Shown: piece after piece, positions 1-61,460 of the stretch | Layout: each line of letters begins with the position of its first letter | Numbering within the stretch: position 1 is the first letter of the stretch | Program-made: the position numbers and the translations under genes | Notes under the pieces: model-generated | The model's input: the letters and a program-made list of their open reading frames with translations, nothing else | The model's database searches: none | What the model was told of the DNA's origin: nothing | DNA from: an uncultured Verrucomicrobiota bacterium | GTDB taxonomy: Bacteria > Verrucomicrobiota > Verrucomicrobiia > Limisphaerales > UBA9464 | Assembly: GCA_903896505.1 (NCBI GenBank) | Contig: CAITXU010000244.1 | Span: forward strand, 1-61,460 | Direction of reading: 5' to 3' | Length of the DNA: 61,460 bases

Positions 1-433
1 GCCGATGCCAGCGGTTGAACCACTGGGTGAACCGTTGCTTGAGCAACTTGATGTAGGCACTCACATCCCACATCTGCGCATACAACCCATTCCGCCACTC
101 CTGCCGTTGTTCCTCCGGCCAGATCGTCATCAGCTTCCGCTGACTTTCCGCTGCATCCTCCCCATGCACCAGGGCATGGAGTCGTAACAGCTCCTCATCC
201 CCGGGAAGAACCTCCGGACGCTGAGATACCTCCACCAGGATATGGAAGTGATTGGACATGATGCAGTAGGTGAGCACCCGGACTCCACAGAACCCGGCAT
301 ACGCCTGCATCCAATGGACAAACTGCTCCTTCTCATTGGAACCAAAGGCCATCCGCCGCTCCACCACCCGCGAAATGCAATGGTAGTACGCCGCTCCCAC
401 ACACGAATCCAACTTCAAGCGAGCCTGTCGCAT
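1..433 (-). CDS. REP-associated tyrosine transposase (Y1/RAYT), 3' part beyond window edge
   Basis: This is an open frame read on the minus strand from the ATG at 433 to the window edge, giving the first 144 codons. It contains the HuH motif of Y1 transposases (SNHFHILVEV), preceded by YYHCISRVV and EKEQFVHWM, all hallmarks of the IS200-like RAYT family. RAYTs cut and rejoin single-stranded DNA at REP-like palindromes. By eye it is about 60% identical to the complete RAYT at 17433-18443. The catalytic Tyr region lies outside the window. The motif ACCTGTCCCTTTGT sits 42 nt upstream of the start, exactly as in the second RAYT. Whether the gene is intact cannot be told. Confidence 0.9.
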   Translation of the reverse strand, partial: MRQARLKLDSCVGAAYYHCISRVVERRMAFGSNEKEQFVHWMQAYAGFCGVRVLTYCIMSNHFHILVEVSQRPEVLPGDEELLRLHALVHGEDAAESQRKLMTIWPEEQRQEWRNGLYAQMWDVSAYIKLLKQRFTQWFNRWHR

Positions 434-475
434 GGAAGGAAAGTACCCGAGAGGCAGAATCATGTCAAATAGATG

Positions 476-489
476 ACCTGTCCCTTTGT
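476..489 (+). repeat. RAYT-linked motif copy 1 (ACCTGTCCCTTTGT)
   Basis: This is an exact copy of the 14-bp motif. In the orientation of the minus-strand RAYT it reads ACAAAGGGACAGGT and ends 42 nt before its ATG. Four related copies occur at 13381-13401, 13463-13482, 17377-17396 and 21378-21391. Confidence 0.75.
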
Positions 490-525
490 AGTGAATCAAC
501 CATCGGCTGAGCGAACCTCGGGAGG

Positions 526-1536
526 TTATTTTGATTTGAGGAGTTCCTCAGCGATTTGGACGGCGTTCAGCGCTGCGCCCTTGAGCAATTGATCGCCAGC
601 TACCCAGAAGCTAAGGCCATTGTCTAATGCGCAGTCCAGGCGCAAGCGACCGGCGGCACAGTTGTCCTTGCCGGAGACTTCCAGGGGAAGGGGGTAGTGG
701 GACCGGGCCGGATCATCCACGATATCCAGGCCGGGCGAGGCTGCCCAGGCTGCCCGGGCAGCTTCAATAGAGACCGGACGTTCAAATTCCGCACTCACTG
801 CCACCGAATGCGCCCTGTATACAGGCACCCGAACGCACGTCACTGAAGCTTTAAAGTCAGGGTGATGCATGATTTTGCGTCCCTCATTCTGCATCTTCAT
901 TTCTTCCTTGGTATAACCGCTGGGGAGGAAGGAATCGACCTGTGGCAGGACGTTGAAGGCGATTTGGTGGGGGTAAACCTCGCGTGTCACTGGTTCACCC
1001 GACGCCAATTGCCGGACTTGAAGTTCCAGTTCCTCGATCGCCTTTGCACCGGTTCCGGAGACCGCCTGATAGCTGGATGCCACCACCCGGGTCACGCCGA
1101 ACGCCCGGTGCAGGGGGTAAAGAGCCATCAAAGTAATGGCTGTCGTGCAATTCGGGTTGGCAATAATCCCCTGATGCCGATGAACGTCCTCGGCGTTAAT
1201 CTCAGGCACCACCAAGGGGACCTGAGGGTCCATCCGGTAGTAGGATGAATTATCGACCACCACGCAACCCGCCTTCACAGCCGCCGGGGCAAAGTCACGT
1301 GAAATGGAGCCACCTGCGCTGAATAGGGCCAGATCGATCCCTGCAAAGGAATCGACCGTCAGTTCTTTTACCGTGAACTCCTCATCCCGGAATTTCAGCT
1401 TTTTTCCCACCGAACGGGCAGAGGCGAGCAAGGTCAGTTTTCCGACCGGAAATTGACGCTGTTCCAATGTTCGAATCATTTCGATGCCGACAGCACCAGT
1501 GGCACCGACGACCGCCACATGCGGGATTCTATTCAT
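526..1536 (-). CDS. asd: Aspartate-semialdehyde dehydrogenase
   Basis: This enzyme reduces aspartyl phosphate to aspartate semialdehyde with NADPH, feeding the lysine/DAP, threonine and methionine branches. The 336-aa product starts MNRIPHVAVVGATGAVG, the NADP-binding Rossmann motif. It carries the active-site Cys in NPNCTTA and the later VYRAHSVAV segment with the conserved His. The frame is open for 66 more codons upstream, but that stretch has no family similarity and would run into the divergent gene at 1668, so the ATG at 1536 is preferred. Length and motifs fit bacterial Asd. It is divergent from the amidohydrolase gene, with a 131-bp shared upstream region. Confidence 0.95.
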   Translation of the reverse strand: MNRIPHVAVVGATGAVGIEMIRTLEQRQFPVGKLTLLASARSVGKKLKFRDEEFTVKELTVDSFAGIDLALFSAGGSISRDFAPAAVKAGCVVVDNSSYYRMDPQVPLVVPEINAEDVHRHQGIIANPNCTTAITLMALYPLHRAFGVTRVVASSYQAVSGTGAKAIEELELQVRQLASGEPVTREVYPHQIAFNVLPQVDSFLPSGYTKEEMKMQNEGRKIMHHPDFKASVTCVRVPVYRAHSVAVSAEFERPVSIEAARAAWAASPGLDIVDDPARSHYPLPLEVSGKDNCAAGRLRLDCALDNGLSFWVAGDQLLKGAALNAVQIAEELLKSK

Positions 1537-1667
1537 AAATGGGAGGGGGAGCTTATGCCTCGGAGGCGCTCTGTCGAGGGCAAGTTGGCTTTGGAGAGGG
1601 ACCCAATCATCCTGATTTGAACATTCGGTGGTCGCCAGAGGTTCTATGCCTCCGTTAGTCTTAGGTC

Positions 1668-4616
1668 GTGATTGGTCGATTACCGCATCGCTTCGCATGG
1701 ACAACCCTGTTGGTCTGCGCAGCTTCCGTGGCACCGGCTTTGTCCGGGGCTGATTTATTGCCTCCGGGATTTCATCCGCACCCTCCGTCGGTTCACGTGT
1801 TGGTTGGTGCCAAGGTGTGGCTGAATGCCGACTCGATTGTCACCAATGCCACGCTTGTCATCCGGGACGGACTCATAGTCTCCGTCGGTACCGATACAGC
1901 TGTGCCTCCGGAAGCCCGCGTCTGGGATTGCCACGACCAGGTGATTTATCCCGGCTTCATTGATGCCCATGTCATTGCCGGGAGCGCCCGTCCGCCCCTT
2001 GCAGAGAGGGGCCACCCGGGTTCGTCCGACAACCATGCCCTGACTGCTGCCGGTGGCCCCTATTATGGGATCGCCACTGCGGACCGCCCGACGGGCACTT
2101 CGATCCTTGGAGACCGCCTGCCCTCGGTCACCCCGGAGCGGCACCTTGCCGATGCCTATGTTCCTCCCGTTAAGTCGATTGAGGAACTCAGGGACCAAGG
2201 GTTTACCGCGGCCAATTTTTCTCCTTCGAGCGGCATTTTTCGTGGCTGGTCCGCCCTGTATCAGTTGAATGCAAAGTCCGCAACGGAAGGTCTATTTCGT
2301 GCGGATACCACCGCGGAATTGGCGTTGGAAACCCAAGCCGACTCGGCTTACCCCGGCTCCCTGATGGGTGTTATTGCCGTGGTCCGGCAGACGGTGCTTG
2401 ATGCCCGCTACCAGTTGGAGACGGGGAATTCCGCGACCGTGCTTCCCGGTCCGGGGCATCGTTGGGCCACATCGGCCGCTGCCATGGCCCCGTTCCTCAC
2501 CAATGCCGCGCCGGTCGTGGTGGAGGCGGGATCGGTCCTCATGGAAGACCGGCTGGGTCAACTGGCGGACGAGTTGGGGGTGTCGCTTCATTTTGTCGCC
2601 AGCGGCGCCGAATGGCGCCGACCTGACTTGATATCCCGGTTGGTCGGACGTGGCACTTCTTGGATTGTTCCGATTGATTTCCCTTCGGTCCCTAAGTTCC
2701 CCTCCGACCTCGAGTGGGAACAGGTCGGGCTCGACCGCCTGCGGTCCTGGGATTGGGCACCCGAAAATCCAGCCGTTTTACGCCAACTGAATGCCCGCGT
2801 GTCCCTGACCACTTACGGATTGTCCGACCTCAAAGAATTCCGTCCGAACCTTCGGGCGGCACTTGATCGCGGATTTTCCGAACGGGACGCGGTGGCCGCC
2901 CTGACCAGCGAACCAGCACGGTTGTGCGGCGTCAGCGACCAGCTCGGCACCATTGCCCCTGGAAAAATTGCCAACCTGACCCTGACTTCGGCGGCAGGGT
3001 ATTTTGAACCGGATGCAAAACTGCTCGGCGTCTGGATTCAGGGCGAGCCGTTCCTTCAACCTTCAGCATCGGCTTCCAATAAAGTGGCGAATCTTCCCGG
3101 AACTACGTCCGATGGGGGTAAGGAGGCGGCCAGCCCTTCGAAAGCAACCGACGAAAAGAAACCCGATAGGAAAAAAGAGCTGCGCGAACTTGCCACCCGG
3201 CGAGTGGCTCAACCTCCGCGGCGGCAGGTTTCAGCCCAGGACCGTCCGGAGAGTGTTTTACTTAAGTCGGTCACCTTGTGGACCTGCGGGCCCGGTGGGA
3301 TTCTGACCAATGCGAGTCTGCTGGTCTCCGGGGGAAAAATCATTGCTGTGGGTTCGTCCAATACGGTCATCGCACCCGTCGGAACTCTCGAACTGGACCT
3401 TCCCGGATTGCACGTCACGCCTGGTCTGATCGACTGCCATAGCCACTCGATGATCCTGGGAGGTGTCAACGAGCAGACCCTACCGTCGACCGCCATGTGC
3501 CGGATTGGTGATGTAGTGAATTCCGAGGCCTCGACGATTCACGAACAGTTAGCTGGAGGGTTGACTGTCGCCAACCTGTTGCACGGTTCGGCCAATCCGA
3601 TTGGGGGCCAAAATTGCGTGATCAAACTCCGCGAGGGTGCCGCTCCAGACGACCTCAAACTGGCCGGAGCCCCCGGTGGAATTAAATTCGCCCTGGGCGA
3701 GAACGTAAAACAGTCCAATTGGGGAGAACATCATACCACCCGCTTTCCTCAGTCCCGGCTGGGTGTCCCAGTTTTTTACGCCAATCGCTTTACCGCTGCC
3801 CGTCAGTACTTGGAGGAATGGAAAGCCTTTGCCCACTCAGGCGGTCGCAAACCGCATCGCGACCTTGAACTCGAGGCCCTGGCTGAGATTCTCGAGGGTA
3901 AGCGCTGGATTCATTGTCACAGCTATCGGCAGGATGAAATTCTCGCCTTTCTCAGGACAATGGAATCCTTCGGAATTCGAGTCGGCACCCTGCAACATAT
4001 TCTCGAAGGCTATAAAGTGGCCGATGAGATTGCCCGGCACGGAGCCGGTGCCAGTGCGTTTGCCGATTGGTGGGCGTACAAGTACGAGGTCATCGACGCC
4101 ATACCATACGCCGGGAGTCTGATGCGGGACCGTGGCGTCCTGGTGAGTTTCAATTCCGACTCCAGCGACCTTGCCCGGCGCCTCAATCTCGAAGCCGCCA
4201 AGGCCGTTCATTACGGCGGGGTGCCGACGGAGGAAGCCCTTAAGTTTGTGACTCTCAATCCGGCACGCCAGCTTCGCATCGACCGATGGGTCGGCTCCTT
4301 GGAACCCGGCAAGGACGCCGATTTTGTCGTCTGGAGCGGCGGTCCCCTCGATGTCACCTCGGTATGCCTTCAAACATGGGTCGACGGGATTCGCTATTTT
4401 GACCGAAGTCAGGAGGCCGAACGGGTCAAGGCCCTGACGGATGAACGAACGGCCCTTATCGCCAAAGCCCGCAAACTGTCGGGTGAGGATGCCGGGGGGC
4501 CTGGCGGAAAACCAGCGACCCCCGCCGGAGAGGAACGATTCTTTCGAACCTCCCTGGAATCTTCCCATGCCCACCAAGTGGTTGATTGCCTCGATGTCGA
4601 CCGGGCTACCAATTAA
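1668..4616 (+). CDS. Secreted tandem-domain amidohydrolase
   Basis: This 982-aa protein starts at a GTG and has a signal peptide (hydrophobic stretch ending ALSGA near residue 28). Two metal-dependent amidohydrolase-like domains are joined by a Lys/Glu-rich linker near residues 465-525. In the N-terminal copy the metal-binding HxH is reduced to His101-Val-Ile. The C-terminal copy keeps LIDCHSHS (His591, His593), IHCHSY, GTLQHI and NSDSSD, so it should be catalytic. GxLEPGKxADFVVW near the end is the usual closing beta-sandwich motif. The substrate is unknown; imidazolonepropionase or Xaa-Pro dipeptidase relatives (COG1228) are closest by appearance. The 436-aa gene 15 bp downstream resembles the inactive half and is probably co-transcribed. 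Confidence 0.85.
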   Translation: MIGRLPHRFAWTTLLVCAASVAPALSGADLLPPGFHPHPPSVHVLVGAKVWLNADSIVTNATLVIRDGLIVSVGTDTAVPPEARVWDCHDQVIYPGFIDAHVIAGSARPPLAERGHPGSSDNHALTAAGGPYYGIATADRPTGTSILGDRLPSVTPERHLADAYVPPVKSIEELRDQGFTAANFSPSSGIFRGWSALYQLNAKSATEGLFRADTTAELALETQADSAYPGSLMGVIAVVRQTVLDARYQLETGNSATVLPGPGHRWATSAAAMAPFLTNAAPVVVEAGSVLMEDRLGQLADELGVSLHFVASGAEWRRPDLISRLVGRGTSWIVPIDFPSVPKFPSDLEWEQVGLDRLRSWDWAPENPAVLRQLNARVSLTTYGLSDLKEFRPNLRAALDRGFSERDAVAALTSEPARLCGVSDQLGTIAPGKIANLTLTSAAGYFEPDAKLLGVWIQGEPFLQPSASASNKVANLPGTTSDGGKEAASPSKATDEKKPDRKKELRELATRRVAQPPRRQVSAQDRPESVLLKSVTLWTCGPGGILTNASLLVSGGKIIAVGSSNTVIAPVGTLELDLPGLHVTPGLIDCHSHSMILGGVNEQTLPSTAMCRIGDVVNSEASTIHEQLAGGLTVANLLHGSANPIGGQNCVIKLREGAAPDDLKLAGAPGGIKFALGENVKQSNWGEHHTTRFPQSRLGVPVFYANRFTAARQYLEEWKAFAHSGGRKPHRDLELEALAEILEGKRWIHCHSYRQDEILAFLRTMESFGIRVGTLQHILEGYKVADEIARHGAGASAFADWWAYKYEVIDAIPYAGSLMRDRGVLVSFNSDSSDLARRLNLEAAKAVHYGGVPTEEALKFVTLNPARQLRIDRWVGSLEPGKDADFVVWSGGPLDVTSVCLQTWVDGIRYFDRSQEAERVKALTDERTALIAKARKLSGEDAGGPGGKPATPAGEERFFRTSLESSHAHQVVDCLDVDRATN

Positions 4617-4631
4617 ACCGATCCCTTACTT

Positions 4632-5942
4632 GTGAAGCCTATTTCGTTAATCCGTTTGCTCTCTGTCGCCGCCGTCTCGCTTGGGGTCCAATTCGCCGGG
4701 AACGCTGAGAATACGGACTTCGCCTGGGTCGGGGCCGTGATTCATCCTGTCTCCGGTCCAATTGTGAGCAATGCCACCTTGGTGGCTCGCGCGGATGGGC
4801 GCATTGCCTCGATCAATTCCCAAGGCCCGCCTGCGGGGACCGCGACCGTCGACCTTTCAGGGCTGCATCTCTATCCCGGCTTGATTGCTTCGGCCACTAC
4901 GTTGGGCCTCATCGAAATTGATTCGGTACGCGCCACGGTGGATACCACCGAAGTGGGTGAGTTCCTCCCGGAAGCCCAGGCTTGGCAGGCGGTAAATCCC
5001 GATTCCGAAGTCATCCCGGTCACCCGGGCCAATGGAATCACGCATGCCGAGGTGGTCCCCGCCGGGGCTTCCGTTGCGGGACATTCTTCCGTCATCTGCC
5101 TCGCAGGGTGGACCACCGAACAAATGGTCCGGCAGCGGCTCGCCGCACTCCACGTGTTTTGGCCATCGTTTGGATTGGATTTGGCCCCCAAATCAGTTCG
5201 GGGAGATGGATGGAAGTCTATCGAGGACCAGGTCAAGGAACGGACCAAGAGTCTCCGGGAGCTGGATAATTACTTTGACGAAGCCGAAGCCTATGTCCGG
5301 CTCTCGCAGGTTCGTGGAAATGAACCTGGATTTCAGCAGACACCCGCATGGGAGGCCATGCGCCCTGTCCTTCAAGGTGCGGTGCCCGTGCTGGTTCATG
5401 CCGATGATGCGGCGCAGATTCGCAGTGCCGCAGAATGGTTGGTCCGTCGCAAATTTAGGGGGGCCATTGTTGGAGGGCTCGATGCCGCCCGTTGTGCGGA
5501 ACTCCTCGCCACCAATCACATCCCTGTGATCTACACTCGCGAATTTGCCCTGCCGCCCCGTGACTCGGATCCCTATGACGTGCAGTATGCGACACCGTCA
5601 CGCCTCCAAAAGTCGGGGGTTACGGTGATATTTGGGGATGGACAGGGCTCTGCCTCCTTTGTCCGCAATCTCCCTTATTCGGCCGGACAGGCGGTGGCCT
5701 TTGGGTTGTCTGCTGAGGAAGCCCTCAAGGGGTTAACCCTTTACCCGGCTACGCTGTTTGGGCTGCAAGCCAGTCTCGGAACCCTCGAACCCGGCAAGCA
5801 GGCCGACTTGGTGGCGACAGACGGGGACATCCTTGACCCCAAGACCAGTGTGAAGCGGATGTGGATCGCCGGACGGGAGGTGGACCTCTCCTCCCGTCAC
5901 ACCCGGCTTTACGACCGTTACCGCCAACGACCGAAACCGTGA
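4632..5942 (+). CDS. Secreted amidohydrolase-like protein lacking the HxH metal site
   Basis: This 436-aa product starts at a GTG and has a signal peptide (LIRLLSVAAVSLGVQFAGNA). The overall amidohydrolase layout is present: beta-sandwich start VGAVIHPVSGPIVSNATL, LYPGLI turn, and closing GTLEPGKQADLVATDG. The residues that should form the HxH motif are Ala86-Ser87-Ala88, so the usual binuclear metal site is absent. It lies 15 bp after the tandem-domain amidohydrolase and is likely in the same operon. It may be a non-catalytic partner of that enzyme, as active/inactive amidohydrolase pairs occur in other phyla. The role is inferred only from position and architecture. Confidence 0.8.
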   Translation: MKPISLIRLLSVAAVSLGVQFAGNAENTDFAWVGAVIHPVSGPIVSNATLVARADGRIASINSQGPPAGTATVDLSGLHLYPGLIASATTLGLIEIDSVRATVDTTEVGEFLPEAQAWQAVNPDSEVIPVTRANGITHAEVVPAGASVAGHSSVICLAGWTTEQMVRQRLAALHVFWPSFGLDLAPKSVRGDGWKSIEDQVKERTKSLRELDNYFDEAEAYVRLSQVRGNEPGFQQTPAWEAMRPVLQGAVPVLVHADDAAQIRSAAEWLVRRKFRGAIVGGLDAARCAELLATNHIPVIYTREFALPPRDSDPYDVQYATPSRLQKSGVTVIFGDGQGSASFVRNLPYSAGQAVAFGLSAEEALKGLTLYPATLFGLQASLGTLEPGKQADLVATDGDILDPKTSVKRMWIAGREVDLSSRHTRLYDRYRQRPKP

Positions 5943-5957
5943 CCCGCACATTGCGGG
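5943..5957. terminator. Hairpin between convergent genes
   Basis: CCCGC-ACATT-GCGGG forms a compact stem, extended by flanking GACCC/GGGTC, between the stop of the amidohydrolase-like gene and the stop of clpB. There is no clear T-tract on either strand, so termination is only a guess from position. Confidence 0.35.
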
Positions 5958-5972
5958 AATGGGTCATCTGGA

Positions 5973-8576
5973 TTAGATCCGGACCAATTCCAATTCGTCA
6001 GACTTTCCCGCACGCGCTTCCACCTGGTCGCCTGGGCCGAAATCGCCGGACATCATCAGCCTGGCCAGAGGATTCAGGAGCAGGTCCTGAATGGCCCGTT
6101 TGAGCGGGCGTGCACCGAATTGCGGATCGTAGCCTTCCTTCGACAGCAGTTGGACTGCTCCCGGTGTGACCGTGAGGGTGATCCCCTGCAGTTGCACACG
6201 CGCCGCAACCTTGGCCAATTGGCGCTCCACAATCTGGGCCAATTCGGCTTCTCCCAAACTGTCGAACAAGATGGTCTCGTCGATACGATTCAGGAATTCA
6301 GGGCGAAAATGGTGCTTCAATTCGGTCAGCACCTTTCCCTCCATCGAATGCCGGGAGGTGGGATCGGTTTTCCCATCCAGAAAATATTCCTGTATAATAT
6401 GAGACCCCAGATTGGATGTCATGATTATCAAAGTATTCTTAAAATCGACTGTTCGTCCCTGGCCATCGGTCAATCGTCCGTCATCAAGGACTTGAAGCAA
6501 AATGTTGAAGACGTCGGGATGTGCCTTTTCGATCTCGTCCAGCAGTACCACTGAATAGGGGCGCCGGCGCACCGCTTCACTCAACTGACCTCCCTCCTCA
6601 TACCCGACATATCCGGGAGGCGCACCGATCAGCCGCGAGACGGCGTGCTTTTCCATGTACTCGGACATGTCGATCCGGATGGTGGCATTTTCGTCGTCAA
6701 AGAGGAACTCGGCCAAGGCGCGCGCCAACTCCGTTTTTCCAACCCCGGTCGGTCCAAGAAAAATAAACGATCCCGTGGGTCGATTCGGGTCTTGGAGGCC
6801 TGACCGCGCCCGTCGGACCGCATTGGACACGGCGCGAATGGCCTGCAGTTGTCCGGCGACCCGGCCCGACAGTCGGCTTTCCATCTGGACCAATCGTTCG
6901 CGGTCTCCCTCGAGCATCTTTGTCACCGGAATTCCAGTCCAGGAGGCCACCACCCGGGCAACGTCTTCTTCGGTCACCTCCTGGGAAAGCAACCGCTGTC
7001 CGGCCGGAATCGAGCGCAGAGCCTTTTCAGCTCCGGCCAACTGCCGCTGCAACTCGGGAAGCCGCCCGTATTGGATTTCTGAAGCCCGGGCCAGTTCGCC
7101 CCTTCGCTGGGCTTGCTCCAATTCCGTTTTGGCCAATTCCACCTGAGCGTTGACTACGCTGACCGCATCCAACGCGGCCTTCTCATTTTGCCACTGGGCG
7201 TTCAACTGTTTCTGTCGTTCGCGCAAGTCCGCGAGCTCGGCCTCTATCTTTTTCGTCCGAACCTTGGAGGCCTCGTCCCGTTCTTTTGCCAACGCCGTTC
7301 GTTCGATTTCAAGCTGGAGGATTTGTCGGTCCAGCTGGTCTATTGAGGTTGGCTTGGAATCCAACTCCATCTTGAGGCGCGATGCCGCTTCATCCATTAA
7401 GTCCACTGCTTTGTCGGGAAGAAAACGGTCGGTAATGTAACGATGAGACAGCGTCGCGGCTGCCACCAAGGCACCGTCCTGAATCCGTACGGCGTGATGA
7501 GTTTCATACCGCTCCTTCAAGCCTCGCAGGATGGCGATGGTGTTCTCGACGCTGGGCTCACCCACCTGCACCGGTTGGAAACGCCGCTCCAACGCGGGGT
7601 CCTTTTCGATGTGCTTGCGATATTCGTCCAGCGTGGTGGCTCCAATACACCGCAGCTCTCCGCGGGCCAGCTGGGGTTTGAGCAAATTGGCCGCATCGGC
7701 TGCCCCTTCCGCCTGTCCGGCACCGACGATGGTGTGCAATTCGTCGATGAAGAGAACGATCCGACCCTCGCTGCTCGTGACTTCTTTCAGAAACGCCTTG
7801 AGCCGGTCTTCAAATTCGCCTCGATATTTGGCCCCGGCGACCATCGCGCCCAGGTCGACGGCGATCACTCGCTTGTTTTTAAGCGATTCCGGGACATCGC
7901 CGTCCACGATCCGGCGGGCCAAGCCTTCAACAATTGCCGTCTTGCCCACCCCCGGTTCACCAATCAAAACGGGATTGTTCTTTGTCCGACGGGTCAAGAC
8001 CTGCATCACCCGACGGATTTCGTCATTGCGTCCAATCACCGGATCGATTTTCCCTTCCCGCGCCAGCGCAGTTAAATCGCGACCATACTTTTCCAGGGCC
8101 TGAAATTTATCTTCGGGGTTGGCATCCACCACCCGCTGGTTGCCTCGAAGCTCCGAGAGCGCTTTTAAAACCGCATCCCGTTGAACGCCATGCCGGGAAA
8201 ATAGTTTTTTCAGGGAGGCCCCGCCCTTTTCCAGGAGTGCCAGCAGAAGATGCTCGGTCGAGACATACTCGTCCTTGAGCTTTTTGGCCTCCTGAGGTGC
8301 CTGTTGAAGCGCATTCTGGAGGTCGGTTGTGGGATACGTGGTTCCTCCGCCAACTACTTTTGCCCGGCGCGCCAGCTCGGTATCCAACTCGGAGGCAATC
8401 GCAGGCGCTGCAACTCCGAGTTTCTGGAATAGGGGTCCAATCAGCCCATCCGATTGGCGAAGTAAAGCCACGAGCAGGTGCTCTCCATCCAATTGCTGGT
8501 GACCCCGCTCTTCGGCGAGTTGTTGCGCTGCTGCCAGTGCCTCCTGGGCTTTTAAGGTCAGTTTTTCAAGACTCAT
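5973..8576 (-). CDS. clpB: ClpB disaggregase (Hsp100, AAA+)
   Basis: This is a cytoplasmic hexameric ATPase that, with DnaK, pulls proteins out of aggregates. The 867-aa product starts [18 protein letters not shown], matching the ClpB N-domain, with [15 protein letters not shown] and [10 protein letters not shown] repeats. NBD1 has Walker A GEPGVGKT (about residue 205) and Walker [10 protein letters not shown] long coiled-coil M domain follows (about 400-530). NBD2 has GPTGVGKT and [14 protein letters not shown], with sensor TSNLGS. The frame is open 13 codons further upstream, but homology and an AGGGAG just before the ATG favour 8576. It is a single-gene unit, convergent with the amidohydrolase genes. 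Confidence 0.97.
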
Positions 8577-8661
8577 ACTCCCTTCGACCTGCATCCGGGA
8601 TGCCGACCGATCCATCGGAAAATCAGACCACTTTTCTGACTATTTTCACCGTCGACGGGAT

Positions 8662-8691
8662 TTAAATGCGCCACATTGACGCAGTTCAAAG
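8662..8691 (-). promoter_or_regulatory. Possible heat-shock-type promoter of clpB
   Basis: Upstream of clpB the minus strand reads CTTTGAA, about 13 nt, then GCGCATTTA. This loosely resembles the sigma-32 pattern (CTTGAAA, 13-14 nt, CCCATNT). The match is imperfect and rests on eye comparison alone. Confidence 0.25.
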
Positions 8692-8741
8692 CCGTTCGAG
8701 GGACAATTCGTCCCTATCGGACGTGAATGAACCCAAGAGGA

Positions 8742-9470
8742 CTATTTCAGGTCTTCCCCGCCCAATCCTCCGATGGTCCAGTCCAGGTTGTACGTCAACG
8801 TCTTTCCGTCGTTGAAGGGGGCATTGAGCTTTGGATACAGGGCAAATTCCGAGTGGCTGTCGACAAAGAGGAGTGCCATTCCCCGAGGGCCGTGTCCCGA
8901 ACTGGCGGTACCGCCGCGAACGTCATTCCACTTTCCCTTGGCACTGGCGAAGCACGGTGAGATGGCCTTCTTGGAGGGTGATTTCACTTCCGAAAATCGC
9001 CTTTGTTTCAGGGCGGCACCATCGTCGGTGTGGTAAAACTGATTGTAGTAGTAGTAGGAGCAGGGAAAGAGCAGTTCGTTGGTCTTGATCGGGTAATTGT
9101 TGGCGATGGTCCATTCCAGATTGAAGCCTCGTCCCGCATCCGCCGGACAAAGATAGAACGCCCGGGCGTTGGTGCTGATGTACGGGTTCAACAACTTGAG
9201 GAGGTCAACAAATCCCATTTGTGGCCAGTCGCGACCCGAGTATGGAAAAATGTCGCGGTTGTCGGGGAGGTAGAGGGCGTAGGTGATCCCGATTTGGCGC
9301 AGATTCGAAATACAGCGGGCAGTATGCGCCTTTCCCTTGGCCCGGCTTAGGGCAGGTAGCAGCATTCCCGCAAGAATGGCGATAATGGCCACCACCACCA
9401 GCAACTCGATCAGGGTGAACCCAGCTCGCCGCCACCGCCTGGCCGCCCGACAAACGGTTCGTTGAATCAT
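8742..9470 (-). CDS. Pseudopilin-like protein with prepilin N-methylation signal
   Basis: This 242-aa protein begins with basic residues followed by [20 protein letters not shown], a textbook class III prepilin signal (cleavage after Gly, Glu at +5, then a hydrophobic helix). Next comes [25 protein letters not shown], the arrangement seen in the large PVC-group family of xDxG/DUF1559-like pseudopilins. The tail has [17 protein letters not shown], resembling the C-terminal H-x9-DG motif. These proteins are very numerous in Verrucomicrobiota and Planctomycetes. The assembly machinery (type II secretion or type IV pilus) is not encoded nearby. The stop lies 165 bp upstream of clpB on the same strand. 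Confidence 0.88.
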
Positions 9471-9806
9471 GATGTAACCAGTAGGCGGCGAATTAAAACG
9501 GGAGTCAACCTAGCTTTCCGGTCGCTATTCGTGACCGGGTAACACCCCTGTCGCTGGTGGGCGGCACTATCCGCCGATTTCGTCTTTCATACGGGAGGTG
9601 AACAATTTGTTCCGCTCCAACTCCCAGTCCATCAGCTTATTGCAATCCCATTTGGTTTCCGACGATAAATTCGTCTTGAAATCATGGGAATATCTTCTTA
9701 CTGATCTTTACAGATTCACGAAAAGCAGATAGGCAGACCCGATGGTCGGATGGGGGGGTGCCGTTTGATGTCTCGGGTGGGGCCTTGGGCAGAAACCAGG
9801 ACGCCA
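9471..9806. other. Intergenic region between divergent genes, no feature recognised
   Basis: This is about 335 bp between the pseudopilin start and the large secreted protein start. A short GGCGG/CCGCC hairpin lies near 9561-9575. No convincing promoter or RNA was seen. An AGGA a few bases before the ATG at 9807 could be its ribosome binding site. Confidence 0.5.
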
Positions 9807-12800
9807 ATGAAACCGTTAATAAGCTTAAACCCAGCACGCCTGGGAATGCTCCTCAGCTTTGTTCTTCTACCGCTTCACGGATCGGGGCGGAACTCCACAC
9901 CGCCGGGTCCACATCCAGCCCGCTCCATCCCTTCTGGAACCGCGACTGCCATTCCGTCCGAAAAATGGGAAAAATGGGAATACTCCAACCCGGGACCTCA
10001 CTCCCGCGAGGTGTTTTGGACCCATCTGGCCCCCAATCCGGGCATCAATGGGGTCCCCCAATGGCAAACCAACCGGTTTGTTCAACTCGAGTCCGGCTTG
10101 AATTTCCTCTCCGATTCAGGGCATTGGGAGTTGAGCCGCGTCGACATCGAGCCGGACCAGGCAGGGGGCGCGGCGGCAGTGCATGGTCAACACAAGGTTT
10201 GGTTTTCGGGTCAGTTCAAGAGTCGGCGGACCATTCAAATGCAGCTGCCCGATGGAAGGCGCATGGTCAGTCACGTTCACGGTTTGGCGTACTACGATGC
10301 AGCCAAGGACCGGGCCGTCCTGATCGCCCGGACTCGCGAAGCCGACGCCTGGCTTTATCCACCGAACCAAATCGTTTATCCAGAGGCGTTTGACTCCCTT
10401 TCAGCCGACGTCCGTTACACCTACACCACGGTTGGCCTTGAACAGGACGTCATCCTTCACGAGGCACCTCCGGCTCCGGAGCGATTTGGGATGAACCCGG
10501 CAACCACCCGTCTCGAAGTATGGACGGAGTTTGTGGAGTCCCCGGAGCCCAATCGGCATTTCCGAAGTGCTTTCGGGCCCGCTTCACCGTCGGGGCCGGA
10601 CCCCTCCTCCATGGTTTGGGATGAAGAATTGGATTTTGGTTCGATGCGGATGGGCACTGGAAAGACGTTTATCCTGGGCAAGGAGGAGGACGGTCTGGCT
10701 TTAGTCGCCAAACAGTGGGTTGTCGACGGCAATCGACGTTTCCTGGTCGAAGCCGTCGCCATTCCTGCACTTGCAGAATCACTTGAGTCCCTTCCGGTGG
10801 CACCGGGAGGGGCGTCCATTCCTCAAGCCGACGGTCATCGCTTGCAGGTCCTTCATCAACTGCCATCGCGGCGCGATACAGCTGCCACCGTGGCATCCAA
10901 GCTTCGTCGATTCAACCCCACCATGATGGCTCAGCAGGCAAACCGTCGCGGCCTCGTTCTGGACTACAGCACCCTGAATACCAGTCTGACCAACTATACT
11001 TTTGCCGGCGATTCCACCTATCTGGTCACGGGTCTCGTAGCGCTTTCTGGCACCAATGCCACTTTTGAAGGCGGAACCGTGGTCAAGTTCTCACGAACCA
11101 ATTCGGCCCGACTTCAAGTCACGTGCCCCGTTACCTGGTTGGGGGACATTTATCAGCCGGTCATTCTGACCGCCTCTGACGACTCGACCGTTGGTGAACA
11201 GGTCAGCACAAATTCACCGTCCGGTTATTACGCCGCGACCGCTCTCGACTTGGAGCCGCCGAATTCGGGAACCAGCTACTCCTTCGGCCACCTCCGAATT
11301 GCTTATGCCACGACTGGGCTGCTCATCAATCAGGCGTCTGGCCACAATTTCAGTCACCTCCAGCTGGTGAACTGCCAGACAGGCATCCGGCCGCTATCGA
11401 CCGACTTCGGTCTGCACAACGCGTTGTTCGTTAACGTGCGAACAAACTTTGACGGTGCCGCCTCCACCAGCCGAATCGAGCATTTGACGGTGGATGGGGC
11501 GGCCTGGCTTAACGCCAACAGCACCTTTAGCGCCGCCAATTTGAAATTGACCAATTCTCTCCTCGTCAATGTCACCAATCTTGGAAGCTACACTCCGACG
11601 GCGGTTTCGACGGCAATCTCTTCCGTGGGATTGTTTCAAACCGTCGGTGGTGGCAGTCACTATCTGGCGGCGGGTAGTCCTTATCGGGATGCGGGCGTCT
11701 CAGGTATCAGTCCGGCGCTGGCGCGCGATTTCCGCCAAATGAGCACCTTTCCCCCTCTGCTTTGGACCAATCCGGTCGTCTCCAGCACCACGCTCACGCC
11801 TGCGGGACAAAGGGACACGGACATCCCAGACTTGGGCTATCATTATCCGGCCCTCGACTATCATCTGACGGCACCACTGGTCGTGACCAACGCAGTGCTG
11901 ACCCTTGCCGATGGTGTTGCCATGGGCTTCGCCGGTAGCTCCTGTATCTGGCTTCAGGCAAAAAGTTATCTCTCAAGTTTTGGTTGGGCTCAACAGATGA
12001 ATATTTTGACACGATCCTCCACCGTCATGGAAGGTCCAATCCCCGGAGGTACGGTCCCGCAAGCCTCGGACACCGTGTTTCTTGGGTATGTCACGAATGC
12101 CGTTCCGTCGAATTATCCCTCCGTCACCTGTCGATTCACTTCGATTTATCTCAATTCACCTCAGGGATACCACTTTTATTGGGATTTTTCGGGATTTAAT
12201 TTCAACTCCATCAAATGGAACGACTGCCAGCTCTTTGGGGGAAACATCATTGTTCAAGGCTCTTCAAGCCCCCTCGCACCGTCGTCACCCTTGTCATTCA
12301 ACAACAACCTCTTTTATCGGAATTACGTCGATATGGAGGGATTAATGCCATTGGCCTTCTACAACCAATTGATGTTGAAGAGTTCTTTGCATCTTTTCCC
12401 GGGTGCCTTCAACAATCAGGGGTCCGTCCGCGACAACCAGTTCGATACGGTTGACATTTGGTCAGACCAACCCCCGTTGTTTGCCTATTCGAACAATGCC
12501 TATGTTCGGACAAATGGGCTGGGACAATTGCTGCCGCTGAGCCCTTCCGATTTGATTCTAACGAATTTCACCTATGTCACGCCCACGAATGGATTCGGCC
12601 GTTGGTACCAAGGTCAAACCAACCTGGTCAATGCCGGGAGCCGATCCGCCAGTCTTGCCGGGCTGTACCAGGAAACCACGCAGCCAACTCAACTCAAGGA
12701 GGGGGCCACATTGGTGGATATCGGCTTCCATTATGTAACCGTGGATGCCAATGGAAAACCACTCGATTTCGACTCCGACGGGTTTGCCGACTATATCGAA

Positions 12801-12914
12801 GACATCAACGGAAATGGAACCGTCGATGGAATTGAAACGGCATGGGATTCTTCGTCGGACATTGGGTTCCGAATCTTTATTACCCAACCCCGAGCGAACA
12901 CGTCTCTTCCATGA
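9807..12914 (+). CDS. Large secreted beta-rich protein with C-terminal calcium-binding-like repeat
   Basis: The 1035-aa product starts MKPLISLNPARLGMLLSFVLLPLHGSG, a signal peptide. The ATG at 9807 is chosen over the open frame from 9750 because of the signal peptide and an AGGA upstream. The middle (about 370-900) is Ser/Thr/Asn-rich with many short strands, such as GTNATFEGGTVVKFS and VILTASDDST, which suggests a right-handed beta-helix. Near the C-terminus DFDSDGFADYIEDINGNGTVDGIET is a thrombospondin-3/dockerin-like Asp-rich loop pair. It ends FRIFITQPRANTSLP, an ending typical of Verrucomicrobiota secreted proteins. The function is unknown; surface polysaccharide binding or cleavage is possible. 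Confidence 0.75.
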   Translation: MKPLISLNPARLGMLLSFVLLPLHGSGRNSTPPGPHPARSIPSGTATAIPSEKWEKWEYSNPGPHSREVFWTHLAPNPGINGVPQWQTNRFVQLESGLNFLSDSGHWELSRVDIEPDQAGGAAAVHGQHKVWFSGQFKSRRTIQMQLPDGRRMVSHVHGLAYYDAAKDRAVLIARTREADAWLYPPNQIVYPEAFDSLSADVRYTYTTVGLEQDVILHEAPPAPERFGMNPATTRLEVWTEFVESPEPNRHFRSAFGPASPSGPDPSSMVWDEELDFGSMRMGTGKTFILGKEEDGLALVAKQWVVDGNRRFLVEAVAIPALAESLESLPVAPGGASIPQADGHRLQVLHQLPSRRDTAATVASKLRRFNPTMMAQQANRRGLVLDYSTLNTSLTNYTFAGDSTYLVTGLVALSGTNATFEGGTVVKFSRTNSARLQVTCPVTWLGDIYQPVILTASDDSTVGEQVSTNSPSGYYAATALDLEPPNSGTSYSFGHLRIAYATTGLLINQASGHNFSHLQLVNCQTGIRPLSTDFGLHNALFVNVRTNFDGAASTSRIEHLTVDGAAWLNANSTFSAANLKLTNSLLVNVTNLGSYTPTAVSTAISSVGLFQTVGGGSHYLAAGSPYRDAGVSGISPALARDFRQMSTFPPLLWTNPVVSSTTLTPAGQRDTDIPDLGYHYPALDYHLTAPLVVTNAVLTLADGVAMGFAGSSCIWLQAKSYLSSFGWAQQMNILTRSSTVMEGPIPGGTVPQASDTVFLGYVTNAVPSNYPSVTCRFTSIYLNSPQGYHFYWDFSGFNFNSIKWNDCQLFGGNIIVQGSSSPLAPSSPLSFNNNLFYRNYVDMEGLMPLAFYNQLMLKSSLHLFPGAFNNQGSVRDNQFDTVDIWSDQPPLFAYSNNAYVRTNGLGQLLPLSPSDLILTNFTYVTPTNGFGRWYQGQTNLVNAGSRSASLAGLYQETTQPTQLKEGATLVDIGFHYVTVDANGKPLDFDSDGFADYIEDINGNGTVDGIETAWDSSSDIGFRIFITQPRANTSLP

Positions 12915-13529
12915 CCCCTGATGTTTACCACTCGTATGGGCCTTGACAATCCGGTGACGTTTATACCTCTTTGAATCGTTCGCGGCCTAAGTCGCACCGC
13001 CTTCCTACGGTGGGACCCGGGGGACCCAAGTTTGTGCCCTGTTGCACAATCGGGGCGTAGGTGAATCGGGAGACCGGTTTGCCAAGTCACTTCGAAGACC
13101 CAGCCCGTCAGCTAACCTCGTCGGCATTTGGAAGGGCTTACCCGTAGTGCCACCTTTGTGATGGCCGTGCGGGCTCCCTGATGATGGTTCGCTCGCTTTC
13201 GTGTGCCGAAATCATTCGGCACTTGGAGGAGTTCGTTGGGCATGCCCATGCCCAATGCGCTCGCGAAGCAGCTGGTTGATGTGTTTCGGGTATGAGTCAA
13301 CAGGGTGTTACGGGTTTCCTCCGCCGGATTTTCATCGGCAAATCGAAGGATTTGGGTGACCAAAAACTTTTTCATCAATACAAATTACATGTCCCCCCTG
13401 TTTCAAACAACCGACGCAAGACCGCCAGTCCGGTTTGGCGGCTTAGGGACAGCGTGAGCATGCAAATTACCTGTCCCTTTGTCTTTGCATCGGGCCAAGG
13501 CGGAGAAACTTCGTTGAAGTTTTGCCGTG
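12915..13529. other. Gene-free region with hairpins and two RAYT-linked motifs
   Basis: This is 615 bp with no credible gene. It holds two adjacent perfect hairpins: GTGCCGAA-ATCA-TTCGGCAC at 13203-13222 and TTGGGCATG-CC-CATGCCCAA at 13236-13255. A RAYT-motif doublet follows at 13381-13482. An 88-codon minus-strand frame (13112-13378) was not accepted as a gene. Confidence 0.6.
13381..13482 (+). repeat. RAYT-linked motif doublet around a hairpin (REP/BIME-like unit)
   Basis: Two direct copies lie here. Copy 2 is CAAATTACATGTCCCCCCTG(T) at 13381-13401 and copy 3 is CAAATTACCTGTCCCTTTGT at 13463-13482. Between them, CCGCCA-GTCCGGTT-TGGCGG (13422-13441) forms a hairpin. Copy 3 carries the same 14-bp core found upstream of both RAYT genes. 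The unit lies just past the 3' end of pheS. It looks like a non-autonomous element mobilised by the RAYTs; that is an inference. Confidence 0.65.
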
Positions 13530-14534
13530 CTAAAACTGCTGGAGGAACCTCAGGTCGTTTTCGTAGAACCGACGGATGTCGTTGACGCCGTAGCGGATCA
13601 TGGCGATCCGTTCAATTCCGAAGCCGAACGCCCAACCGGTCCAGATTTCGGGGTCAAGCCCGACATTTTCGAAAACCTGGGGGTGCACCATCCCGCAACC
13701 GGCAATTTCCAGCCATTCTTTCCCCAACTTCTTGACCAGTGCGTTGGCGAAATCGATCTCAAAGCTGGGTTCGGTGTAGCTGAAGTAGTGGGGGCGGAAT
13801 CTCAGTCGGACGTCGCTGCCCAACAGATCTCGAAACACGGCTTCGACGGTTCCCTTTAAATCCCCCACGGTAACCCCCTTGTCGACGTACAATCCCTCGA
13901 TTTGCTGGAAGGTGGGATTGTGGGTGGCGTCGGCATTGTCCCGGCGAAAGACTCTCCCGGGAACAACAATCCGGATGGGCGGTGGCTGGCTCTTCAAAAC
14001 CCGGATTTGAACCGAACTCGTGTGGGTGCGTAGGAGCGGCCGACCGGGGTGGTCCAGGTAAAAGGTATCCTGGGAATCTCGGGCGGGGTGGTCTGCCGGT
14101 GTGTTCAGAGCATCGAAACAGTGGTACTCGTCCTCGACCTCCGGTCCGTCGGCAACGGCAAATCCCAGTCGGCGGAATGCCCGGACAATGTCTTCTGTGA
14201 CTTGAGTGAGCGGATGTCGATGCCCCAGCCCACGTCGCCGACCTGGCAGGGTGAAATCCGTTGCAAATCGGGGACGGGACGCCTCGAGTTCCAACCGTTC
14301 CCGGGCGGTGGCAAGAATGCCTTCAAGCTCGATCTTGGCTGCATTGACGGCCTTGCCCAGGGCGGGCCGCTCCTCCTTGGGGACCCCTCCCAGCCGCTTC
14401 ATCAGGGCGGTAAAACGTCCTTCGGCCCCAAGATAGGAACCTTTCGACTGATCAAGAGCAGCCAGACTTGGCGCGGACTCCAGAGCTAGGCGAGCCTCGG
14501 CCAGCACCGATTCAATTTCAGCAAGCATCGACAT
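13530..14534 (-). CDS. pheS: Phenylalanyl-tRNA synthetase alpha subunit
   Basis: This is the class II synthetase subunit that charges tRNA-Phe as an alpha2-beta2 complex. The 334-aa product has the N-terminal coiled-coil (residues about 1-90), then RHPLTQVTEDIVRAFRRLGF, motif 2 GRVFRRDNADATHNPTFQQIEG, and motif 3 WAFGFGIERIAMIRYGVNDIR. The start has a GGAGGT four bases before the ATG, a good Shine-Dalgarno. pheT is not adjacent in this window; the genes either side are a repeat region and polX, so the alpha and beta genes are split here or the usual pheST operon is broken. Confidence 0.96.
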   Translation of the reverse strand: MSMLAEIESVLAEARLALESAPSLAALDQSKGSYLGAEGRFTALMKRLGGVPKEERPALGKAVNAAKIELEGILATARERLELEASRPRFATDFTLPGRRRGLGHRHPLTQVTEDIVRAFRRLGFAVADGPEVEDEYHCFDALNTPADHPARDSQDTFYLDHPGRPLLRTHTSSVQIRVLKSQPPPIRIVVPGRVFRRDNADATHNPTFQQIEGLYVDKGVTVGDLKGTVEAVFRDLLGSDVRLRFRPHYFSYTEPSFEIDFANALVKKLGKEWLEIAGCGMVHPQVFENVGLDPEIWTGWAFGFGIERIAMIRYGVNDIRRFYENDLRFLQQF

Positions 14535-14598
14535 GCGACCTCCATCATCGGAAAGAACCGGTCGGATGGCTAGTCCTTGCTGAGCATGACTTTTCGAT

Positions 14599-16359
14599 TC
14601 AGCCGTGACCCAATTTGTTGCGTTTTGCCTGCAGGGCGAGACGCAATTCCGGGAGTGATAACGTGTTGATCACGTCAGCCTTGGTCAGCCATCCCTTTCT
14701 AGCCACCCCCGCGCCCAGGCGCAGCCAGTTGAAATGGTCCAACCGATGAGCGTCGCAATTGATCACGCAACGCACCCCTTTGTCGCGTGCTGCATGCCAG
14801 TGGCGCCAGTCCATGTCGAGACGGGCGGGTGCCGCATTCAGTTCAATCCATGTCCCGGTGGAAGCACAGGCATCAATGACGGCGGGCAGGTCCACCTTGT
14901 AGGCGTCCCGGTCCAACAGGAGTCGTCCCGTTGAATGTCCGATGATGTGGACCCAGGGATTCTCCGCGGCCCGAATGAGCCGTCGGGTGTTTTCCGCTTC
15001 GTCACTCGATGGGACGTGAAGACTGGCAACAACCACATCCAATTCCGCCAACTCCTCGTCGTCGAAATCCAATCCATCCTTTAAAATGTCCACTTCCGAT
15101 CCGGTCAGCAGTCGGAATTCGTGTCCCTCGCTTTCCAGTTCGTCGTTGTGACGGCGAATAATGTCGCGTTGTCGACGAATCCTCGACACGTCCAGTCCAT
15201 TGGCCTGAAAGGAGGCCCGTGAATGGTCCGTGATGGCCCAATAGGAAAGCCCCAAATCTTCGGCTCTGGCGATGATGTTCTCCAATGTGTCCCGGCCATC
15301 CGACCAATCTGAATGGTTGTGCAGGGACCCTTTCAGATCGGTCCATTCAATCAGTCGCGGAAGCCGGTTGCCCTCCGCAGCCGTGAATTCTCCCTGGTCT
15401 TCCCTTAATTCGGGAGGAATATAGCTGAGACCCAATTCCCGAAAGATGGACTCCTCGTCCGGGCACGGAATTCTGAGCTTTGGGTCGCGGGTTTCCGTCG
15501 AGGCGCGGAAGAGCCCGTATTCGTTGAGACGAAGTCCACGGCTGATGGCACGTTGACGCATCACAATATTGTGCTCTTTGCTGCCGGTGAAATAGGCCAG
15601 CGCTGAGGCGAATTCGTCGTCTGCAACCACCCGAAGGTCCGCCTGGATTCCTTTTCCAACAATCACGCTCGCCTTGGTATCTCCACGGGCCAAAACGTTC
15701 TGGACCCCCGGTTGTTGGACAAAGTAGTCCAGCACAGCATTTGGGTTCCGGCTGCTGGCTAAAAAATCGATGTCCCCGATGACCTCTTTCGAGCGACGCA
15801 AACTGCCGGCCGTGGAGCAGCGCAGGACGTCGGGGTGCTCCCGAAGGGCTTCCAGAATGGGTTCGGCTGCAACCAATGCGTCTGAAAGTCGGTAACGTGA
15901 TGCAAATTGTTGCCGGAACGAAATCGCTTCCAAAATCTTCGATTGAGATTTTTCCCCAAAGCCGTCGAGAGGTGCAACCCGACCTGCCTTGCATGCCGCT
16001 TCAAGGGAGGCAATCGAGTCAACTTCCAATTCGTCGAATAGTTTTTTGACTTTCTTGGGGCCGACACTTTGGAGCTGAAGCAACTCGACCAAACCCGGGG
16101 GTAACGACGCCTTCAGCTCGTCGTAGTAAGGTAACCGCCCGGTCGTGACCAAAAGTGTGATTTTTTCGCGCAGGGCATCGCCGATACCCTTGATCCCTTC
16201 CAACCGTCCGTCTGCCACCAAGGTGGCCAGTGGTTCCGTCAGTCCTTCAATCGTCCTGGCAGCATTGTGATAGGCACGGGTCTTGAATGGGTTTTCCCCT
16301 TTTAATTCCAGTAAAGTACCGATTTCGACCAAGACGGCAGCGACCGCATCTTTGTCCAT
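14599..16359 (-). CDS. polX: Family X DNA polymerase with PHP domain (PolX)
   Basis: This 586-aa bacterial PolX fills gaps in base-excision repair and has a 3'-5' exonuclease in its PHP domain. From N to C: an HhH-rich 8-kDa-like domain (VEIGTLLELKGENPFKTRAYHNAA; GIKGIGDALREKI; LQSVGPKKVKKLF), palm with catalytic Asp residues in IGDIDFLASS and ADLRVV, and a PHP domain from about 340 with LHNHSDWSDGRDT, AITDHS, GSEVDI, VASLHVPS, IIGHSTG and NCDAHR. The ATG at 16359 gives the canonical MDKDAVAAVL start; the open frame runs 25 codons further without similarity. Length matches B. subtilis PolX (about 570). Confidence 0.93.
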   Translation of the reverse strand: MDKDAVAAVLVEIGTLLELKGENPFKTRAYHNAARTIEGLTEPLATLVADGRLEGIKGIGDALREKITLLVTTGRLPYYDELKASLPPGLVELLQLQSVGPKKVKKLFDELEVDSIASLEAACKAGRVAPLDGFGEKSQSKILEAISFRQQFASRYRLSDALVAAEPILEALREHPDVLRCSTAGSLRRSKEVIGDIDFLASSRNPNAVLDYFVQQPGVQNVLARGDTKASVIVGKGIQADLRVVADDEFASALAYFTGSKEHNIVMRQRAISRGLRLNEYGLFRASTETRDPKLRIPCPDEESIFRELGLSYIPPELREDQGEFTAAEGNRLPRLIEWTDLKGSLHNHSDWSDGRDTLENIIARAEDLGLSYWAITDHSRASFQANGLDVSRIRRQRDIIRRHNDELESEGHEFRLLTGSEVDILKDGLDFDDEELAELDVVVASLHVPSSDEAENTRRLIRAAENPWVHIIGHSTGRLLLDRDAYKVDLPAVIDACASTGTWIELNAAPARLDMDWRHWHAARDKGVRCVINCDAHRLDHFNWLRLGAGVARKGWLTKADVINTLSLPELRLALQAKRNKLGHG

Positions 16360-16535
16360 GCCCCATCTTGAGCCGTTTATCGTGAAATGAAAAGTCCGTT
16401 TGGACCGCACCATTTCAAAATGTGACACCATCACCGCCTGCAGTCGTTTTGGTGATTCAACCTACCTTTGCAGGGATTTTCCCAAAACAAACGGTCAGTT
16501 CCGCAGTCGATGTCCTGTTTTTTCTTCCTGGAAGC

Positions 16536-17273
16536 CTATTGCCCATCATGAGGCGGCTTTACCACGACAACATGCGTGTCCCATAAGCGGATGCGCAGCA
16601 CCTTCTGGCCGGCAAAGAATTCGTCAAATGCTTTCTTGACCCCTGCATTGCCATTGCAGCTGTAGTCGTGGGAAATAATGACTCCGCCGGTGACAACCCG
16701 CGGCCAAAAGAAAATGAGCCCGTCCAAGGTCGATTGGTAAATATCCATATCCAAATGCACCAACGAAAACTGGAGGTTTGTCAACGATGCAGCGGTCGCG
16801 GGAAAGAAGCCGGGATAAAAATGGATGTGACTCTCCCCGGAAAAAAGTTGCTTTACCTGATCGAGTCTCGAATCGCCAAAATCACCCTTTCGATGAATCG
16901 GATCGATCCCCGCCGAAGTTTCCGGCATGCCACCATGATCACCGAAGGTATCGAACAAGTGGAGGTTTCGGGCCCCCCGCACGCCGCACATCAAGCGGGC
17001 GCTTCCGCCCTTGTAAACTCCCGCTTCAGCGATATCGGCGTTGCTAAATTCTCCTGTGGATCGGCATAGGTCCCAAAGATTATAGGCTTCACTAATGGTT
17101 TGCAAAAGCACCTTTTGTCGATACAGCCGTCCATAGAGTTCCAAAAAGGCCTCGTCCTTTGCAATTGAATGACCGAAGTGATTGCGAACCATGAGCGTCG
17201 GCCACCCTTTTCGAATCGTGTGAAGCTCAAACCGCTTAAACCAGTAGGAAGCGTGAGTTCGGAGTTTACTCAT
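16536..17273 (-). CDS. TylF/MycF-type SAM-dependent O-methyltransferase
   Basis: This 245-aa protein resembles macrocin-type methyltransferases. It has the SAM-binding loop in IAEAGVYKGGSARLM, an acidic LHLFDTFGDHGG motif, the metal-binding-like region LVHLDMDIYQSTLDGLIFFWPRVVTGGVIISHDYSC and the closing DTHVVVV. In that family a Mg ion is held by Asp residues of the HLDxD and DD motifs. No glycosyltransferase or polyketide genes adjoin it, so it is not evidently part of an antibiotic cluster and may methylate a cell-surface sugar. It is transcribed away from the RAYT at 17433. The substrate is unknown. Confidence 0.85.
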   Translation of the reverse strand: MSKLRTHASYWFKRFELHTIRKGWPTLMVRNHFGHSIAKDEAFLELYGRLYRQKVLLQTISEAYNLWDLCRSTGEFSNADIAEAGVYKGGSARLMCGVRGARNLHLFDTFGDHGGMPETSAGIDPIHRKGDFGDSRLDQVKQLFSGESHIHFYPGFFPATAASLTNLQFSLVHLDMDIYQSTLDGLIFFWPRVVTGGVIISHDYSCNGNAGVKKAFDEFFAGQKVLRIRLWDTHVVVVKPPHDGQ

Positions 17274-17376
17274 GGGCGCGGGTAGTGACCGTCAAGTTGT
17301 TCCAAAGCGTATTAATTGGTCTAATACTCCCGATTCATGGAAGTGTTGTCACTTAAAATGTCATCATGATAAAGAG

Positions 17377-17396
17377 ACAAAGGGACAGGTATTTTG
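17377..17396 (-). repeat. RAYT-linked motif copy 4
   Basis: The minus strand reads CAAAATACCTGTCCCTTTGT. The core ACAAAGGGACAGGT (plus strand, 17377-17390) ends 42 nt before the ATG of the RAYT at 17433, the same distance as at the first RAYT. Confidence 0.75.
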
Positions 17397-17432
17397 TATT
17401 GATGATTTGTGATGGTTGGGTAGGTTGTCTGC

Positions 17433-18443
17433 ATGCGACTGGCACGGCTGAAGGTGGAGGGTTGTGGGTATTATCACTGCATCTCGCGGGTGGTGGATCG
17501 GCGGTTCATCTTCGAGGCGGATGAGAAGGAGCAGTTTGTCCACTGGATGACGGCATATGCCGGCTTCTGCGGATTGCGGGTTCTGACCTACTGCATCATG
17601 TCCAATCATTTCCATATTCTGGTGGAGGTGCCCTCGCGTCCTGAAATCTTACCAGACGAGGAGGAGTTGTTGACGCGGTACGGGTTGATTCATGGGGAGG
17701 AGGCGGTAGAACGGATGCGCTCGGAGATGGCCTCCTGGCCTGCGGAGCAGCGGAGGGAATGGTTTGACGGGCTGCTGGGGCTGATGTGGGACCTGAGCTC
17801 GTACATGAAGCTGGTGAAGCAGCGTTTTTCGCAGTGGTACAACCGGCGGATGAATCGCAAGGGGACGTTGTGGGAGGAGCGCTTCAAGAGTGTGGTGGTG
17901 GAGGGAAGTCGCGAGGCGCTGGCGAGGGTGGCGGCGTACATTGATCTGAATCCCATCCGGGCGCGGTTGGTGGAGGACCCGAAGGATTACCGCTGGAGTG
18001 GCTATGCCGCGGCGGTGGCGGGCAAACGGGTGGCCCGGGAGGGCATCGGCGCGATCATTCACCTCAGCGCAGGGGCGGAGGGAACCTTGACCGAAGCGAT
18101 GGCGACCTATCGGATGTGGGTGTTTGGGGAGGGGTTGGTGGAAGGGATACCGAGTCCGGATGGACCGGCGATACGTCCCGGGATCGCACCGGAGAAGGTC
18201 CGGGAAGTACTGGCAGCCAAAGGAAAGCTGAGTTGGGGGGACTATGTGCGTTGTCGGGTACGGTATTTTACCGACGGAACGGTGATAGGAAGCCGGGCCT
18301 GGGTGAACGAGGTGTTTGAGCAGCATCGGCAGCGCTTTGGGGCCAGGCGCAAGGATGGGGCGCGGAAGTTTCGATTCCTTGCTGACCAGACCTTGTTTGG
18401 GATGCGGGATTTGAAAAAACTTCCGGTGATGGTCCAGCCGTAA
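17433..18443 (+). CDS. REP-associated tyrosine transposase (Y1/RAYT)
   Basis: This 336-aa protein has YYHCISRVVDRRFIF, EKEQFVHWMTAYAGFC, the HuH motif in CIMSNHFHILVEV, and the helix carrying the catalytic Tyr, ARVAAYIDLNPIRARLV, followed by DYRWSGYAAA. These are the signatures of REP-associated tyrosine transposases (PF01797), which nick single-stranded REP hairpins. The C-terminal 130 residues are extended compared with IS200 TnpA, as usual for RAYTs. The start has only a weak upstream purine run. The motif copy at 17377-17396 lies upstream. Just after the stop, GGGGA and TCCCC (about 18455-18476) can pair and may be the right end. It is intact and could be active. Confidence 0.92.
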   Translation: MRLARLKVEGCGYYHCISRVVDRRFIFEADEKEQFVHWMTAYAGFCGLRVLTYCIMSNHFHILVEVPSRPEILPDEEELLTRYGLIHGEEAVERMRSEMASWPAEQRREWFDGLLGLMWDLSSYMKLVKQRFSQWYNRRMNRKGTLWEERFKSVVVEGSREALARVAAYIDLNPIRARLVEDPKDYRWSGYAAAVAGKRVAREGIGAIIHLSAGAEGTLTEAMATYRMWVFGEGLVEGIPSPDGPAIRPGIAPEKVREVLAAKGKLSWGDYVRCRVRYFTDGTVIGSRAWVNEVFEQHRQRFGARRKDGARKFRFLADQTLFGMRDLKKLPVMVQP

Positions 18444-18504
18444 TCGAATTGCTTGGGGACCATTTTTATTTCCCCCACAGCTTCGTGCAGGTGCTTCCAA
18501 AGAC

Positions 18505-20058
18505 TTAAAGAACTTTTGCCACCAACACCGTCAAATCGTCCGCTTGAGGCTCAGGAGCTGCAAAATCTCTTGCTGCCTTGCAAAGGCGTTCAACGATTTC
18601 ACTGGAAGTAGCACTTCGATGTTCCTTTAAGACCTCGGCTGCCCGTTCCAGGCCAAAGCATTCCCCATCAGACCTCATGGCTTCGTCGATCCCGTCCGTC
18701 AGCATGAGGAGCAAGTCCCCCGACGACAGGGGAATCGTTTCGCTGGTTGGATAAGGCGTGTCGCCTTGTTTGCCAATGGGGCGTCCAGTCCTTTTTAGTC
18801 GATATTTGACGGCTCCATTGACGTCGAGGAGCAAACCCGGAGGATGGCCCGCATTTGCATAGGTCAACGTGCGTTCGGCAGGATTTAGACGCACGGCCAA
18901 AACCGTGATGTAGCGTTCATCACCCAAATCTTCGGCTAACAATTGCTGGGCAATGGTCAGCATTTCCCCCGGAGTTGCATGGCGACGGGCCAACGGACGG
19001 AGGTAGGCGCGAGTTTCGGCCATGAGCAGGGCTGGTCCCACGCCGTGACCGCTGACGTCGGCAACAACCAGACCCAACCCGTTATCGGCCATCGGAAGAA
19101 AATCAAAGTAGTCGCCACCAGCGGACTCTGCTGGATGAGAAATACCGGCAAGATCAAATCCACTCAGGGTCGGAAAGGACCGAGGAAAGAGGCGCTGCTG
19201 AATTTCCCGGGCGGCTGCAAATTCTTCCCGGCTTCGCTGTAATTCCCGCTCGGCTCGGCGTCGCTCGGTGACATCCCGGAAAAACGCTACGATCCATTGC
19301 TGGTCGCCCATTTTCATGGTCGTCGCGGCCAGGTCGACTTCCACCGCTGATCCGTCGGCCTTCCTCGCGACGGTGGTATAGGATTGGCCGCCCTTGGGGC
19401 CGCTTACCCGGCTCCACCAAGTTTGTGGCGGAAGATCACCGGGTTGAAAAATATCAAGTGTCAGGCCCACGGTTTCCTCGGGGTCCCTTTCAAATACCCT
19501 TTGAACGGCAGGGTTGGCAAAGCGGATGATCCCTTCAAGGTCGAGGAGGAGGACCGCATCCGTAGAGTTTTCCCAGACCGATCGATAGCGCAATTCGCTT
19601 TCCCGGAGAGTGGCCTCCGCCTGTCGACGGGCTCTACGCGACGCAGCGTCGCGCAATTCCCTCTCGACAGCGGGCACCAACCGCCCGAGTGCCCCTTTCA
19701 TGATGAAATCCGACGCGCCGGATTTCATTGCTTGAATGGCCACACCTTCTTGAATTCCCCCCGAAATGATGAGGAACGGAATATCCAACGCTGTGCCTTG
19801 CAGGACCTCCAACGCCTCTGGGGCGCTGAATCCTGGCATGGTATGATCGCAAAGAATCACGTCCCACGGGCGTTGATCGAGAGCCTGCCTAAAATTTTCA
19901 GGTCGGTCGACGCGCTCATGTGTCACCTGCCAGCCGCCTGCCCGCAGCAACTGAATCAGTACGGCGGCATCAACCCGTGAATCTTCCACGATCAACGCTC
20001 GTAAGGGTGGACGTTCCGTTGACGGATACGGGCTTGGCGCTGCTGGCTGGGGGTCCAT
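18505..20058 (-). CDS. Response regulator-PAS-PP2C (RsbU/SpoIIE-type) phosphatase
   Basis: In this 517-aa hybrid regulator, an N-terminal receiver domain (about 18-135) has the acidic pair in LIVEDSRVD and the phospho-acceptor Asp in VILCDHTMPGF. A PAS/PAC sensor follows (ENSTDAVLLLDLEGIIRFANPAV; VAFFRDVTERRRAE). The C-terminal SpoIIE-like PP2C domain has SAGGDYFDFLPM, VVADVSGHGVGPALLMAETR and LLMLTDGIDEA. Such proteins dephosphorylate anti-anti-sigma factors or signal through c-di-GMP-independent partner switches. The ATG at 20058 is chosen because a longer frame (to 20178) would overlap the divergent gene. No partner kinase or STAS protein is nearby. Confidence 0.9.
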   Translation of the reverse strand: MDPQPAAPSPYPSTERPPLRALIVEDSRVDAAVLIQLLRAGGWQVTHERVDRPENFRQALDQRPWDVILCDHTMPGFSAPEALEVLQGTALDIPFLIISGGIQEGVAIQAMKSGASDFIMKGALGRLVPAVERELRDAASRRARRQAEATLRESELRYRSVWENSTDAVLLLDLEGIIRFANPAVQRVFERDPEETVGLTLDIFQPGDLPPQTWWSRVSGPKGGQSYTTVARKADGSAVEVDLAATTMKMGDQQWIVAFFRDVTERRRAERELQRSREEFAAAREIQQRLFPRSFPTLSGFDLAGISHPAESAGGDYFDFLPMADNGLGLVVADVSGHGVGPALLMAETRAYLRPLARRHATPGEMLTIAQQLLAEDLGDERYITVLAVRLNPAERTLTYANAGHPPGLLLDVNGAVKYRLKRTGRPIGKQGDTPYPTSETIPLSSGDLLLMLTDGIDEAMRSDGECFGLERAAEVLKEHRSATSSEIVERLCKAARDFAAPEPQADDLTVLVAKVL

Positions 20059-20176
20059 CGGCAGGTGGAGGTTATGGAGGAGTTCCCTTGGGTTCAACCA
20101 TGACTGTCGTCCTTCCGGGAACTTCGGTGGGTGGGTCTGCTTGGATAGCCAGTTTTTCCGGTGCATGATGGCGTCC

Positions 20177-21337
20177 ATGCGGACGATCTACATGGATTAT
20201 AACGCCACGACCCCTCTCGATTCCGAGGTCCGCCGTGCCATGGAACCCTATTTTGAAAGGGTGTGGGGAAATCCCTCGAGTGTTCATGCCATTGGTCGGT
20301 CCGCGAGATCCGCACTGGATGAATTTCACTACCGACTCGCCGCCCTTTGGCGATGCAGACCCAGTGAGGTGGTATTCACCAGCGGTGGAACCGAGTCCAA
20401 TAATCTGGCGGTCATCGGGGCAGCCAGGCTCCGGGCAGACCGTGGTCGCCACCTGGTTGTTTCGCCCATCGAACACCCTGCCGTTCGGGATGCGTTTCGC
20501 CACCTCGTTCGGAAGGAGGGCTTCGAATTAACGATTCTTCCAGTGGATTCCTTTGGTCAGGTTTCGACCGAAAGCGTTATCCAGTCGCTGCGACCGGACA
20601 CCATCCTGGTTTCAGTGATGGCGGCCAACAACGAGGTTGGAACCGTTCAACCAGTGGCGGAAATCGGTCGGATTTGTCGGGAGCGGAGCATTTTGTTCCA
20701 CACGGATGCAGTACAGGCGTTTGGAAAACTCCCTTTTGTCGACATCCACCAATTCGAAGCCGACTTGGTGCCGGTCTGTGCCCACAAATTTTACGGCCCC
20801 AAAGGTGCGGGCGCATTGTTCATTCGATCACCGTTGCAACCTCTTGCCTTGCAGATGGGTGGCGGACAGGAGAATGAACGGCGTGCTGGAACCGAAAATC
20901 TCGCCGCCATCGCCGGATTGGTGGAGGCATTCGAGCGGTTTGTCCCGCGCCCGGTGTTCGATCCAGAAACTCTGGCGCACTGGACTGGCCAATTGGGTTC
21001 AGCTGCCGCCCAAATTCCAGGGGTCATCCTTCGGGGCCATCCAACGCAAAGATTGCCGAACACACTGGCATTTACCGTCGAAGGTGCCGACAGCATTGCT
21101 TTGATGGCGGCACTCGATTTGGAAGGCATCTGTGCTTCCAGTGGTTCAGCCTGTTCAGCGGGCTCGTTGGAGCCCAGCCATGTTTTGGAGGCAATGGGTG
21201 TATCGGAGGCCGAGGCGAATGCTTTGGTCCGTCTCTCTTTGGGGCGGGAAACCACAGAACTGGAGGTTGAATCCGTGATCAGCCATCTCCCACCAGTCAT
21301 CAACCGCCTCCGATCCGTCTCCTCAAGAATTCGCTGA
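20177..21337 (+). CDS. Cysteine desulfurase, NifS/IscS family
   Basis: This PLP enzyme removes sulfur from cysteine to give alanine and a persulfide for Fe-S cluster or thio-cofactor assembly. The 386-aa product starts MRTIYMDYNATTPLD, the family's typical start, so the ATG at 20177 is preferred to the upstream TTG frame. It has TSGGTESNN, IEHPAV, AANNEVGTVQPV, HTDAVQAFGK, the PLP lysine in CAHKFYGPKGAGALF, GGGQENERRAGTEN, and the active Cys in CASSGSACSAGSLEPSHVL. The long Cys loop fits group I (IscS/NifS). No iscU or other suf/isc gene is adjacent. It is divergent from the PP2C regulator with about 118 bp between them. Confidence 0.94.
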   Translation: MRTIYMDYNATTPLDSEVRRAMEPYFERVWGNPSSVHAIGRSARSALDEFHYRLAALWRCRPSEVVFTSGGTESNNLAVIGAARLRADRGRHLVVSPIEHPAVRDAFRHLVRKEGFELTILPVDSFGQVSTESVIQSLRPDTILVSVMAANNEVGTVQPVAEIGRICRERSILFHTDAVQAFGKLPFVDIHQFEADLVPVCAHKFYGPKGAGALFIRSPLQPLALQMGGGQENERRAGTENLAAIAGLVEAFERFVPRPVFDPETLAHWTGQLGSAAAQIPGVILRGHPTQRLPNTLAFTVEGADSIALMAALDLEGICASSGSACSAGSLEPSHVLEAMGVSEAEANALVRLSLGRETTELEVESVISHLPPVINRLRSVSSRIR

Positions 21338-21377
21338 CGTAACCGGTGGCTTGTTTTGCATGCTTGAATAATAAACT

Positions 21378-21391
21378 ACCTGTCCCTCTGT
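21378..21391 (+). repeat. RAYT-linked motif copy 5 (ACCTGTCCCTCTGT)
   Basis: This is one mismatch from the 14-bp core. It lies alone in the 86-bp gap between the convergent cysteine desulfurase and ATE-like genes, 40 bp past the desulfurase stop. Confidence 0.65.
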
Positions 21392-21423
21392 ATTCATTGC
21401 GCGAAATGCAGGATTCCCATGTT

Positions 21424-22236
21424 TCAAGTTGCGGGAGACACCGGGCCGGTTCCGGTTCGGAAGGGTGAAGCCCGGGCAAGCTCATTGAGCGGTGCATTTT
21501 GGAAGGCCAGGAAATCCGGCGTTTCCAATCGATGGCAACCTTGAAGCGGAGTTCTGACGAGATGCTTCAGTTCGGGCAACTGGTTGGACCAGGAAAGCCC
21601 GTTGAAAAACTCCACACCGTCGAACTGTGTTTTGTAAAGTGACGACTCGGTATAGCAGGTTCCCAGATGAAGATGGCGAAATCCAAGAGCCGAGAACTGT
21701 TCGACTGAGCGGGTCATGAGGCCGATGCCCAGATGCCGCCATTCCGGGGCGGTGTCGTAAAAGGCATAGTAGTAGTAGGCCACCGCGTGAGGCTCCAAAT
21801 AGAGGAGGGCAACGGCCAATTCGCGGCCGGAGGCTGTTTCTACCAGGCGCAGAATATGGCTGACCACCGGCGAGGACAGCAGCCGGTCCAGCCGTTGTAG
21901 ATGCATCACGCCGGGGCCGAAGCTCTGCTCGGCCCAAGTCAGCCATCGCTGACGGTCCCCAGGCAATTCACGCCATTCATGGCGGGGAAGCAGTTGGAGT
22001 TCGGTATCCGAAAGTTTTCGTAGAATCCGCCGGTTTTCGGAATTTGGTTTCCAACCGGGCAACGGGACCCGCACCTGGCGGACCAAGTAATAGCGGTCCA
22101 AATTCGGGGAACTGGGAAGGAACCCGGCAGCGAAGGCTGTTGCGGGAGTCTCGCCTTTTTCAAGAAACCCCCAGACCGCGAACGGATAGACGTAATGGGC
22201 GGGATCGGGAACGGCCTCTGAAAAAAGCAGTTTCAT
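21424..22236 (-). CDS. ATE-like aminoacyl-tRNA-protein transferase relative (GNAT fold)
   Basis: This 270-aa protein resembles bacterial arginyl/leucyl-tRNA-protein transferases (ATE/Bpt). Similar parts are GFLPSSPNLDRYYLVRQVRVPLPGWKPNSENRR (compare the ATE 'RPxCxxCxxCxPxRxxxxxFxxSRSQRR' segment) and the GNAT-like core YYYYAFYDTAPEWRHLGIGLMTRSVEQF with HLGTCYTESSLYKTQFDGVEF. The N-terminal Cys cluster of true ATE enzymes is missing. It is the last gene of a three-gene operon; its ATG overlaps the alr stop by 4 nt. True ATE adds Arg or Leu from tRNA to protein N-termini. Here the acceptor is unknown, and the operon suggests a small peptide or amino-acid conjugate. The assignment is from motif pattern only. 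Confidence 0.7.
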   Translation of the reverse strand: MKLLFSEAVPDPAHYVYPFAVWGFLEKGETPATAFAAGFLPSSPNLDRYYLVRQVRVPLPGWKPNSENRRILRKLSDTELQLLPRHEWRELPGDRQRWLTWAEQSFGPGVMHLQRLDRLLSSPVVSHILRLVETASGRELAVALLYLEPHAVAYYYYAFYDTAPEWRHLGIGLMTRSVEQFSALGFRHLHLGTCYTESSLYKTQFDGVEFFNGLSWSNQLPELKHLVRTPLQGCHRLETPDFLAFQNAPLNELARASPFRTGTGPVSPAT

Positions 22237-23465
22237 TGGAACCGACCGGAAGCCGTTGCCCTGGCCGTTTCCGTTCCGAGGTAGACGCGTGGAAGCCGGC
22301 TTCTCCAGCCCACCAACACGTCATAGCTCACGCTCTTCTTGAGGCGCGCCACGTCGTGGACGCAAATTTCGAGTTGTCCCTGGCGTCCCAGCAGAACCGC
22401 CTCGCTACCCACATCGGCTGTGGGGATTCCGGTCAGGTCGACCATCAACGCATCCATGGCCACCCCGCCCACCAACGGTGCGCGGCAGCCACTCACCAGG
22501 ACATGTCCTTCGTTTCGAACCCGTGGGAAACCGTCTCCGTAACCTAATGGAATCACCCCAATTCGCCGCCGTTCTTCAGCCACGAAGCGCATGCCATATC
22601 CGACCGAGTCCCCCATTTCCAGGTGCTGCACTGCTGAAATTCGGGCTTTGACGCTAAGGACCGGTGTCAGTCCGTTCAATTGTCGACAGACCTGCGACGG
22701 ATAGACCCCATGAGCCAGAAGGCCGATCCGGACCATGTCGAAGTGGGCCCCCGGAAGGTCGAGAAACCCACCGCTATTGCAAAGATGCCGTGTCTTCGGG
22801 CGGATTCCATTCGCTTCGAGACCCGACACCACTCCTTGGAATCGGTCGATTTGAAGGCGTGCAAACGTTTTGTCCAATTCGTCGCTTTGGGCGAAGTGGC
22901 TGAGAACGCCGGCCCATTCCAGGTGACGGAGTCGAGCCAGGGCAGTTATCCACTGGGCCGCATCGCGCCAAGAGAAGCCAAACCGGTTCATGCCCGTGTT
23001 GATCTTAAGATGCACTGGAAGTGGACGGCCCAGTCGCTGCGCACATGCGTCCCATTGTTGAGCCAGCGCCACCGACCCGATGCACGGAGTCAGGTCCCGA
23101 GCTGGCAACCAGGGGAGCTCTTCGGGCGTTCGTTCACCAAGCAGAAGTATGGGGGCGGCTATTCCAGACTCCCGAAGCTTTATGGCCTCCTCCAGGGTAT
23201 AGACCGCGAGATGATCAACCCCGTTGGCCAGAGCCACCTGTGCGGCTTGGATCGCCCCTTGTCCGTAGGCCTCGTCCTTCAAGACGTAAAGCAACCGCAC
23301 GGAGCGTGGCAATTCCTGCCGGATGATTTGGAAATTACTGGCCAAGGCGTTCAGGTCCACCTCGACCCAAGCCGGACGCAAAGGAAGCGCCCTCGTTTCG
23401 GATGGAACGTCAAAACCGGCCGTGGTTGGCCAGGCACCACCACTTTCCTGTTCCAGGGTGCTCAT
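22233..23465 (-). CDS. alr: Alanine racemase family protein
   Basis: This fold-type III PLP enzyme interconverts L- and D-alanine. In the 410-aa product the PLP lysine lies in LLYVLKDEAYGQG (usual VVKANAYGHG). LKINTGMNRFGFS, RHLCNSGGFLD, MVRIGLLAHGVYPS, GDSVGYGM with the second catalytic Tyr, IGVIPLGYGDGFPR and MDALMVDLT follow in the expected order. Several positions around these motifs differ from standard Alr (KDE for KAN, GGVAMD for GRVSMD), so the substrate may not be alanine. The ATG at 23465 overlaps the upstream stop as ATGA; a start 6 codons earlier is possible. It sits between the ATP-grasp and ATE-like genes. A second, canonical alr may exist elsewhere. Confidence 0.87.
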   Translation of the reverse strand: MSTLEQESGGAWPTTAGFDVPSETRALPLRPAWVEVDLNALASNFQIIRQELPRSVRLLYVLKDEAYGQGAIQAAQVALANGVDHLAVYTLEEAIKLRESGIAAPILLLGERTPEELPWLPARDLTPCIGSVALAQQWDACAQRLGRPLPVHLKINTGMNRFGFSWRDAAQWITALARLRHLEWAGVLSHFAQSDELDKTFARLQIDRFQGVVSGLEANGIRPKTRHLCNSGGFLDLPGAHFDMVRIGLLAHGVYPSQVCRQLNGLTPVLSVKARISAVQHLEMGDSVGYGMRFVAEERRRIGVIPLGYGDGFPRVRNEGHVLVSGCRAPLVGGVAMDALMVDLTGIPTADVGSEAVLLGRQGQLEICVHDVARLKKSVSYDVLVGWRSRLPRVYLGTETARATASGRFQ

Positions 23466-24742
23466 GGATTTCCCGGGGGCCACAAAGAGTCACCCACATC
23501 CGTCCGAAAATAGCTGCCGACCGACCGGATGCGGCGGATGTTGGAGTAAGCGTTAGAGATGGCCTGCGGTAAGGAGGAACCCAGCGCGGTCACATCAGCA
23601 ATCCGGTGTCCGGTCGCTTCCAATGTGCCGTCGGCACCTTTTTCAACCTCCTGCCACCAGATGTCACAAGTGGGGGTGCCTTGCAATTGGACAGGGACCC
23701 GCGGCCCTGTCAATTGAGTGAACGGATAGCCGTATCCCGCCAGTGTCAGACTGCACCCGAATTCTGTCTCCGGATGCCACTCGACCTTCAACGGTTGATT
23801 CCGCGTACAACCCACCACCGTGTCGAAGAGGTTGGCGAGCATGCGGAAAATCATGGGTCCACTGGTGACGCCCAGGCGGACGTTATATTCGAGGACATGC
23901 CATCGATTCTCATGGTGCATGGCCGTGACCTGCACCGGTCCGTGGAACCCACTTTCCCGAAACCATGGCTTGAGCGGCCAGAGTAGTTCCCGGGCGAGCC
24001 CGTATTTGTCTCCAGGGTCCTGCTCGACCAAGCCCCCAAGCGGAGCACCGGCGACAATTCCCAGGTTTCCGTCGAACGCCCGCTTGTACTCCTGATTGGT
24101 CACCAGAGAATAGACTTCGCCGTCGCTGACCAATGCAATGTGTCCGGCTTCGCGCCGCCCCAGATATTCCTGGAGAAAAATGCCCTCGGAATCGTCCAGC
24201 CGCGGCAGCCACGCAAGGGTATCCCCCGGCGATTCGCAAATGATGGTGTGAATTGGGCTGGTGGGAGAGCAGAGCGGATTCTTGATCACCCAGGCTCGTC
24301 CCTCCCGCCGGACCAAGGCCTCGGCCTCCTCTCGCGTCGGCACCAGGACCGATCGAGCAAAGGGAACCCCATACCGCAGGCAAAGGTCCCGCGCGAAATC
24401 CCGTTCACGCTCAAGCCGAAGGGCTTCCCCAATGGGGCAGAGCAGGGGCGGTTGGAGTTCCAGAAATTCGTCCGTCCATGGCTTTAGCGCCCATTCGATA
24501 GACATGGGAACCACCACATCGGGTTGGAACTCCCGCAGCAGGAGGCAGGGGTTGGGCATTTCGTCCACCGTCACGACCGTACCCTCCAGCCGGGGCCCAT
24601 GATGGCCATAATTCCGGGTGAGGTAGGTCACCGTTTCGACGCCCTGAGCGCGCAGGCATCGCGTCGCAGCCTGGGCAAAAACACCAATTCCCAACACCAA
24701 GGCGCGCTTTTTGCCGTATGTTTCCGATCCGGAAGTCATCAA
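23462..24742 (-). CDS. PurD-like ATP-grasp ligase
   Basis: This 426-aa protein has an N-terminal Rossmann-like domain (KRALVLGIGVFAQAATRCLRAQG; VVPMSIEWAL), an ATP-grasp core (RDFARDLCLRYGVPFARSVLV; RAWVIKNPL; GIFLQEYLGRREAGHIALVSDGE; NQEYKRAFDGNLGIVAGAPLGG; WHVLEYNVRLGVTSGP) and a C-terminal PurD-type domain (ADVTALGSSLPQAISNAYSNIRRI; YFRTDVG). This is the domain order of GAR synthetase, PurD, but the segments that bind phosphoribosylamine are not recognisable. ATP-grasp enzymes join a carboxylate to an amine through an acyl phosphate. As first gene of the operon with alr and the ATE-like gene, it probably ligates an amino acid. Start at 24742 or 24739. Confidence 0.8.
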   Translation of the reverse strand: MMTSGSETYGKKRALVLGIGVFAQAATRCLRAQGVETVTYLTRNYGHHGPRLEGTVVTVDEMPNPCLLLREFQPDVVVPMSIEWALKPWTDEFLELQPPLLCPIGEALRLERERDFARDLCLRYGVPFARSVLVPTREEAEALVRREGRAWVIKNPLCSPTSPIHTIICESPGDTLAWLPRLDDSEGIFLQEYLGRREAGHIALVSDGEVYSLVTNQEYKRAFDGNLGIVAGAPLGGLVEQDPGDKYGLARELLWPLKPWFRESGFHGPVQVTAMHHENRWHVLEYNVRLGVTSGPMIFRMLANLFDTVVGCTRNQPLKVEWHPETEFGCSLTLAGYGYPFTQLTGPRVPVQLQGTPTCDIWWQEVEKGADGTLEATGHRIADVTALGSSLPQAISNAYSNIRRIRSVGSYFRTDVGDSLWPPGNP

Positions 24743-24852
24743 CCGGCGTCACGCTAGGCTGGGTCTGGCTGTTTGAAAAGAAACGGTTCGTACATCCGAT
24801 CTGTTCGCTTCCCGCTTGTCGTTCCCCTTCGAAAGCGAGAGGTTTACTCCCC

Positions 24853-25266
24853 GTGGAATCGCTGAGTTATCGGATCGGCAACAATCTCGACCTGGATGCC
24901 GTGCTCGATTTGTATGAAACATCGACTTTGGGTCAACGACGCCCGATTCATGACCGCGACCGGATGGCAAGCATGTTGCGGAATGCGAATTTGGTGGTGA
25001 CGGCTTGGGACGGTGAGCTCCTGGTGGGCATTGCTCGGTCCGTGACCGATTTCGCTTACTGCACCTACCTGAGTGATTTGGCCGTGCGCCAGTCCCATCA
25101 ACGCCAGGGGATCGGTCGGGAGCTGATCCGGCGAACCCGGGAATTGGGTGGCGAGGCCACCGTCATCCTGTTGAGCGCTCCTGCCGCCACTGGTTACTAT
25201 CCCCGATTGGGCCTACAGCAACACCTGTCGGCCTGGACTTTACAACCCACCAGCACTCTTCAATAG
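24853..25266 (+). CDS. GNAT family N-acetyltransferase
   Basis: This 137-aa protein starts at a GTG at 24853 with GAGAGG upstream; the frame is open to 24718 but that part would overlap the divergent ATP-grasp gene. The GNAT core is clear: VVTAWDGELLVGIARSVTDF, YLSDLAVRQSHQRQGIGRELIRRTRELG (acetyl-CoA pyrophosphate loop QRQGIG) and ATGYYPRLGLQ. It resembles small YhbS/PA4794-type acetyltransferases. It is divergent from the ATP-grasp/alr/ATE-like operon with about 110 bp between starts, so a shared promoter region and a related job are possible but not shown. Confidence 0.85.
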   Translation: MESLSYRIGNNLDLDAVLDLYETSTLGQRRPIHDRDRMASMLRNANLVVTAWDGELLVGIARSVTDFAYCTYLSDLAVRQSHQRQGIGRELIRRTRELGGEATVILLSAPAATGYYPRLGLQQHLSAWTLQPTSTLQ

Positions 25267-25368
25267 TCCGTATTCGGCACCGCCCAAAGCGGCAACCGCC
25301 AGGAGGACAAGAAGGGTTTCGCGCCAGGATAGCTCGCGACGCAACCGGGCCTGCTTTGCCTGCGACAT
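25240..25368 (-). CDS. Possible small single-span membrane protein
   Basis: This 42-codon frame starts at the ATG at 25368 with a basic N-terminus (SQAKQARLRRELS) and one hydrophobic helix (ETLLVLLAVAALGGAEYGLL). It overlaps the end of the convergent GNAT gene by 27 bp. The positive-inside layout looks like a real small membrane protein, but no family is recognised and no Shine-Dalgarno is evident. It may be noise. Confidence 0.35.
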   Translation of the reverse strand: MSQAKQARLRRELSWRETLLVLLAVAALGGAEYGLLKSAGGL

Positions 25369-25457
25369 AGGATGAAGTGAAACCTCTGCCCCTCCACCTC
25401 GCTGGAAAAGGAAAAAAGGGTTGGGGGGTCTGAATTGCCGAAGCCGCACCTCGAGTT

Positions 25458-26240
25458 ATGATCCGCTTCATGAAACGGATGCTCTTGATGTGCGGATTGA
25501 TGGCCGGCCTCATGGCACGGGCCGCAGTGAAAACTGAAGTGATTACCTACAAGGAAGGGGATACGACCTTGGAAGGCTTTGTGGCTTACGATGATGCCCT
25601 CAAAGGACCTCGCCCCGGTGTTGTCGTGGTGCACCAGTGGATGGGGCTGGGCGACTATGAGAAAAAGCGGGCCCGCATGCTCGCGGAACTCGGTTACGTC
25701 GCCTTCTGCGCGGATATTTACGGTCAGGGCGTCCGTGCCTCAAACCCCGGTGACGCGGGCAAGCTCGCCGGCAAGTACAAAGGCGACCGTGCCCTTCTCC
25801 GGAAACGAGTCCAGGCTGCCTTGACCCAGTTGCGGACGCTGCCGCAGGTGAACACCGGCAAGGTGGCGGCCATCGGCTATTGCTTTGGGGGCACCACTGT
25901 TCTGGAGTTGGCGCGATCGGGGGCTGATCTGGCCGGCGTGGTGAGTTTTCACGGTGGGCTCAGCACACCCACTCCGGAGGACGCCAAGAACATCAAAGCC
26001 CGCGTGCTGGCGCTCCACGGGGCCGATGACCCGTTTGTTCCGGCACCGGAGGTGGCTGATTTTCAGAAGGAAATGCGCGAATCCGGAGCCGACTGGCAGT
26101 TCGTGTCCTATGGCGGCGCTGTTCATAGTTTCACCGACTTTGGTGCCACCGGCGCCATGGCGGGGGCCAAGTACAACGCCAAGGCCGATGCCCGCTCCTG
26201 GGAGGCCATGAAGACCTTCTTTGGGGAGCTCTTTCATTAA
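25458..26240 (+). CDS. Secreted dienelactone hydrolase family protein
   Basis: This 260-aa alpha/beta hydrolase has a signal peptide (MKRMLLMCGLMAGLMARAA; the start could be 25458 or 25470). The dienelactone hydrolase triad is visible: Cys in the nucleophile elbow AAIGYCFGGTT, Asp in LALHGADDPFVP and His in GGAVHSFTD. VVVVHQWMGLGDYEKKRARMLAELGYVAFCADIYG is the usual N-terminal core. The Cys nucleophile (rather than Ser) fits true DLH enzymes. The substrate is unknown; periplasmic ester or lactone hydrolysis is likely. It precedes the Gfo/Idh/MocA gene by 47 bp on the same strand. Confidence 0.9.
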   Translation: MIRFMKRMLLMCGLMAGLMARAAVKTEVITYKEGDTTLEGFVAYDDALKGPRPGVVVVHQWMGLGDYEKKRARMLAELGYVAFCADIYGQGVRASNPGDAGKLAGKYKGDRALLRKRVQAALTQLRTLPQVNTGKVAAIGYCFGGTTVLELARSGADLAGVVSFHGGLSTPTPEDAKNIKARVLALHGADDPFVPAPEVADFQKEMRESGADWQFVSYGGAVHSFTDFGATGAMAGAKYNAKADARSWEAMKTFFGELFH

Positions 26241-26287
26241 TTCGCCGCGCTTGCGTTAAACCGCCCCGGTTTCCCATTCTCCCGCCC

Positions 26288-27430
26288 ATGCACAACACCA
26301 TGCGTGTGGGAATCATCGGGGGTGGCCTTATGGGCCGGGAAGCAGCCAGTGCCTTTGGGCGCTGGTTTGTTTTGGACAAGTTTCCAGTTCGGGCCGAATT
26401 GGTGGCCGTCTGTGACCTCCAGGAAAGTCTCCTCGACTGGTTCCGACAGGTGCCCACGGTGCGTCAGTTGACCCGCGATCATCGCGAACTCCTCCGGAAT
26501 CCGGATATCGACGTGGTCTATGTGGCGGTTCCCCACAACCTCCACGAGTCCCTCTACTTGGAAGTGCTGGCGTCGGGGAAGGACCTCCTGGCCGAAAAGC
26601 CGTTCGGAATCGATCTGTCGGCAGCGCGGAAGATTCGTGACGCCGCCGCTACTTCGGGCCGATTTGTCCGTTGTAGCTCAGAGTTCCCTTTCCTCCCGGG
26701 TGCATTGCGCGTCCTTCAGTTCGCCCGCTCCGGTCGACTCGGAAAGCTCATTGAGGTTCACTCCTGTTTCTGGCACGCCAGCGACCTCGATCCGACCAAG
26801 CCGGTCAATTGGAAGCGTCAGGTCAAAACCTGTGGAGAAATCGGAGTGATGGGAGACCTGGGGATGCACGTGGTCCATGTCCCCTTCCGATTGGGCTATT
26901 TTCCCGTCCGGGTCTATGCCCAGCTTCAGAAGGTCTACACACAGCGTCCCGACGGCAAAGGCGGCATGGCTGAGTGTGACACTTGGGACAATGCCCTGTT
27001 GCACACCGAGATCGCGGTGGACGGTCGTGAGGTTCCGGTCCGTTTCGAAACCAAACGACTCGCCCCGGGTGCCACCAACACTTGGTCGATCGAAATCCTC
27101 GGAACCGAGGGCGGTGCCCGCTTCAGCACGGCTGAGCCCAAATCCTTCTGGCACTTCGAACGGAACAAGGAACAAACGTGGTGCCGCACCGATCTCGGAT
27201 TTCAAACTGCGTTTCCCACCATCACCGGCGGCATCTTTGAAGCCGGTTTCCCGGATTGCTTTCTCCAGATGTGGGCGGCGTACGCCGCCGAGCGGGCGGG
27301 CGTCCTCGGTGACCGTCTCGGATGCGTGACTCCCGATGAAGCCGTTCTCAGCCACGAACTTTTTGCGGCGGCGTTGGAGTCGCACCGCACCCGGGCGGCG
27401 GTTGCCCTTCCGACCCAAGTGTTCAGGTAA
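26288..27430 (+). CDS. Gfo/Idh/MocA family oxidoreductase
   Basis: This 380-aa NAD(P)-dependent dehydrogenase has the Rossmann motif MRVGIIGGGLMGREAA, the D-V-V-Y-V-A-V-P-H loop (NPDIDVVYVAVPHNLH), LLAEKPFGIDLSAAR with the conserved EKP lysine, and the second-domain GDLGMHVVHVPFRLG with the active-site His. Such enzymes oxidise sugars, inositols or related polyols, and they are numerous in polysaccharide-degrading Verrucomicrobiota. No signal peptide is seen, so it is cytoplasmic. It could be co-transcribed with the hydrolase before it and the nucleotidyltransferase 12 bp after it. Confidence 0.93.
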   Translation: MHNTMRVGIIGGGLMGREAASAFGRWFVLDKFPVRAELVAVCDLQESLLDWFRQVPTVRQLTRDHRELLRNPDIDVVYVAVPHNLHESLYLEVLASGKDLLAEKPFGIDLSAARKIRDAAATSGRFVRCSSEFPFLPGALRVLQFARSGRLGKLIEVHSCFWHASDLDPTKPVNWKRQVKTCGEIGVMGDLGMHVVHVPFRLGYFPVRVYAQLQKVYTQRPDGKGGMAECDTWDNALLHTEIAVDGREVPVRFETKRLAPGATNTWSIEILGTEGGARFSTAEPKSFWHFERNKEQTWCRTDLGFQTAFPTITGGIFEAGFPDCFLQMWAAYAAERAGVLGDRLGCVTPDEAVLSHELFAAALESHRTRAAVALPTQVFR

Positions 27431-27442
27431 GGGATCGAATTG

Positions 27443-28003
27443 ATGGAACTCGGCCAACTTGTCACCTTGGGGCATCAGGAACCCGGTCTCCCGTTTCTGA
27501 TTATCGGAGGGCATGCCGTCGCCGCCCATGGCTACAGCCGGACGACACTCGATACCGATATCCTTATACCTGCAGATGATCATTCTTACTGGAAGGAACG
27601 TTTGGAACAAACCGGATTGCAATTGGTCAATAAAAGTTCCTCATTCGCTCAATATTCGGCTCAACATGGCATGTCTGGCATGGACCTGATGTTGGTTAAA
27701 AGAGAAACTTTCCAGCCGATGTGGGAAGCGTCAGAGTCAACGGTATTTGGTTTAGCGCAGGCGAGGGTTCCATGTCTCAATCACCTGTTGGCGCTGAAGC
27801 TCCATGTCTTAAAGCAAGGCCACGCAGATCGAACCATGAAAGATGCGACCGACGTCGAAATGCTTGTCCGAAAACGCGGTCTCAACCTCCGAAGCCAGGA
27901 GTACGAACAATTATTCCTCAAATATGGAACCCGGGAAATCTATGAAACCTTCTGCCGGGTTACCCGGCCCGAACCAGGATCCAGCATGGTCCCTGGACCT
28001 TGA
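27443..28003 (+). CDS. Nucleotidyltransferase (AbiEii/DUF6036-like)
   Basis: This 186-aa protein has the minimal nucleotidyltransferase signature FLIIGGHAVAAHGYSRTTLDTDILI, that is GGxAVxxHGxxRxTxDxD, where the paired Asp residues bind metal. HLLALKLHVLKQ and KDATDVEMLVRKR are the helical motifs seen in AbiEii-type proteins, where nucleotidyltransferases often act as toxins or antitoxins. The frame also allows a TTG one codon earlier. A 72-aa frame overlaps its 3' end by 62 bp, typical of coupled pairs. It lies 12 bp after the oxidoreductase gene. A role as a toxin-antitoxin element is possible but unproven. Confidence 0.82.
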   Translation: MELGQLVTLGHQEPGLPFLIIGGHAVAAHGYSRTTLDTDILIPADDHSYWKERLEQTGLQLVNKSSSFAQYSAQHGMSGMDLMLVKRETFQPMWEASESTVFGLAQARVPCLNHLLALKLHVLKQGHADRTMKDATDVEMLVRKRGLNLRSQEYEQLFLKYGTREIYETFCRVTRPEPGSSMVPGP

Positions 28004-28160
28004 ATTTCCTGACGGGGATCCGTTTTATTCAGTGCCGCCAACCCTTTCCTTTGCGGATTGGCTGGAGTGGAATGAAAAGATGCGAGCGTGGTTTCCCGAA
28101 GCGATCCCGACGGAGGCAGAACGTCTACGGACCAAGGTGGATGTCGAGTTTGTCCTCTAA
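27942..28160 (+). CDS. Small acidic protein overlapping the nucleotidyltransferase
   Basis: This 72-aa frame starts at the ATG at 27942, inside the 3' end of the nucleotidyltransferase in another frame. It is rich in Pro, Glu and Trp (PTLSFADWLEWNEKMRAWFPEAIPTEAERLRTKVDVEFVL). It reads like a folded small protein rather than an antisense shadow, and the tight overlap suggests translational coupling. No family is recognised. It may be the partner of the nucleotidyltransferase. Its end overlaps the convergent AbrB-type gene by 36 bp. Confidence 0.6.
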   Translation: MKPSAGLPGPNQDPAWSLDLEFPDGDPFYSVPPTLSFADWLEWNEKMRAWFPEAIPTEAERLRTKVDVEFVL

Positions 28161-28412
28161 TTCCATTTCCAACCGCTTGTGCTGGGCCCATTCTTCGATC
28201 AGCGCCATCTCGCCAGCCTTGCGCTTGAGAATGCCGCGGCCCTGGCGAATGAGAAGTGCGGTCACAGGCTTGAGCAGGATGCCCTCCGATGTGGCCTGAA
28301 CTATCTCCTTTGTGCCGCTCTCGATCTGGAACTGTTTGCGCAGCCACTCGGGGATGATGACCTGGCCCTTGGAAGTAAACCGGACGAGATCGGGCTCTGA
28401 AGTCGAGCGCAT
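28125..28412 (-). CDS. AbrB/MazE-type DNA-binding protein
   Basis: This 95-aa protein has a SpoVT-AbrB swapped-hairpin domain in VRFTSKGQVIIPEWLRKQFQIESGTKEIVQATSEGILLKP, the fold of MazE/AbrB/VapB antitoxins and transition regulators. The C-terminal half is charged and helical (LKRKAGEMALIEEWAQHKRLEMELEDKL). The frame is open to 28493, but the domain spacing favours the ATG at 28412. No PIN or MazF-type toxin gene follows or precedes it, so it is either an orphan antitoxin or paired with the neighbouring genes. It is convergent with the 72-aa gene. Confidence 0.8.
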   Translation of the reverse strand: MRSTSEPDLVRFTSKGQVIIPEWLRKQFQIESGTKEIVQATSEGILLKPVTALLIRQGRGILKRKAGEMALIEEWAQHKRLEMELEDKLDIHLGP

Positions 28413-28558
28413 AAACAACAGCCTGACATTAGGAATAAGCCTCGTCAATCGCACCTCGGATTCGTCCCACGTACCGAATTGAAAAGGCCACAAAGCGGAA
28501 GCGGATGAGCCGATTTCACAGCTCGCCCGCTGAGGGCTGCCGACTTAAGGCCCAACTC

Positions 28559-31285
28559 CTAATACACTTGCACCGCCCGATAAAACTGCCTTTGGTTGGT
28601 CCGGAGTGGAAGGGTCACTGTCGCCAGGAAGTTCTTCGAATCGACGACCCCTGCTCCGACCAATGTCCAGTGAAAGAGATCGCCCGATGCTTCAACCTCC
28701 CAGGAAGTTCCTTCGGGTGACTCATACGACAGCTGCAGCTGATTTTCATTCGGAATTGTCACCCACAGGGTTCCTGAAGTGGCGGCGCGCACGGCCACCA
28801 GTCCCGACGCCGTGGTGGTCGGAACAATTTTTCGACCGCTGGAGAGTTCGATGGGAGTGGGATTTCCGGAAATTTGGATGGTACTGCTCGATCCCTGTCT
28901 ACCCATGACCTTGAAGTTGACGATAAAAAGGGTCTGCCCCTCCAGTACCGTGACCCCATGGAGGTTGGGATCATCCCACGCCACATTGAGCCGTCCGCGA
29001 TCCACCCGGGAGGTTCCGAAACTTTCCGCATCCATGCCCGTCAGGTTGTATCCGGAGGTGCCTGCAAACTGAAGGACAGACGGGTCCCAGGTCAGGGTGA
29101 ATTGGGCGGTGGTCAGGCGGTCTACTTGGGATGCTTTCACGGCCACCTGAACGCTGTCTCCCGTATTGACCAGTTGTTCGGTGGCGCTGAGGTGGACCGA
29201 GCCCGCATGCGTATCCAGGATGCTGATTGGTCGGCTTGGACTCTGTGGGGCCGGGTCCCAGCTCCCATCGACGTCGCCCAATTTGACAGCCTGGAAATTT
29301 TGTCCGGCGGGGGTGGCCTGGAGGCCGGTCATGAAGCGAATTCCCGGGGCATCCCAGGGCGATAGGGGATCGGGGAAGACGTAGTCCGCCGTCACGAATC
29401 GCCAGAGACTGCCGCCCACGGCCGGAAAGTTGGTTCGGAGTTGAAGAATGAAGAGTCGGATGAGCCGAAGGTCTGCCGCAGTGATGGTCCGTGACCCGTT
29501 GACGTCGGCTGCCAGCAAGGTAAAGGGGGAGGTGAGTCTCGTCTGCCCCTGAATATGACTTCGAACTGCCTGAACATCGAGCATCGTGATCCCCTTGGTC
29601 AGGGGCATATCTGTGGACAACTCCGGTGTCAGCGTCAGGTCTGCACAACTGGGAACCGGAATCGAAAACAGACCGTCGGCACCGCTCGATATCGAGCTGC
29701 TGCTCCCGCCGCCCAATTGGAGCGTGACACCCGGTACCGGTGCACTGGCGCGATAATAGGCCACACTTCCCGTCAGATTCAGCGAGCCAAGGATTTGAAT
29801 CTGCCCCGCCGACAATGCGGACGTCAGCACGGCGCCGTCTGCATCGGTCACTTCCAGCGGAGTTGGACTGTTGGCTACTACCACCGGGCTGGATGCACCG
29901 GGGACGCCGATGAGATGGAAATGAAGGGAGAAGAGAGTGCTGCCATCGGGCACAGTGGCTCCAGCGATGGTTGCGTCTTCCCACGCGATGATGGCGACTC
30001 CGAGAGCTGGATCGCTAAAGATGTCGTCGGCACTCAGACTTGGAATGGCGGAAGCATCGAATCCGGTGTATGTCACCACAGTCGGATCCCATTGGATGGA
30101 TGCCTGGAAACTTCCGATGCCTGCAAAGCCTGTTGCGATGAAGGGAATGGAGACATCGCTGCCTGCGCAGGCCACCGTGTTGCCGAGTCCGAACCCGATT
30201 GGAGCGACCGTGACGAGGAGCGCAGGGCTGTCCGCACTCTGGCCGTTCCCATCCGTGACCCGCACCCAATAGGAGGTGCTGCTGAGCAGGGCAGGAGTGG
30301 TCCACGTGGGACCATTCGTGCCAACGGGTTGACTCGTGTCGCCGCTATTCCCCTGGTACCACTGATAGGTGAGGGGAGCCACACCGGTCGCGCTTTCGGT
30401 CAGGGTTATATTTCCTCCAGCCGGAATTGGAAGGGTGGCTGCCGGTACTGTCACCACCGGCGGGGAGAACCCGGTGCTTTCGTACTGGTAGAGGGCGGTA
30501 ACTTCCGCATCGGATAGGACGCGATTATAGATGCGAATATCGTCCAACTGTCCCTTAAAATAGGTGTTCCCCGAAGCCGGATCCGTATAGGGAGCGGTCC
30601 CGTACGGAGTCACCGACGCACCGATCGTGAACGCCCGACCTGCGGTAAAGACCGTCTGAATTGCTCCCGACCCTGTCTTGACGGGGACACCGTTCAAATA
30701 GAATATCGTTGTCGCTCCAGATTGGGAAATCACGAGGTGATTCCATGACACAAAAATGGAATTTGTGATGGGCAGACTTTGAGCACCGACCCGACAGTGA
30801 CCCTGAACTGAAATATTTGGGACATCGGTAATGCCGATATCATTGATATTGTAAGTAATGGTGAAACTCGTGCCACAAACCACGCCACCGTATGCCAGAA
30901 CTGGAAGCGAGTCGTTGAAGGAATCAGTCCTGAGCCAGAGTGAAAATGTGCGAGAAGTCGATGGAAGTGTGTCGGAAGCACCGGTTAGATAGGAATTGCC
31001 ATCGAATGAAACCGATTTTCCAGCGCGACCAAACCGGTCTACGCCGGGCGTTACGCCGTGGTTGCTCATGGATGGCCCAAACTCCGGGGAATCGAGCCCG
31101 GTCAACAAAATACCATCGCCATCCAAGGGGTAGTAGGCCACCAGTCCGTTGGTCAGAAAGTCCGGCTGCTGTGCAGCCAATCGTAAAAGCGAACCCAGAA
31201 GACCGGCCAACAGGCAACACCAGAGGTTCGGTCGAAAACAACGGTTCGCGCCCTTCTTCGATGGAATTCCGTTTAGATCGGACAT
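28559..31285 (-). CDS. Secreted LamG-cohesin-dockerin-like protein
   Basis: This 908-aa protein has a signal peptide (CCLLAGLLGSLLRLAAQ). In order: a LamG/concanavalin-like domain (NGLVAYYPLDGDG to LDDIRIYNRVLSDAEVTALYQY), an Ig-like PKD segment (LTYQWYQG), a first cohesin-like domain (FQASIQWDPTVVTYTGF), a carboxypeptidase-regulatory beta-sandwich, a dockerin-like pair (MLDVQAVRSHI; AADVNGSRTITAADLRLIRLFIL; KLGDVDGSWDP), a second cohesin-like domain (FTLTWDPSVLQFAGT), and a C-terminal module ending RQFYRAVQVY that is common in Verrucomicrobiota. Calcium and polysaccharide or protein binding is expected. The start is uncertain; an ATG at 31357 is in frame. It is transcribed alone. Confidence 0.82.
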   Translation of the reverse strand: MSDLNGIPSKKGANRCFRPNLWCCLLAGLLGSLLRLAAQQPDFLTNGLVAYYPLDGDGILLTGLDSPEFGPSMSNHGVTPGVDRFGRAGKSVSFDGNSYLTGASDTLPSTSRTFSLWLRTDSFNDSLPVLAYGGVVCGTSFTITYNINDIGITDVPNISVQGHCRVGAQSLPITNSIFVSWNHLVISQSGATTIFYLNGVPVKTGSGAIQTVFTAGRAFTIGASVTPYGTAPYTDPASGNTYFKGQLDDIRIYNRVLSDAEVTALYQYESTGFSPPVVTVPAATLPIPAGGNITLTESATGVAPLTYQWYQGNSGDTSQPVGTNGPTWTTPALLSSTSYWVRVTDGNGQSADSPALLVTVAPIGFGLGNTVACAGSDVSIPFIATGFAGIGSFQASIQWDPTVVTYTGFDASAIPSLSADDIFSDPALGVAIIAWEDATIAGATVPDGSTLFSLHFHLIGVPGASSPVVVANSPTPLEVTDADGAVLTSALSAGQIQILGSLNLTGSVAYYRASAPVPGVTLQLGGGSSSSISSGADGLFSIPVPSCADLTLTPELSTDMPLTKGITMLDVQAVRSHIQGQTRLTSPFTLLAADVNGSRTITAADLRLIRLFILQLRTNFPAVGGSLWRFVTADYVFPDPLSPWDAPGIRFMTGLQATPAGQNFQAVKLGDVDGSWDPAPQSPSRPISILDTHAGSVHLSATEQLVNTGDSVQVAVKASQVDRLTTAQFTLTWDPSVLQFAGTSGYNLTGMDAESFGTSRVDRGRLNVAWDDPNLHGVTVLEGQTLFIVNFKVMGRQGSSSTIQISGNPTPIELSSGRKIVPTTTASGLVAVRAATSGTLWVTIPNENQLQLSYESPEGTSWEVEASGDLFHWTLVGAGVVDSKNFLATVTLPLRTNQRQFYRAVQVY

Positions 31286-32167
31286 GGTTTCGGTGAGCGC
31301 GTGACATCGTTCCGTCGGGCGACGAACAGCTTTGGGGGCGGAAGGATCAGAGCGCATATTTGATTTTGTTGGGTGCCTGAATCGGACATGGATCGCCGGA
31401 GGACGGCTACTTTTGCCGCCCAAGTTCCGGAAGCATCATCCACCCTCGGGTTCTCCAGCCGATGAGGGATCGCCGCTCAATACCCACATGCGCAAAATCC
31501 ACAGGAAAGCGGACATTCATTTTCAAAGAAAATCCGATATCCCTGCAATGGTCGGTTTGGTTTAACAACGCCGCTTCTCCATTGGGGGGTATTTACCTCT
31601 CCATGAACAACCCACCGAGCCGTAGCGCAGGCATTCCTGCCTGCCGTTTCGCAGACCTCCAGGTCTGCCGGGCTCGTGCCCGTTGCCAACGCTACGGGAC
31701 TTGCGAAGTGGCAGCGGCGTCCCGCCGCCTTTGCCCCAGCATTGGGCGCACCCGTGCGGAATGGCGAAAGCAACTTGTTGGGCAGTCCGCTGACCATGGG
31801 ACGTAGCGCATGCTTTCCAGCCTGCTGTACCGCAGGTTTCCAAACCTGGCGGGCCGGCGGGTCGACTCGGGGCCTTGGGACGGGGTGCAGCCCTGCCGAC
31901 AAGAATGTCGGCGGTACAGAGGACAACAATGTCTGCGCTACGGGTCAAAGGCACACGGCCTTACGAATTTGTCGCGGTTCGGCAATGGCCGGTTCCTTGG
32001 CAGCCTCGCACTACCCATGTCGTTCTGATTTAACAGTCTGTACTTAAGTACTGTAGAATTCGATAAAAGCCATTATTGAGAATATGGAAAACATCAGCGA
32101 GGGTACATAGTCCCCGTTCAGTAAGTCAGCAGGGAAGGAACCAACCCATACCTCGTTCAACCATCGG
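31286..32167. other. Long gene-free region between two minus-strand genes
   Basis: About 880 bp. The first 300 bp hold the upstream region of the cohesin-like gene. 31622-31930 is an array of interrupted palindromes. GTACTTAAGTAC (32040-32051) is a perfect 12-bp palindrome of unknown meaning. No credible gene was found. Confidence 0.6.
31622..31935. repeat. Array of GCAG-type interrupted palindromes
   Basis: Short perfect hairpins occur in a row: GCAGGCA-TTCC-TGCCTGC (31627-31644), GCAGACCT-CC-AGGTCTGC (31651-31668), CAGGTTT-CC-AAACCTG (31833-31848) and GCCGACA-AGAA-TGTCGGC (31895-31912). GTAGCGCA phrases at 31623 and 31803 precede two of them, and a degenerate unit lies near 31810. Similar 18-bp palindromes recur at 41847-41864 and 58211-58228. 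Confidence 0.7.
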
Positions 32168-32809
32168 CTAGCGAAAGCAAACGATTTGGTTTCGCTCGCG
32201 GTGGTTGGTCCAAAAGTGGGTTCCGTCAAACGTCAATGCCCGCGCGGCAAACGGGACACGCGCGACGTCTTCGGTGTCGGGTTGGGCTTCACGCAAATCG
32301 AGGCGGGAGAGCCAATAGTCCGTGGTCTCCTCATCGTCGGTTGTCATCAAGTAAAGCCAGTGGCCCACGATCACCTGACCGCAGATTTGGTGCGCCACGG
32401 AAATAATCCGTTCGACCTCACCGTTGGGTCCCATGGCCAGAACCCGCTGCCGGTACCACTGGCTGAGATGGAGTCGCTGGCCATCAAAGCCCAGCTGGGA
32501 ACCCGTGTCGTCGGGACAGGGAAGACGAAAGTTTGGATCAAATCCGGTGCCCGGGACCAATCGTCGGACGATCCGGTTGTCGTCCGGAGGTTCGCCGCAC
32601 AGCACACGCAGTTCGCCATTCACGACCGTCATGCCCCAAGGAGTCCCGGGTGCCAGGGTCTCGGATTGAACGCTCCAGGACGTGGGGTCGATGGCGTAAA
32701 TATGGCAGGTCTGCCGGGAACCCATCCACAGGGTCGTGCCGTCCCAGGCCAGCGATTGGGGTTTGGGGGCAGGAGAGGCCAGACGCCTGATTTCCTTAAT
32801 GTTGTCCAT
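32168..32809 (-). CDS. Beta-propeller protein (streptogramin-lyase/SMP-30-like)
   Basis: This 213-aa protein contains repeated blade motifs: QSLAWDGTTLWMGSRQTCHIYAIDP, PWGMTVVNGELRVLC, SQLGFDGQRLHLSQWYRQRVLAMGPNG and ARALTFDGTHFWTNHRERNQIVCF. Each has the W-D-G-x-x-L/F-W pattern of six- or seven-bladed NHL/SMP-30-like propellers. It has no signal peptide and is short for a full propeller (four or five blades), so it may dimerise or be a fragment. The catalytic residues of virginiamycin lyase are not recognisable. Function unknown. The three minus-strand genes 32168-35386 may form a unit. Confidence 0.7.
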   Translation of the reverse strand: MDNIKEIRRLASPAPKPQSLAWDGTTLWMGSRQTCHIYAIDPTSWSVQSETLAPGTPWGMTVVNGELRVLCGEPPDDNRIVRRLVPGTGFDPNFRLPCPDDTGSQLGFDGQRLHLSQWYRQRVLAMGPNGEVERIISVAHQICGQVIVGHWLYLMTTDDEETTDYWLSRLDLREAQPDTEDVARVPFAARALTFDGTHFWTNHRERNQIVCFR

Positions 32810-32849
32810 AAGCGATGTGGTCGGAATGAATCGGATGGGAGGGGAGCAT

Positions 32850-34103
32850 TCAGGGTGAGCCAGAGCCTGCCGGTCCCAAGATATCCTGAAACGAAACTTG
32901 AAAGGTGGTCTCCAGCCAGGACCGCTGAAATCGCTCCCAGGTCAGTTTTCCCCGGTGGCTTCCCAAAATGGTTTCCGCTTGTTGGATCATCTCCTGCCTG
33001 AGGGAGTCCATGCGCCCCTGGCGTTCGGCCGGAGAGAGGTCCGGCAACTGACGGATGGCGTCTCGAGCCTCGAGAGCCTTTTGCTGGGCCTCGGATAATC
33101 TTGCGGCTGCCGACAAGGGAGCTTCGAGGCGCGAAGTGAGCTGAACCATGCTTTGATAAGTCGGATCGGAGGCCCTCTCCCATTCCGCTGCCTTGGTTGG
33201 GCCGAGAAGTTTGGCGATCTCGGCCCGCTCTCCCTCCGCCTCGGCCGAACTGACGGGTGTTTCAGGTTCAACCATATGGCGTTCCTTGATTTCGTAGACA
33301 CCTTTCAATTCTTCACGATTGAGCGAAAGGGCTTCCCAAAAACCCGCCATGTCTGGGGACTGAGAGAAGGCACCCCCCATTCCCATTTGGACCTGGAGGA
33401 ATTCCTCCTCCGAGAGAAACGATTTTAATTCATTGTCCAGTCGATCCTTGATTTCGCGGTGGACTCGGAGTTGTTCCTCGGGCTGTTGGGGAGAGGTGAC
33501 CGAATTCGCCATTTGCTGGTTATAAAGAGCTACAGCTTCGGCGGCCCGTTCCGCCACCCCTTCGGGTAGATACTGTAATGCGCTGTTCCCTTCGGTTCCG
33601 TCCGATGGTGCTTTGAGTTCGGGAAACCCGGCAAACAAACCTTCCTTCAGCGCGGTGTACTCCTGATTGATCCGCTCACCCACTTCCTCCACTTGATGCC
33701 ATCCATTCGTGGGCGTCTGCGCTGAGATTTCCCAGAACAGCCGTTGGTAGGGAAGAATCAGGTCCCGGGCTTTCGCTTCCATTTCCCTATCCAGCAACGG
33801 CTCAATGATTTCCCGCACCGAACGCTTGGGGCAGCCGATCCGCAATAGATTGTCCCGATAGGTAAACCAGGTACTCCGGTCCAATTGCGTCCAACTAAAC
33901 GGGGCAATTGTTCCCAACGGGACATTTGCCGGAGCATCGGTTGAGGACGCACGAGGGCCAGTCGGGGCATTCCTTGTAACCCCTGGGGGAGGGGCGACTG
34001 GCACCTCGATGCCGGAATTGGAACCATGACGGAGCCGCCATCCGACCGCCAGCAGCAGAACCATATTGAGGAGGACCGATAAACCGACGAGAAATCGTCT
34101 CAT
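32850..34103 (-). CDS. Membrane-anchored helical protein, paralogue 1
   Basis: This 417-aa protein has one N-terminal membrane helix (RFLVGLSVLLNMVLLLAVGWRL), a Pro-rich linker, then a long, charged, mostly helical domain (for example EEQLRVHREIKDRLDNELKSFL). It shares a pattern with the next gene: TQLDRSTWFTYRDNLLRIGCPKRSVREII against SRIESTNLTVFAANLREAGCPDETVCDLL. The ATG at 34103 overlaps the stop of the paralogue by 4 nt (ATGA); an ATG at 34115 is also in frame. No known family is recognised. The helical domain is probably extracytoplasmic. Confidence 0.75.
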   Translation of the reverse strand: MRRFLVGLSVLLNMVLLLAVGWRLRHGSNSGIEVPVAPPPGVTRNAPTGPRASSTDAPANVPLGTIAPFSWTQLDRSTWFTYRDNLLRIGCPKRSVREIIEPLLDREMEAKARDLILPYQRLFWEISAQTPTNGWHQVEEVGERINQEYTALKEGLFAGFPELKAPSDGTEGNSALQYLPEGVAERAAEAVALYNQQMANSVTSPQQPEEQLRVHREIKDRLDNELKSFLSEEEFLQVQMGMGGAFSQSPDMAGFWEALSLNREELKGVYEIKERHMVEPETPVSSAEAEGERAEIAKLLGPTKAAEWERASDPTYQSMVQLTSRLEAPLSAAARLSEAQQKALEARDAIRQLPDLSPAERQGRMDSLRQEMIQQAETILGSHRGKLTWERFQRSWLETTFQVSFQDILGPAGSGSP

Positions 34104-35386
34104 GGTTTGGTCCATATCTCCCGGGCGGCGTCCACCACCCACGATTTGATCAAGACATTCCTGCGGTCCTCCGGGATTCCCGCCATCAACGTTTCCAGCA
34201 GTGCGCGTTTTGCCTGCGCGCCCGAGCGGAGCGCATTCTGGGTGCCCTCGGGATCGGTGGACCACGCCTCATGAAGCGCTGCCACCTGGGATTTCCAGTC
34301 CACCACGGATTCCGTCAGTTGAATTTCCAATGATTCCGGTTGGCCGAATTGATGGACCAACTGCGAGGCAGCCGCAAACGTGGGGTCCGAATGGATTTGA
34401 TACTGCTGAAACCGCACCTCTCCCAGCAGGGAAAGGAGCTCGCGGTCGGTTTGGGCCTTGGATGGAACTGGGTCACCTTCGGACAGCAAATCGCGGTATC
34501 CCGACCATGGAACCGTGTTTTCCGCATCGGTCGACACCATGATTCGGCAGTACTCCCGAAGCTCAGGTCCCGTCAGATACAGGTCCTGCAATTCCTTGGG
34601 AAGGGAATCCATCACCCGGGGAATGGCATATGCCCTCAAAGCCACCTCCTGGCGCTCTGTCGCTGAGAGCAGGCTGCCCAACCGCGCCATGGCATTGTCC
34701 CGTTCGCGATGGATGGCCTCCACTTCCTCCGGTAGGAAGATAAGGCCCGTGCGCTCCCTCCAGTAGTTGTAACGGCGTTGAATCTCCTGGAACAAATCCC
34801 GCAACTGCTCCCGCTTGGGTGACGGCGGAAACCCGGTCACCATATCAATGATAAGGGATTCGGCCTGTTCAAATGCCTCCGAGCGTGAACACGGGAGTGC
34901 GGCCAGAAACCGGTCCTGTTCCTCGCGGAGTGCGGCGCGGGCCATCGCCTGTTTTCGGCGAAGTTTCTGGCGGTCCACTCCCACCGCCCAAAAATCTCCG
35001 GTGCCATTGACCCGACGAATGCATTGGGTAAACCAGCGGGCCGCCGCCGGTCGCAGCAAATCGCAGACAGTTTCGTCAGGACACCCCGCCTCGCGCAGGT
35101 TCGCCGCAAACACCGTCAAGTTCGTGCTCTCGATCCGGGACCACGGCGTGTCCAGTACCGCTGGTTGCGTGCCCGGCAGCACACGGTGGGGGCGGTGAAC
35201 GGATGCCCTTGCCAGTTCCTGGGCTGGCAACTGAACGACATCCGACTCCAGTGGAGATGGGTCCGTCGGTCTCGGGCGCAAAAGATACGCTGCGAGGAGC
35301 AGATTGAGCACCAGGCTGGCCACCCACCATTGGGTATGCGCCGCCTGGGATGGCGACGGCGGCTTCGTTGTGGAGGAGGCACCCAT
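34100..35386 (-). CDS. Membrane-anchored helical protein, paralogue 2
   Basis: This 428-aa protein has a membrane helix (QWWVASLVLNLLLAAYLL), a Pro-rich stretch and a helical domain with NLREAGCPDETVCDLL near residue 95. It is the upstream member of the tandem pair and is coupled to paralogue 1 by ATGA. The pair probably arose by duplication. The frame extends to 35428; the ATG at 35386 gives a natural short cytoplasmic tail. No function is recognised. The WxxI/L..(S/D)..(N)LR..GCP motif could bind something at the membrane surface. The divergent DsbA-like gene is 112 bp away. Confidence 0.75.
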   Translation of the reverse strand: MGASSTTKPPSPSQAAHTQWWVASLVLNLLLAAYLLRPRPTDPSPLESDVVQLPAQELARASVHRPHRVLPGTQPAVLDTPWSRIESTNLTVFAANLREAGCPDETVCDLLRPAAARWFTQCIRRVNGTGDFWAVGVDRQKLRRKQAMARAALREEQDRFLAALPCSRSEAFEQAESLIIDMVTGFPPSPKREQLRDLFQEIQRRYNYWRERTGLIFLPEEVEAIHRERDNAMARLGSLLSATERQEVALRAYAIPRVMDSLPKELQDLYLTGPELREYCRIMVSTDAENTVPWSGYRDLLSEGDPVPSKAQTDRELLSLLGEVRFQQYQIHSDPTFAAASQLVHQFGQPESLEIQLTESVVDWKSQVAALHEAWSTDPEGTQNALRSGAQAKRALLETLMAGIPEDRRNVLIKSWVVDAAREIWTKP

Positions 35387-35497
35387 CGGCTTCCAAGAGT
35401 GGATACGGATTGTTTTCCCCGAGGGCAATCCTGAGTTTCAACACCTGCGGTGGGCGATGAATTGACGAACCCTAGTCAATTGCCCTAGGTTTGCTTT

Positions 35498-36292
35498 GTG
35501 CTCCGTCATTTTTGTCGTTTGCTTTTCATCGCTTTGGTCCTGAGGTTCGTCGCACTTTCCAAGGACGAGGTGCCGACCACTTCTCCAGAGCCGACGCTGA
35601 AATCTCTGCAAGCAGAGGTCGAGCAACTCAAGGAGAGTCAACGTCAGCTCATCGAGCAAGTGGACGCTCTCCGGAAAGAATTGGCAGGGCGCCCGCCCAT
35701 AATCCCAGTGAAGCCCGGTGTTCCACCGCCTCCGATCATCACCCAGAGAATCCAAGGCGAACCATTTCGGGGAATGGAATCGGCACGCGTTGCCATCATC
35801 GAATATTCCGATTTCAACTGCTCCTTCTGCGCGAAGTACGCCACCAATATCTACCCGCTGCTGGAAAAGGAATTCATCCAGTCGGGAAAAGTGCGCTACC
35901 TCTTTCGTGATTTCCCCGATTCGTTGGACCCCGACAGTCTGGTCAAGGCCCAGGTGGCCCGCTGCCTCGTCCAACAGGGAAAATTTTGGGAGATGCATGA
36001 CCGGTTCTTCCGCGAAAGCCTGCCGGTCCTCGATCATCCGGAAGTCTTGGTCGACCATGCCCGGGCGTTGGGATTCGATCCGGTTCAGGTCAATGAATGT
36101 GTGAAGAGCGGACACTTTCTTTCAGCCATTGATCAAATTGCCAAGGCGGCCAAGCGATTTGGTGTGCATGGGACACCCTCGTTCTTGATCGGACGACTAA
36201 GCGATGACGGCAATGTCCTCTACGGAACCCGTTTGATTACAGGAGCGGAGACCTACGAGTCTTTGCAGACGGTGTTGAAGGAGTTCTTTTGA
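35498..36292 (+). CDS. Secreted DsbA-family thiol oxidoreductase
   Basis: This 264-aa protein starts at a GTG and has a signal peptide or anchor (CRLLFIALVLRFVAL), a short coiled coil (LKSLQAEVEQLKESQRQLIEQVDALRKEL) and a DsbA-like thioredoxin domain. The redox motif is Cys108-Ser-Phe-Cys111 in EYSDFNCSFCAKYA. RFGVHGTPSFLIG carries the conserved cis-Pro. It belongs with the DsbA/DSBA-like thioredoxin_4 proteins (Com1/BdbD type) that oxidise or isomerise disulfides outside the cytoplasm. The coiled coil suggests oligomers. No DsbB is nearby. Confidence 0.88.
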   Translation: MLRHFCRLLFIALVLRFVALSKDEVPTTSPEPTLKSLQAEVEQLKESQRQLIEQVDALRKELAGRPPIIPVKPGVPPPPIITQRIQGEPFRGMESARVAIIEYSDFNCSFCAKYATNIYPLLEKEFIQSGKVRYLFRDFPDSLDPDSLVKAQVARCLVQQGKFWEMHDRFFRESLPVLDHPEVLVDHARALGFDPVQVNECVKSGHFLSAIDQIAKAAKRFGVHGTPSFLIGRLSDDGNVLYGTRLITGAETYESLQTVLKEFF

Positions 36293-36892
36293 CCGCAGGA
36301 CGAACGGTCGAGGTGGTGTTCAAGCGACGGTGGTCGAAATCGATATTGGGACTTGGAGGAGCGCGTCCCTCCGGACGCAAGCCCCTCCAAAGGAGGGACA
36401 TCCAACGGAGGGATGCGCTCCTGCAAGTCCCTAATTACTGCGGGGATCATCACCTTTCCCGTTCTCAAGGCAACATGGGGAAGGTTCCACCGGGCCTCTG
36501 GCGGTTCAAACCACACAGGTTCCGCAAAAGCGAAGCCAATAGGCCGTCCGCAGGATCGAGCGTCAGTCGGCGCAAACTTTACCCAACCGCAACCCGTCCA
36601 TGGACAGGTCGGCGAGGTGATGGTCCCTCGGACCGGCGACACCGGGAAGCGCAAGGACGGCCCTCTTCGACCGGAATGACGCCTCCCGATCGATCAGCGC
36701 CGTCTCACGAACGGCGACTACGAACTGCAGGCGATGGCCGACGTCGAGCCTGGGGTGGTCCGAGCTACAACCGCCACGCGATTCAGCTCCAACAATATCC
36801 GCCCAGACCCAGAGCTCTACGTGTGGGAGGCTGCTGTTTGGCAACCACCCAGCTTCGGACCATACTATTCTAAACAAACGTACCTCTTCCCG
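36293..36892. other. Gene-free region with long hairpin and repeat fragments
   Basis: About 600 bp. A long hairpin lies at 36348-36431. At 36532-36556 is one copy of AAGCCAATaGGCCGTCCGCA, which recurs at 58270-58289 and, inverted, near 50322-50347. Frames running through it are not credible genes, since the cupin starts at 36893. Confidence 0.55.
36348..36431. repeat. 84-bp long hairpin element
   Basis: The arms are 26 nt (36348-36373 and 36406-36431) with two mismatches; the outer part reads GGGACTTGGAGGAGCGCGTC on the left arm. A nested hairpin CCCTCC-AAA-GGAGGG sits in the loop. A partial copy of the left arm (GGGACTTTCAGGAGCGCGTC) lies at 38233-38252. Confidence 0.75.
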
Positions 36893-37255
36893 ATGACTCC
36901 CTTCTCGCTCGCGGAAAAATTCTCCCTGATTCACGAACACTGGCGGCCCAAGGTGGTGGCCGAATTGAACGGGCAGGAACTCAAGCTGGTGAAGTTCTCG
37001 GGTTGTTTCCCCTGGCATCACCATGAGACTGAGGACGAACTTTTTCTGGTCTGGCGCGGGGCGATGACCCTTGAGTTCAGGGACCGGAAGGTCCGGTTGG
37101 AGGCAGGTCAGGCCTGTGTCGTGCCGCGAGGTGTTGAGCATCGGACCCTGGCTGAGTCGGAAGCCGAGGTTCTCATCTTCGAGCCGGGTGCCACCCGAAA
37201 CACCGGCAATGTCGTCGACGACCAGTTTACCGCGCCGAATGGGGCAAGAATTTGA
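36893..37255 (+). CDS. Small cupin-domain protein
   Basis: In this 120-aa single-domain cupin, motif 1 is FPWHHHETEDELFLVWRG, with His-His-His and Glu as metal ligands. Motif 2 is AGQACVVPRGVEHRTLAES, with the last His. The frame is open further upstream, but the ATG at 36893 (MTPFSLAEKFSLIHEHWRPKVVAELNGQ) gives the normal length of this family. Small cupins of this kind may bind sugars or act as mannose-6-phosphate-isomerase-like or dioxygenase-like proteins; the reaction is not evident. The YaeQ-like gene starts 21 bp downstream, so the two are likely co-transcribed. Confidence 0.88.
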   Translation: MTPFSLAEKFSLIHEHWRPKVVAELNGQELKLVKFSGCFPWHHHETEDELFLVWRGAMTLEFRDRKVRLEAGQACVVPRGVEHRTLAESEAEVLIFEPGATRNTGNVVDDQFTAPNGARI

Positions 37256-37276
37256 TCCTGCCAGGCGATTTGCCAA

Positions 37277-37891
37277 ATGCTTCGTTCTTTTCCTGAAGCT
37301 GTTCCGACACCAGACTCAAAAGGCGTGGCCGGAAAATTCAATTTTCAATTCACCAGTGACGACCGTCTCCGACCGTTGCCGCACAAATTGCTGCTGGCAC
37401 TGGGACAGAACGAGTCGGTTCGACATATTGCCCTGAAGCTGTTGGCCTATCTCCTCTTCTATCGCGACCGCCTTCAGGTGGAGACCGAGGTCCCGGATGA
37501 GGGGATTCCCTTTGTTCCTGACCTGGTCGAACTGGGCTATGACCTTCGACCGCGGCTCTGGATCGAATGCGGTGATTGTGGCACGGGCAAGCTCCACAAA
37601 TTGACGACCAAATGTTCTGAAACGGAGATTTGGTGCCTGAAGCGGTCCCTCTCCGAAGCCGATGGCCTTCTGCGCAACCTGACCAAGGATGAAGTGCGGC
37701 GTGGACGCATCGGTGTGATCGCATTTGAAACCGACTTCTTCGAGGACCTCTGCCGAACCATTCAGGAGCGGAATCAACTCCATTGGTATCGCGGTGGTTT
37801 CGCGGGCGAAAACGGCCTTGAAGCTCCGGGGATGCAGTTCGAGTTGAATGAACTTTGGTTTGAGAGTTCGTTTCGGGTCCAAAAGCATTGA
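37277..37891 (+). CDS. YaeQ-like protein
   Basis: The 204-aa product resembles YaeQ proteins, which have a PD-(D/E)XK nuclease-like fold. The relevant region is ESVRHIALKLLAYLLFYRDRLQVETEV, then FVPDLVELGYDLRPRLWIECGDCGTGKLHKLTTKCSETEIWCLKRS. This fits the YaeQ layout of (K)LLAFxL, then E/D-L-W-I-E-x-G, then K. Residues Asp, Glu and Lys (PDLVEL, WIECG, KLHKL) could be the nuclease-like triad. YaeQ is a compact protein of unknown biochemical role, linked by older work to haemolysin regulation. It probably shares an operon with the cupin gene. Confidence 0.6.
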   Translation: MLRSFPEAVPTPDSKGVAGKFNFQFTSDDRLRPLPHKLLLALGQNESVRHIALKLLAYLLFYRDRLQVETEVPDEGIPFVPDLVELGYDLRPRLWIECGDCGTGKLHKLTTKCSETEIWCLKRSLSEADGLLRNLTKDEVRRGRIGVIAFETDFFEDLCRTIQERNQLHWYRGGFAGENGLEAPGMQFELNELWFESSFRVQKH

Positions 37892-38391
37892 TTCAGGATC
37901 GTCCACAGATGGCCGCAGATTTTCGCTGATGACGACGAATCAATCGCAAGAGAGAATCATAGGGAGCAGAGAACGTCGTCTTTCTAATCCGCTCTCGTCC
38001 CCCCTCTGGTACCGGGCCGGAGGAGGTTCAATTCGCTCCTCCCGGGAACGCGGACGTCTCGTCCGCTCGAGCAGCGCCCGCTCAACAATGACAACCGATT
38101 CAAGTGTGGCTGCGGAGGAAGACAAACGACCAATTTCTCAGGCATTCCCAAAATTCTCCTTCATCTGCGAAAATCTGTTCATCTGCGGACAATTCTTCTT
38201 CTGGGAAATCCCGAGGGCTCCGTGCGAGATCAGGGACTTTCAGGAGCGCGTCCGGACATCCCTTCCCCTCCCCATACATCTTCGCGCCTTCGCGTCTTCG
38301 CGTGAGTCCAATGCGATCAATTTCACGCGAAGCCGCGACGACGCGAAAAGAGAGTCTATTAATTTACACTCCTTAGGCGAAATAGCGATAA
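37892..38391. other. Gene-free region with palindromes
   Basis: About 500 bp. GCGGACG-TCT-CGTCCGC (38050-38066) is a perfect hairpin. 38233-38252 repeats the left arm of the 36348 hairpin. TTCGCGCCTTCGCGTCTTCGCG (about 38280-38301) is a simple iterated repeat. No gene is credible here. Confidence 0.55.
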
Positions 38392-41390
38392 TTACCTTCT
38401 AATGAACATTTCCTTCTCATCACCTGCGGCGGTCTCTGTGATCGCACCCCCTGGCCATCGAACCTGTACCGCTTCCGGAAGGCGCACTGTTCCCAGGACT
38501 TGAACCGTGTCATCCTGTGAACCGCAGCCGGAGCCTCCGTGGATTTCCCGGGCGGGCCCCCATTGACCACCGCTTTTCAGACGGATGACCGCACCCACGC
38601 CACCTGGATTTCCCGGCGGTCCGGAAAGGCGGACCCTTAAACCCGGTCGGGCGGTTTGATTGTGGAGCAGGCGCGTTTCGGCTCCGTTTTGGGTGACCAC
38701 CAGGTCGACCCGCCCATCGGCGTCGTAGTCTGCCGCAGCGGCGCCGCGTTGATCCCCATAGATCAGAATGCCGGTTTTTGACCCATCCACCGTTTGGAAT
38801 TGCCCCCTGCCATCGCCCTGGAGCATGAGACCGCGTCCGGCATCCAGGCGGGGCACTTCCGGTTGGTTGTGGGCGAAATTCTGACTCAGGAAAATGTCCT
38901 CATGGCCATCACCATCGAAGTCGGCCACCACCGGGGTGAAGGCGGCGGACCATTGGGCCTCCTGCGGCAGCGGGGATGCTTCAAAATGATTGCCGCGATT
39001 CAAAAAGACCATCGAAGCCAAGGTCCGGGCCTCCACTTTCCCGGAGCGGGACAGATAAGGCCGACCAGACTTGTTACCTCACGCACCAGGACGCCGTCCC
39101 ATGGAGCATTGGTCCATCGCTGAAAACCACCGTGCCGGTCATTGTGAAAGACGCCAATACGAGAACCCTTGGCACCACCCACGACCAAATCCGGCCAATG
39201 GTCACCGTCGAGGTCAACCCACGCGACCGGTGGCCCGAATTGGCTCAGCTTTTTGGGCAACAGGGGTTGGCGCGAAAAATCATCAAAGGCCTGCTGCGCC
39301 GCCACATGATTCAGGTGAGCGCTGATATCCTCAAACCAGGGCAGCGGTGCGGGTGGAGCTGTAGGTCGGTTGGGCTCGGCGGCACCCTCTTCGGATATTT
39401 CGTAAAGGCGGTTGGCCTCGACGCCGCCCACCACCGTCCGCCGACCTGAACGCCAGCGGACTTCCAGGGTCATGCCTGTGGTGTTCGTGCCGGTGGCAAA
39501 CACCAGTTCGGGATCGGAGCCCGACATGTAGCGTCCTCCGGAAACCACCTCCTGATGCTGTCGGGCAACGGCACCTCCGATGAAGGCAACCTCGGCCCCG
39601 ATCCCCTGCATATTGGGGGACAAACCCTTCAACCGGACGGCAATCCGCTCGGCGGACGATTCATTCCGATAGATGGCAAACGGACTACCGAGGTTGTTGA
39701 CAGCGAGATCCAGGTCGCCATCCCCATCAAAGTCGGCGGCTGCCAGGGCGTGATGGACACCGGGCATGTCGGTCCCCCATTGGGTGGTGACGTCATCGAA
39801 GCGGTATCCACCGAGGTTATGAAAGGCGGAAATGGGAGCATCCAGTTTCGGGTAAAGTCGTGCGTTGGCCACCTTCTGTCGGATGAAGGCTTCACGCCGG
39901 GCAGCCGGGTCCGACGGGCGTTCGCGCTGACTTGGCGAATCCCGCATGGCGTCATTGGCATCCAAATCATGCACATCCCGATAGTGTCCGGACGTCACCA
40001 AAATGTCCGGATAACCATCCAGGTCGACGTCGAGGAATTGCGGGCACCAGGCTCAATCGGATGCAGCGAGTCCGGCATAATTGGCAAGTTCAGAAAACGT
40101 TCCATCGCCTCGTGCCACATGGAGCGTATTCCGCGTCAGCTGAGGACGGTTACGATAGGCCCCCACCGGTAGCATCACCGGATCCTGGGTCAGCATTTCT
40201 CGATGCCGTACAGCGGGGTCCCGGGCGAGCATTTCCGTGACAAAAAAATCGTAATGCCCGCTCTGGTTCAGATCGGCAAAATCAATGCCCATCGAGTGGG
40301 AACAGGAATTTCGCACGGCCAAATAATCGACGGCCCGAAAATGTCCGCGTCCGTCATTGATCCAGATGCGGTCCGGTGTCCAATAGTCGTTGCAGACGTA
40401 CAGGTCAGGATACCCATCCCCATTGATGTCACGAAAACTGGCCGTCAAACCCCAGTCCAACGGCGGACTGCCATAGGGTTGTCCCACGTCATTGACAAAG
40501 ACCCCATTGGTCCATGGAACAGTTGAGAAGTGACCCTGACCGTCATTCAAATAAAGGAAACTGGGGTCGCCATATTCGAGGACATGATTATTGATCACCA
40601 CAAGTCGTCCTTGCAGCTCGGGCGGGACCACCAGCCGACCTTTGTTCATCTTCAAGTCTACTTCACCTCGGTCCCGGATATCGTCGGTTCGATAATTAAC
40701 GACATAAATGTCGAGGGTACCGTTTCCATCAACATCGGCCATGGTGATGGAAGTCGCACCATAGGGAGTGGCGAGTCCGCAAGCAGGAGTCTGGTCAAAG
40801 AAATGTCCTTTGCCATTGTTGATGAAACAACGAACACCCTGTCCGGTCACTGCCACCAGCAGGTCCAGAAATCCGTCTCCATTCACATCGGCAAAATTGG
40901 CACCCCGGCAATAGAGGTTGGTCAATTGGATGCCTGACTCACGGGTCACATCCTGGAACCTCAGTCCTCCAAGATTTCGGTACAACACATTCCGCCCTTG
41001 CAGTCCACAAATGAACAAGTCCGGGAGGCCATCCCCATCGAAATCACCGGCTGCCGTGCCAGAACCGTTGGGCAGGACCCGGTTGGCTTCAGCCTCCCAT
41101 TCGCCCAAGGTGTTGGTGAAATAAATGCCGGTGGAGTCTTGAGGCAATAAGGTAAATCCGGTCCGTCCAATTTTGGGAACAGGTAGCGGACGCGAGCGGC
41201 AATGGGGTCCGGTTTGCCAATCGTCTGCTGATACCCACCGACCACCCATCAGCAGGGCGGCGAGCAGCAAAAAGACAGGCACCCATCGGGAACAATATCT
41301 ATTCCAGAGAATGGGACATGGCCAAGCCACAGGCTGTTGACGGACGGAGTGCGTTCGATGATTAGCCAAAATCAGAAGCCTTGCTGTCAA
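38392..41390 (-). pseudogene. FG-GAP/VCBS-ASPIC (UnbV) secreted protein, broken twice
   Basis: Three frames make one protein. 40053-41390 carries a signal-like N-terminus and FG-GAP/VCBS repeats (AAGDFDGDGLPDLFICG, ADVNGDGFLDLLVAV). It stops at an in-frame TGA (40053-40055) in the segment ANYAGLAASD-stop-AWCPQFLDVDLDGYPD. Family members usually have ASDWSW or similar here, so TGA replaces a Trp codon. The second part reads on in the same frame to about 39040, where a frameshift separates VREVTSLVGL from VEARTLASMVFLNRG. The last part (38392-39036) has the ASPIC/UnbV domain (GVGAVIRLKSGGQWGPAREIHGGSGCGSQ). It was probably a surface adhesin or glycan-associated protein. Decay or assembly error are both possible. 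Confidence 0.8.
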
Positions 41391-41446
41391 ATGATTTTGT
41401 GGAAGCGTTGATTAACATCGAGATCGACATTAACAGTCTCTTTCGA

Positions 41447-41498
41447 AACAAAAAGCCCGGTGGCCCGCCGACACACAGACTTACGGCGCGCCACCGGG
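41447..41498 (-). terminator. Strong intrinsic terminator on the minus strand
   Basis: The minus strand reads CCCGGTGGCGCGCCG, a 13-nt loop, CGGCGGGCCACCGGG, then CTTTTTGTTT. Arms are 15 bp with one mismatch, followed directly by a T-tract. It lies upstream of the pseudogene start at 41390, not behind any minus-strand gene. Confidence 0.8.
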
Positions 41499-41556
41499 TG
41501 ACCGCCCCAAGGCGGTCAAAAGGGGTTGGTTGAGTCGAACAGTCGAATGACCCAAC
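41447..41556 (-). ncRNA. Candidate small RNA with three hairpins and terminator
   Basis: Going along the minus strand from 41556: a first stem GTTGGGTC/GACTCAAC (one G-U pair; 41529-41536 with 41549-41556), a second perfect stem GACCGCC-TTGG-GGCGGTC (41500-41517), and the terminator stem (41456-41498) with its T-tract. No open frame uses this strand. Three closely packed stems ending in a terminator fit a small RNA of roughly 110-150 nt, or a leader of the pseudogene that was attenuated. No known RNA family was recognised. The 5' end is unknown. Confidence 0.4.
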
Positions 41557-41975
41557 ACGTTGAATAACGGGATGACCAGAGTTTAGATGAGTTGTTGGGA
41601 AAACGCCAGACATTTTTTTCAATTTTCGACTCCCCATCAACCACCCACTTCGACGTAGCGCAGGCATTCGTGCCTTCCAAACAACAGCTTTTGACCTCAA
41701 CCGTTGATTCGTTTGCAACCTAATGAATCACAGTCACATCGGTAGGGCGAGGCTCCTGTCGAGCCGCGGCGGTCCGTACCACCTCCGCATCGCAAGTTAT
41801 ACCCGGCCTGACCCCGGAGTGCCACCGGTGGGATGCTGCCGTTCCGCAGACCTCCAGGTCTGCCAGGCTCATCCCCGTTGCCATGGCTGCGAGACTGACC
41901 GACGGCCCGGCGGGTCTGTAAACCTGCGCGACATCTTATTGCCGTCGTCTGGTGACGTCGCCAAGATGGAGCCCC
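41557..41975. other. Gene-free region carrying repeat copy A
   Basis: About 420 bp before the GH144-like gene. 41661-41848 is copy A of the 188-bp repeat, including a GGTAGGGCGAGGCTCC unit at 41741-41775. GCAGACCT-CC-AGGTCTGC at 41847-41864 is another 18-bp palindrome of the 31.6-kb family. GGAG a few bases before the GTG at 41976 is a likely ribosome binding site. Confidence 0.6.
41661..41848 (+). repeat. 188-bp direct repeat, copy A
   Basis: This aligns without gaps to 57964-58151 with 14 mismatches counted by eye (about 93% identity). It includes GTTTGCAACCTAATGAATCA and the GGTAGGGCGAGGCTCC hairpin. It lies upstream of the GH144-like gene; the other copy lies between the GYF-RDD and LysM genes. 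Confidence 0.85.
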
Positions 41976-44177
41976 GTGAAGCTCCAATCCTTGTTGTTGG
42001 TTTTCATAATGTCCATCGCTCATGCCGAATCGGTCTACGACCGTCGGGTGGTCTTTGACAACGGCGGCGAACCATCCCGCTACTTCAACAGCGAGGCTTC
42101 CTCAGTTTCACCGAGCGAGTTGGAGGCCATCCAGGGACGCCTGCCCACCGATCACCAGCATTCGCGGACTCCGCCGGATGGTCTGCGGTTGCACTGGACT
42201 TCGCGCAGTGGGGGTGACTGGCGGGCGGTGGTGAAAGTGGCCGCCCGGTATGGCCGCCGTTTCGAGTTCGACGGCAATGCCGTCTCGCTCTGGGCCTATT
42301 CGCCCGAGGGCCTGGATTCAGACGCCTCCCCCTTGGTCGCCCTCGAATCATCCAACGGCGCAGCCACAACTTCGGTCCGGTTGCTCAAGCCCGGCCAGAA
42401 ACTGGCCCCGGCGGTCTGGACACGCCTTGTCCTGCCCGTGACCGGTTTCACCAATCTCTTCGGCATGACTGATGTGGAACGCTTCACTCTCCAGAAACTC
42501 AGCGGCGTGGCCTGGATGCAGGGCTTGGATGATGGTCGGGAGCACCACCTGTTCCTCGACGATATCGAAACCATCGACGTGCCGACGAATGCTCCCGTGG
42601 TTCGGGAGACGCCGTTCCCATCCGCCCCCACTGGGCTCTCAGCTCACGGATACGAACAGCACGTGGACCTTCAATGGTTGGCACCGTCCAATTCCATAAT
42701 CCTCCGTTACACGATCCATCGATCCTACGATGGAACAAACTTTTCTGCCGTGGGCATCCAAAACGGTGGATTGAATCGCTATGTGGATTTCCCAGGGGTG
42801 CCACCGCGTTCGGTTTCGTACCGCGTCACTGCGGAGTCCATGGATGGAATCGTATCGCCGGACTCTCCCGTAGTGACCACTTCCACCCGTCCATTCAACG
42901 ATGAGGAACTCCTCGACATGGTCGAAAACGGGTGCTTCCGCTATTACTGGGAGGCGGGCCATCCCCAGGCCGGCATGGCCATCGAAATCCTTCCGGGAGA
43001 TGACAACCTGGTAGCCGTGGGTTCCTCGGGCTTTGGCATCATGGCCATGATCGCCGGGACTGAGCGCGGATTCATCAGCAGAAGCCAATTCACCGAACGG
43101 ATGCTGAAGATCGTCCGATTCCTGTCCAGCGCCGACCGGTTTCACGGAGTCTGGCCTCACTTCCTCGATGGTCGGACCGGCAAAACTTTGGCCTATTTTG
43201 GCCCGTTCGATGATGGCGGCGATCTGGTGGAAACCGCATTCCTGATTGAGGGCCTGCTGACGGCCCGCCAATACCTGAATGGGGACACCCCGGACGAGCG
43301 CGAGGTTCGACAAGTCATCACCTCCCTGTGGGAAAGCGTTGAGTGGGATTGGTACCGGAAGTCGCCGACCAGTGATTTTCTTTACTGGCATTGGTCGCCC
43401 GATCACGCCTGGTACATCAGCCATCCGCTGGTGGGCTGGAATGAAACCATGATCGTCTATTTACTGGCCATTGCGTCACCCACACATCCGGTTCCCGCAT
43501 CCCTCTTCCATACCGGATTCGCCGGTCAATCAGACCTCGCGGTCCGTTACCGTCAGGGTTGGGGGCGGACCACCGATGGCGATCACTACACCAACGGCCA
43601 TCGGTACATGGATATTCCCATTGATGTTGGCGTCGGCGTGGGGGGCGAGCTGTTCTTCACTCAATTCACCTTTCTGGGCTTTGACCCACGGGGTAAGCGG
43701 GACCGCTACGCCAACTACTTTGTCAACAATGCCAATCTGGCGCGACTCAACCAGACCTATTGCATCGCGAATCCCCGACATTGGGCGGGTTACGGGGCGG
43801 ATTGTTGGGGCCTCTCTGCCGGAATCCATTCCGGCGGAGGCAAGCCGATTCCCCGGGATGACAATGGCACCATCAACGTGGCAGCCGCGCTGGGCTCATT
43901 CCCGTACACCCCGAAGGCCTCGATGGCGGCCCTCAAACATTTTTACCGTGATCTGGGCAGCAAAATTTGGGGCATCTACGGCTTCCACGATGGATTTAAT
44001 GCCTCCGATGGCTGGTATGAGGAAGTGTACATGGGGCTAAATCAGGCACCCACCGTGGCCATGATTGAAAACCACCGCAGCGGGTTGTTGTGGAAACTGT
44101 TCATGCGGAATCCAGAGATTCAACCAATGCTTGATGCCCTGGGTTTCCATCCGGACCCGGACGGAAGTGGGCCCTAG
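41976..44177 (+). CDS. Secreted GH144-like (glycoamylase-fold) enzyme with CBM-like and FN3 domains
   Basis: This 733-aa protein starts at a GTG with signal peptide [16 protein letters not shown]; a GGAG precedes it. Residues about 25-205 look like a galactose-binding beta-sandwich ([39 protein letters not shown]). An FN3 domain follows (218-305). The C-terminal 400 residues are a glycoamylase-type (alpha/alpha)6 domain, PF10091, as in GH144 endo-beta-1,2-glucanases: [97 protein letters not shown], [16 protein letters not shown] and IYGFHDGFN. Substrate specificity is inferred from family only. Its TAG stop lies in the CTAG flanking the MITE. Confidence 0.85.
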
Positions 44178-44449
44178 TGTCATGTATCCCAAATGGCTTA
44201 CAGTTTGCCGCTAGGGATTTTCGGCTCCCGCGAGGCGACGAGCGACGAGCATACCCGCAGCGGTCTGTGAGGAGTGAGCAACGAAGCGGGAGCCGAAAAG
44301 AACTGCGGCCCTGCGGGTTGCGCCTAAAATGCCCCAGGGCTTCGTTGCTCGTCGGTCACAGACCTGTCGTGTATGCTCCCTCCTCGCGCCTCGCCTTGGG
44401 GCATTTTAGGCGCAACAAACTGCAAGCTATTTGGGATACACGACACTAG
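44174..44449. mobile_element. MITE-like element with 30-bp TIRs, bounded by CTAG
   Basis: Terminal inverted repeats 44178-44207 and 44416-44445 (30 nt, 3 mismatches) start TGTC(A/G)TGTATCCCAAAT. CTAG lies on both sides (44174-44177 and 44446-44449), which fits a 4-bp target duplication, though CTAG is itself palindromic and could belong to the TIR. Inside are two more perfect inverted pairs: TTTTCGGCTCCCGC (44218-44231 with 44286-44299) and an 18-bp pair (44318-44335 with 44398-44415) starting TTGCGCCTAAAATG. The two halves are related in inverted orientation. No transposase is encoded, so it would need one in trans. CTAG targets are typical of some IS5-type elements. Confidence 0.78.
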
Positions 44450-44548
44450 TCTTCCAAATGCGGTAGTGCAGACATTGGATTCTTTCAAAGGCAGCTTTTC
44501 TATCAAATCGGACGATCAATACGCAACCAATGGAACCAGAGCCACATC

Positions 44549-44583
44549 GGTAGGGCGAGGCTCCCGCCGAGCCACGGCGGTTC
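44549..44583 (+). repeat. GGTAGGGCGAG-type repeat fragment
   Basis: GGTAGGGCGAGGCTCCCGCC followed by GAGCCACGGCGG and TTCAAACC. It is related to the core of the 188-bp repeat (41741-41775) and to copies near 50364-50397 and 50523-50554. Confidence 0.65.
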
Positions 44584-44592
44584 AAACCACGC

Positions 44593-44880
44593 CTATTCCG
44601 GCAACCAGGTGACTGTCAATCGCATCGGATCGACTCGGGCTAGCGACGCATGAACTTTTCCGAAAATGTCGGTGTGAATCACCCGAAACTCGACTCCCAG
44701 CCGTCGGTTCCAACTCCACTTCCATCGGACACTGACTGGCTCGCACGACCGTTCCCGAAGGTCATTAATGACTTGCTCGCGGTACAAAAGCAGCAGCAGG
44801 CCCTGAACGGTGAGAACGACGAACGCAACTGTGATAACAAAGAGCGAGAAAAAGACCTTGGGTGACGTATCAATGGTCAT
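44593..44880 (-). CDS. Small membrane protein of unknown function
   Basis: This 95-aa protein has one strong membrane helix (VFFSLFVITVAFVVLTVQGLLLLLY) and a basic, beta-rich tail (SVRWKWSWNRRLGVEFRVIHTDIFGKVHASLARVD). It could start at a GTG 7 codons further upstream (44901). The layout, one helix followed by a soluble domain, and the lack of frameshifts suggest a real gene. No family is recognised. It stands between repeat sequence and the divergent GH84 operon, with 275 bp between starts. Confidence 0.6.
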   Translation of the reverse strand: MTIDTSPKVFFSLFVITVAFVVLTVQGLLLLLYREQVINDLRERSCEPVSVRWKWSWNRRLGVEFRVIHTDIFGKVHASLARVDPMRLTVTWLPE

Positions 44881-45155
44881 CGTCGCGACGTTGTTTGTCA
44901 CCCGGGCTGTAAATCGGGTGCCTGATGGGGCTTTGTTTTTACAACGAAGACTCGGTATTCATCTGAACTGAGTCAAGGTGCCCTGCGGCTGTTCTCAGTT
45001 TCGGGAGGCCCGGTCCGGTTGGACCGCCAGCCCTGCCTATGACTTTCTGTCCTGTTGATTCCCCTTCATTCTTGCGATGCGATTCGTGATTTTCGTGGCT
45101 GAACCGCCCGATTTTGGCTTTTCTCCCACAGCACAATGATTCAATTCCACAAGCC

Positions 45156-46520
45156 ATGACTCCGTCTCTGCCCGCCAATTTCCTTTCGGGTGTCATCGAG
45201 GGGTTCTACGGAGCCCCATGGAACCCGGAGGAACGGAGCGACCTGTTGCAGCATCTCGCCGAGTCAGGGCTCAATGCCTACATGTATGGGCCCAAGGATG
45301 ACCTTCATCATCGGGTGATCTGGAGGCAACCGTATGCCGGTCGCGAATTGTCCGAGCTGACCAATTTCATCCGCCAATGCCGGGCGAGACATATCCATTT
45401 TCTCTACGCCCTGGCACCGGGCCTCGATATCCACTTTTCCGATCCATCCGAGCTCGAGCGGCTCAAGGAACGGTGCTCCCAGCTCCTTGCCCTTGGATGC
45501 GAGCATATCGCCGTCCTGTTCGACGACATTCCCGACAGCCTCAGCGCCGACGACCGTCTCCGATGGACTTCGCCGGCCTCGGCACAGGCTTCGATGGTCA
45601 ATGCGCTCTGGACATGGGTGCGTGAACAGGCTCCCAGTGCCCGCCTGTTCTTTTGCCCTACACCGTACTGCGAACGCATGGCTCGGGCCGGGTTGGGTGG
45701 ACCGGATTACCTCTCCATTCTCGGGCGGGAATTGCATCCGGCCATCGACATCTTTTGGACGGGTCCCGAGATCATTTCCCGGGAAATCACCGTTGCGCAC
45801 GTCCGTGAAATCGGTGCCTTGTTCCAGCGCCCCCCATTGATTTGGGATAATTTACACGCGAATGACTACGACGGGCGGCGCTTTTTTTGCGGTCCCTACA
45901 CCGGACGCCCTCTTGAGCTGCGCGGGGAAATCCGAGGCATCCTGTCGAACCCCAATTGCGAGTACCCCCTGAATTTCGTGCCGCTGCGGACCCTCGGACG
46001 CTACGTCCAGGCAACGGGAGCCTGGAATGAGCGCGAGGAATACCTGCGGGCCATGGGGGAATGGCAGGAGCACTTCGACACCTTCCGGGGCGTCATCGAC
46101 CTCGATGATTTGGTTCGGTTTGGTGACTGCCATTACCTGCCGTATTCCGAAGGACCGGAAGCAAATCGGCTGTTCAAGCTCGTCCACCACCTTCTCGCGA
46201 GTCACCCATCGACGTGGGGTGCGTCCGCCGGGGAGTTCCTCGACGAAAGTCGTCGCTGGCGGGGATTTTTTGCCCGGTTGACGGAGCTCACTCATCGACC
46301 CCTCTACCATGCCCTGTTGAGGCGTATCTGGGACCTGCGCGAAGAAATCGATCTGCTGGCACGATATGTTGAGTTCAAGAGTCGCCCGGGGCAGGCCGAT
46401 CTCCCGTTTCAGTCCGATTACCATCTTCCAGGGACCTATCGCGGAGGAATGATCACGCGGCTACAAACGCTCCTGAACCGGCAGCCGGACGGAGCGCTGG
46501 CCAGCGGCGTGGCCTGGTAA
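45156..46520 (+). CDS. GH84 beta-N-acetylglucosaminidase (O-GlcNAcase family)
   Basis: This 454-aa protein has no signal peptide, so it is cytoplasmic. GVIEGFYGAPWNPEERSDLLQHLAESGLNAYMYGPKDD is the family start, and the catalytic Asp pair for substrate-assisted cleavage is in HIAVLFDDIPDSL. Further family segments are FFCPTPYCERMARAGLGGPDYLSILGRELHPAIDIFWTGPEIISREIT and LIWDNLHANDYDGRRFFCGPYTGRPLEL. GH84 cleaves GlcNAc from peptides or oligosaccharides via an oxazoline. The ATG at 45156 gives the usual start; the frame runs 14 codons earlier. The next gene, 116 bp on, resembles the other domain of animal O-GlcNAcase. Confidence 0.93.
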   Translation: MTPSLPANFLSGVIEGFYGAPWNPEERSDLLQHLAESGLNAYMYGPKDDLHHRVIWRQPYAGRELSELTNFIRQCRARHIHFLYALAPGLDIHFSDPSELERLKERCSQLLALGCEHIAVLFDDIPDSLSADDRLRWTSPASAQASMVNALWTWVREQAPSARLFFCPTPYCERMARAGLGGPDYLSILGRELHPAIDIFWTGPEIISREITVAHVREIGALFQRPPLIWDNLHANDYDGRRFFCGPYTGRPLELRGEIRGILSNPNCEYPLNFVPLRTLGRYVQATGAWNEREEYLRAMGEWQEHFDTFRGVIDLDDLVRFGDCHYLPYSEGPEANRLFKLVHHLLASHPSTWGASAGEFLDESRRWRGFFARLTELTHRPLYHALLRRIWDLREEIDLLARYVEFKSRPGQADLPFQSDYHLPGTYRGGMITRLQTLLNRQPDGALASGVAW

Positions 46521-46636
46521 TCCAGTTGGTCACCGTCAGCCGGAACAAAAAGAAGGGGATTGCACGAGGTCGTGCTTGAATCCCACCACGACCCCGGCGG
46601 AGTTTGGAGTGGTGACGGCAACAGACCACGATTGAC

Positions 46637-47266
46637 ATGACCACTCCCATCATCCGCCCGTACCGGCCCGGCGACGGACCGGCCATGTACCATGTGTGCC
46701 TGAAGACCGGCGATTTTGGGCGCGATGGGCAACCATTTTATCAGGACGATCCCGATGCCCTGGGTCGCATTTTCGTCGGTCCTTACCTCGAATTTGAGCC
46801 GGACCTGGCACTGGCTCTGGAGGATGGAGAAGGGGTCTGCGGCTACGCCCTCGGGAGCATCGATTCCCGGCAGTTCTACGCCCGTTATGAGGCGGAGTGG
46901 CGTCCGGGTCTCTGTGCCCAATTCCCCATGCCCGCAGGCGACCCATCGCAATGGACCCGGTCCCAGATGGTTCATTCGTGGTACCATCAACCCGATTATT
47001 TTTATCCGGAGCCGTATGCTGTTTACCCGGCACATGCCCACATCGATCTGCTACCGCGAGCCCAGGGCAGGGGATTCGGGAGAAAGATGATGGAGCAGTT
47101 GATGGACCTGCTCCAGGCAAAGGGGGCACCCGGTTTCCATCTGGGTGTCAGCTACCTGAACCCGTCGGCCCGCCAGTTTTATCTGAAGCTCGGTCTGGTG
47201 GATTTGATTCAGGTGGGAACTCCCCCAGACGCCTGCATCTATATGGGAAAGCGCTTCCTCGCGTGA
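46637..47266 (+). CDS. GNAT acetyltransferase, O-GlcNAcase HAT-domain-like
   Basis: The 209-aa protein starts IRPYRPGDGPAMYHVCLKTGDFGRDG. It ends with the acetyl-CoA loop AHAHIDLLPRAQGRGFGRKMMEQLMDLLQAKG and FHLGVSYLNPSARQFYLKLGLVDL. This arrangement matches the bacterial GNATs related to the C-terminal (pseudo) HAT domain of animal O-GlcNAcase. Unlike the animal domain it keeps a normal Q/RxxGxG/A loop, so it may be active, perhaps acetylating an amino sugar. It lies just after the GH84 gene and overlaps the permease gene by 4 nt (GTGA). The link to O-GlcNAcase is from pattern and context. Confidence 0.85.
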   Translation: MTTPIIRPYRPGDGPAMYHVCLKTGDFGRDGQPFYQDDPDALGRIFVGPYLEFEPDLALALEDGEGVCGYALGSIDSRQFYARYEAEWRPGLCAQFPMPAGDPSQWTRSQMVHSWYHQPDYFYPEPYAVYPAHAHIDLLPRAQGRGFGRKMMEQLMDLLQAKGAPGFHLGVSYLNPSARQFYLKLGLVDLIQVGTPPDACIYMGKRFLA

Positions 47267-48528
47267 ATCAGGAAACGGCGGAACATCCCTGGGTACAATT
47301 CCTCCAGCGCCGCATCCTGCCGGTGATGGCGGCCGTCAGCGACAATGCCTACCTTTCAGCGATTCGGGCCGGCATGGTCTCGGTCGTTCCGCTGACCATC
47401 ATCGGTAGTTTGTTCGCCGTCTTGTCGAATTTCCCCAATGAACGGTGGAATCATTGGATGGCTCCCTATGTCCCACTGCTGCAGGTACCCTACACAGCCA
47501 CCTTCGGCTTGCTGGGTCTCTTCGCCTGTTTTGCGATTGCTTATGACCTGGGCACACGCTTCAAACAAACCGCCGTCGTCAGTGCGACCTCGGCGGTGGT
47601 GGTGTTCCTGATGACCCAGCTGCAACTCAAGGACGCAAGCTTCAACATGGAGGGGCTCGGGTCCAAGGGGCTGTTCACGGGCATCGTCATCGCCCTCATC
47701 TGCGTCCGGGTGCAACGGTTTTTCGATGAACAGAACCTGGTCATCCGACTACCCAAGACCGTTCCACCCGTGGTCTACGAGTCGTTTGTCTCCCTCCTGC
47801 CGTTGATGTTTCTCGTCATCGTCTTTTGGTTGATCCGCTTTGTTCTGGGGGTTGATATCGACGCCATCATCCAGACGGTTTTTCATCCTTTGGTTTACGG
47901 GTTGAACACATTGCCCGGCATCCTCCTGTATGCCTTTGTCGTCACTTTGCTATGGTCCATCGGGATCAATGGGGACAATACCATGGATGCCGTGGTTGCA
48001 CCCGTTTTCCTCCAATATCTCGCGGAAAACGTGACCGCCAACGCCCACGGACAGCCCCTACCCTATGTCACGGCCAACGGCTTTTTTACCACCTTCGTCA
48101 ACGTCGGCGGAACGGGAGCCACGATTGCCCTGGCCATTGTTCTTCTCAATTCTCGCGAGCCAGGGTTTCGCCGGGTGAGTCGGTTGTCGCTCTTCACTCA
48201 GATATTCGGGATCAACGAGCCGATCTTCTTCGGAATTCCGATCGTGTTGAATCCCATCTTCATGATCCCGTACATCCTCAATGCTCTCATCCTGACGGCG
48301 GCCAGCTATCTCTTGATGGAATGGAACTGGATTCAGCGTCCGCTCATCAACATTCCGTGGACCACTCCTCCGGTCATTGGTCATTACCTCATGACCGGCG
48401 GCGACTGGCGTGCGGCCGTTTGGGGTGCCCTGTCGTTGTTGATCGCCATGGCCGTGTATTACCCCTTCGCCAAGGTGGCGGAACGCCGACGATTGCGCGA
48501 GGAAGCGGATCGTTCGACCTCCCTGTAG
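47263..48528 (+). CDS. PTS-type EIIC sugar permease (cellobiose/chitobiose family)
   Basis: The 421-aa, roughly ten-helix membrane protein has MVSVVPLTIIGSLFAVLSNFPN, LWSIGINGDNTMDAVVAPVF (equivalent to the GIHG/GxNG loop), FFTTFVNVGGTGATIALAIVLL, and IFGINEPIFFGIPIVLNPIFMIPYILNAL, the signature NEPIxFGxPIVxNP of CelB/ChbC-type EIIC. The GTG at 47263 overlaps the GNAT stop; an upstream frame in the GNAT region is a shadow. No EIIA, EIIB, HPr or EI gene is present, so it may work without phosphorylation, or with partners elsewhere. Its position after GH84 and GNAT suggests GlcNAc or chitobiose-like sugars. Confidence 0.87.
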   Translation: MNQETAEHPWVQFLQRRILPVMAAVSDNAYLSAIRAGMVSVVPLTIIGSLFAVLSNFPNERWNHWMAPYVPLLQVPYTATFGLLGLFACFAIAYDLGTRFKQTAVVSATSAVVVFLMTQLQLKDASFNMEGLGSKGLFTGIVIALICVRVQRFFDEQNLVIRLPKTVPPVVYESFVSLLPLMFLVIVFWLIRFVLGVDIDAIIQTVFHPLVYGLNTLPGILLYAFVVTLLWSIGINGDNTMDAVVAPVFLQYLAENVTANAHGQPLPYVTANGFFTTFVNVGGTGATIALAIVLLNSREPGFRRVSRLSLFTQIFGINEPIFFGIPIVLNPIFMIPYILNALILTAASYLLMEWNWIQRPLINIPWTTPPVIGHYLMTGGDWRAAVWGALSLLIAMAVYYPFAKVAERRRLREEADRSTSL

Positions 48529-48884
48529 TCGCCCGTCTGATGGGCCATGAGTTCGGCCAGGTCCCCAATAACAGGCCTCGGACCAGTGGATAGGACGTGA
48601 CCCGTGCGGTTTCGACCGGCCCTGACGGGGCCAAATGTGACAGCCCGGGGTAGAACCCCGGGTCGGGTATACAAAATATTTGAAGCCCTGAAGGGGCGGA
48701 ACCGCAACCCACCGTGGAAATCGCATTCTTCCCGTCGTGGGGAAGACATTTTACACCCATTCTGACGGCGGATGGTGGAGAAGTTTCGCCCTTTCAGGGC
48801 TCAAAACGTTGCCGGACCTATGACCCAAGGCTCGCGCCCTGGGCTATCTCACTTCGCCCCTTTTGGGCTGGGGCCCATGCTGGT
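48529..48884. repeat. Gene-free region of GCCC/GGGC hairpins
   Basis: 356 bp with repeated short stems: GGCCC-TGAC-GGGGCC (about 48618-48632), CCCGGGGT-AGA-ACCCCGGG (48644-48662), GCCC-TGAA-GGGGC (48685-48697) and GCCCT-TTC-AGGGC (48789-48801), plus GGGC stems near 48855-48875. This looks like two adjacent units of a dispersed repeat. No gene is credible. Confidence 0.65.
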
Positions 48885-50195
48885 CTATACCTTGGAAAAC
48901 GCTTTGACCTCCGCCTCAATGATCTCCAGCCCCTCGCGCGCCTGCCCGGGAGTCAGATTGAGCGAAGGGAGCAATCGCACCACCTGGGTTCCACTGGGAA
49001 TGGTGAGTACGCCCGCCGCATGGAGGCGGTTGACCATCTGGAGTGACGACGGTGGCTGCGAGCCCGCCATCCCTGGGATTTGTTCCTTCGGCTGCAGCTC
49101 GAATCCGAGCATGAAGCCGACGCCCCGGGTGGATTTGATCACATCCGGATAAGTCGTGGCCAATCGCTCCAGTTCCGACTGCATCCAACCGCCGGTCTTG
49201 CGAACATTGTCGGCCAATTTCTCCTGTTCGATCACATCGAAGATTCGCAAAGCAACGGCGCAGCCCAGCGGATTGCCACCATAGGTCGTGGCATGGGTGC
49301 CAGGTCCCAACAATTCACCCAGCGCGACTCCATGGGCCTGGTCCCGCACCCAGAAGGCCCCAATGGGAAAGCCACCCCCGAGAGACTTGGCCATCGAGAG
49401 GCCGTCGGGAAGAAAACCTTCGGCCCCTGGAACATCCTCGAGAATCCGCTGAAAGCTTTGGAATCGTCCCGAGCGGAAGTGGCCGCATTGAACGCCGTCC
49501 ATGAGCAACAAAATCCGCTTTTCGTCACACAGCGCTCGAAGTCCGAGCAAGTAGTCGGCAGTCGCTGGCGTGATACCACCCTCGCCTTGAATGCCCTCGA
49601 TCAAGATGGCCGCCGTCGCTGGCGAAAGGGCCTCCCGCATGGCCACCAGATCGTTGAAGGGAACATGGCGAAAGCCCGCCACCATCGGTTCAAAACCCTT
49701 TTTGACCTTCTCCTGGCCGGTCGCAGCGATGCCCGCCAGGGTTCGTCCGTGGAAGGAATTAACTGCGGTGAGCACTTCAAACCGGCCTTCGTCATGGCCG
49801 AATTTCCGGGCCAGCTTGTACAGGCCTTCATTTGCCTCCGCCCCGGAGTTGGAAAAGAAGACCTTTCCCGGAGCCAGATGACGGATGATCCGCTCGGCCA
49901 GACGTCCCTGCGGGGCATGAAAATAGAGGTTGGAGACGTGAATCAACCGGCGGCTTTGCTCGATCAGGGCTTCAGTGATCTCGGGATGGCAATGGCCCAG
50001 TGAACAGACGGCAATGCCGCTTCCCAGGTCCAGGTAGCGCCTGCCGGTCACGTCCCAGACGTACGATCCCGCTCCATGGCTGAGCGCCACCTCAAAGCGG
50101 GAATAGGTGGGCATCACGTACTTTTGAAACAATGACCGCACCTCGGACACTTGGTTGTGAACGATGGGGGGCAAGGGAGACTCTAGTTCTTTCAT
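48885..50195 (-). CDS. argD: Acetylornithine aminotransferase-like class III aminotransferase
   Basis: This PLP enzyme of arginine biosynthesis transfers an amino group from glutamate. The 436-aa product has VWDVTGRRYLDLGSGIAVCSLGHCHP, FSNSGAEANEGLYKLAR, FHGRTLAGIAATGQEK, LIEGIQGEGGI, the PLP Lys in LSMAKSLGGGFPIGAF, TTYGGNPLGCAVA and GFMLGFEL. The usual D-E-V-Q-x-G segment reads MDGVQCGHFRSG, with Gly at the Glu position. The ATG at 50195 starts MKELESPLPPIVHNQVSEVRSLF. The frame continues upstream into repeat DNA and is not part of the gene. LysN- or GABA-type specificity cannot be excluded. Confidence 0.88.
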   Translation of the reverse strand: MKELESPLPPIVHNQVSEVRSLFQKYVMPTYSRFEVALSHGAGSYVWDVTGRRYLDLGSGIAVCSLGHCHPEITEALIEQSRRLIHVSNLYFHAPQGRLAERIIRHLAPGKVFFSNSGAEANEGLYKLARKFGHDEGRFEVLTAVNSFHGRTLAGIAATGQEKVKKGFEPMVAGFRHVPFNDLVAMREALSPATAAILIEGIQGEGGITPATADYLLGLRALCDEKRILLLMDGVQCGHFRSGRFQSFQRILEDVPGAEGFLPDGLSMAKSLGGGFPIGAFWVRDQAHGVALGELLGPGTHATTYGGNPLGCAVALRIFDVIEQEKLADNVRKTGGWMQSELERLATTYPDVIKSTRGVGFMLGFELQPKEQIPGMAGSQPPSSLQMVNRLHAAGVLTIPSGTQVVRLLPSLNLTPGQAREGLEIIEAEVKAFSKV

Positions 50196-50666
50196 CGCAG
50201 CCGAATGATTAGCGGGCAAAGGACGGCTCCCGTGCAATCGGAATCTAGTCGTCGTTTCGGCACCGAATCGCGAGGCGGAGGTGGTTCGGACCGCCGCCGC
50301 CCGACGGAGTCTCGGTCCTGCGGACGGCCCATTGGCTTTGCCCTTGCGATTGGGGCGTGGCACGGACCGCCGCGGCTCGACGGAGTCTCGCCCTACCGGG
50401 GCCTTTGTCCGTCCGGTGGTTGCAGGCGATTTTGGATAGTTTGAGAACACATTGATGATCACAGCGGGCGTTGTCCAAAGCCTCTCTAAATCGATATCCA
50501 CCTATTGATGCAGAACAACCTCGGTAGCGAGACTCCGTCGAGCCGCAGCGGTCCAAACGACTTCCCTTAAGCAATATAATGTTAACTGTTACCAACGTAG
50601 CAAGGAAATTCTACCGCTTTGACCGCCTTTGGAAGTCCGGTGTAACCTCCCGATGTTCTGAGACCT
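50196..50666. repeat. Gene-free region with three GGTAGGGCGAG-type copies
   Basis: 471 bp upstream of both argD and the MOSC gene. Copies lie at 50287-50317 (partial, inverted), 50364-50397 (inverted) and 50523-50554 (direct, GGTAGCGAGACTCCGTCGAG). GGACGGCCCATTGGCTTTGC at about 50321-50342 is the inverted form of the CCAAT-GGCCGTCCGC motif seen near 36540 and 58275. No promoter was identified. Confidence 0.65.
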
Positions 50667-51497
50667 ATGGCCACCCAACATCTGCTGACCCTGACCGGAC
50701 TCACGATTTATCCGGTGAAATCCTGTCGTGGCATTCCCCTCAACGAAGCGGAACTGACACCCCGGGGTCTTGCCCGGGACCGGGAGTGGATGGTGGTCGA
50801 TGAAAACGGGCGCTTTCTCACCCAACGCGAGGAACCTCGCATGGCCTTGGTCAGCACCGAGCTGACTCCCACCGCCCTGATGCTTCGAGCTCCGGGCCTT
50901 CCTCCACTTCTGGTTCCGTTGGAACACCGCCCCCGGGCGCACAGGACGGTCCAGGTCTGGCGCGACACCGTGGACGCCCCGGATGAAGGGGCTGAAGCCG
51001 CTGCCTGGATTTCTCAAGCGCTGGGAAGGACCTTGTTCCTGGTGCGGTTTCCGGAGGAATTCCGGCGCCTCAGCAACCGCGAATGGACCGGTGACGTCGA
51101 GGCGGAGAACCGATTTTCGGACGCGTATCCCATCCTGGTGATTTCCGAGGAATCCCTGGCCGACCTGAATCGACGGATCGGAGGCGATCCGCTGCCCATG
51201 GAACGCTTTCGCACCAATCTGGTGATCGCCGGAGGACCGGCCTACATCGAGGACGCCATCCCTTCGTTGAGTGCTACAGGAATCGAGTTGCGCTTGGTGA
51301 AACCGTGCACCCGGTGCAGCATCACCGCCACCAACCACCTCACCGGTGATGTCGGCGTCGAGCCACTGAAGACTCTCGCTGGCTACCGTCGGAGCGAACG
51401 CCCTGCCGGAGTGATTTTCGGCCAGAACGCGCTGTTGATTCGGGGCGTCGGCATGAAACTCCGAAAGGGGATGGTTTTTACCGCCTCTTCACCGTAG
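50667..51497 (+). CDS. MOSC domain protein (YcbX-like)
   Basis: The 276-aa protein has an N-terminal MOSC_N beta-barrel (LTGLTIYPVKSCRGIPLNEAELTPRGLARDREWMVVDENGRFLTQRE) and a MOSC domain with the conserved Cys in VKPCTRCSITA (often the Mo ligand or sulfur carrier site). Segments NREWTGDVEAENRFSDAYPILVISEESLADLNRRIG and MERFRTNLVI are typical of YcbX and of eukaryotic mARC. This family is linked to reduction of N-hydroxylated compounds and to molybdenum-sulfur chemistry. No ferredoxin domain is fused (E. coli YcbX has one), so an electron partner must be separate. It is transcribed away from argD. Confidence 0.92.
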   Translation: MATQHLLTLTGLTIYPVKSCRGIPLNEAELTPRGLARDREWMVVDENGRFLTQREEPRMALVSTELTPTALMLRAPGLPPLLVPLEHRPRAHRTVQVWRDTVDAPDEGAEAAAWISQALGRTLFLVRFPEEFRRLSNREWTGDVEAENRFSDAYPILVISEESLADLNRRIGGDPLPMERFRTNLVIAGGPAYIEDAIPSLSATGIELRLVKPCTRCSITATNHLTGDVGVEPLKTLAGYRRSERPAGVIFGQNALLIRGVGMKLRKGMVFTASSP

Positions 51498-51627
51498 CTA
51501 TTGTCGGGGGCGGCCCAATGTGGTCTTTTGAAATTCCGCCTGAGTGATTCCCTGCCTGCCTTCCTGATGGGGGGAACCCAAGGTTTCAAACTTTCCCCGG
51601 CAAAGACCTTCAAATACCGTCGAGAGA

Positions 51628-52794
51628 TTGAAGGCGAGTGACGAACCAACAGAATCTTCTCCCGACGGCCGCGGAAATTCGCTGGGACGATGCCTGGTCG
51701 GCGGGCGTGCCTATTGGATATGTCAGGCCGGCGGATGGGGAACGGTTGGTCTGGTTGAGTTTTTGACGGATACCAATCCGCCGACCGTGCGTCGATGGGT
51801 TTGGGTCGCTTGGTTGGTGGGCTTTGTGGTGCTTGGGATTCTGATCACCCACGGATTGCGCGCGCTGGCGCTGGCGAGGGAATGGCATTCGAAGGGAATC
51901 GGTTCACTCGTTCTTCGCGTCATCCTCGCCAGCATCTGCTGCGGTTTGACCATTACCCTGGTGGCTGGACCGGTTGCCATCCTTGTTCAGGGCATCGAAT
52001 TGCCTCCCGAGGAATGGTTCGACAGTTCGATTTCCCTGGTGGCATTCAGCAGTCTGATTTTTGTCGGATGGTCGATTGCCTATTTTGGGTTTCACTACTA
52101 TCGGGCCTACCAGGGGGCCGCACTGAAGCAGGCCCGCCTTGAATCTTCCCTTCGTAAGGCCCAGTTGGAGACATTGCGAGGGCAACTGGATCCCCACTTT
52201 CTCTTCAACAGTCTGAACACCATCCGGTCACTGATTCCTCTTGAAGCCACCTCTGCGCGGGAGGCCGTCACCGAACTTGCCAACGTCTTGCGAACGACCC
52301 TTTATGAAACGAGAGAGTCCACCGTTCCGCTCGGAACTGAGATGGAAACTGTCCGCCAGTACCTTGCATTGGAGCAGCGTCGACATTGTGATCGAATGAC
52401 GGTTCAAGTCCACGTGGCGGATGACGTCGCCAATGATCCGGTTCCACCGTTGCTGATTCAAACGCTGGTGGAAAACGCAGTGAAACATGGCATAGAACCC
52501 AACGAAGGTGGGGGCTGCGTCTCGGTTAACGCGATCCGGGTGGGAGCTGCGTTGGAAATCCGCATCTCCAATCCAGGACGGCTGGGCCAAAGCCAGGGGA
52601 ACACATCGAACCCACATTCCGGACACCGGGCCGGAGGGTTGGGCTTGGAAAACTCTCGTGTTCGGTTGAATCTGATCTTTGGTCCCCAGGCGTCCTTGGA
52701 ACTGCGCCAGTCAAGGCCCGGGACCATCGAAGCGGTGGTCCGGATTCCTATCCCAGTCTCACCCTCGCCATCATCCCCTTCCATTCGGCAATGA
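51628..52794 (+). CDS. LytS-type sensor histidine kinase
   Basis: This 388-aa membrane kinase has about four helices (WVWVAWLVGFVVLGILITHGL; VLRVILASICCGLTITLVAGPVAILV; SLVAFSSLIFVGWSIAYFGFHYY). The His_kinase domain has RGQLDPHFLFNSLNTIRSLI with the phospho-acceptor His, and the ATP-binding part has LIQTLVENAVKHGIEP, EIRISNPG and GLGLENSRVRLNLIFG. The start is a TTG at 51628; no better in-frame start is seen. The next gene overlaps its stop by ATGA, so they form a two-component pair. The signal is not predictable; LytS relatives often respond to cell-surface or pyruvate-like signals. Confidence 0.9.
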   Translation: MKASDEPTESSPDGRGNSLGRCLVGGRAYWICQAGGWGTVGLVEFLTDTNPPTVRRWVWVAWLVGFVVLGILITHGLRALALAREWHSKGIGSLVLRVILASICCGLTITLVAGPVAILVQGIELPPEEWFDSSISLVAFSSLIFVGWSIAYFGFHYYRAYQGAALKQARLESSLRKAQLETLRGQLDPHFLFNSLNTIRSLIPLEATSAREAVTELANVLRTTLYETRESTVPLGTEMETVRQYLALEQRRHCDRMTVQVHVADDVANDPVPPLLIQTLVENAVKHGIEPNEGGGCVSVNAIRVGAALEIRISNPGRLGQSQGNTSNPHSGHRAGGLGLENSRVRLNLIFGPQASLELRQSRPGTIEAVVRIPIPVSPSPSSPSIRQ

Positions 52795-53510
52795 AAGCGC
52801 TGATTATCGATGATGAACCGCCGGCACGGCGCGAGCTTCGGCAACTTCTATTGGCCCATCCCGAAATCGAAGTCGTGGGCGAGGCAGCTAATGCCAGGGA
52901 AGCCGCAAACCTGACGGAAGCGCTGTCGCCCGAGATGCTGTTCCTGGACATTCGCATGCCCGGAGGCACTGGATTTGACCTGTTGGAATCCCTTATGCCC
53001 CCTCACCCTCGGGTCATTTTCACCACCGCCTACGATCAGTTTGCCCTCAAGGCATTCGAGTTGAATGCACTGGATTACCTGCTCAAACCCGTGGAACCGG
53101 CCCGATTGGCGGCATCTCTCCTGCGGATTTCAGGCGGAGCGGTGACCCGCCCCGCCCAGGATGCAGCCAGGCTGTTGGACGAAGGAGACAAGGTGTTTGT
53201 ACGTCAGGACGACCGGTGTTGGTTCATTCCAATTAGAACCATCCGGTTGATTGAATCGGAGGGCAACTACAGTCGGCTTCATTTCAGTGGGGAAGCGGCA
53301 ATGATTAACCGATCTCTCAATACCCTCGAACAAAGACTTCCGGGCCAATTATTCTTCCGGGCCAACCGGGCCCAGCTGATCAACCTGGATTTTGTCGAGC
53401 ACGTCATGCCTTGGTTCAGCGGGGCAATCAAGGTGCGCTTGCGAGGGGGACCCGAGGTGGAGTTTAGTCGAAGGTCCGCTCAGGAGTTTCGTGACCGCAT
53501 GAGCTTCTGA
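52791..53510 (+). CDS. LytTR-family response regulator
   Basis: This 239-aa partner of the LytS-type kinase has a receiver domain with LIIDDEPPARRELRQLL, phospho-acceptor Asp in MLFLDIRMPGGTGFDL, VIFTTAYDQFALKAFELNALDYLLKP and a LytTR DNA-binding domain (VFVRQDDRCWFIPIRTIRLIESEGNYSRLHF; RANRAQLINLDFVEHVMPWFSG). The ATG overlaps the kinase stop by 4 nt. LytTR domains bind tandem direct repeats; none was recognised nearby. The regulated genes may be elsewhere. Confidence 0.94.
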   Translation: MKALIIDDEPPARRELRQLLLAHPEIEVVGEAANAREAANLTEALSPEMLFLDIRMPGGTGFDLLESLMPPHPRVIFTTAYDQFALKAFELNALDYLLKPVEPARLAASLLRISGGAVTRPAQDAARLLDEGDKVFVRQDDRCWFIPIRTIRLIESEGNYSRLHFSGEAAMINRSLNTLEQRLPGQLFFRANRAQLINLDFVEHVMPWFSGAIKVRLRGGPEVEFSRRSAQEFRDRMSF

Positions 53511-53648
53511 ACTGGATTCGACACCGTCGCAGATCGACCAATGGAACGAGAACCCGGCGGAATGCCCCACACGGGTTTTTGGGCAAGCCGCCGGGGGCTC
53601 CACTCGGAGCCAAAAATATTCCGGCTAATTCCGTGGATGTATCGTCGG

Positions 53649-55238
53649 TCAGTTATCCAACACCGAGCTCGTCCGGTAAAATCGACGGGTGGCGTTGGTG
53701 TCGGGCGAATCGACGAACGGAAGTGTCCAGACCACATTGGTTTGAATCGGCAACCATTGCTTGAGGTCCGTCGATACCTCGAGAATCTGGGGAGAACCGA
53801 CGGGTGGGTTGACCCTCAGTTCCCGATGTGCGTGCCGCGTTCGCAAACGAAGGGTCCGCAACGCCTCGGGTACGCGGACATAGGTGTTGGTCCCGACATC
53901 CGTGATAAAGTTCACTGACTCCGCCCGACTGTGGGCATTGACTTTGAACTGCAGGAAAAAAGGGAGTTCATTGATGAAGAACGTGTTGTCGCTGGCTGGA
54001 TAGAGCGTCACCACCGTGGCACCCAGGCTTTCGAGAGTCGCTGCCAGGTGACCCCGATGAAGGCCGATTTCAAAGGCATCGCCATCCAGGGCAAACCGCC
54101 CGATATATCCCTTGAGGGTTTCCGCAGTGACTGTCGCGGGGATGGGAGCTTCATCCAAAGGAAAGTCCGACGCGAGCAGATGAAAGCCTAAACGGGTGAT
54201 TCCATATTCCGAGTTGGACAGGATAATGACACCCCTTTTTTTATCGGGATTGATTCCGGCAAAACTCGTGAAGCCGCCCACCTGTCCATTATGCCAGACG
54301 AGGTCGGTCGAGCCGACGGCGAAATGGAACCAAGCGAGACCGATTCGATTTCCCTGGTCGTCCGAGAACCGGAGCGCCTGGGCATTGGTCATCGCCGGAT
54401 AAAGTGGCGTCGACAGAATTCCCGCATTGGCCTCCACGAAACGCGCCAGGTCCCTGGGGGTTGAATAAAGTCCTCCGAAGGAGGCCACCGGCAACTCCCA
54501 CGGCAGGGAATCCACGACTCCCGAATACCCTTTGACCAGCCGGGCCGCCATGGATGGGCTCAATTGGGTTGAAGTGTTGGTCAATCCCAATGGACTCAGT
54601 AGTCTCTTCTCCAATAATGCGGCGTAGGTGGTCCCAATCCGGTTTGCCAAGGCGTGTCCCAGGAGTCCAAAGCCAAAATTGGAGTACTCATGTTCTGTTC
54701 CCGGCTTGCGGCTGAGTTCCGTGCCGTTGATACCGGCGTAGAGTGCCTGCGTATCGAAATCAGCGTACGGATTGGCTGTATCCTCCGTCACAAAATTGTC
54801 CGGCGTGGTGGGCAATCCGGCGGTGTGCGTTGCCAGGTCCAGCAGAGTCATGGACCGACCTCCCCAGGAGGGAACCGTGATACCGGGCGGCAGGTACTTT
54901 TCCAAAGGATCGGTTTCCGAAACTTCACCCCGTGAAATCGAATCCGCCATCAGGTCTCCCGTGAATAGCTTGGTCACCGAGGCAATTTGGAAGACCGAGT
55001 CTTCGTTAATCGGGTCGTTGCCATCGAGGGAACTGCGCCCGAAACTGTAAAAGCTCGTGCCGTTGGTATCGATCAGGCCGACGACAATCCCAATGCTGAG
55101 TTGGTTGTTGATTCGTTTCTCAATCTCGATCCGGACGTCGTCGGGCAAGGCCGGGGCGGCCGAAAGGGAATCGAGGCCGGGGACGCTGAAAAGGGCGATC
55201 CCGGCGTAGAGGCTGGTAAGACGGTAATGCGAATTCAC
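53649..55238 (-). CDS. Secreted serine hydrolase (beta-lactamase/class C family)
   Basis: This 529-aa protein starts at a GTG (signal peptide YRLTSLYAGIALFSVPGLDSLSAA); the frame extends to an ATG at 55301. The catalytic motif SxxK is in FQIASVTKLFTG, YxN in EYSNFGFGLLGHAL and HxG-like in LVWHNGQVGGFTSF. These are beta-lactamase/AmpC-like serine hydrolases that act as DD-peptidases or esterases. The C-terminal 70 residues (REL...PQILEVSTDLKQWLPI...ATRRFYRTSSV) are the extra module common in Verrucomicrobiota secreted proteins. It is convergent with the LytTR gene. Confidence 0.87.
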   Translation of the reverse strand: MNSHYRLTSLYAGIALFSVPGLDSLSAAPALPDDVRIEIEKRINNQLSIGIVVGLIDTNGTSFYSFGRSSLDGNDPINEDSVFQIASVTKLFTGDLMADSISRGEVSETDPLEKYLPPGITVPSWGGRSMTLLDLATHTAGLPTTPDNFVTEDTANPYADFDTQALYAGINGTELSRKPGTEHEYSNFGFGLLGHALANRIGTTYAALLEKRLLSPLGLTNTSTQLSPSMAARLVKGYSGVVDSLPWELPVASFGGLYSTPRDLARFVEANAGILSTPLYPAMTNAQALRFSDDQGNRIGLAWFHFAVGSTDLVWHNGQVGGFTSFAGINPDKKRGVIILSNSEYGITRLGFHLLASDFPLDEAPIPATVTAETLKGYIGRFALDGDAFEIGLHRGHLAATLESLGATVVTLYPASDNTFFINELPFFLQFKVNAHSRAESVNFITDVGTNTYVRVPEALRTLRLRTRHAHRELRVNPPVGSPQILEVSTDLKQWLPIQTNVVWTLPFVDSPDTNATRRFYRTSSVLDN

Positions 55239-55483
55239 AATAACAGTGGTTTCAGTTCGTTGGACCCCGATGCCGTCGGGCATCGGATTTCCTGCAACCA
55301 CAATTAGTCCGCTCGCTGGGAATGAGCCCGGACCTTTCCATCAGCGGTCAATTGGGATGATGAGCGGTTTTCCGGCCCATTCGTAGCCCGGTTCGATATT
55401 TTGTTTCAGTACGGACTATCTTTCCCGGCGGGCTACTCCCTTAGCCGAGCCCAATAACAATAGGGCCGACAAAGACGATGACT
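55239..55483. other. Intergenic region, no feature recognised
   Basis: About 245 bp between the serine hydrolase start and the prfA stop, with a GGCCC/GGGCT stem near 55450-55470 but no T-tract. Confidence 0.4.
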
Positions 55484-56563
55484 TTACAACTTCAACTCTG
55501 CCAGACGCCGATTGGCTTCCTCGGCGGCGAGGGGATCGATCAACCCGTCGAGTTCCCCTTCCATCACGGAGGATAGGTTGTACAGGGTGACTTCCGCCCG
55601 GTGGTCTGTGACCCGGTTTTGGGGGAAATTATAGGTCCGACTCTTCTCGCTGCGTTCCCCGGTGCCGACCTGCTCCTTGCGGACGGCGGCGTACTTGGCG
55701 TGTTCCTCCGCCTCTTTCCGTTCCAACAGACGGGATCGCAGGACCATCAGCGCTTTGGCCTTGTTCTTGAGCTGGGAACGTTCGTCCTGACATCGGACCA
55801 CCAGTCCGGATGGTTTGTGGACCACCATGACAGCAGAATCGGTCGTGTTGACTCCCTGACCGCCATGCCCGCCCGCCCGGCAGACGTTGATCTCCAGGTC
55901 TTCCGGTTTGATCACAACGTCGACCTCCTGCGCTTCCGGAAGAACCGCCACGGTGACGGTGCTGGTGTGGATGCGACCCTGAGCCTCGGTGGCCGGGACC
56001 CGCTGCACCCGGTGCACCCCCGACTCGTATTTCATCCGCTTGTAGACATCCTGACCGGTGACACTGCACACCACGTCGCGATAGCCGCCCAAATCCGAGG
56101 AACTGGAATCGAGAATCTCAAACCGCCATCCCTGCGTCTCCGAATAGCGTTGGTACATCCGCAGAAGGTCCGCGGCAAAGAGCGCACTCTCCGCCCCGCC
56201 GGCAGCCGCCCGGATTTCGAGGATGGAATTGCGCGAATCCGTCGGGCTTGGAGGAATGATGCCCTCTTTCAACCGGGCGGACAGCTTGCGTTCGACACCC
56301 TCCAGCCGCTGAATCTCTTCGGCGGCCATCACCGCAAGCTCGGAACCGGTGGGTTCCGAGGCGACGAGCGCTTGGTTGCCGGCCAGTTCCGATTCCGTCT
56401 CGAGGTATTCCTCACCGGCGGCCACCAGTTCCTTGAGGCGCGAGTGTTCCCGGGTGAGTTCCTGACCCTTTTGCGGGTTGGAAAAGGCATCGGGCGAGCT
56501 CAACTGGGCTTCCACCTCAGCGAAGCGCTTGCGGAATTTTTCGATGAACGGATGAAAATCCAT
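55484..56563 (-). CDS. prfA: Peptide chain release factor 1
   Basis: The 359-aa product terminates translation at UAA and UAG. The codon-recognition motif PxT lies in RVPATEAQGRIHTS, and the catalytic GGQ in AGGHGGQGVNTTDSAV (usually GGQHVN), where the Gln is N5-methylated. It also has the N-terminal coiled domain and the C-terminal RSQLKNKAKALMVLRSRL. The start MDFHPFIEKFRKRF at 56563 is normal. It follows rpmE on the same strand, with a terminator in the 153-bp gap between them; the prmC methyltransferase gene is not adjacent. Confidence 0.96.
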   Translation of the reverse strand: MDFHPFIEKFRKRFAEVEAQLSSPDAFSNPQKGQELTREHSRLKELVAAGEEYLETESELAGNQALVASEPTGSELAVMAAEEIQRLEGVERKLSARLKEGIIPPSPTDSRNSILEIRAAAGGAESALFAADLLRMYQRYSETQGWRFEILDSSSSDLGGYRDVVCSVTGQDVYKRMKYESGVHRVQRVPATEAQGRIHTSTVTVAVLPEAQEVDVVIKPEDLEINVCRAGGHGGQGVNTTDSAVMVVHKPSGLVVRCQDERSQLKNKAKALMVLRSRLLERKEAEEHAKYAAVRKEQVGTGERSEKSRTYNFPQNRVTDHRAEVTLYNLSSVMEGELDGLIDPLAAEEANRRLAELKL

Positions 56564-56655
56564 GGACCACGGAGCAACGGCGTTTGGGGTGAAGAAGGGT
56601 GCGGGGTGGAATAAGTCCGAGGGCTGGAATCCAGCGCTGTCCCAGACCCGACGCA

Positions 56656-56702
56656 GGCAAAAGAAAACCGCCCGGGTGCCAGTGAATGGCGTCCGGGCGG
56701 TT
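56656..56702 (-). terminator. Intrinsic terminator of rpmE
   Basis: The minus strand reads AACCGCCCGG, an inner CGCCATTCACTGGC stem, CCGGGCGGTT, then TTCTTTTG. It lies directly after the rpmE stop and before prfA. Confidence 0.85.
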
Positions 56703-56716
56703 GACGAAGGCTGGCG

Positions 56717-57019
56717 CTAAACCTTTTTCTTTTTCTTGGAGTTCTTGTCCGCCAACGCCGCCTGCATTTCCTGCGTACGAGCCGCGCGTTGTTGGAATTT
56801 GTCCACCCGTCCGGCGGTATCCACGAACTTTTGCTGACCCGTGTAGAACGGATGGGTGAAGGCGCTGATACCCATGAGATACAGCGGATACTCTTCACCG
56901 TCCTCCCATTTGGCGGAAAGATTGGTGTGCGCGCACGAGCGCGTGAGGAACTGTTGACCGGATGCGGAATCCCGGAAAATCACGTACCGGTAGTTCTTCG
57001 GATGGCTGTCTGCCTTCAT
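56717..57019 (-). CDS. rpmE: 50S ribosomal protein L31, type B
   Basis: The 100-aa protein starts MKADSHPKNYRYVIFRDSASGQQFLTRS, the start of type B L31. WEDGEEYPLYLMGISAFTHPFYTGQQKFVDTAGRVDKFQQR matches the conserved HPFYTGxxxxxDTxGRVxKF core. The zinc-binding Cys of type A L31 are missing, as expected for the C-minus form. The C-terminus has an extra Lys tail (NSKKKKKV). The frame continues upstream to 57403, but that stretch is not L31-like and overlaps the divergent gene. An intrinsic terminator follows. Confidence 0.95.
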   Translation of the reverse strand: MKADSHPKNYRYVIFRDSASGQQFLTRSCAHTNLSAKWEDGEEYPLYLMGISAFTHPFYTGQQKFVDTAGRVDKFQQRAARTQEMQAALADKNSKKKKKV

Positions 57020-57137
57020 AAATTTAGGGCCGCCTACCATAGCCCCGCCAGCGGACGATACAAGGGCTAAATTCAATTCAACTGGGACAAATTCCAGTTG
57101 CGGCACCTGCCGGGCCGTCCTATTCCACTGACTCCCA

Positions 57138-57842
57138 ATGTCTGTCGCATACAAAATCATCGGTGGAGATGGCCGGGAGTATGGTCCCGTCAGCCTCGAG
57201 GAAATCCGCAGCTGGTGCGAAGATGGCCGCGTCGGGGTCAGCACCCCCGTCTGGCGCGACGACGAATTCCGCTGGCAACCCGCCCGCAATCGCGAGGAAC
57301 TGCGCTGGGACCTTCCCAAGCCTCCTCCCGAAGCCTCTCCTTCAACCCCGGTAGCATCCCGGCCAACCATCCCGGCGACTCCAGCCTCAGCCGGGTTTGC
57401 CATCCGCCTCGCCGCCGCCGTCTACGACCTCCTGATTGTTCATGCACTGATCAGTCTCGTGACCAGCCCGTGGAGCGATAAGATGAACGAGTTGAATACA
57501 ATCCTCGTCGAGCAATCCAAGGCCGCCAACCCCGACTTGCAGGTCTTCTTTCACGCCTGGCTGATCTTGGCGGCCATTTTCCTGCCGATCACACTCCTCT
57601 ATTCGGTCGTGTTTACCGTCACCCAGGGTGCAACGCCCGGCAAACGCGTCTTGGGATTGCGAGTCACCCAAAATGACGGAAGCCCACTCACCTGGAATGG
57701 AGCCTTGCTTCGCTACTGCGCCCAGTGGCTCAGCGTGATCCCGTTTGGCTTCGGGTTTCTCCTGATTTTGGTCACCCGCGATGACCTCGCACTCCATGAT
57801 TACCTGGCCAAAACCCGCGTCATCTGGATTCGACGCGGGTAG
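57138..57842 (+). CDS. GYF_2-RDD membrane protein
   Basis: The 234-aa protein starts YKIIGGDGREYGPVSLEEIRSWCEDGRVGVSTPVWRDDEFRWQPA, a GYF_2 domain that binds Pro-rich peptides. A Pro-rich linker precedes an RDD membrane domain (AGFAIRLAAAVYDLLIVHALIS, about four helices in total). GATPGKRVLGLRVTQNDGSPLTWNGALLRYCAQ is the RDD core. The fusion is common in Verrucomicrobiota and Planctomycetes. The role is unknown; some RDD proteins are ion transporters. It is divergent from rpmE. Confidence 0.9.
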   Translation: MSVAYKIIGGDGREYGPVSLEEIRSWCEDGRVGVSTPVWRDDEFRWQPARNREELRWDLPKPPPEASPSTPVASRPTIPATPASAGFAIRLAAAVYDLLIVHALISLVTSPWSDKMNELNTILVEQSKAANPDLQVFFHAWLILAAIFLPITLLYSVVFTVTQGATPGKRVLGLRVTQNDGSPLTWNGALLRYCAQWLSVIPFGFGFLLILVTRDDLALHDYLAKTRVIWIRRG

Positions 57843-58314
57843 TCCGATGTCAACGCGATTCCCGGATTAACCTCAATGCCACTGCCGTTCTAATGGCACC
57901 TTGGTAGCGAGGTTTACGCCAGGCCGGGACATCCGGGCGGTTCCAGGTCTTCCAGACGTGCCGCAGGTATTCCTACCTTCCAAATTACAGCTTTTGACCT
58001 CAACGGTTGATTCGTTTGCAACCTAATGAATCACAGTCACATCGGTAGGGCGAGGCTCCAGCCGAGCCGCGGCGCTCCGTACCACCTCCGCATCGCAAGT
58101 TATATCCGGCCTGACCCCGGAGCGCCACGGGTGGGATACTGCCGTTTCGCAAGTTTCCAAACCTCCGGGCCGTCGGTAAGTCCCGAAGCCTTGGCAGCGG
58201 AGCCAGGCCCGGCAGACCTGGAGGTCTGCGAAACGGCAAGAATATCTGCGCTACAGCGCGCGGCCGACGAAGCCAATTGGCCGTCCGCAGGACCGTCCGC
58301 GGGACCAGGACCGC
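57843..58314. repeat. Gene-free region with 188-bp repeat copy B
   Basis: 472 bp between the GYF-RDD and LysM genes. 57964-58151 is copy B of the repeat at 41661-41848. GCAGACCT-GG-AGGTCTGC (58211-58228) is an 18-bp palindrome of the 31.6-kb family. CCAATTGGCCGTCCGCAGGA lies at 58273-58292. No gene is credible. Confidence 0.8.
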
Positions 58315-58953
58315 TTACTTGATGATCGGAATCCGCAACTTGGTCCCGACGGGAATCCGATTGGGGTCCTTGATGTTGGGATTGGCTTTGATCACCTGCG
58401 CCAGCCGCACCTTCAAGCCCTGGCTTTGATTGTACTCGGAAATGACCACGCTGAGAATGTCCCCTTCCTTCATCGTGTACTCGTAGTACTCAGACGGCAG
58501 GGCAGCTTCTTCCGTCGCCTTTTTTCCGGTCCCCGAGGGGCGGGTCGGCGTCGGGTCCGCCGAAGGTGGAATCGCCACGGGTTTGCTCAATTGACGGGCC
58601 AGCTCCTCCAACTTCTCCCGGACCAGGGCAGCATCCGCCGCCCGGCGCTTATCCACCTCCTGCACCTGCTCCACCACTTTCCGCAAATCATCCCGGGTCG
58701 CGTATTCCCGGGCGGTTGCCGTGCTCAAGCGCTGCTTGAGCTCCGAGTTCTCGGCCCGCAGGGCGGCCAGTTCCTCCCGCAATTTGCGGTACTCTGCCGC
58801 CAGGGAATCACGGCTCTCCGTGAGCGCCGAAACCTCCGACTGCAATTGCTTGAAGCTCTCCACGTCCACTTCCGCCCGGACCGCCGATGAAAGCAGTCCC
58901 ATTCCCAGGCAAAGTCCCGCAGCATAACGACCCACAGTTCGATTGAGTTCCAC
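58315..58953 (-). CDS. LysM-domain protein with coiled coil
   Basis: This 212-aa protein starts at a GTG (58953) with signal peptide GRYAAGLCLGMGLLSSAVRA; an ATG at 59034 is also in frame. A long coiled coil follows (SVxALTESRDSLAAEYRKLREELAALRAENSELKQRL), then a second helix and a Pro/Thr linker. The C-terminus is one LysM domain: YTMKEGDILSVVISEYNQSQGLKVRLAQVIKANPNIKDPNRIPVGTKLRIP. It probably binds peptidoglycan in the periplasm and may scaffold a cell-wall complex. It is divergent from metH. Confidence 0.88.
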   Translation of the reverse strand: MELNRTVGRYAAGLCLGMGLLSSAVRAEVDVESFKQLQSEVSALTESRDSLAAEYRKLREELAALRAENSELKQRLSTATAREYATRDDLRKVVEQVQEVDKRRAADAALVREKLEELARQLSKPVAIPPSADPTPTRPSGTGKKATEEAALPSEYYEYTMKEGDILSVVISEYNQSQGLKVRLAQVIKANPNIKDPNRIPVGTKLRIPIIK

Positions 58954-59031
58954 GAAGAGAACTCTAGGAACACCGAACGGACGGAGCAAGAGCCCGCAGC
59001 GATTCGGTTCGCCGAACCGATTGAAATTTAT

Positions 59032-59053
59032 CATATCGTCATATCGCGATACG
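59032..59053 (+). promoter_or_regulatory. Palindromic operator-like site upstream of metH
   Basis: CATATCGT is directly followed by CATATCGCGATACG. The latter contains the perfect palindrome TATCGCGATA (59042-59051). The site lies between the divergent LysM and metH genes, about 55 bp before the metH ATG. ArsR-type SAH-responsive repressors control metH in some bacteria; whether this site is one of theirs is unknown. Confidence 0.4.
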
Positions 59054-59108
59054 TTGATTTGAGTCTTGAGTGGGGACTGGAATTCGATATCCTACCCCTG
59101 AAAACGTT

Positions 59109-61460
59109 ATGGTCGCTACTTCCACTCCGGTACAGCCTGCTGCACTTCACCCCTTTGAGGCTCTTCTTCAGGAACGGATTGCCATCATCGACGGGGCGAT
59201 GGGAACCATGATCCAGCGCTACAAGCTGGGTGAGGCCCAGTATCGCGGGGAGCGGTTTGCCGATTGGACGGGCAAGGACCAGAAGGGCAACAACGAGTTG
59301 CTGCTGCTAACCCAGCCTCACGTCATCGAGGAAATCCACCGTCAGTACCTCGAGGCCGGGGCCGACGTCATCGAGACCAACACCTTCGGTTCGACCACCA
59401 TCGGCCAGCACGACTTTCTCTTCGCCCACCATGAAGGTCGCAAAGACCAGGCCTTTTTTGATCGGGTGGTCCAAGACCCGTTTCTTCAACAAATAACCCG
59501 CGAGATGAACCTGGCGGCTGCCCGGGTCGCTCGCTCGGCCGCGGACTACGTGACACAGGCGACGGGTCAACAGCGGTTTGTGGCCGGGGCTATTGGGCCG
59601 ATGCCCGTGACTGCCTCGCTCTCCCCCGAGGTGAACGACGCCGGGTTTCGGTCCGTGCGGTTCGACCAACTCCAGCAGGCCTATCGGGAGCAGGTCGAGG
59701 CGTTGCTCGAAGGCGGAATCGACCTCCTCCTGGTCGAAACCATTTTTGACACGCTGAACGCCAAGGCGGCTCTCTTTGCCATTCTGGATGTGTTTGCCCG
59801 TGGCGGACGGCGTGTGCCCTTGATGATCTCCGGCACCATCACCGACCGGTCGGGTCGGACCCTGACGGGACAGACGGTGGAGGCCTTCTGGAATTCCGTG
59901 GCGCATGCGGCACCGCTGACCATCGGGCTGAATTGTGCCCTTGGACCGGCGGAAATGCGGCCCTTTGTCGAAGACCTGGTGCGGGTGGCCCCCACCTACA
60001 CCTGTTTCTACCCCAACGCCGGTTTGCCCGACCCGTTGTCAGAAACCGGATTCCCCGAGACGCCCGCAACATTGTCCCCAAAACTCAAGGAATGGGCGGC
60101 AGCGGGATTTCTCAATGTGGTCGGCGGTTGCTGCGGCACCACCCCCGCGCATATCCGTGCCATCGCTGAGGCCGTTCGAGGCTGCAAGCCCCGGGTCGTC
60201 GCCAAGGCCGAACCCTGGCTCCGCCTGTCGGGTATGGAGTCGTTCGAGCTCAGCCCGATCACCAATTTCGTCAACATCGGCGAACGAACCAACGTCACGG
60301 GCTCTCCCCGGTTCTCAAAGCTCATCCTTTCGGGAAATTTCGCCGAAGCGGTCTCTGTTGCCCAACAGCAGGTCGAGGCCGGTGCCCAGATCATCGACAT
60401 CAACATGGATGAAGGGATGTTGGACGGGGCGGCGGCGATGACCCGCTTCCTCAATCTCATCTCGTCGGACGACGCCATCGCGAAGGTGCCGTTCATGGTC
60501 GACTCCTCCAAGTGGTCGGTCATTGAGGCGGGACTCCGCTGCCTGCAAGGCAAGGGCGTGGTGAATTCAATCTCCCTCAAGGAAGGCGAAGAGAAATTCC
60601 TCGAACAAGCCCGGCTGGTCCGGCGATACGGCGCGGCCGTCGTGGTGATGGCCTTTGACGAAAAGGGACAGGCCGACGGTTTCCAGCGCAAAATCGAAAT
60701 CTGCGAACGTGCCTACCACATCCTCGTGGGTCAGGTTGGCTTCCCTCCCCAGGACATCATTTTCGACCCCAACATCCTGACCGTCGCCACCGGGATTGAG
60801 GAACACAACAACTACGCCGTCGACTTCATCAACGCCACCCGGTGGATCAAGGAAAACCTCCCGCTGGCCAAAGTGAGCGGCGGCATTTCCAACATCTCCT
60901 TCAGCTTCCGCGGTAACAATACGGTCCGCGAGGCCATGCACAGTGCCTTCCTGTATCATGCAATCCGGGCCGGCCTGGACATGGGCATCGTCAATGCCGG
61001 GATGCTCGAAATTTACGAGGAAATCCCAGCCGATCTGCTCGTCCTGGTCGAAGACGTCCTGTTGAACCGTCGTCCTGACGCCACCGAACGGCTGGTGGAA
61101 TATGGTGAGCGGATCAAGCAGTCCGGGACCGCAAATGCCGCCTCCAAAGAAAAGACCGCTGAGGAATGGCGCAGCGGGACCATCGAACAGCGGCTCGAAC
61201 ATTCGCTGGTGAAAGGAATCGACGCCCACATCGACCAGGATATCGAGGAGGCTCGCGTGAAATATGGCCGTCCTCTTTCGGTCATCGAGGGTCCGTTGAT
61301 GGCCGGCATGAGCGTCGTCGGCGACCTCTTCGGTGCCGGAAAGATGTTTTTGCCCCAGGTGGTCAAGTCGGCCCGCGTGATGAAAAAAGCCGTGGCCCAC
61401 TTGGAACCGTTCCTGCAGCAGGAGAAGATCGCTGCCGGGGTCCAGGCCCATCAGCCCCGC
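59109..61460 (+). CDS. metH: Cobalamin-dependent methionine synthase, 5' part
   Basis: The enzyme methylates homocysteine from methyltetrahydrofolate through cobalamin. The first 784 codons lie in the window, running off the right edge. The homocysteine domain (about 15-345) has the Zn ligands in GLNCALGP and [11 protein letters not shown]. The folate (pterin-binding) domain starts [21 protein letters not shown] and includes [12 protein letters not shown]. The B12-binding helical domain has begun near [16 protein letters not shown] and [29 protein letters not shown]; its DxHxxG motif would lie just outside. The ATG at 59109 is a normal start. The SAM-binding activation domain is not seen here. 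Confidence 0.97.

What the first reader, a model, noticed from the sequence alone, without database searches (positions are those of the whole stretch)
21424..24742. Operon of PurD-like ATP-grasp, alanine racemase and ATE-like transferase
Three minus-strand genes are joined by 4-nt ATGA overlaps at both junctions (23462-23465 and 22233-22236), so their products probably act together. The family mix is odd: a PurD-shaped ATP-grasp ligase, an amino-acid racemase with changed motifs around its PLP lysine, and a GNAT-fold relative of arginyl-tRNA-protein transferase. Together they could make or modify a peptide or amino-acid conjugate using a D-amino acid and possibly aminoacyl-tRNA. I know no described pathway with this set. 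The divergent GNAT gene may belong too.
Basis: partly seen in the sequence, partly recalled or inferred. Interest (0 to 1): 0.78.

Follow-up and report, generated by a model that had tools for sequence, protein, structure and literature searches.

The report
Conserved ligase–racemase–tRNA-transferase module
Three overlapping genes, for a purine-enzyme look-alike ligase, an amino-acid racemase and a relative of the enzyme that adds amino acids to proteins from tRNA, are kept together in many lake and soil bacteria and probably build an unknown D-amino-acid conjugate.

Summary
In detail: three minus-strand genes (window 24739-21424) joined by two 4-nt ATGA overlaps. They encode (1) a PurD-fold ATP-grasp ligase that is not PurD (a true purD lies elsewhere in the genome; PurD signature motifs are replaced); (2) an alanine-racemase-family enzyme with all catalytic residues, in a clade of its own; (3) a double-GNAT protein whose model matches arginyl-tRNA-protein transferase ATE1 (Z 17.2), then MprF, FemX and streptothricin-type tRNA-dependent ligases. 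The set is conserved well beyond the genus: of 80 ligase loci from other genomes, 69 also hold the racemase and 44 hold all three, across Verrucomicrobiota and KSB1-labelled MAGs. Where the transferase is unlinked, 11 of 14 genomes still encode it. The divergent GNAT gene is genus-restricted and does not belong. In one complete genome the trio racemase coexists with a separate ordinary alr. Best model: the racemase supplies a D-amino acid, the ligase couples its carboxylate to an unknown amine, and the transferase adds an amino acid from tRNA. Substrates and product are inferred. No description of this set was found in the papers held. New variant of a known kind (amidoligase plus tRNA-dependent ligase chemistry).

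The parts
23462..24739 (-). ATPG: PurD-fold ATP-grasp ligase (425 aa from ATG 24739; the ORF also opens at TTG 24742)
   Evidence: Pfam GARS_A/GARS_C above cut-off; TIGR00877 purD 89.6 bits against a cut-off of 288; AF2 pLDDT 87.5, PurD fold Z 38
22233..23465 (-). ALR: alanine-racemase-family PLP enzyme (410 aa), distinct trio-associated clade
   Evidence: TIGR00492 348 bits against a cut-off of 168; only Alr found in this genome; separate clade from 13 ordinary Alr of relatives
21424..22236 (-). ATEL: ATE1-like double-GNAT, predicted aminoacyl-tRNA-dependent transferase (270 aa)
   Evidence: sub-threshold ATE_C and arginyltransferase hits; AF2 pLDDT 88.6; human ATE1 Z 17.2 over 251 residues
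23462..23465 (-). 4-nt ATGA overlap, ATPG stop / ALR start
   Evidence: sequence
22233..22236 (-). 4-nt ATGA overlap, ALR stop / ATEL start; the same overlap in 20 of 43 related loci
   Evidence: sequence

Best explanation
The three genes form one enzymatic module that makes a small, ribosome-independent, peptide-like conjugate containing a D-amino acid. Proposed order: ALR racemises L-alanine (or a similar amino acid) to the D form. ATPG, working like PurD, activates the carboxylate of that amino acid with ATP as an acyl phosphate and couples it to an amine X that is no longer phosphoribosylamine. ATEL, working like ATE1 or FemX-type GNAT ligases, then transfers an aminoacyl group from aminoacyl-tRNA to the free amino group, giving aa-(D-aa)-X. 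Shown here: the families and folds, retention of the ATP/Mg and PLP catalytic residues, replacement of the PurD substrate motifs, and the genetic linkage and co-occurrence. Inferred: D-alanine as the racemase product used, the order of steps, tRNA dependence, the nature of X, and that the product is a metabolite rather than a modified protein or cell-wall precursor.
For: Operon with two ATGA overlaps. Of 80 ATPG loci from other genomes, 69 also hold ALR and 44 hold all three (counts), 61 of the 69 ATPG-ALR pairs lying within 200 nt on one strand. Where ATEL is not next to ATPG, 11 of 14 genomes encode it elsewhere, against 2 of about 385 phylum genomes outside the ATPG-bearing ones; at least five of those unlinked ATEL sit next to ALR. 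Pairwise divergence is correlated (ATPG-ALR r 0.94, ATPG-ATEL 0.88). No other neighbour is conserved. ATPG: PurD fold Z 38, ATP-site Lys and E-x-N kept, but GGREHA, NTGGMG and RFGDPET replaced; 51 columns fixed differently in the two families. ATEL: ATE1 Z 17.2, then MprF, FemX and Sba18/Sbb17 aminoacyl-tRNA-dependent peptide synthases, above the acetyl-CoA GNATs. Invariant K202 falls at FemX-Wv Lys305 if the alignment end is ungapped (role of Lys305 from PMC12945691).
Against: ATEL also occurs without ATPG and ALR: in 8 of 35 family genomes, in two near-complete genomes of the class (G227, G239) and as a distant homologue in family f35, so it can act on something else. No dedicated tRNA synthetase, transporter or tailoring gene is conserved nearby. 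The donor could still be an acyl-CoA. ALR is the only Alr found in this genome and may simply feed the cell wall. The co-occurrence tests are not corrected for phylogeny, and most genomes are MAGs.
Confidence: 0.42

Rival explanations
1. The module modifies a macromolecule rather than making a free metabolite: ATEL adds amino acids to protein N-termini (like ATE1 or Bpt) or to a peptidoglycan precursor, and ATPG with ALR adds a D-amino acid branch, like the D-aspartate ligase plus aspartate racemase pair of enterococci.
For: The closest fold to ATEL is ATE1, a protein N-terminal transferase. ATP-grasp ligases with D-amino acids and FemABX GNATs build peptidoglycan cross-links (PMC2922099). High sequence conservation (ATPG median identity 0.61) fits a core cell component.
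Against: A separate arginyltransferase-like gene is in the genome at C240 (115 bits, below the curated cut-off). ATEL has no match to the ATE_N cysteine domain. No murein gene is conserved beside the trio.
Confidence: 0.23
2. ALR is the ordinary cell-wall alanine racemase of these bacteria, and the ligase and transferase are neighbours of unrelated or only loosely related function.
For: It is the only Alr found in this genome and in most trio genomes of the family, a Ddl is present, and all Alr catalytic residues are kept.
Against: In the complete genome G179 the trio ALR coexists with a separate ordinary alr; G004 and G049 also have two. Trio ALR forms its own clade and is lost together with ATPG, while Ddl stays. 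Linkage to ATPG and ATEL persists across phyla.
Confidence: 0.15
3. The racemase acts on an amino acid other than alanine, so the conjugate contains, for example, D-serine or another D-amino acid.
For: Trio-specific fixed differences from the order's ordinary Alr close to catalytic motifs (D64, E111/R112, W166, S194-E196, G289, R293, A339); VanT serine racemase models also match strongly (301 bits, below their cut-off).
Against: TIGR00492 alr is the best model and well above its cut-off; Tyr381 (the Alr Tyr354 position) is kept.
Confidence: 0.18
4. The ATP-grasp protein is just a divergent PurD.
For: Whole-length PurD fold, GARS_A and GARS_C domains.
Against: A true purD at C183 scores 478 bits against a cut-off of 288; ATPG scores 89.6. 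The R[LF]GDPE signature used to recognise real PurD (PMC3261824) is RLGVTSGP in ATPG, and GGREHA and NTGGMG are lost.
Confidence: 0.02

Closest known systems
PurD (phosphoribosylamine-glycine ligase, GARS)
   Same: Full-length fold (Z 38), ATP-grasp Lys and E-x-N metal site, GARS_C domain
   Different: 20-24% identity; GGREHA, NTGGMG and RFGDPE motifs replaced; coexists with a true PurD; linked to ALR and ATEL
Alanine racemase Alr (TIGR00492)
   Same: Score above the curated cut-off; PLP Lys63, Arg161, His190, Arg246, Tyr290, Met337-Asp338 and Tyr381 positions kept
   Different: Separate clade about 35% identical to the order's ordinary Alr; KDxAYG instead of KADAYGHG; dedicated operon partners
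Arginyl-tRNA-protein transferase ATE1 and bacterial Bpt
   Same: Double-GNAT fold over 251 of 270 residues; N-R-R and YK-x-x-F motifs shared
   Different: About 14% identity, P0003 below the ATE_C gathering score, no ATE_N cysteine domain; operon with a ligase and a racemase
GNAT aminoacyl-tRNA-dependent natural-product ligases (DhpH-C, VlmA, PacB, BD-12 Orf11, Sba18) and FemABX/MprF
   Same: Fold class; probable equivalent of the FemX/DhpH-C catalytic lysine; such ligases also share clusters with ATP-grasp ligases (argolaphos AlpC/AlpF/AlpO, PMC8976061)
   Different: ATEL is nearer ATE1; the module has no visible scaffold-making genes and is spread like a core gene, not like an antibiotic cluster
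D-aspartate ligase (ATP-grasp) plus aspartate racemase of Enterococcus (own knowledge)
   Same: Logic of a racemase feeding an ATP-grasp ligase with a D-amino acid
   Different: Different ATP-grasp subfamily and racemase class; no ATE-like partner

Membership tests
PurD | Score above the NCBIfam purD cut-off | tested here: not met
   89.6 bits against 288; the genome's true purD scores 478
PurD | R[LF]GDPE signature (PS00184) and N-terminal GGREHA | tested here: not met
   RLGVTSGP and GxGxF in place of them, alignment of 30 ATPG with 11 PurD; criterion from PMC3261824
PurD / ATP-grasp | ATP-grasp fold with ATP-binding Lys and metal-binding E-x-N | tested here: met
PurD | Makes GAR from PRA and glycine | not testable with these tools
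   needs purD complementation
Alanine racemase | Score above TIGR00492 and Pfam cut-offs | tested here: met
   348 bits against 168
Alanine racemase | PLP lysine, catalytic tyrosine and the other active-site residues | tested here: met
   invariant K63, Y67, R161, H190, R246, Y290, M337, D338 in 34 sequences; Y381 fixed in the 25 trio sequences
Alanine racemase | Sole source of cell-wall D-alanine | tested here: inconclusive
   sole Alr found here, but relatives with Ddl lack any Alr and G179 has two
ATE/Bpt arginyl(leucyl)-tRNA-protein transferase | ATE fold | tested here: met
   ATE1 Z 17.2, 251 aligned residues, rmsd 3.8
ATE/Bpt arginyl(leucyl)-tRNA-protein transferase | Score above ATE_C and NCBIfam arginyltransferase cut-offs | tested here: not met
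   18 against 25 bits; 27 against 205 bits for P0003
ATE/Bpt arginyl(leucyl)-tRNA-protein transferase | ATE_N cysteine-rich N-terminal domain | tested here: not met
   no ATE_N match in P0003 or in any of the 38 members
FemABX-type GNAT aminoacyl-tRNA ligase | Catalytic lysine at the FemX Lys305 position | tested here: inconclusive
   K202 invariant and aligns by the end offset; residue pairing not printed
FemABX-type GNAT aminoacyl-tRNA ligase | Uses aminoacyl-tRNA as donor | not testable with these tools
   needs biochemistry

The most novel reading that the evidence does not exclude
A widespread, previously undescribed pathway in Verrucomicrobiota and other bacteria in which a PurD-derived ligase and an ATE1-like tRNA-dependent transferase together build a conserved D-amino-acid-containing conjugate of core (not antibiotic) function.
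Probability: 0.4. Interest if true: 0.8.

Novelty: new variant of a known kind. Interest (0 to 1): 0.63.

Why it matters
It points to an uncharacterised metabolite or modification kept across a large group of uncultivated freshwater and soil bacteria, made by three enzymes whose relatives serve purine synthesis, cell-wall synthesis and protein N-end tagging. The set is small enough to express whole, so the product could be looked for directly. It would also warn annotation pipelines that 'purD', 'alr' and 'arginyltransferase' calls in these genomes can be wrong, and the alr-less relatives with Ddl raise the question of where their D-alanine comes from.

Tried and rejected
Divergent GNAT gene (24718-25266) as a fourth member: found in only the three genomes of the genus among 303 loci, rejected. 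Cysteine desulfurase-like gene 20141-21337: conserved there only within the genus. An ABC transporter cluster beside some ATPG loci: reading the neighbourhoods showed unrelated ABC and other genes, rejected. D-amino-acid transaminase as an alternative D-alanine source: no genome passes the TIGR01121 cut-off, and the 201-bit hit of this genome is IlvE-like, so unresolved. phmmer of ATEL against PDB sequences gave only antibody chance matches. Anti-phage defence models: no hits. Paper searches for the gene set returned nothing relevant; the 2009 amidoligase survey (PMC3268129) is not held, so a prior mention there cannot be excluded.

Full report
What is there. The three ORFs lie at the stated coordinates on the minus strand. 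ATPG stops at 23462 and ALR starts at 23465; ALR stops at 22233 and ATEL starts at 22236, each with an ATGA overlap. ATPG probably starts at ATG 24739. No tRNA gene lies in the window and no Rfam family in the trio.

Families: the ligase. ATPG carries GARS_A and GARS_C above the Pfam cut-offs but scores 89.6 bits against the purD cut-off of 288. The genome has a true purD on another contig (C183), 478 bits. Aligning 30 ATPG with 11 PurD from the same order shows 42 columns fixed to the same residue and 51 fixed to different residues. The ATP-site lysine and the metal-binding E-x-N are kept; GGREHA, NTGGMG and RFGDPET become GxGxF, VAGAPLGG and RLGVTSGP. Loss of the GDPE signature has been used before to exclude PurD-like proteins from being real PurD (PMC3261824). 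The AF2 model (pLDDT 87.5) has the PurD fold over its whole length, Z 38 with about 20% identity.

Families: the racemase. ALR passes the alr cut-off by a wide margin (348 against 168 bits) and keeps all catalytic residues. In a tree, the trio-associated ALR (65 sequences) separates from 13 ordinary Alr of related genomes.

Families: the transferase. ATEL has only sub-threshold hits to ATE_C, Acetyltransf_6 and arginyltransferase models. Its AF2 model (pLDDT 88.6) aligns with human ATE1 over 251 of 270 residues (Z 17.2), then with MprF, FemX and the streptothricin-type peptide synthases Sba18/Sbb17, all aminoacyl-tRNA-dependent; acetyl-CoA GNATs come lower, near Z 10. Profile comparison with the genome's own arginyltransferase-like protein gives 96% probability over 152 columns. 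The invariant lysine K202 would fall on FemX-Wv Lys305, the catalytic lysine (PMC12945691), judging from alignment end points; this pairing is inferred.

Conservation. In 58 genomes of the order, ATEL is in all 35 genomes of the family and in five other families; ATPG is next to an ALR where contigs allow. Among the other families of the order, ATPG and ATEL occur together in five, ATPG alone in one, ATEL alone in none and neither in 17 (Fisher p 0.0002, not corrected for phylogeny). A scan of one genome each for 84,980 species found 160 relatives of ATPG, of which the best 80 were kept: 69 of these also have ALR and 44 have all three (counts), a lower bound because many contigs end nearby. 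Record titles include Verrucomicrobia subdivision 3, Opitutia and KSB1 MAGs. ATPG-ALR are within 200 nt on one strand in 61 of 69 cases, and the 4-nt ALR/ATEL overlap recurs in 20 of 43. In 14 genomes with ATPG but no ATEL beside it, 11 have ATEL elsewhere, against 2 strong hits in about 385 phylum genomes outside those with ATPG (Fisher p 3e-17, not phylogeny-corrected). At least five of the unlinked ATEL sit beside ALR. Pairwise divergences correlate (0.94, 0.88, 0.87), although shared species history contributes. No other neighbour is conserved beyond close relatives; the divergent GNAT is confined to the genus.

Is ALR the cell-wall racemase? It is the only Alr found here. But the complete single-contig genome G179 has the trio ALR and a separate ordinary alr, G004 and G049 also have two, and eight family genomes have neither ATPG nor ALR yet keep Ddl. 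Incompleteness alone would give 8 or more such genomes of 35 with p 0.01, and 5 of 7 in one genus with p 7e-5, so some losses are probably real. No genome passes the D-amino-acid transaminase cut-off. So ALR may feed both pathways in this genome, and that refuter is only half met.

Mechanism. The model that uses all three chemistries is: ALR makes a D-amino acid; ATPG activates its carboxylate and joins it to an amine, as PurD joins glycine to phosphoribosylamine; ATEL acylates the remaining free amine from aminoacyl-tRNA, as DhpH-C, Orf11 and FemX do (PMC12945691). ATP-grasp and GNAT ligases are known to share natural-product clusters (argolaphos, PMC8976061), and the general idea of such amidoligase systems is published (PMC2922099). 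Shown: families, folds, residues, linkage. Inferred: substrates, order, product. Because ATEL exists alone in some genomes, it may have an older function that the ligase and racemase joined.

Limits. Most genomes are MAGs with possible mis-binning (for example L177, labelled Gammaproteobacteria). Gene calls in neighbourhoods used a simple codon-bias caller. The literature search covers open-licence papers only. First-look sensitivity of the genome search is imperfect, so absences are less certain than presences.

Noticed in passing
G008, G009, G010, G014, G021, G023, G027, G034 and order genomes G037, G048, G051, G055: Genomes with a clear D-Ala-D-Ala ligase but no alanine racemase of the Alr family, and no D-amino-acid transaminase above cut-off; their D-alanine source is unexplained.
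   Followed up: partly
12974-13141 (+): c-di-AMP riboswitch (ydaO/yuaA leader), 41.7 bits, above its gathering score.
   Followed up: no
20141-21337 (+): NifS/IscS-type cysteine desulfurase-like gene downstream of the trio on the other strand, conserved there only in the genus.
   Followed up: partly
24718-25266 (+): Divergent GNAT acetyltransferase gene whose listed start overlaps the start of ATPG; genus-restricted, true start probably further downstream.
   Followed up: yes
17433-18443 (+): ORF that reads like a REP-associated Y1 transposase (judged from sequence only).
   Followed up: no
L262 8463-9227, L263 8262-9032, L264 162-926: A distant ATEL-like protein family without ATPG or ALR beside it, in another family of the same class.
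   Followed up: partly
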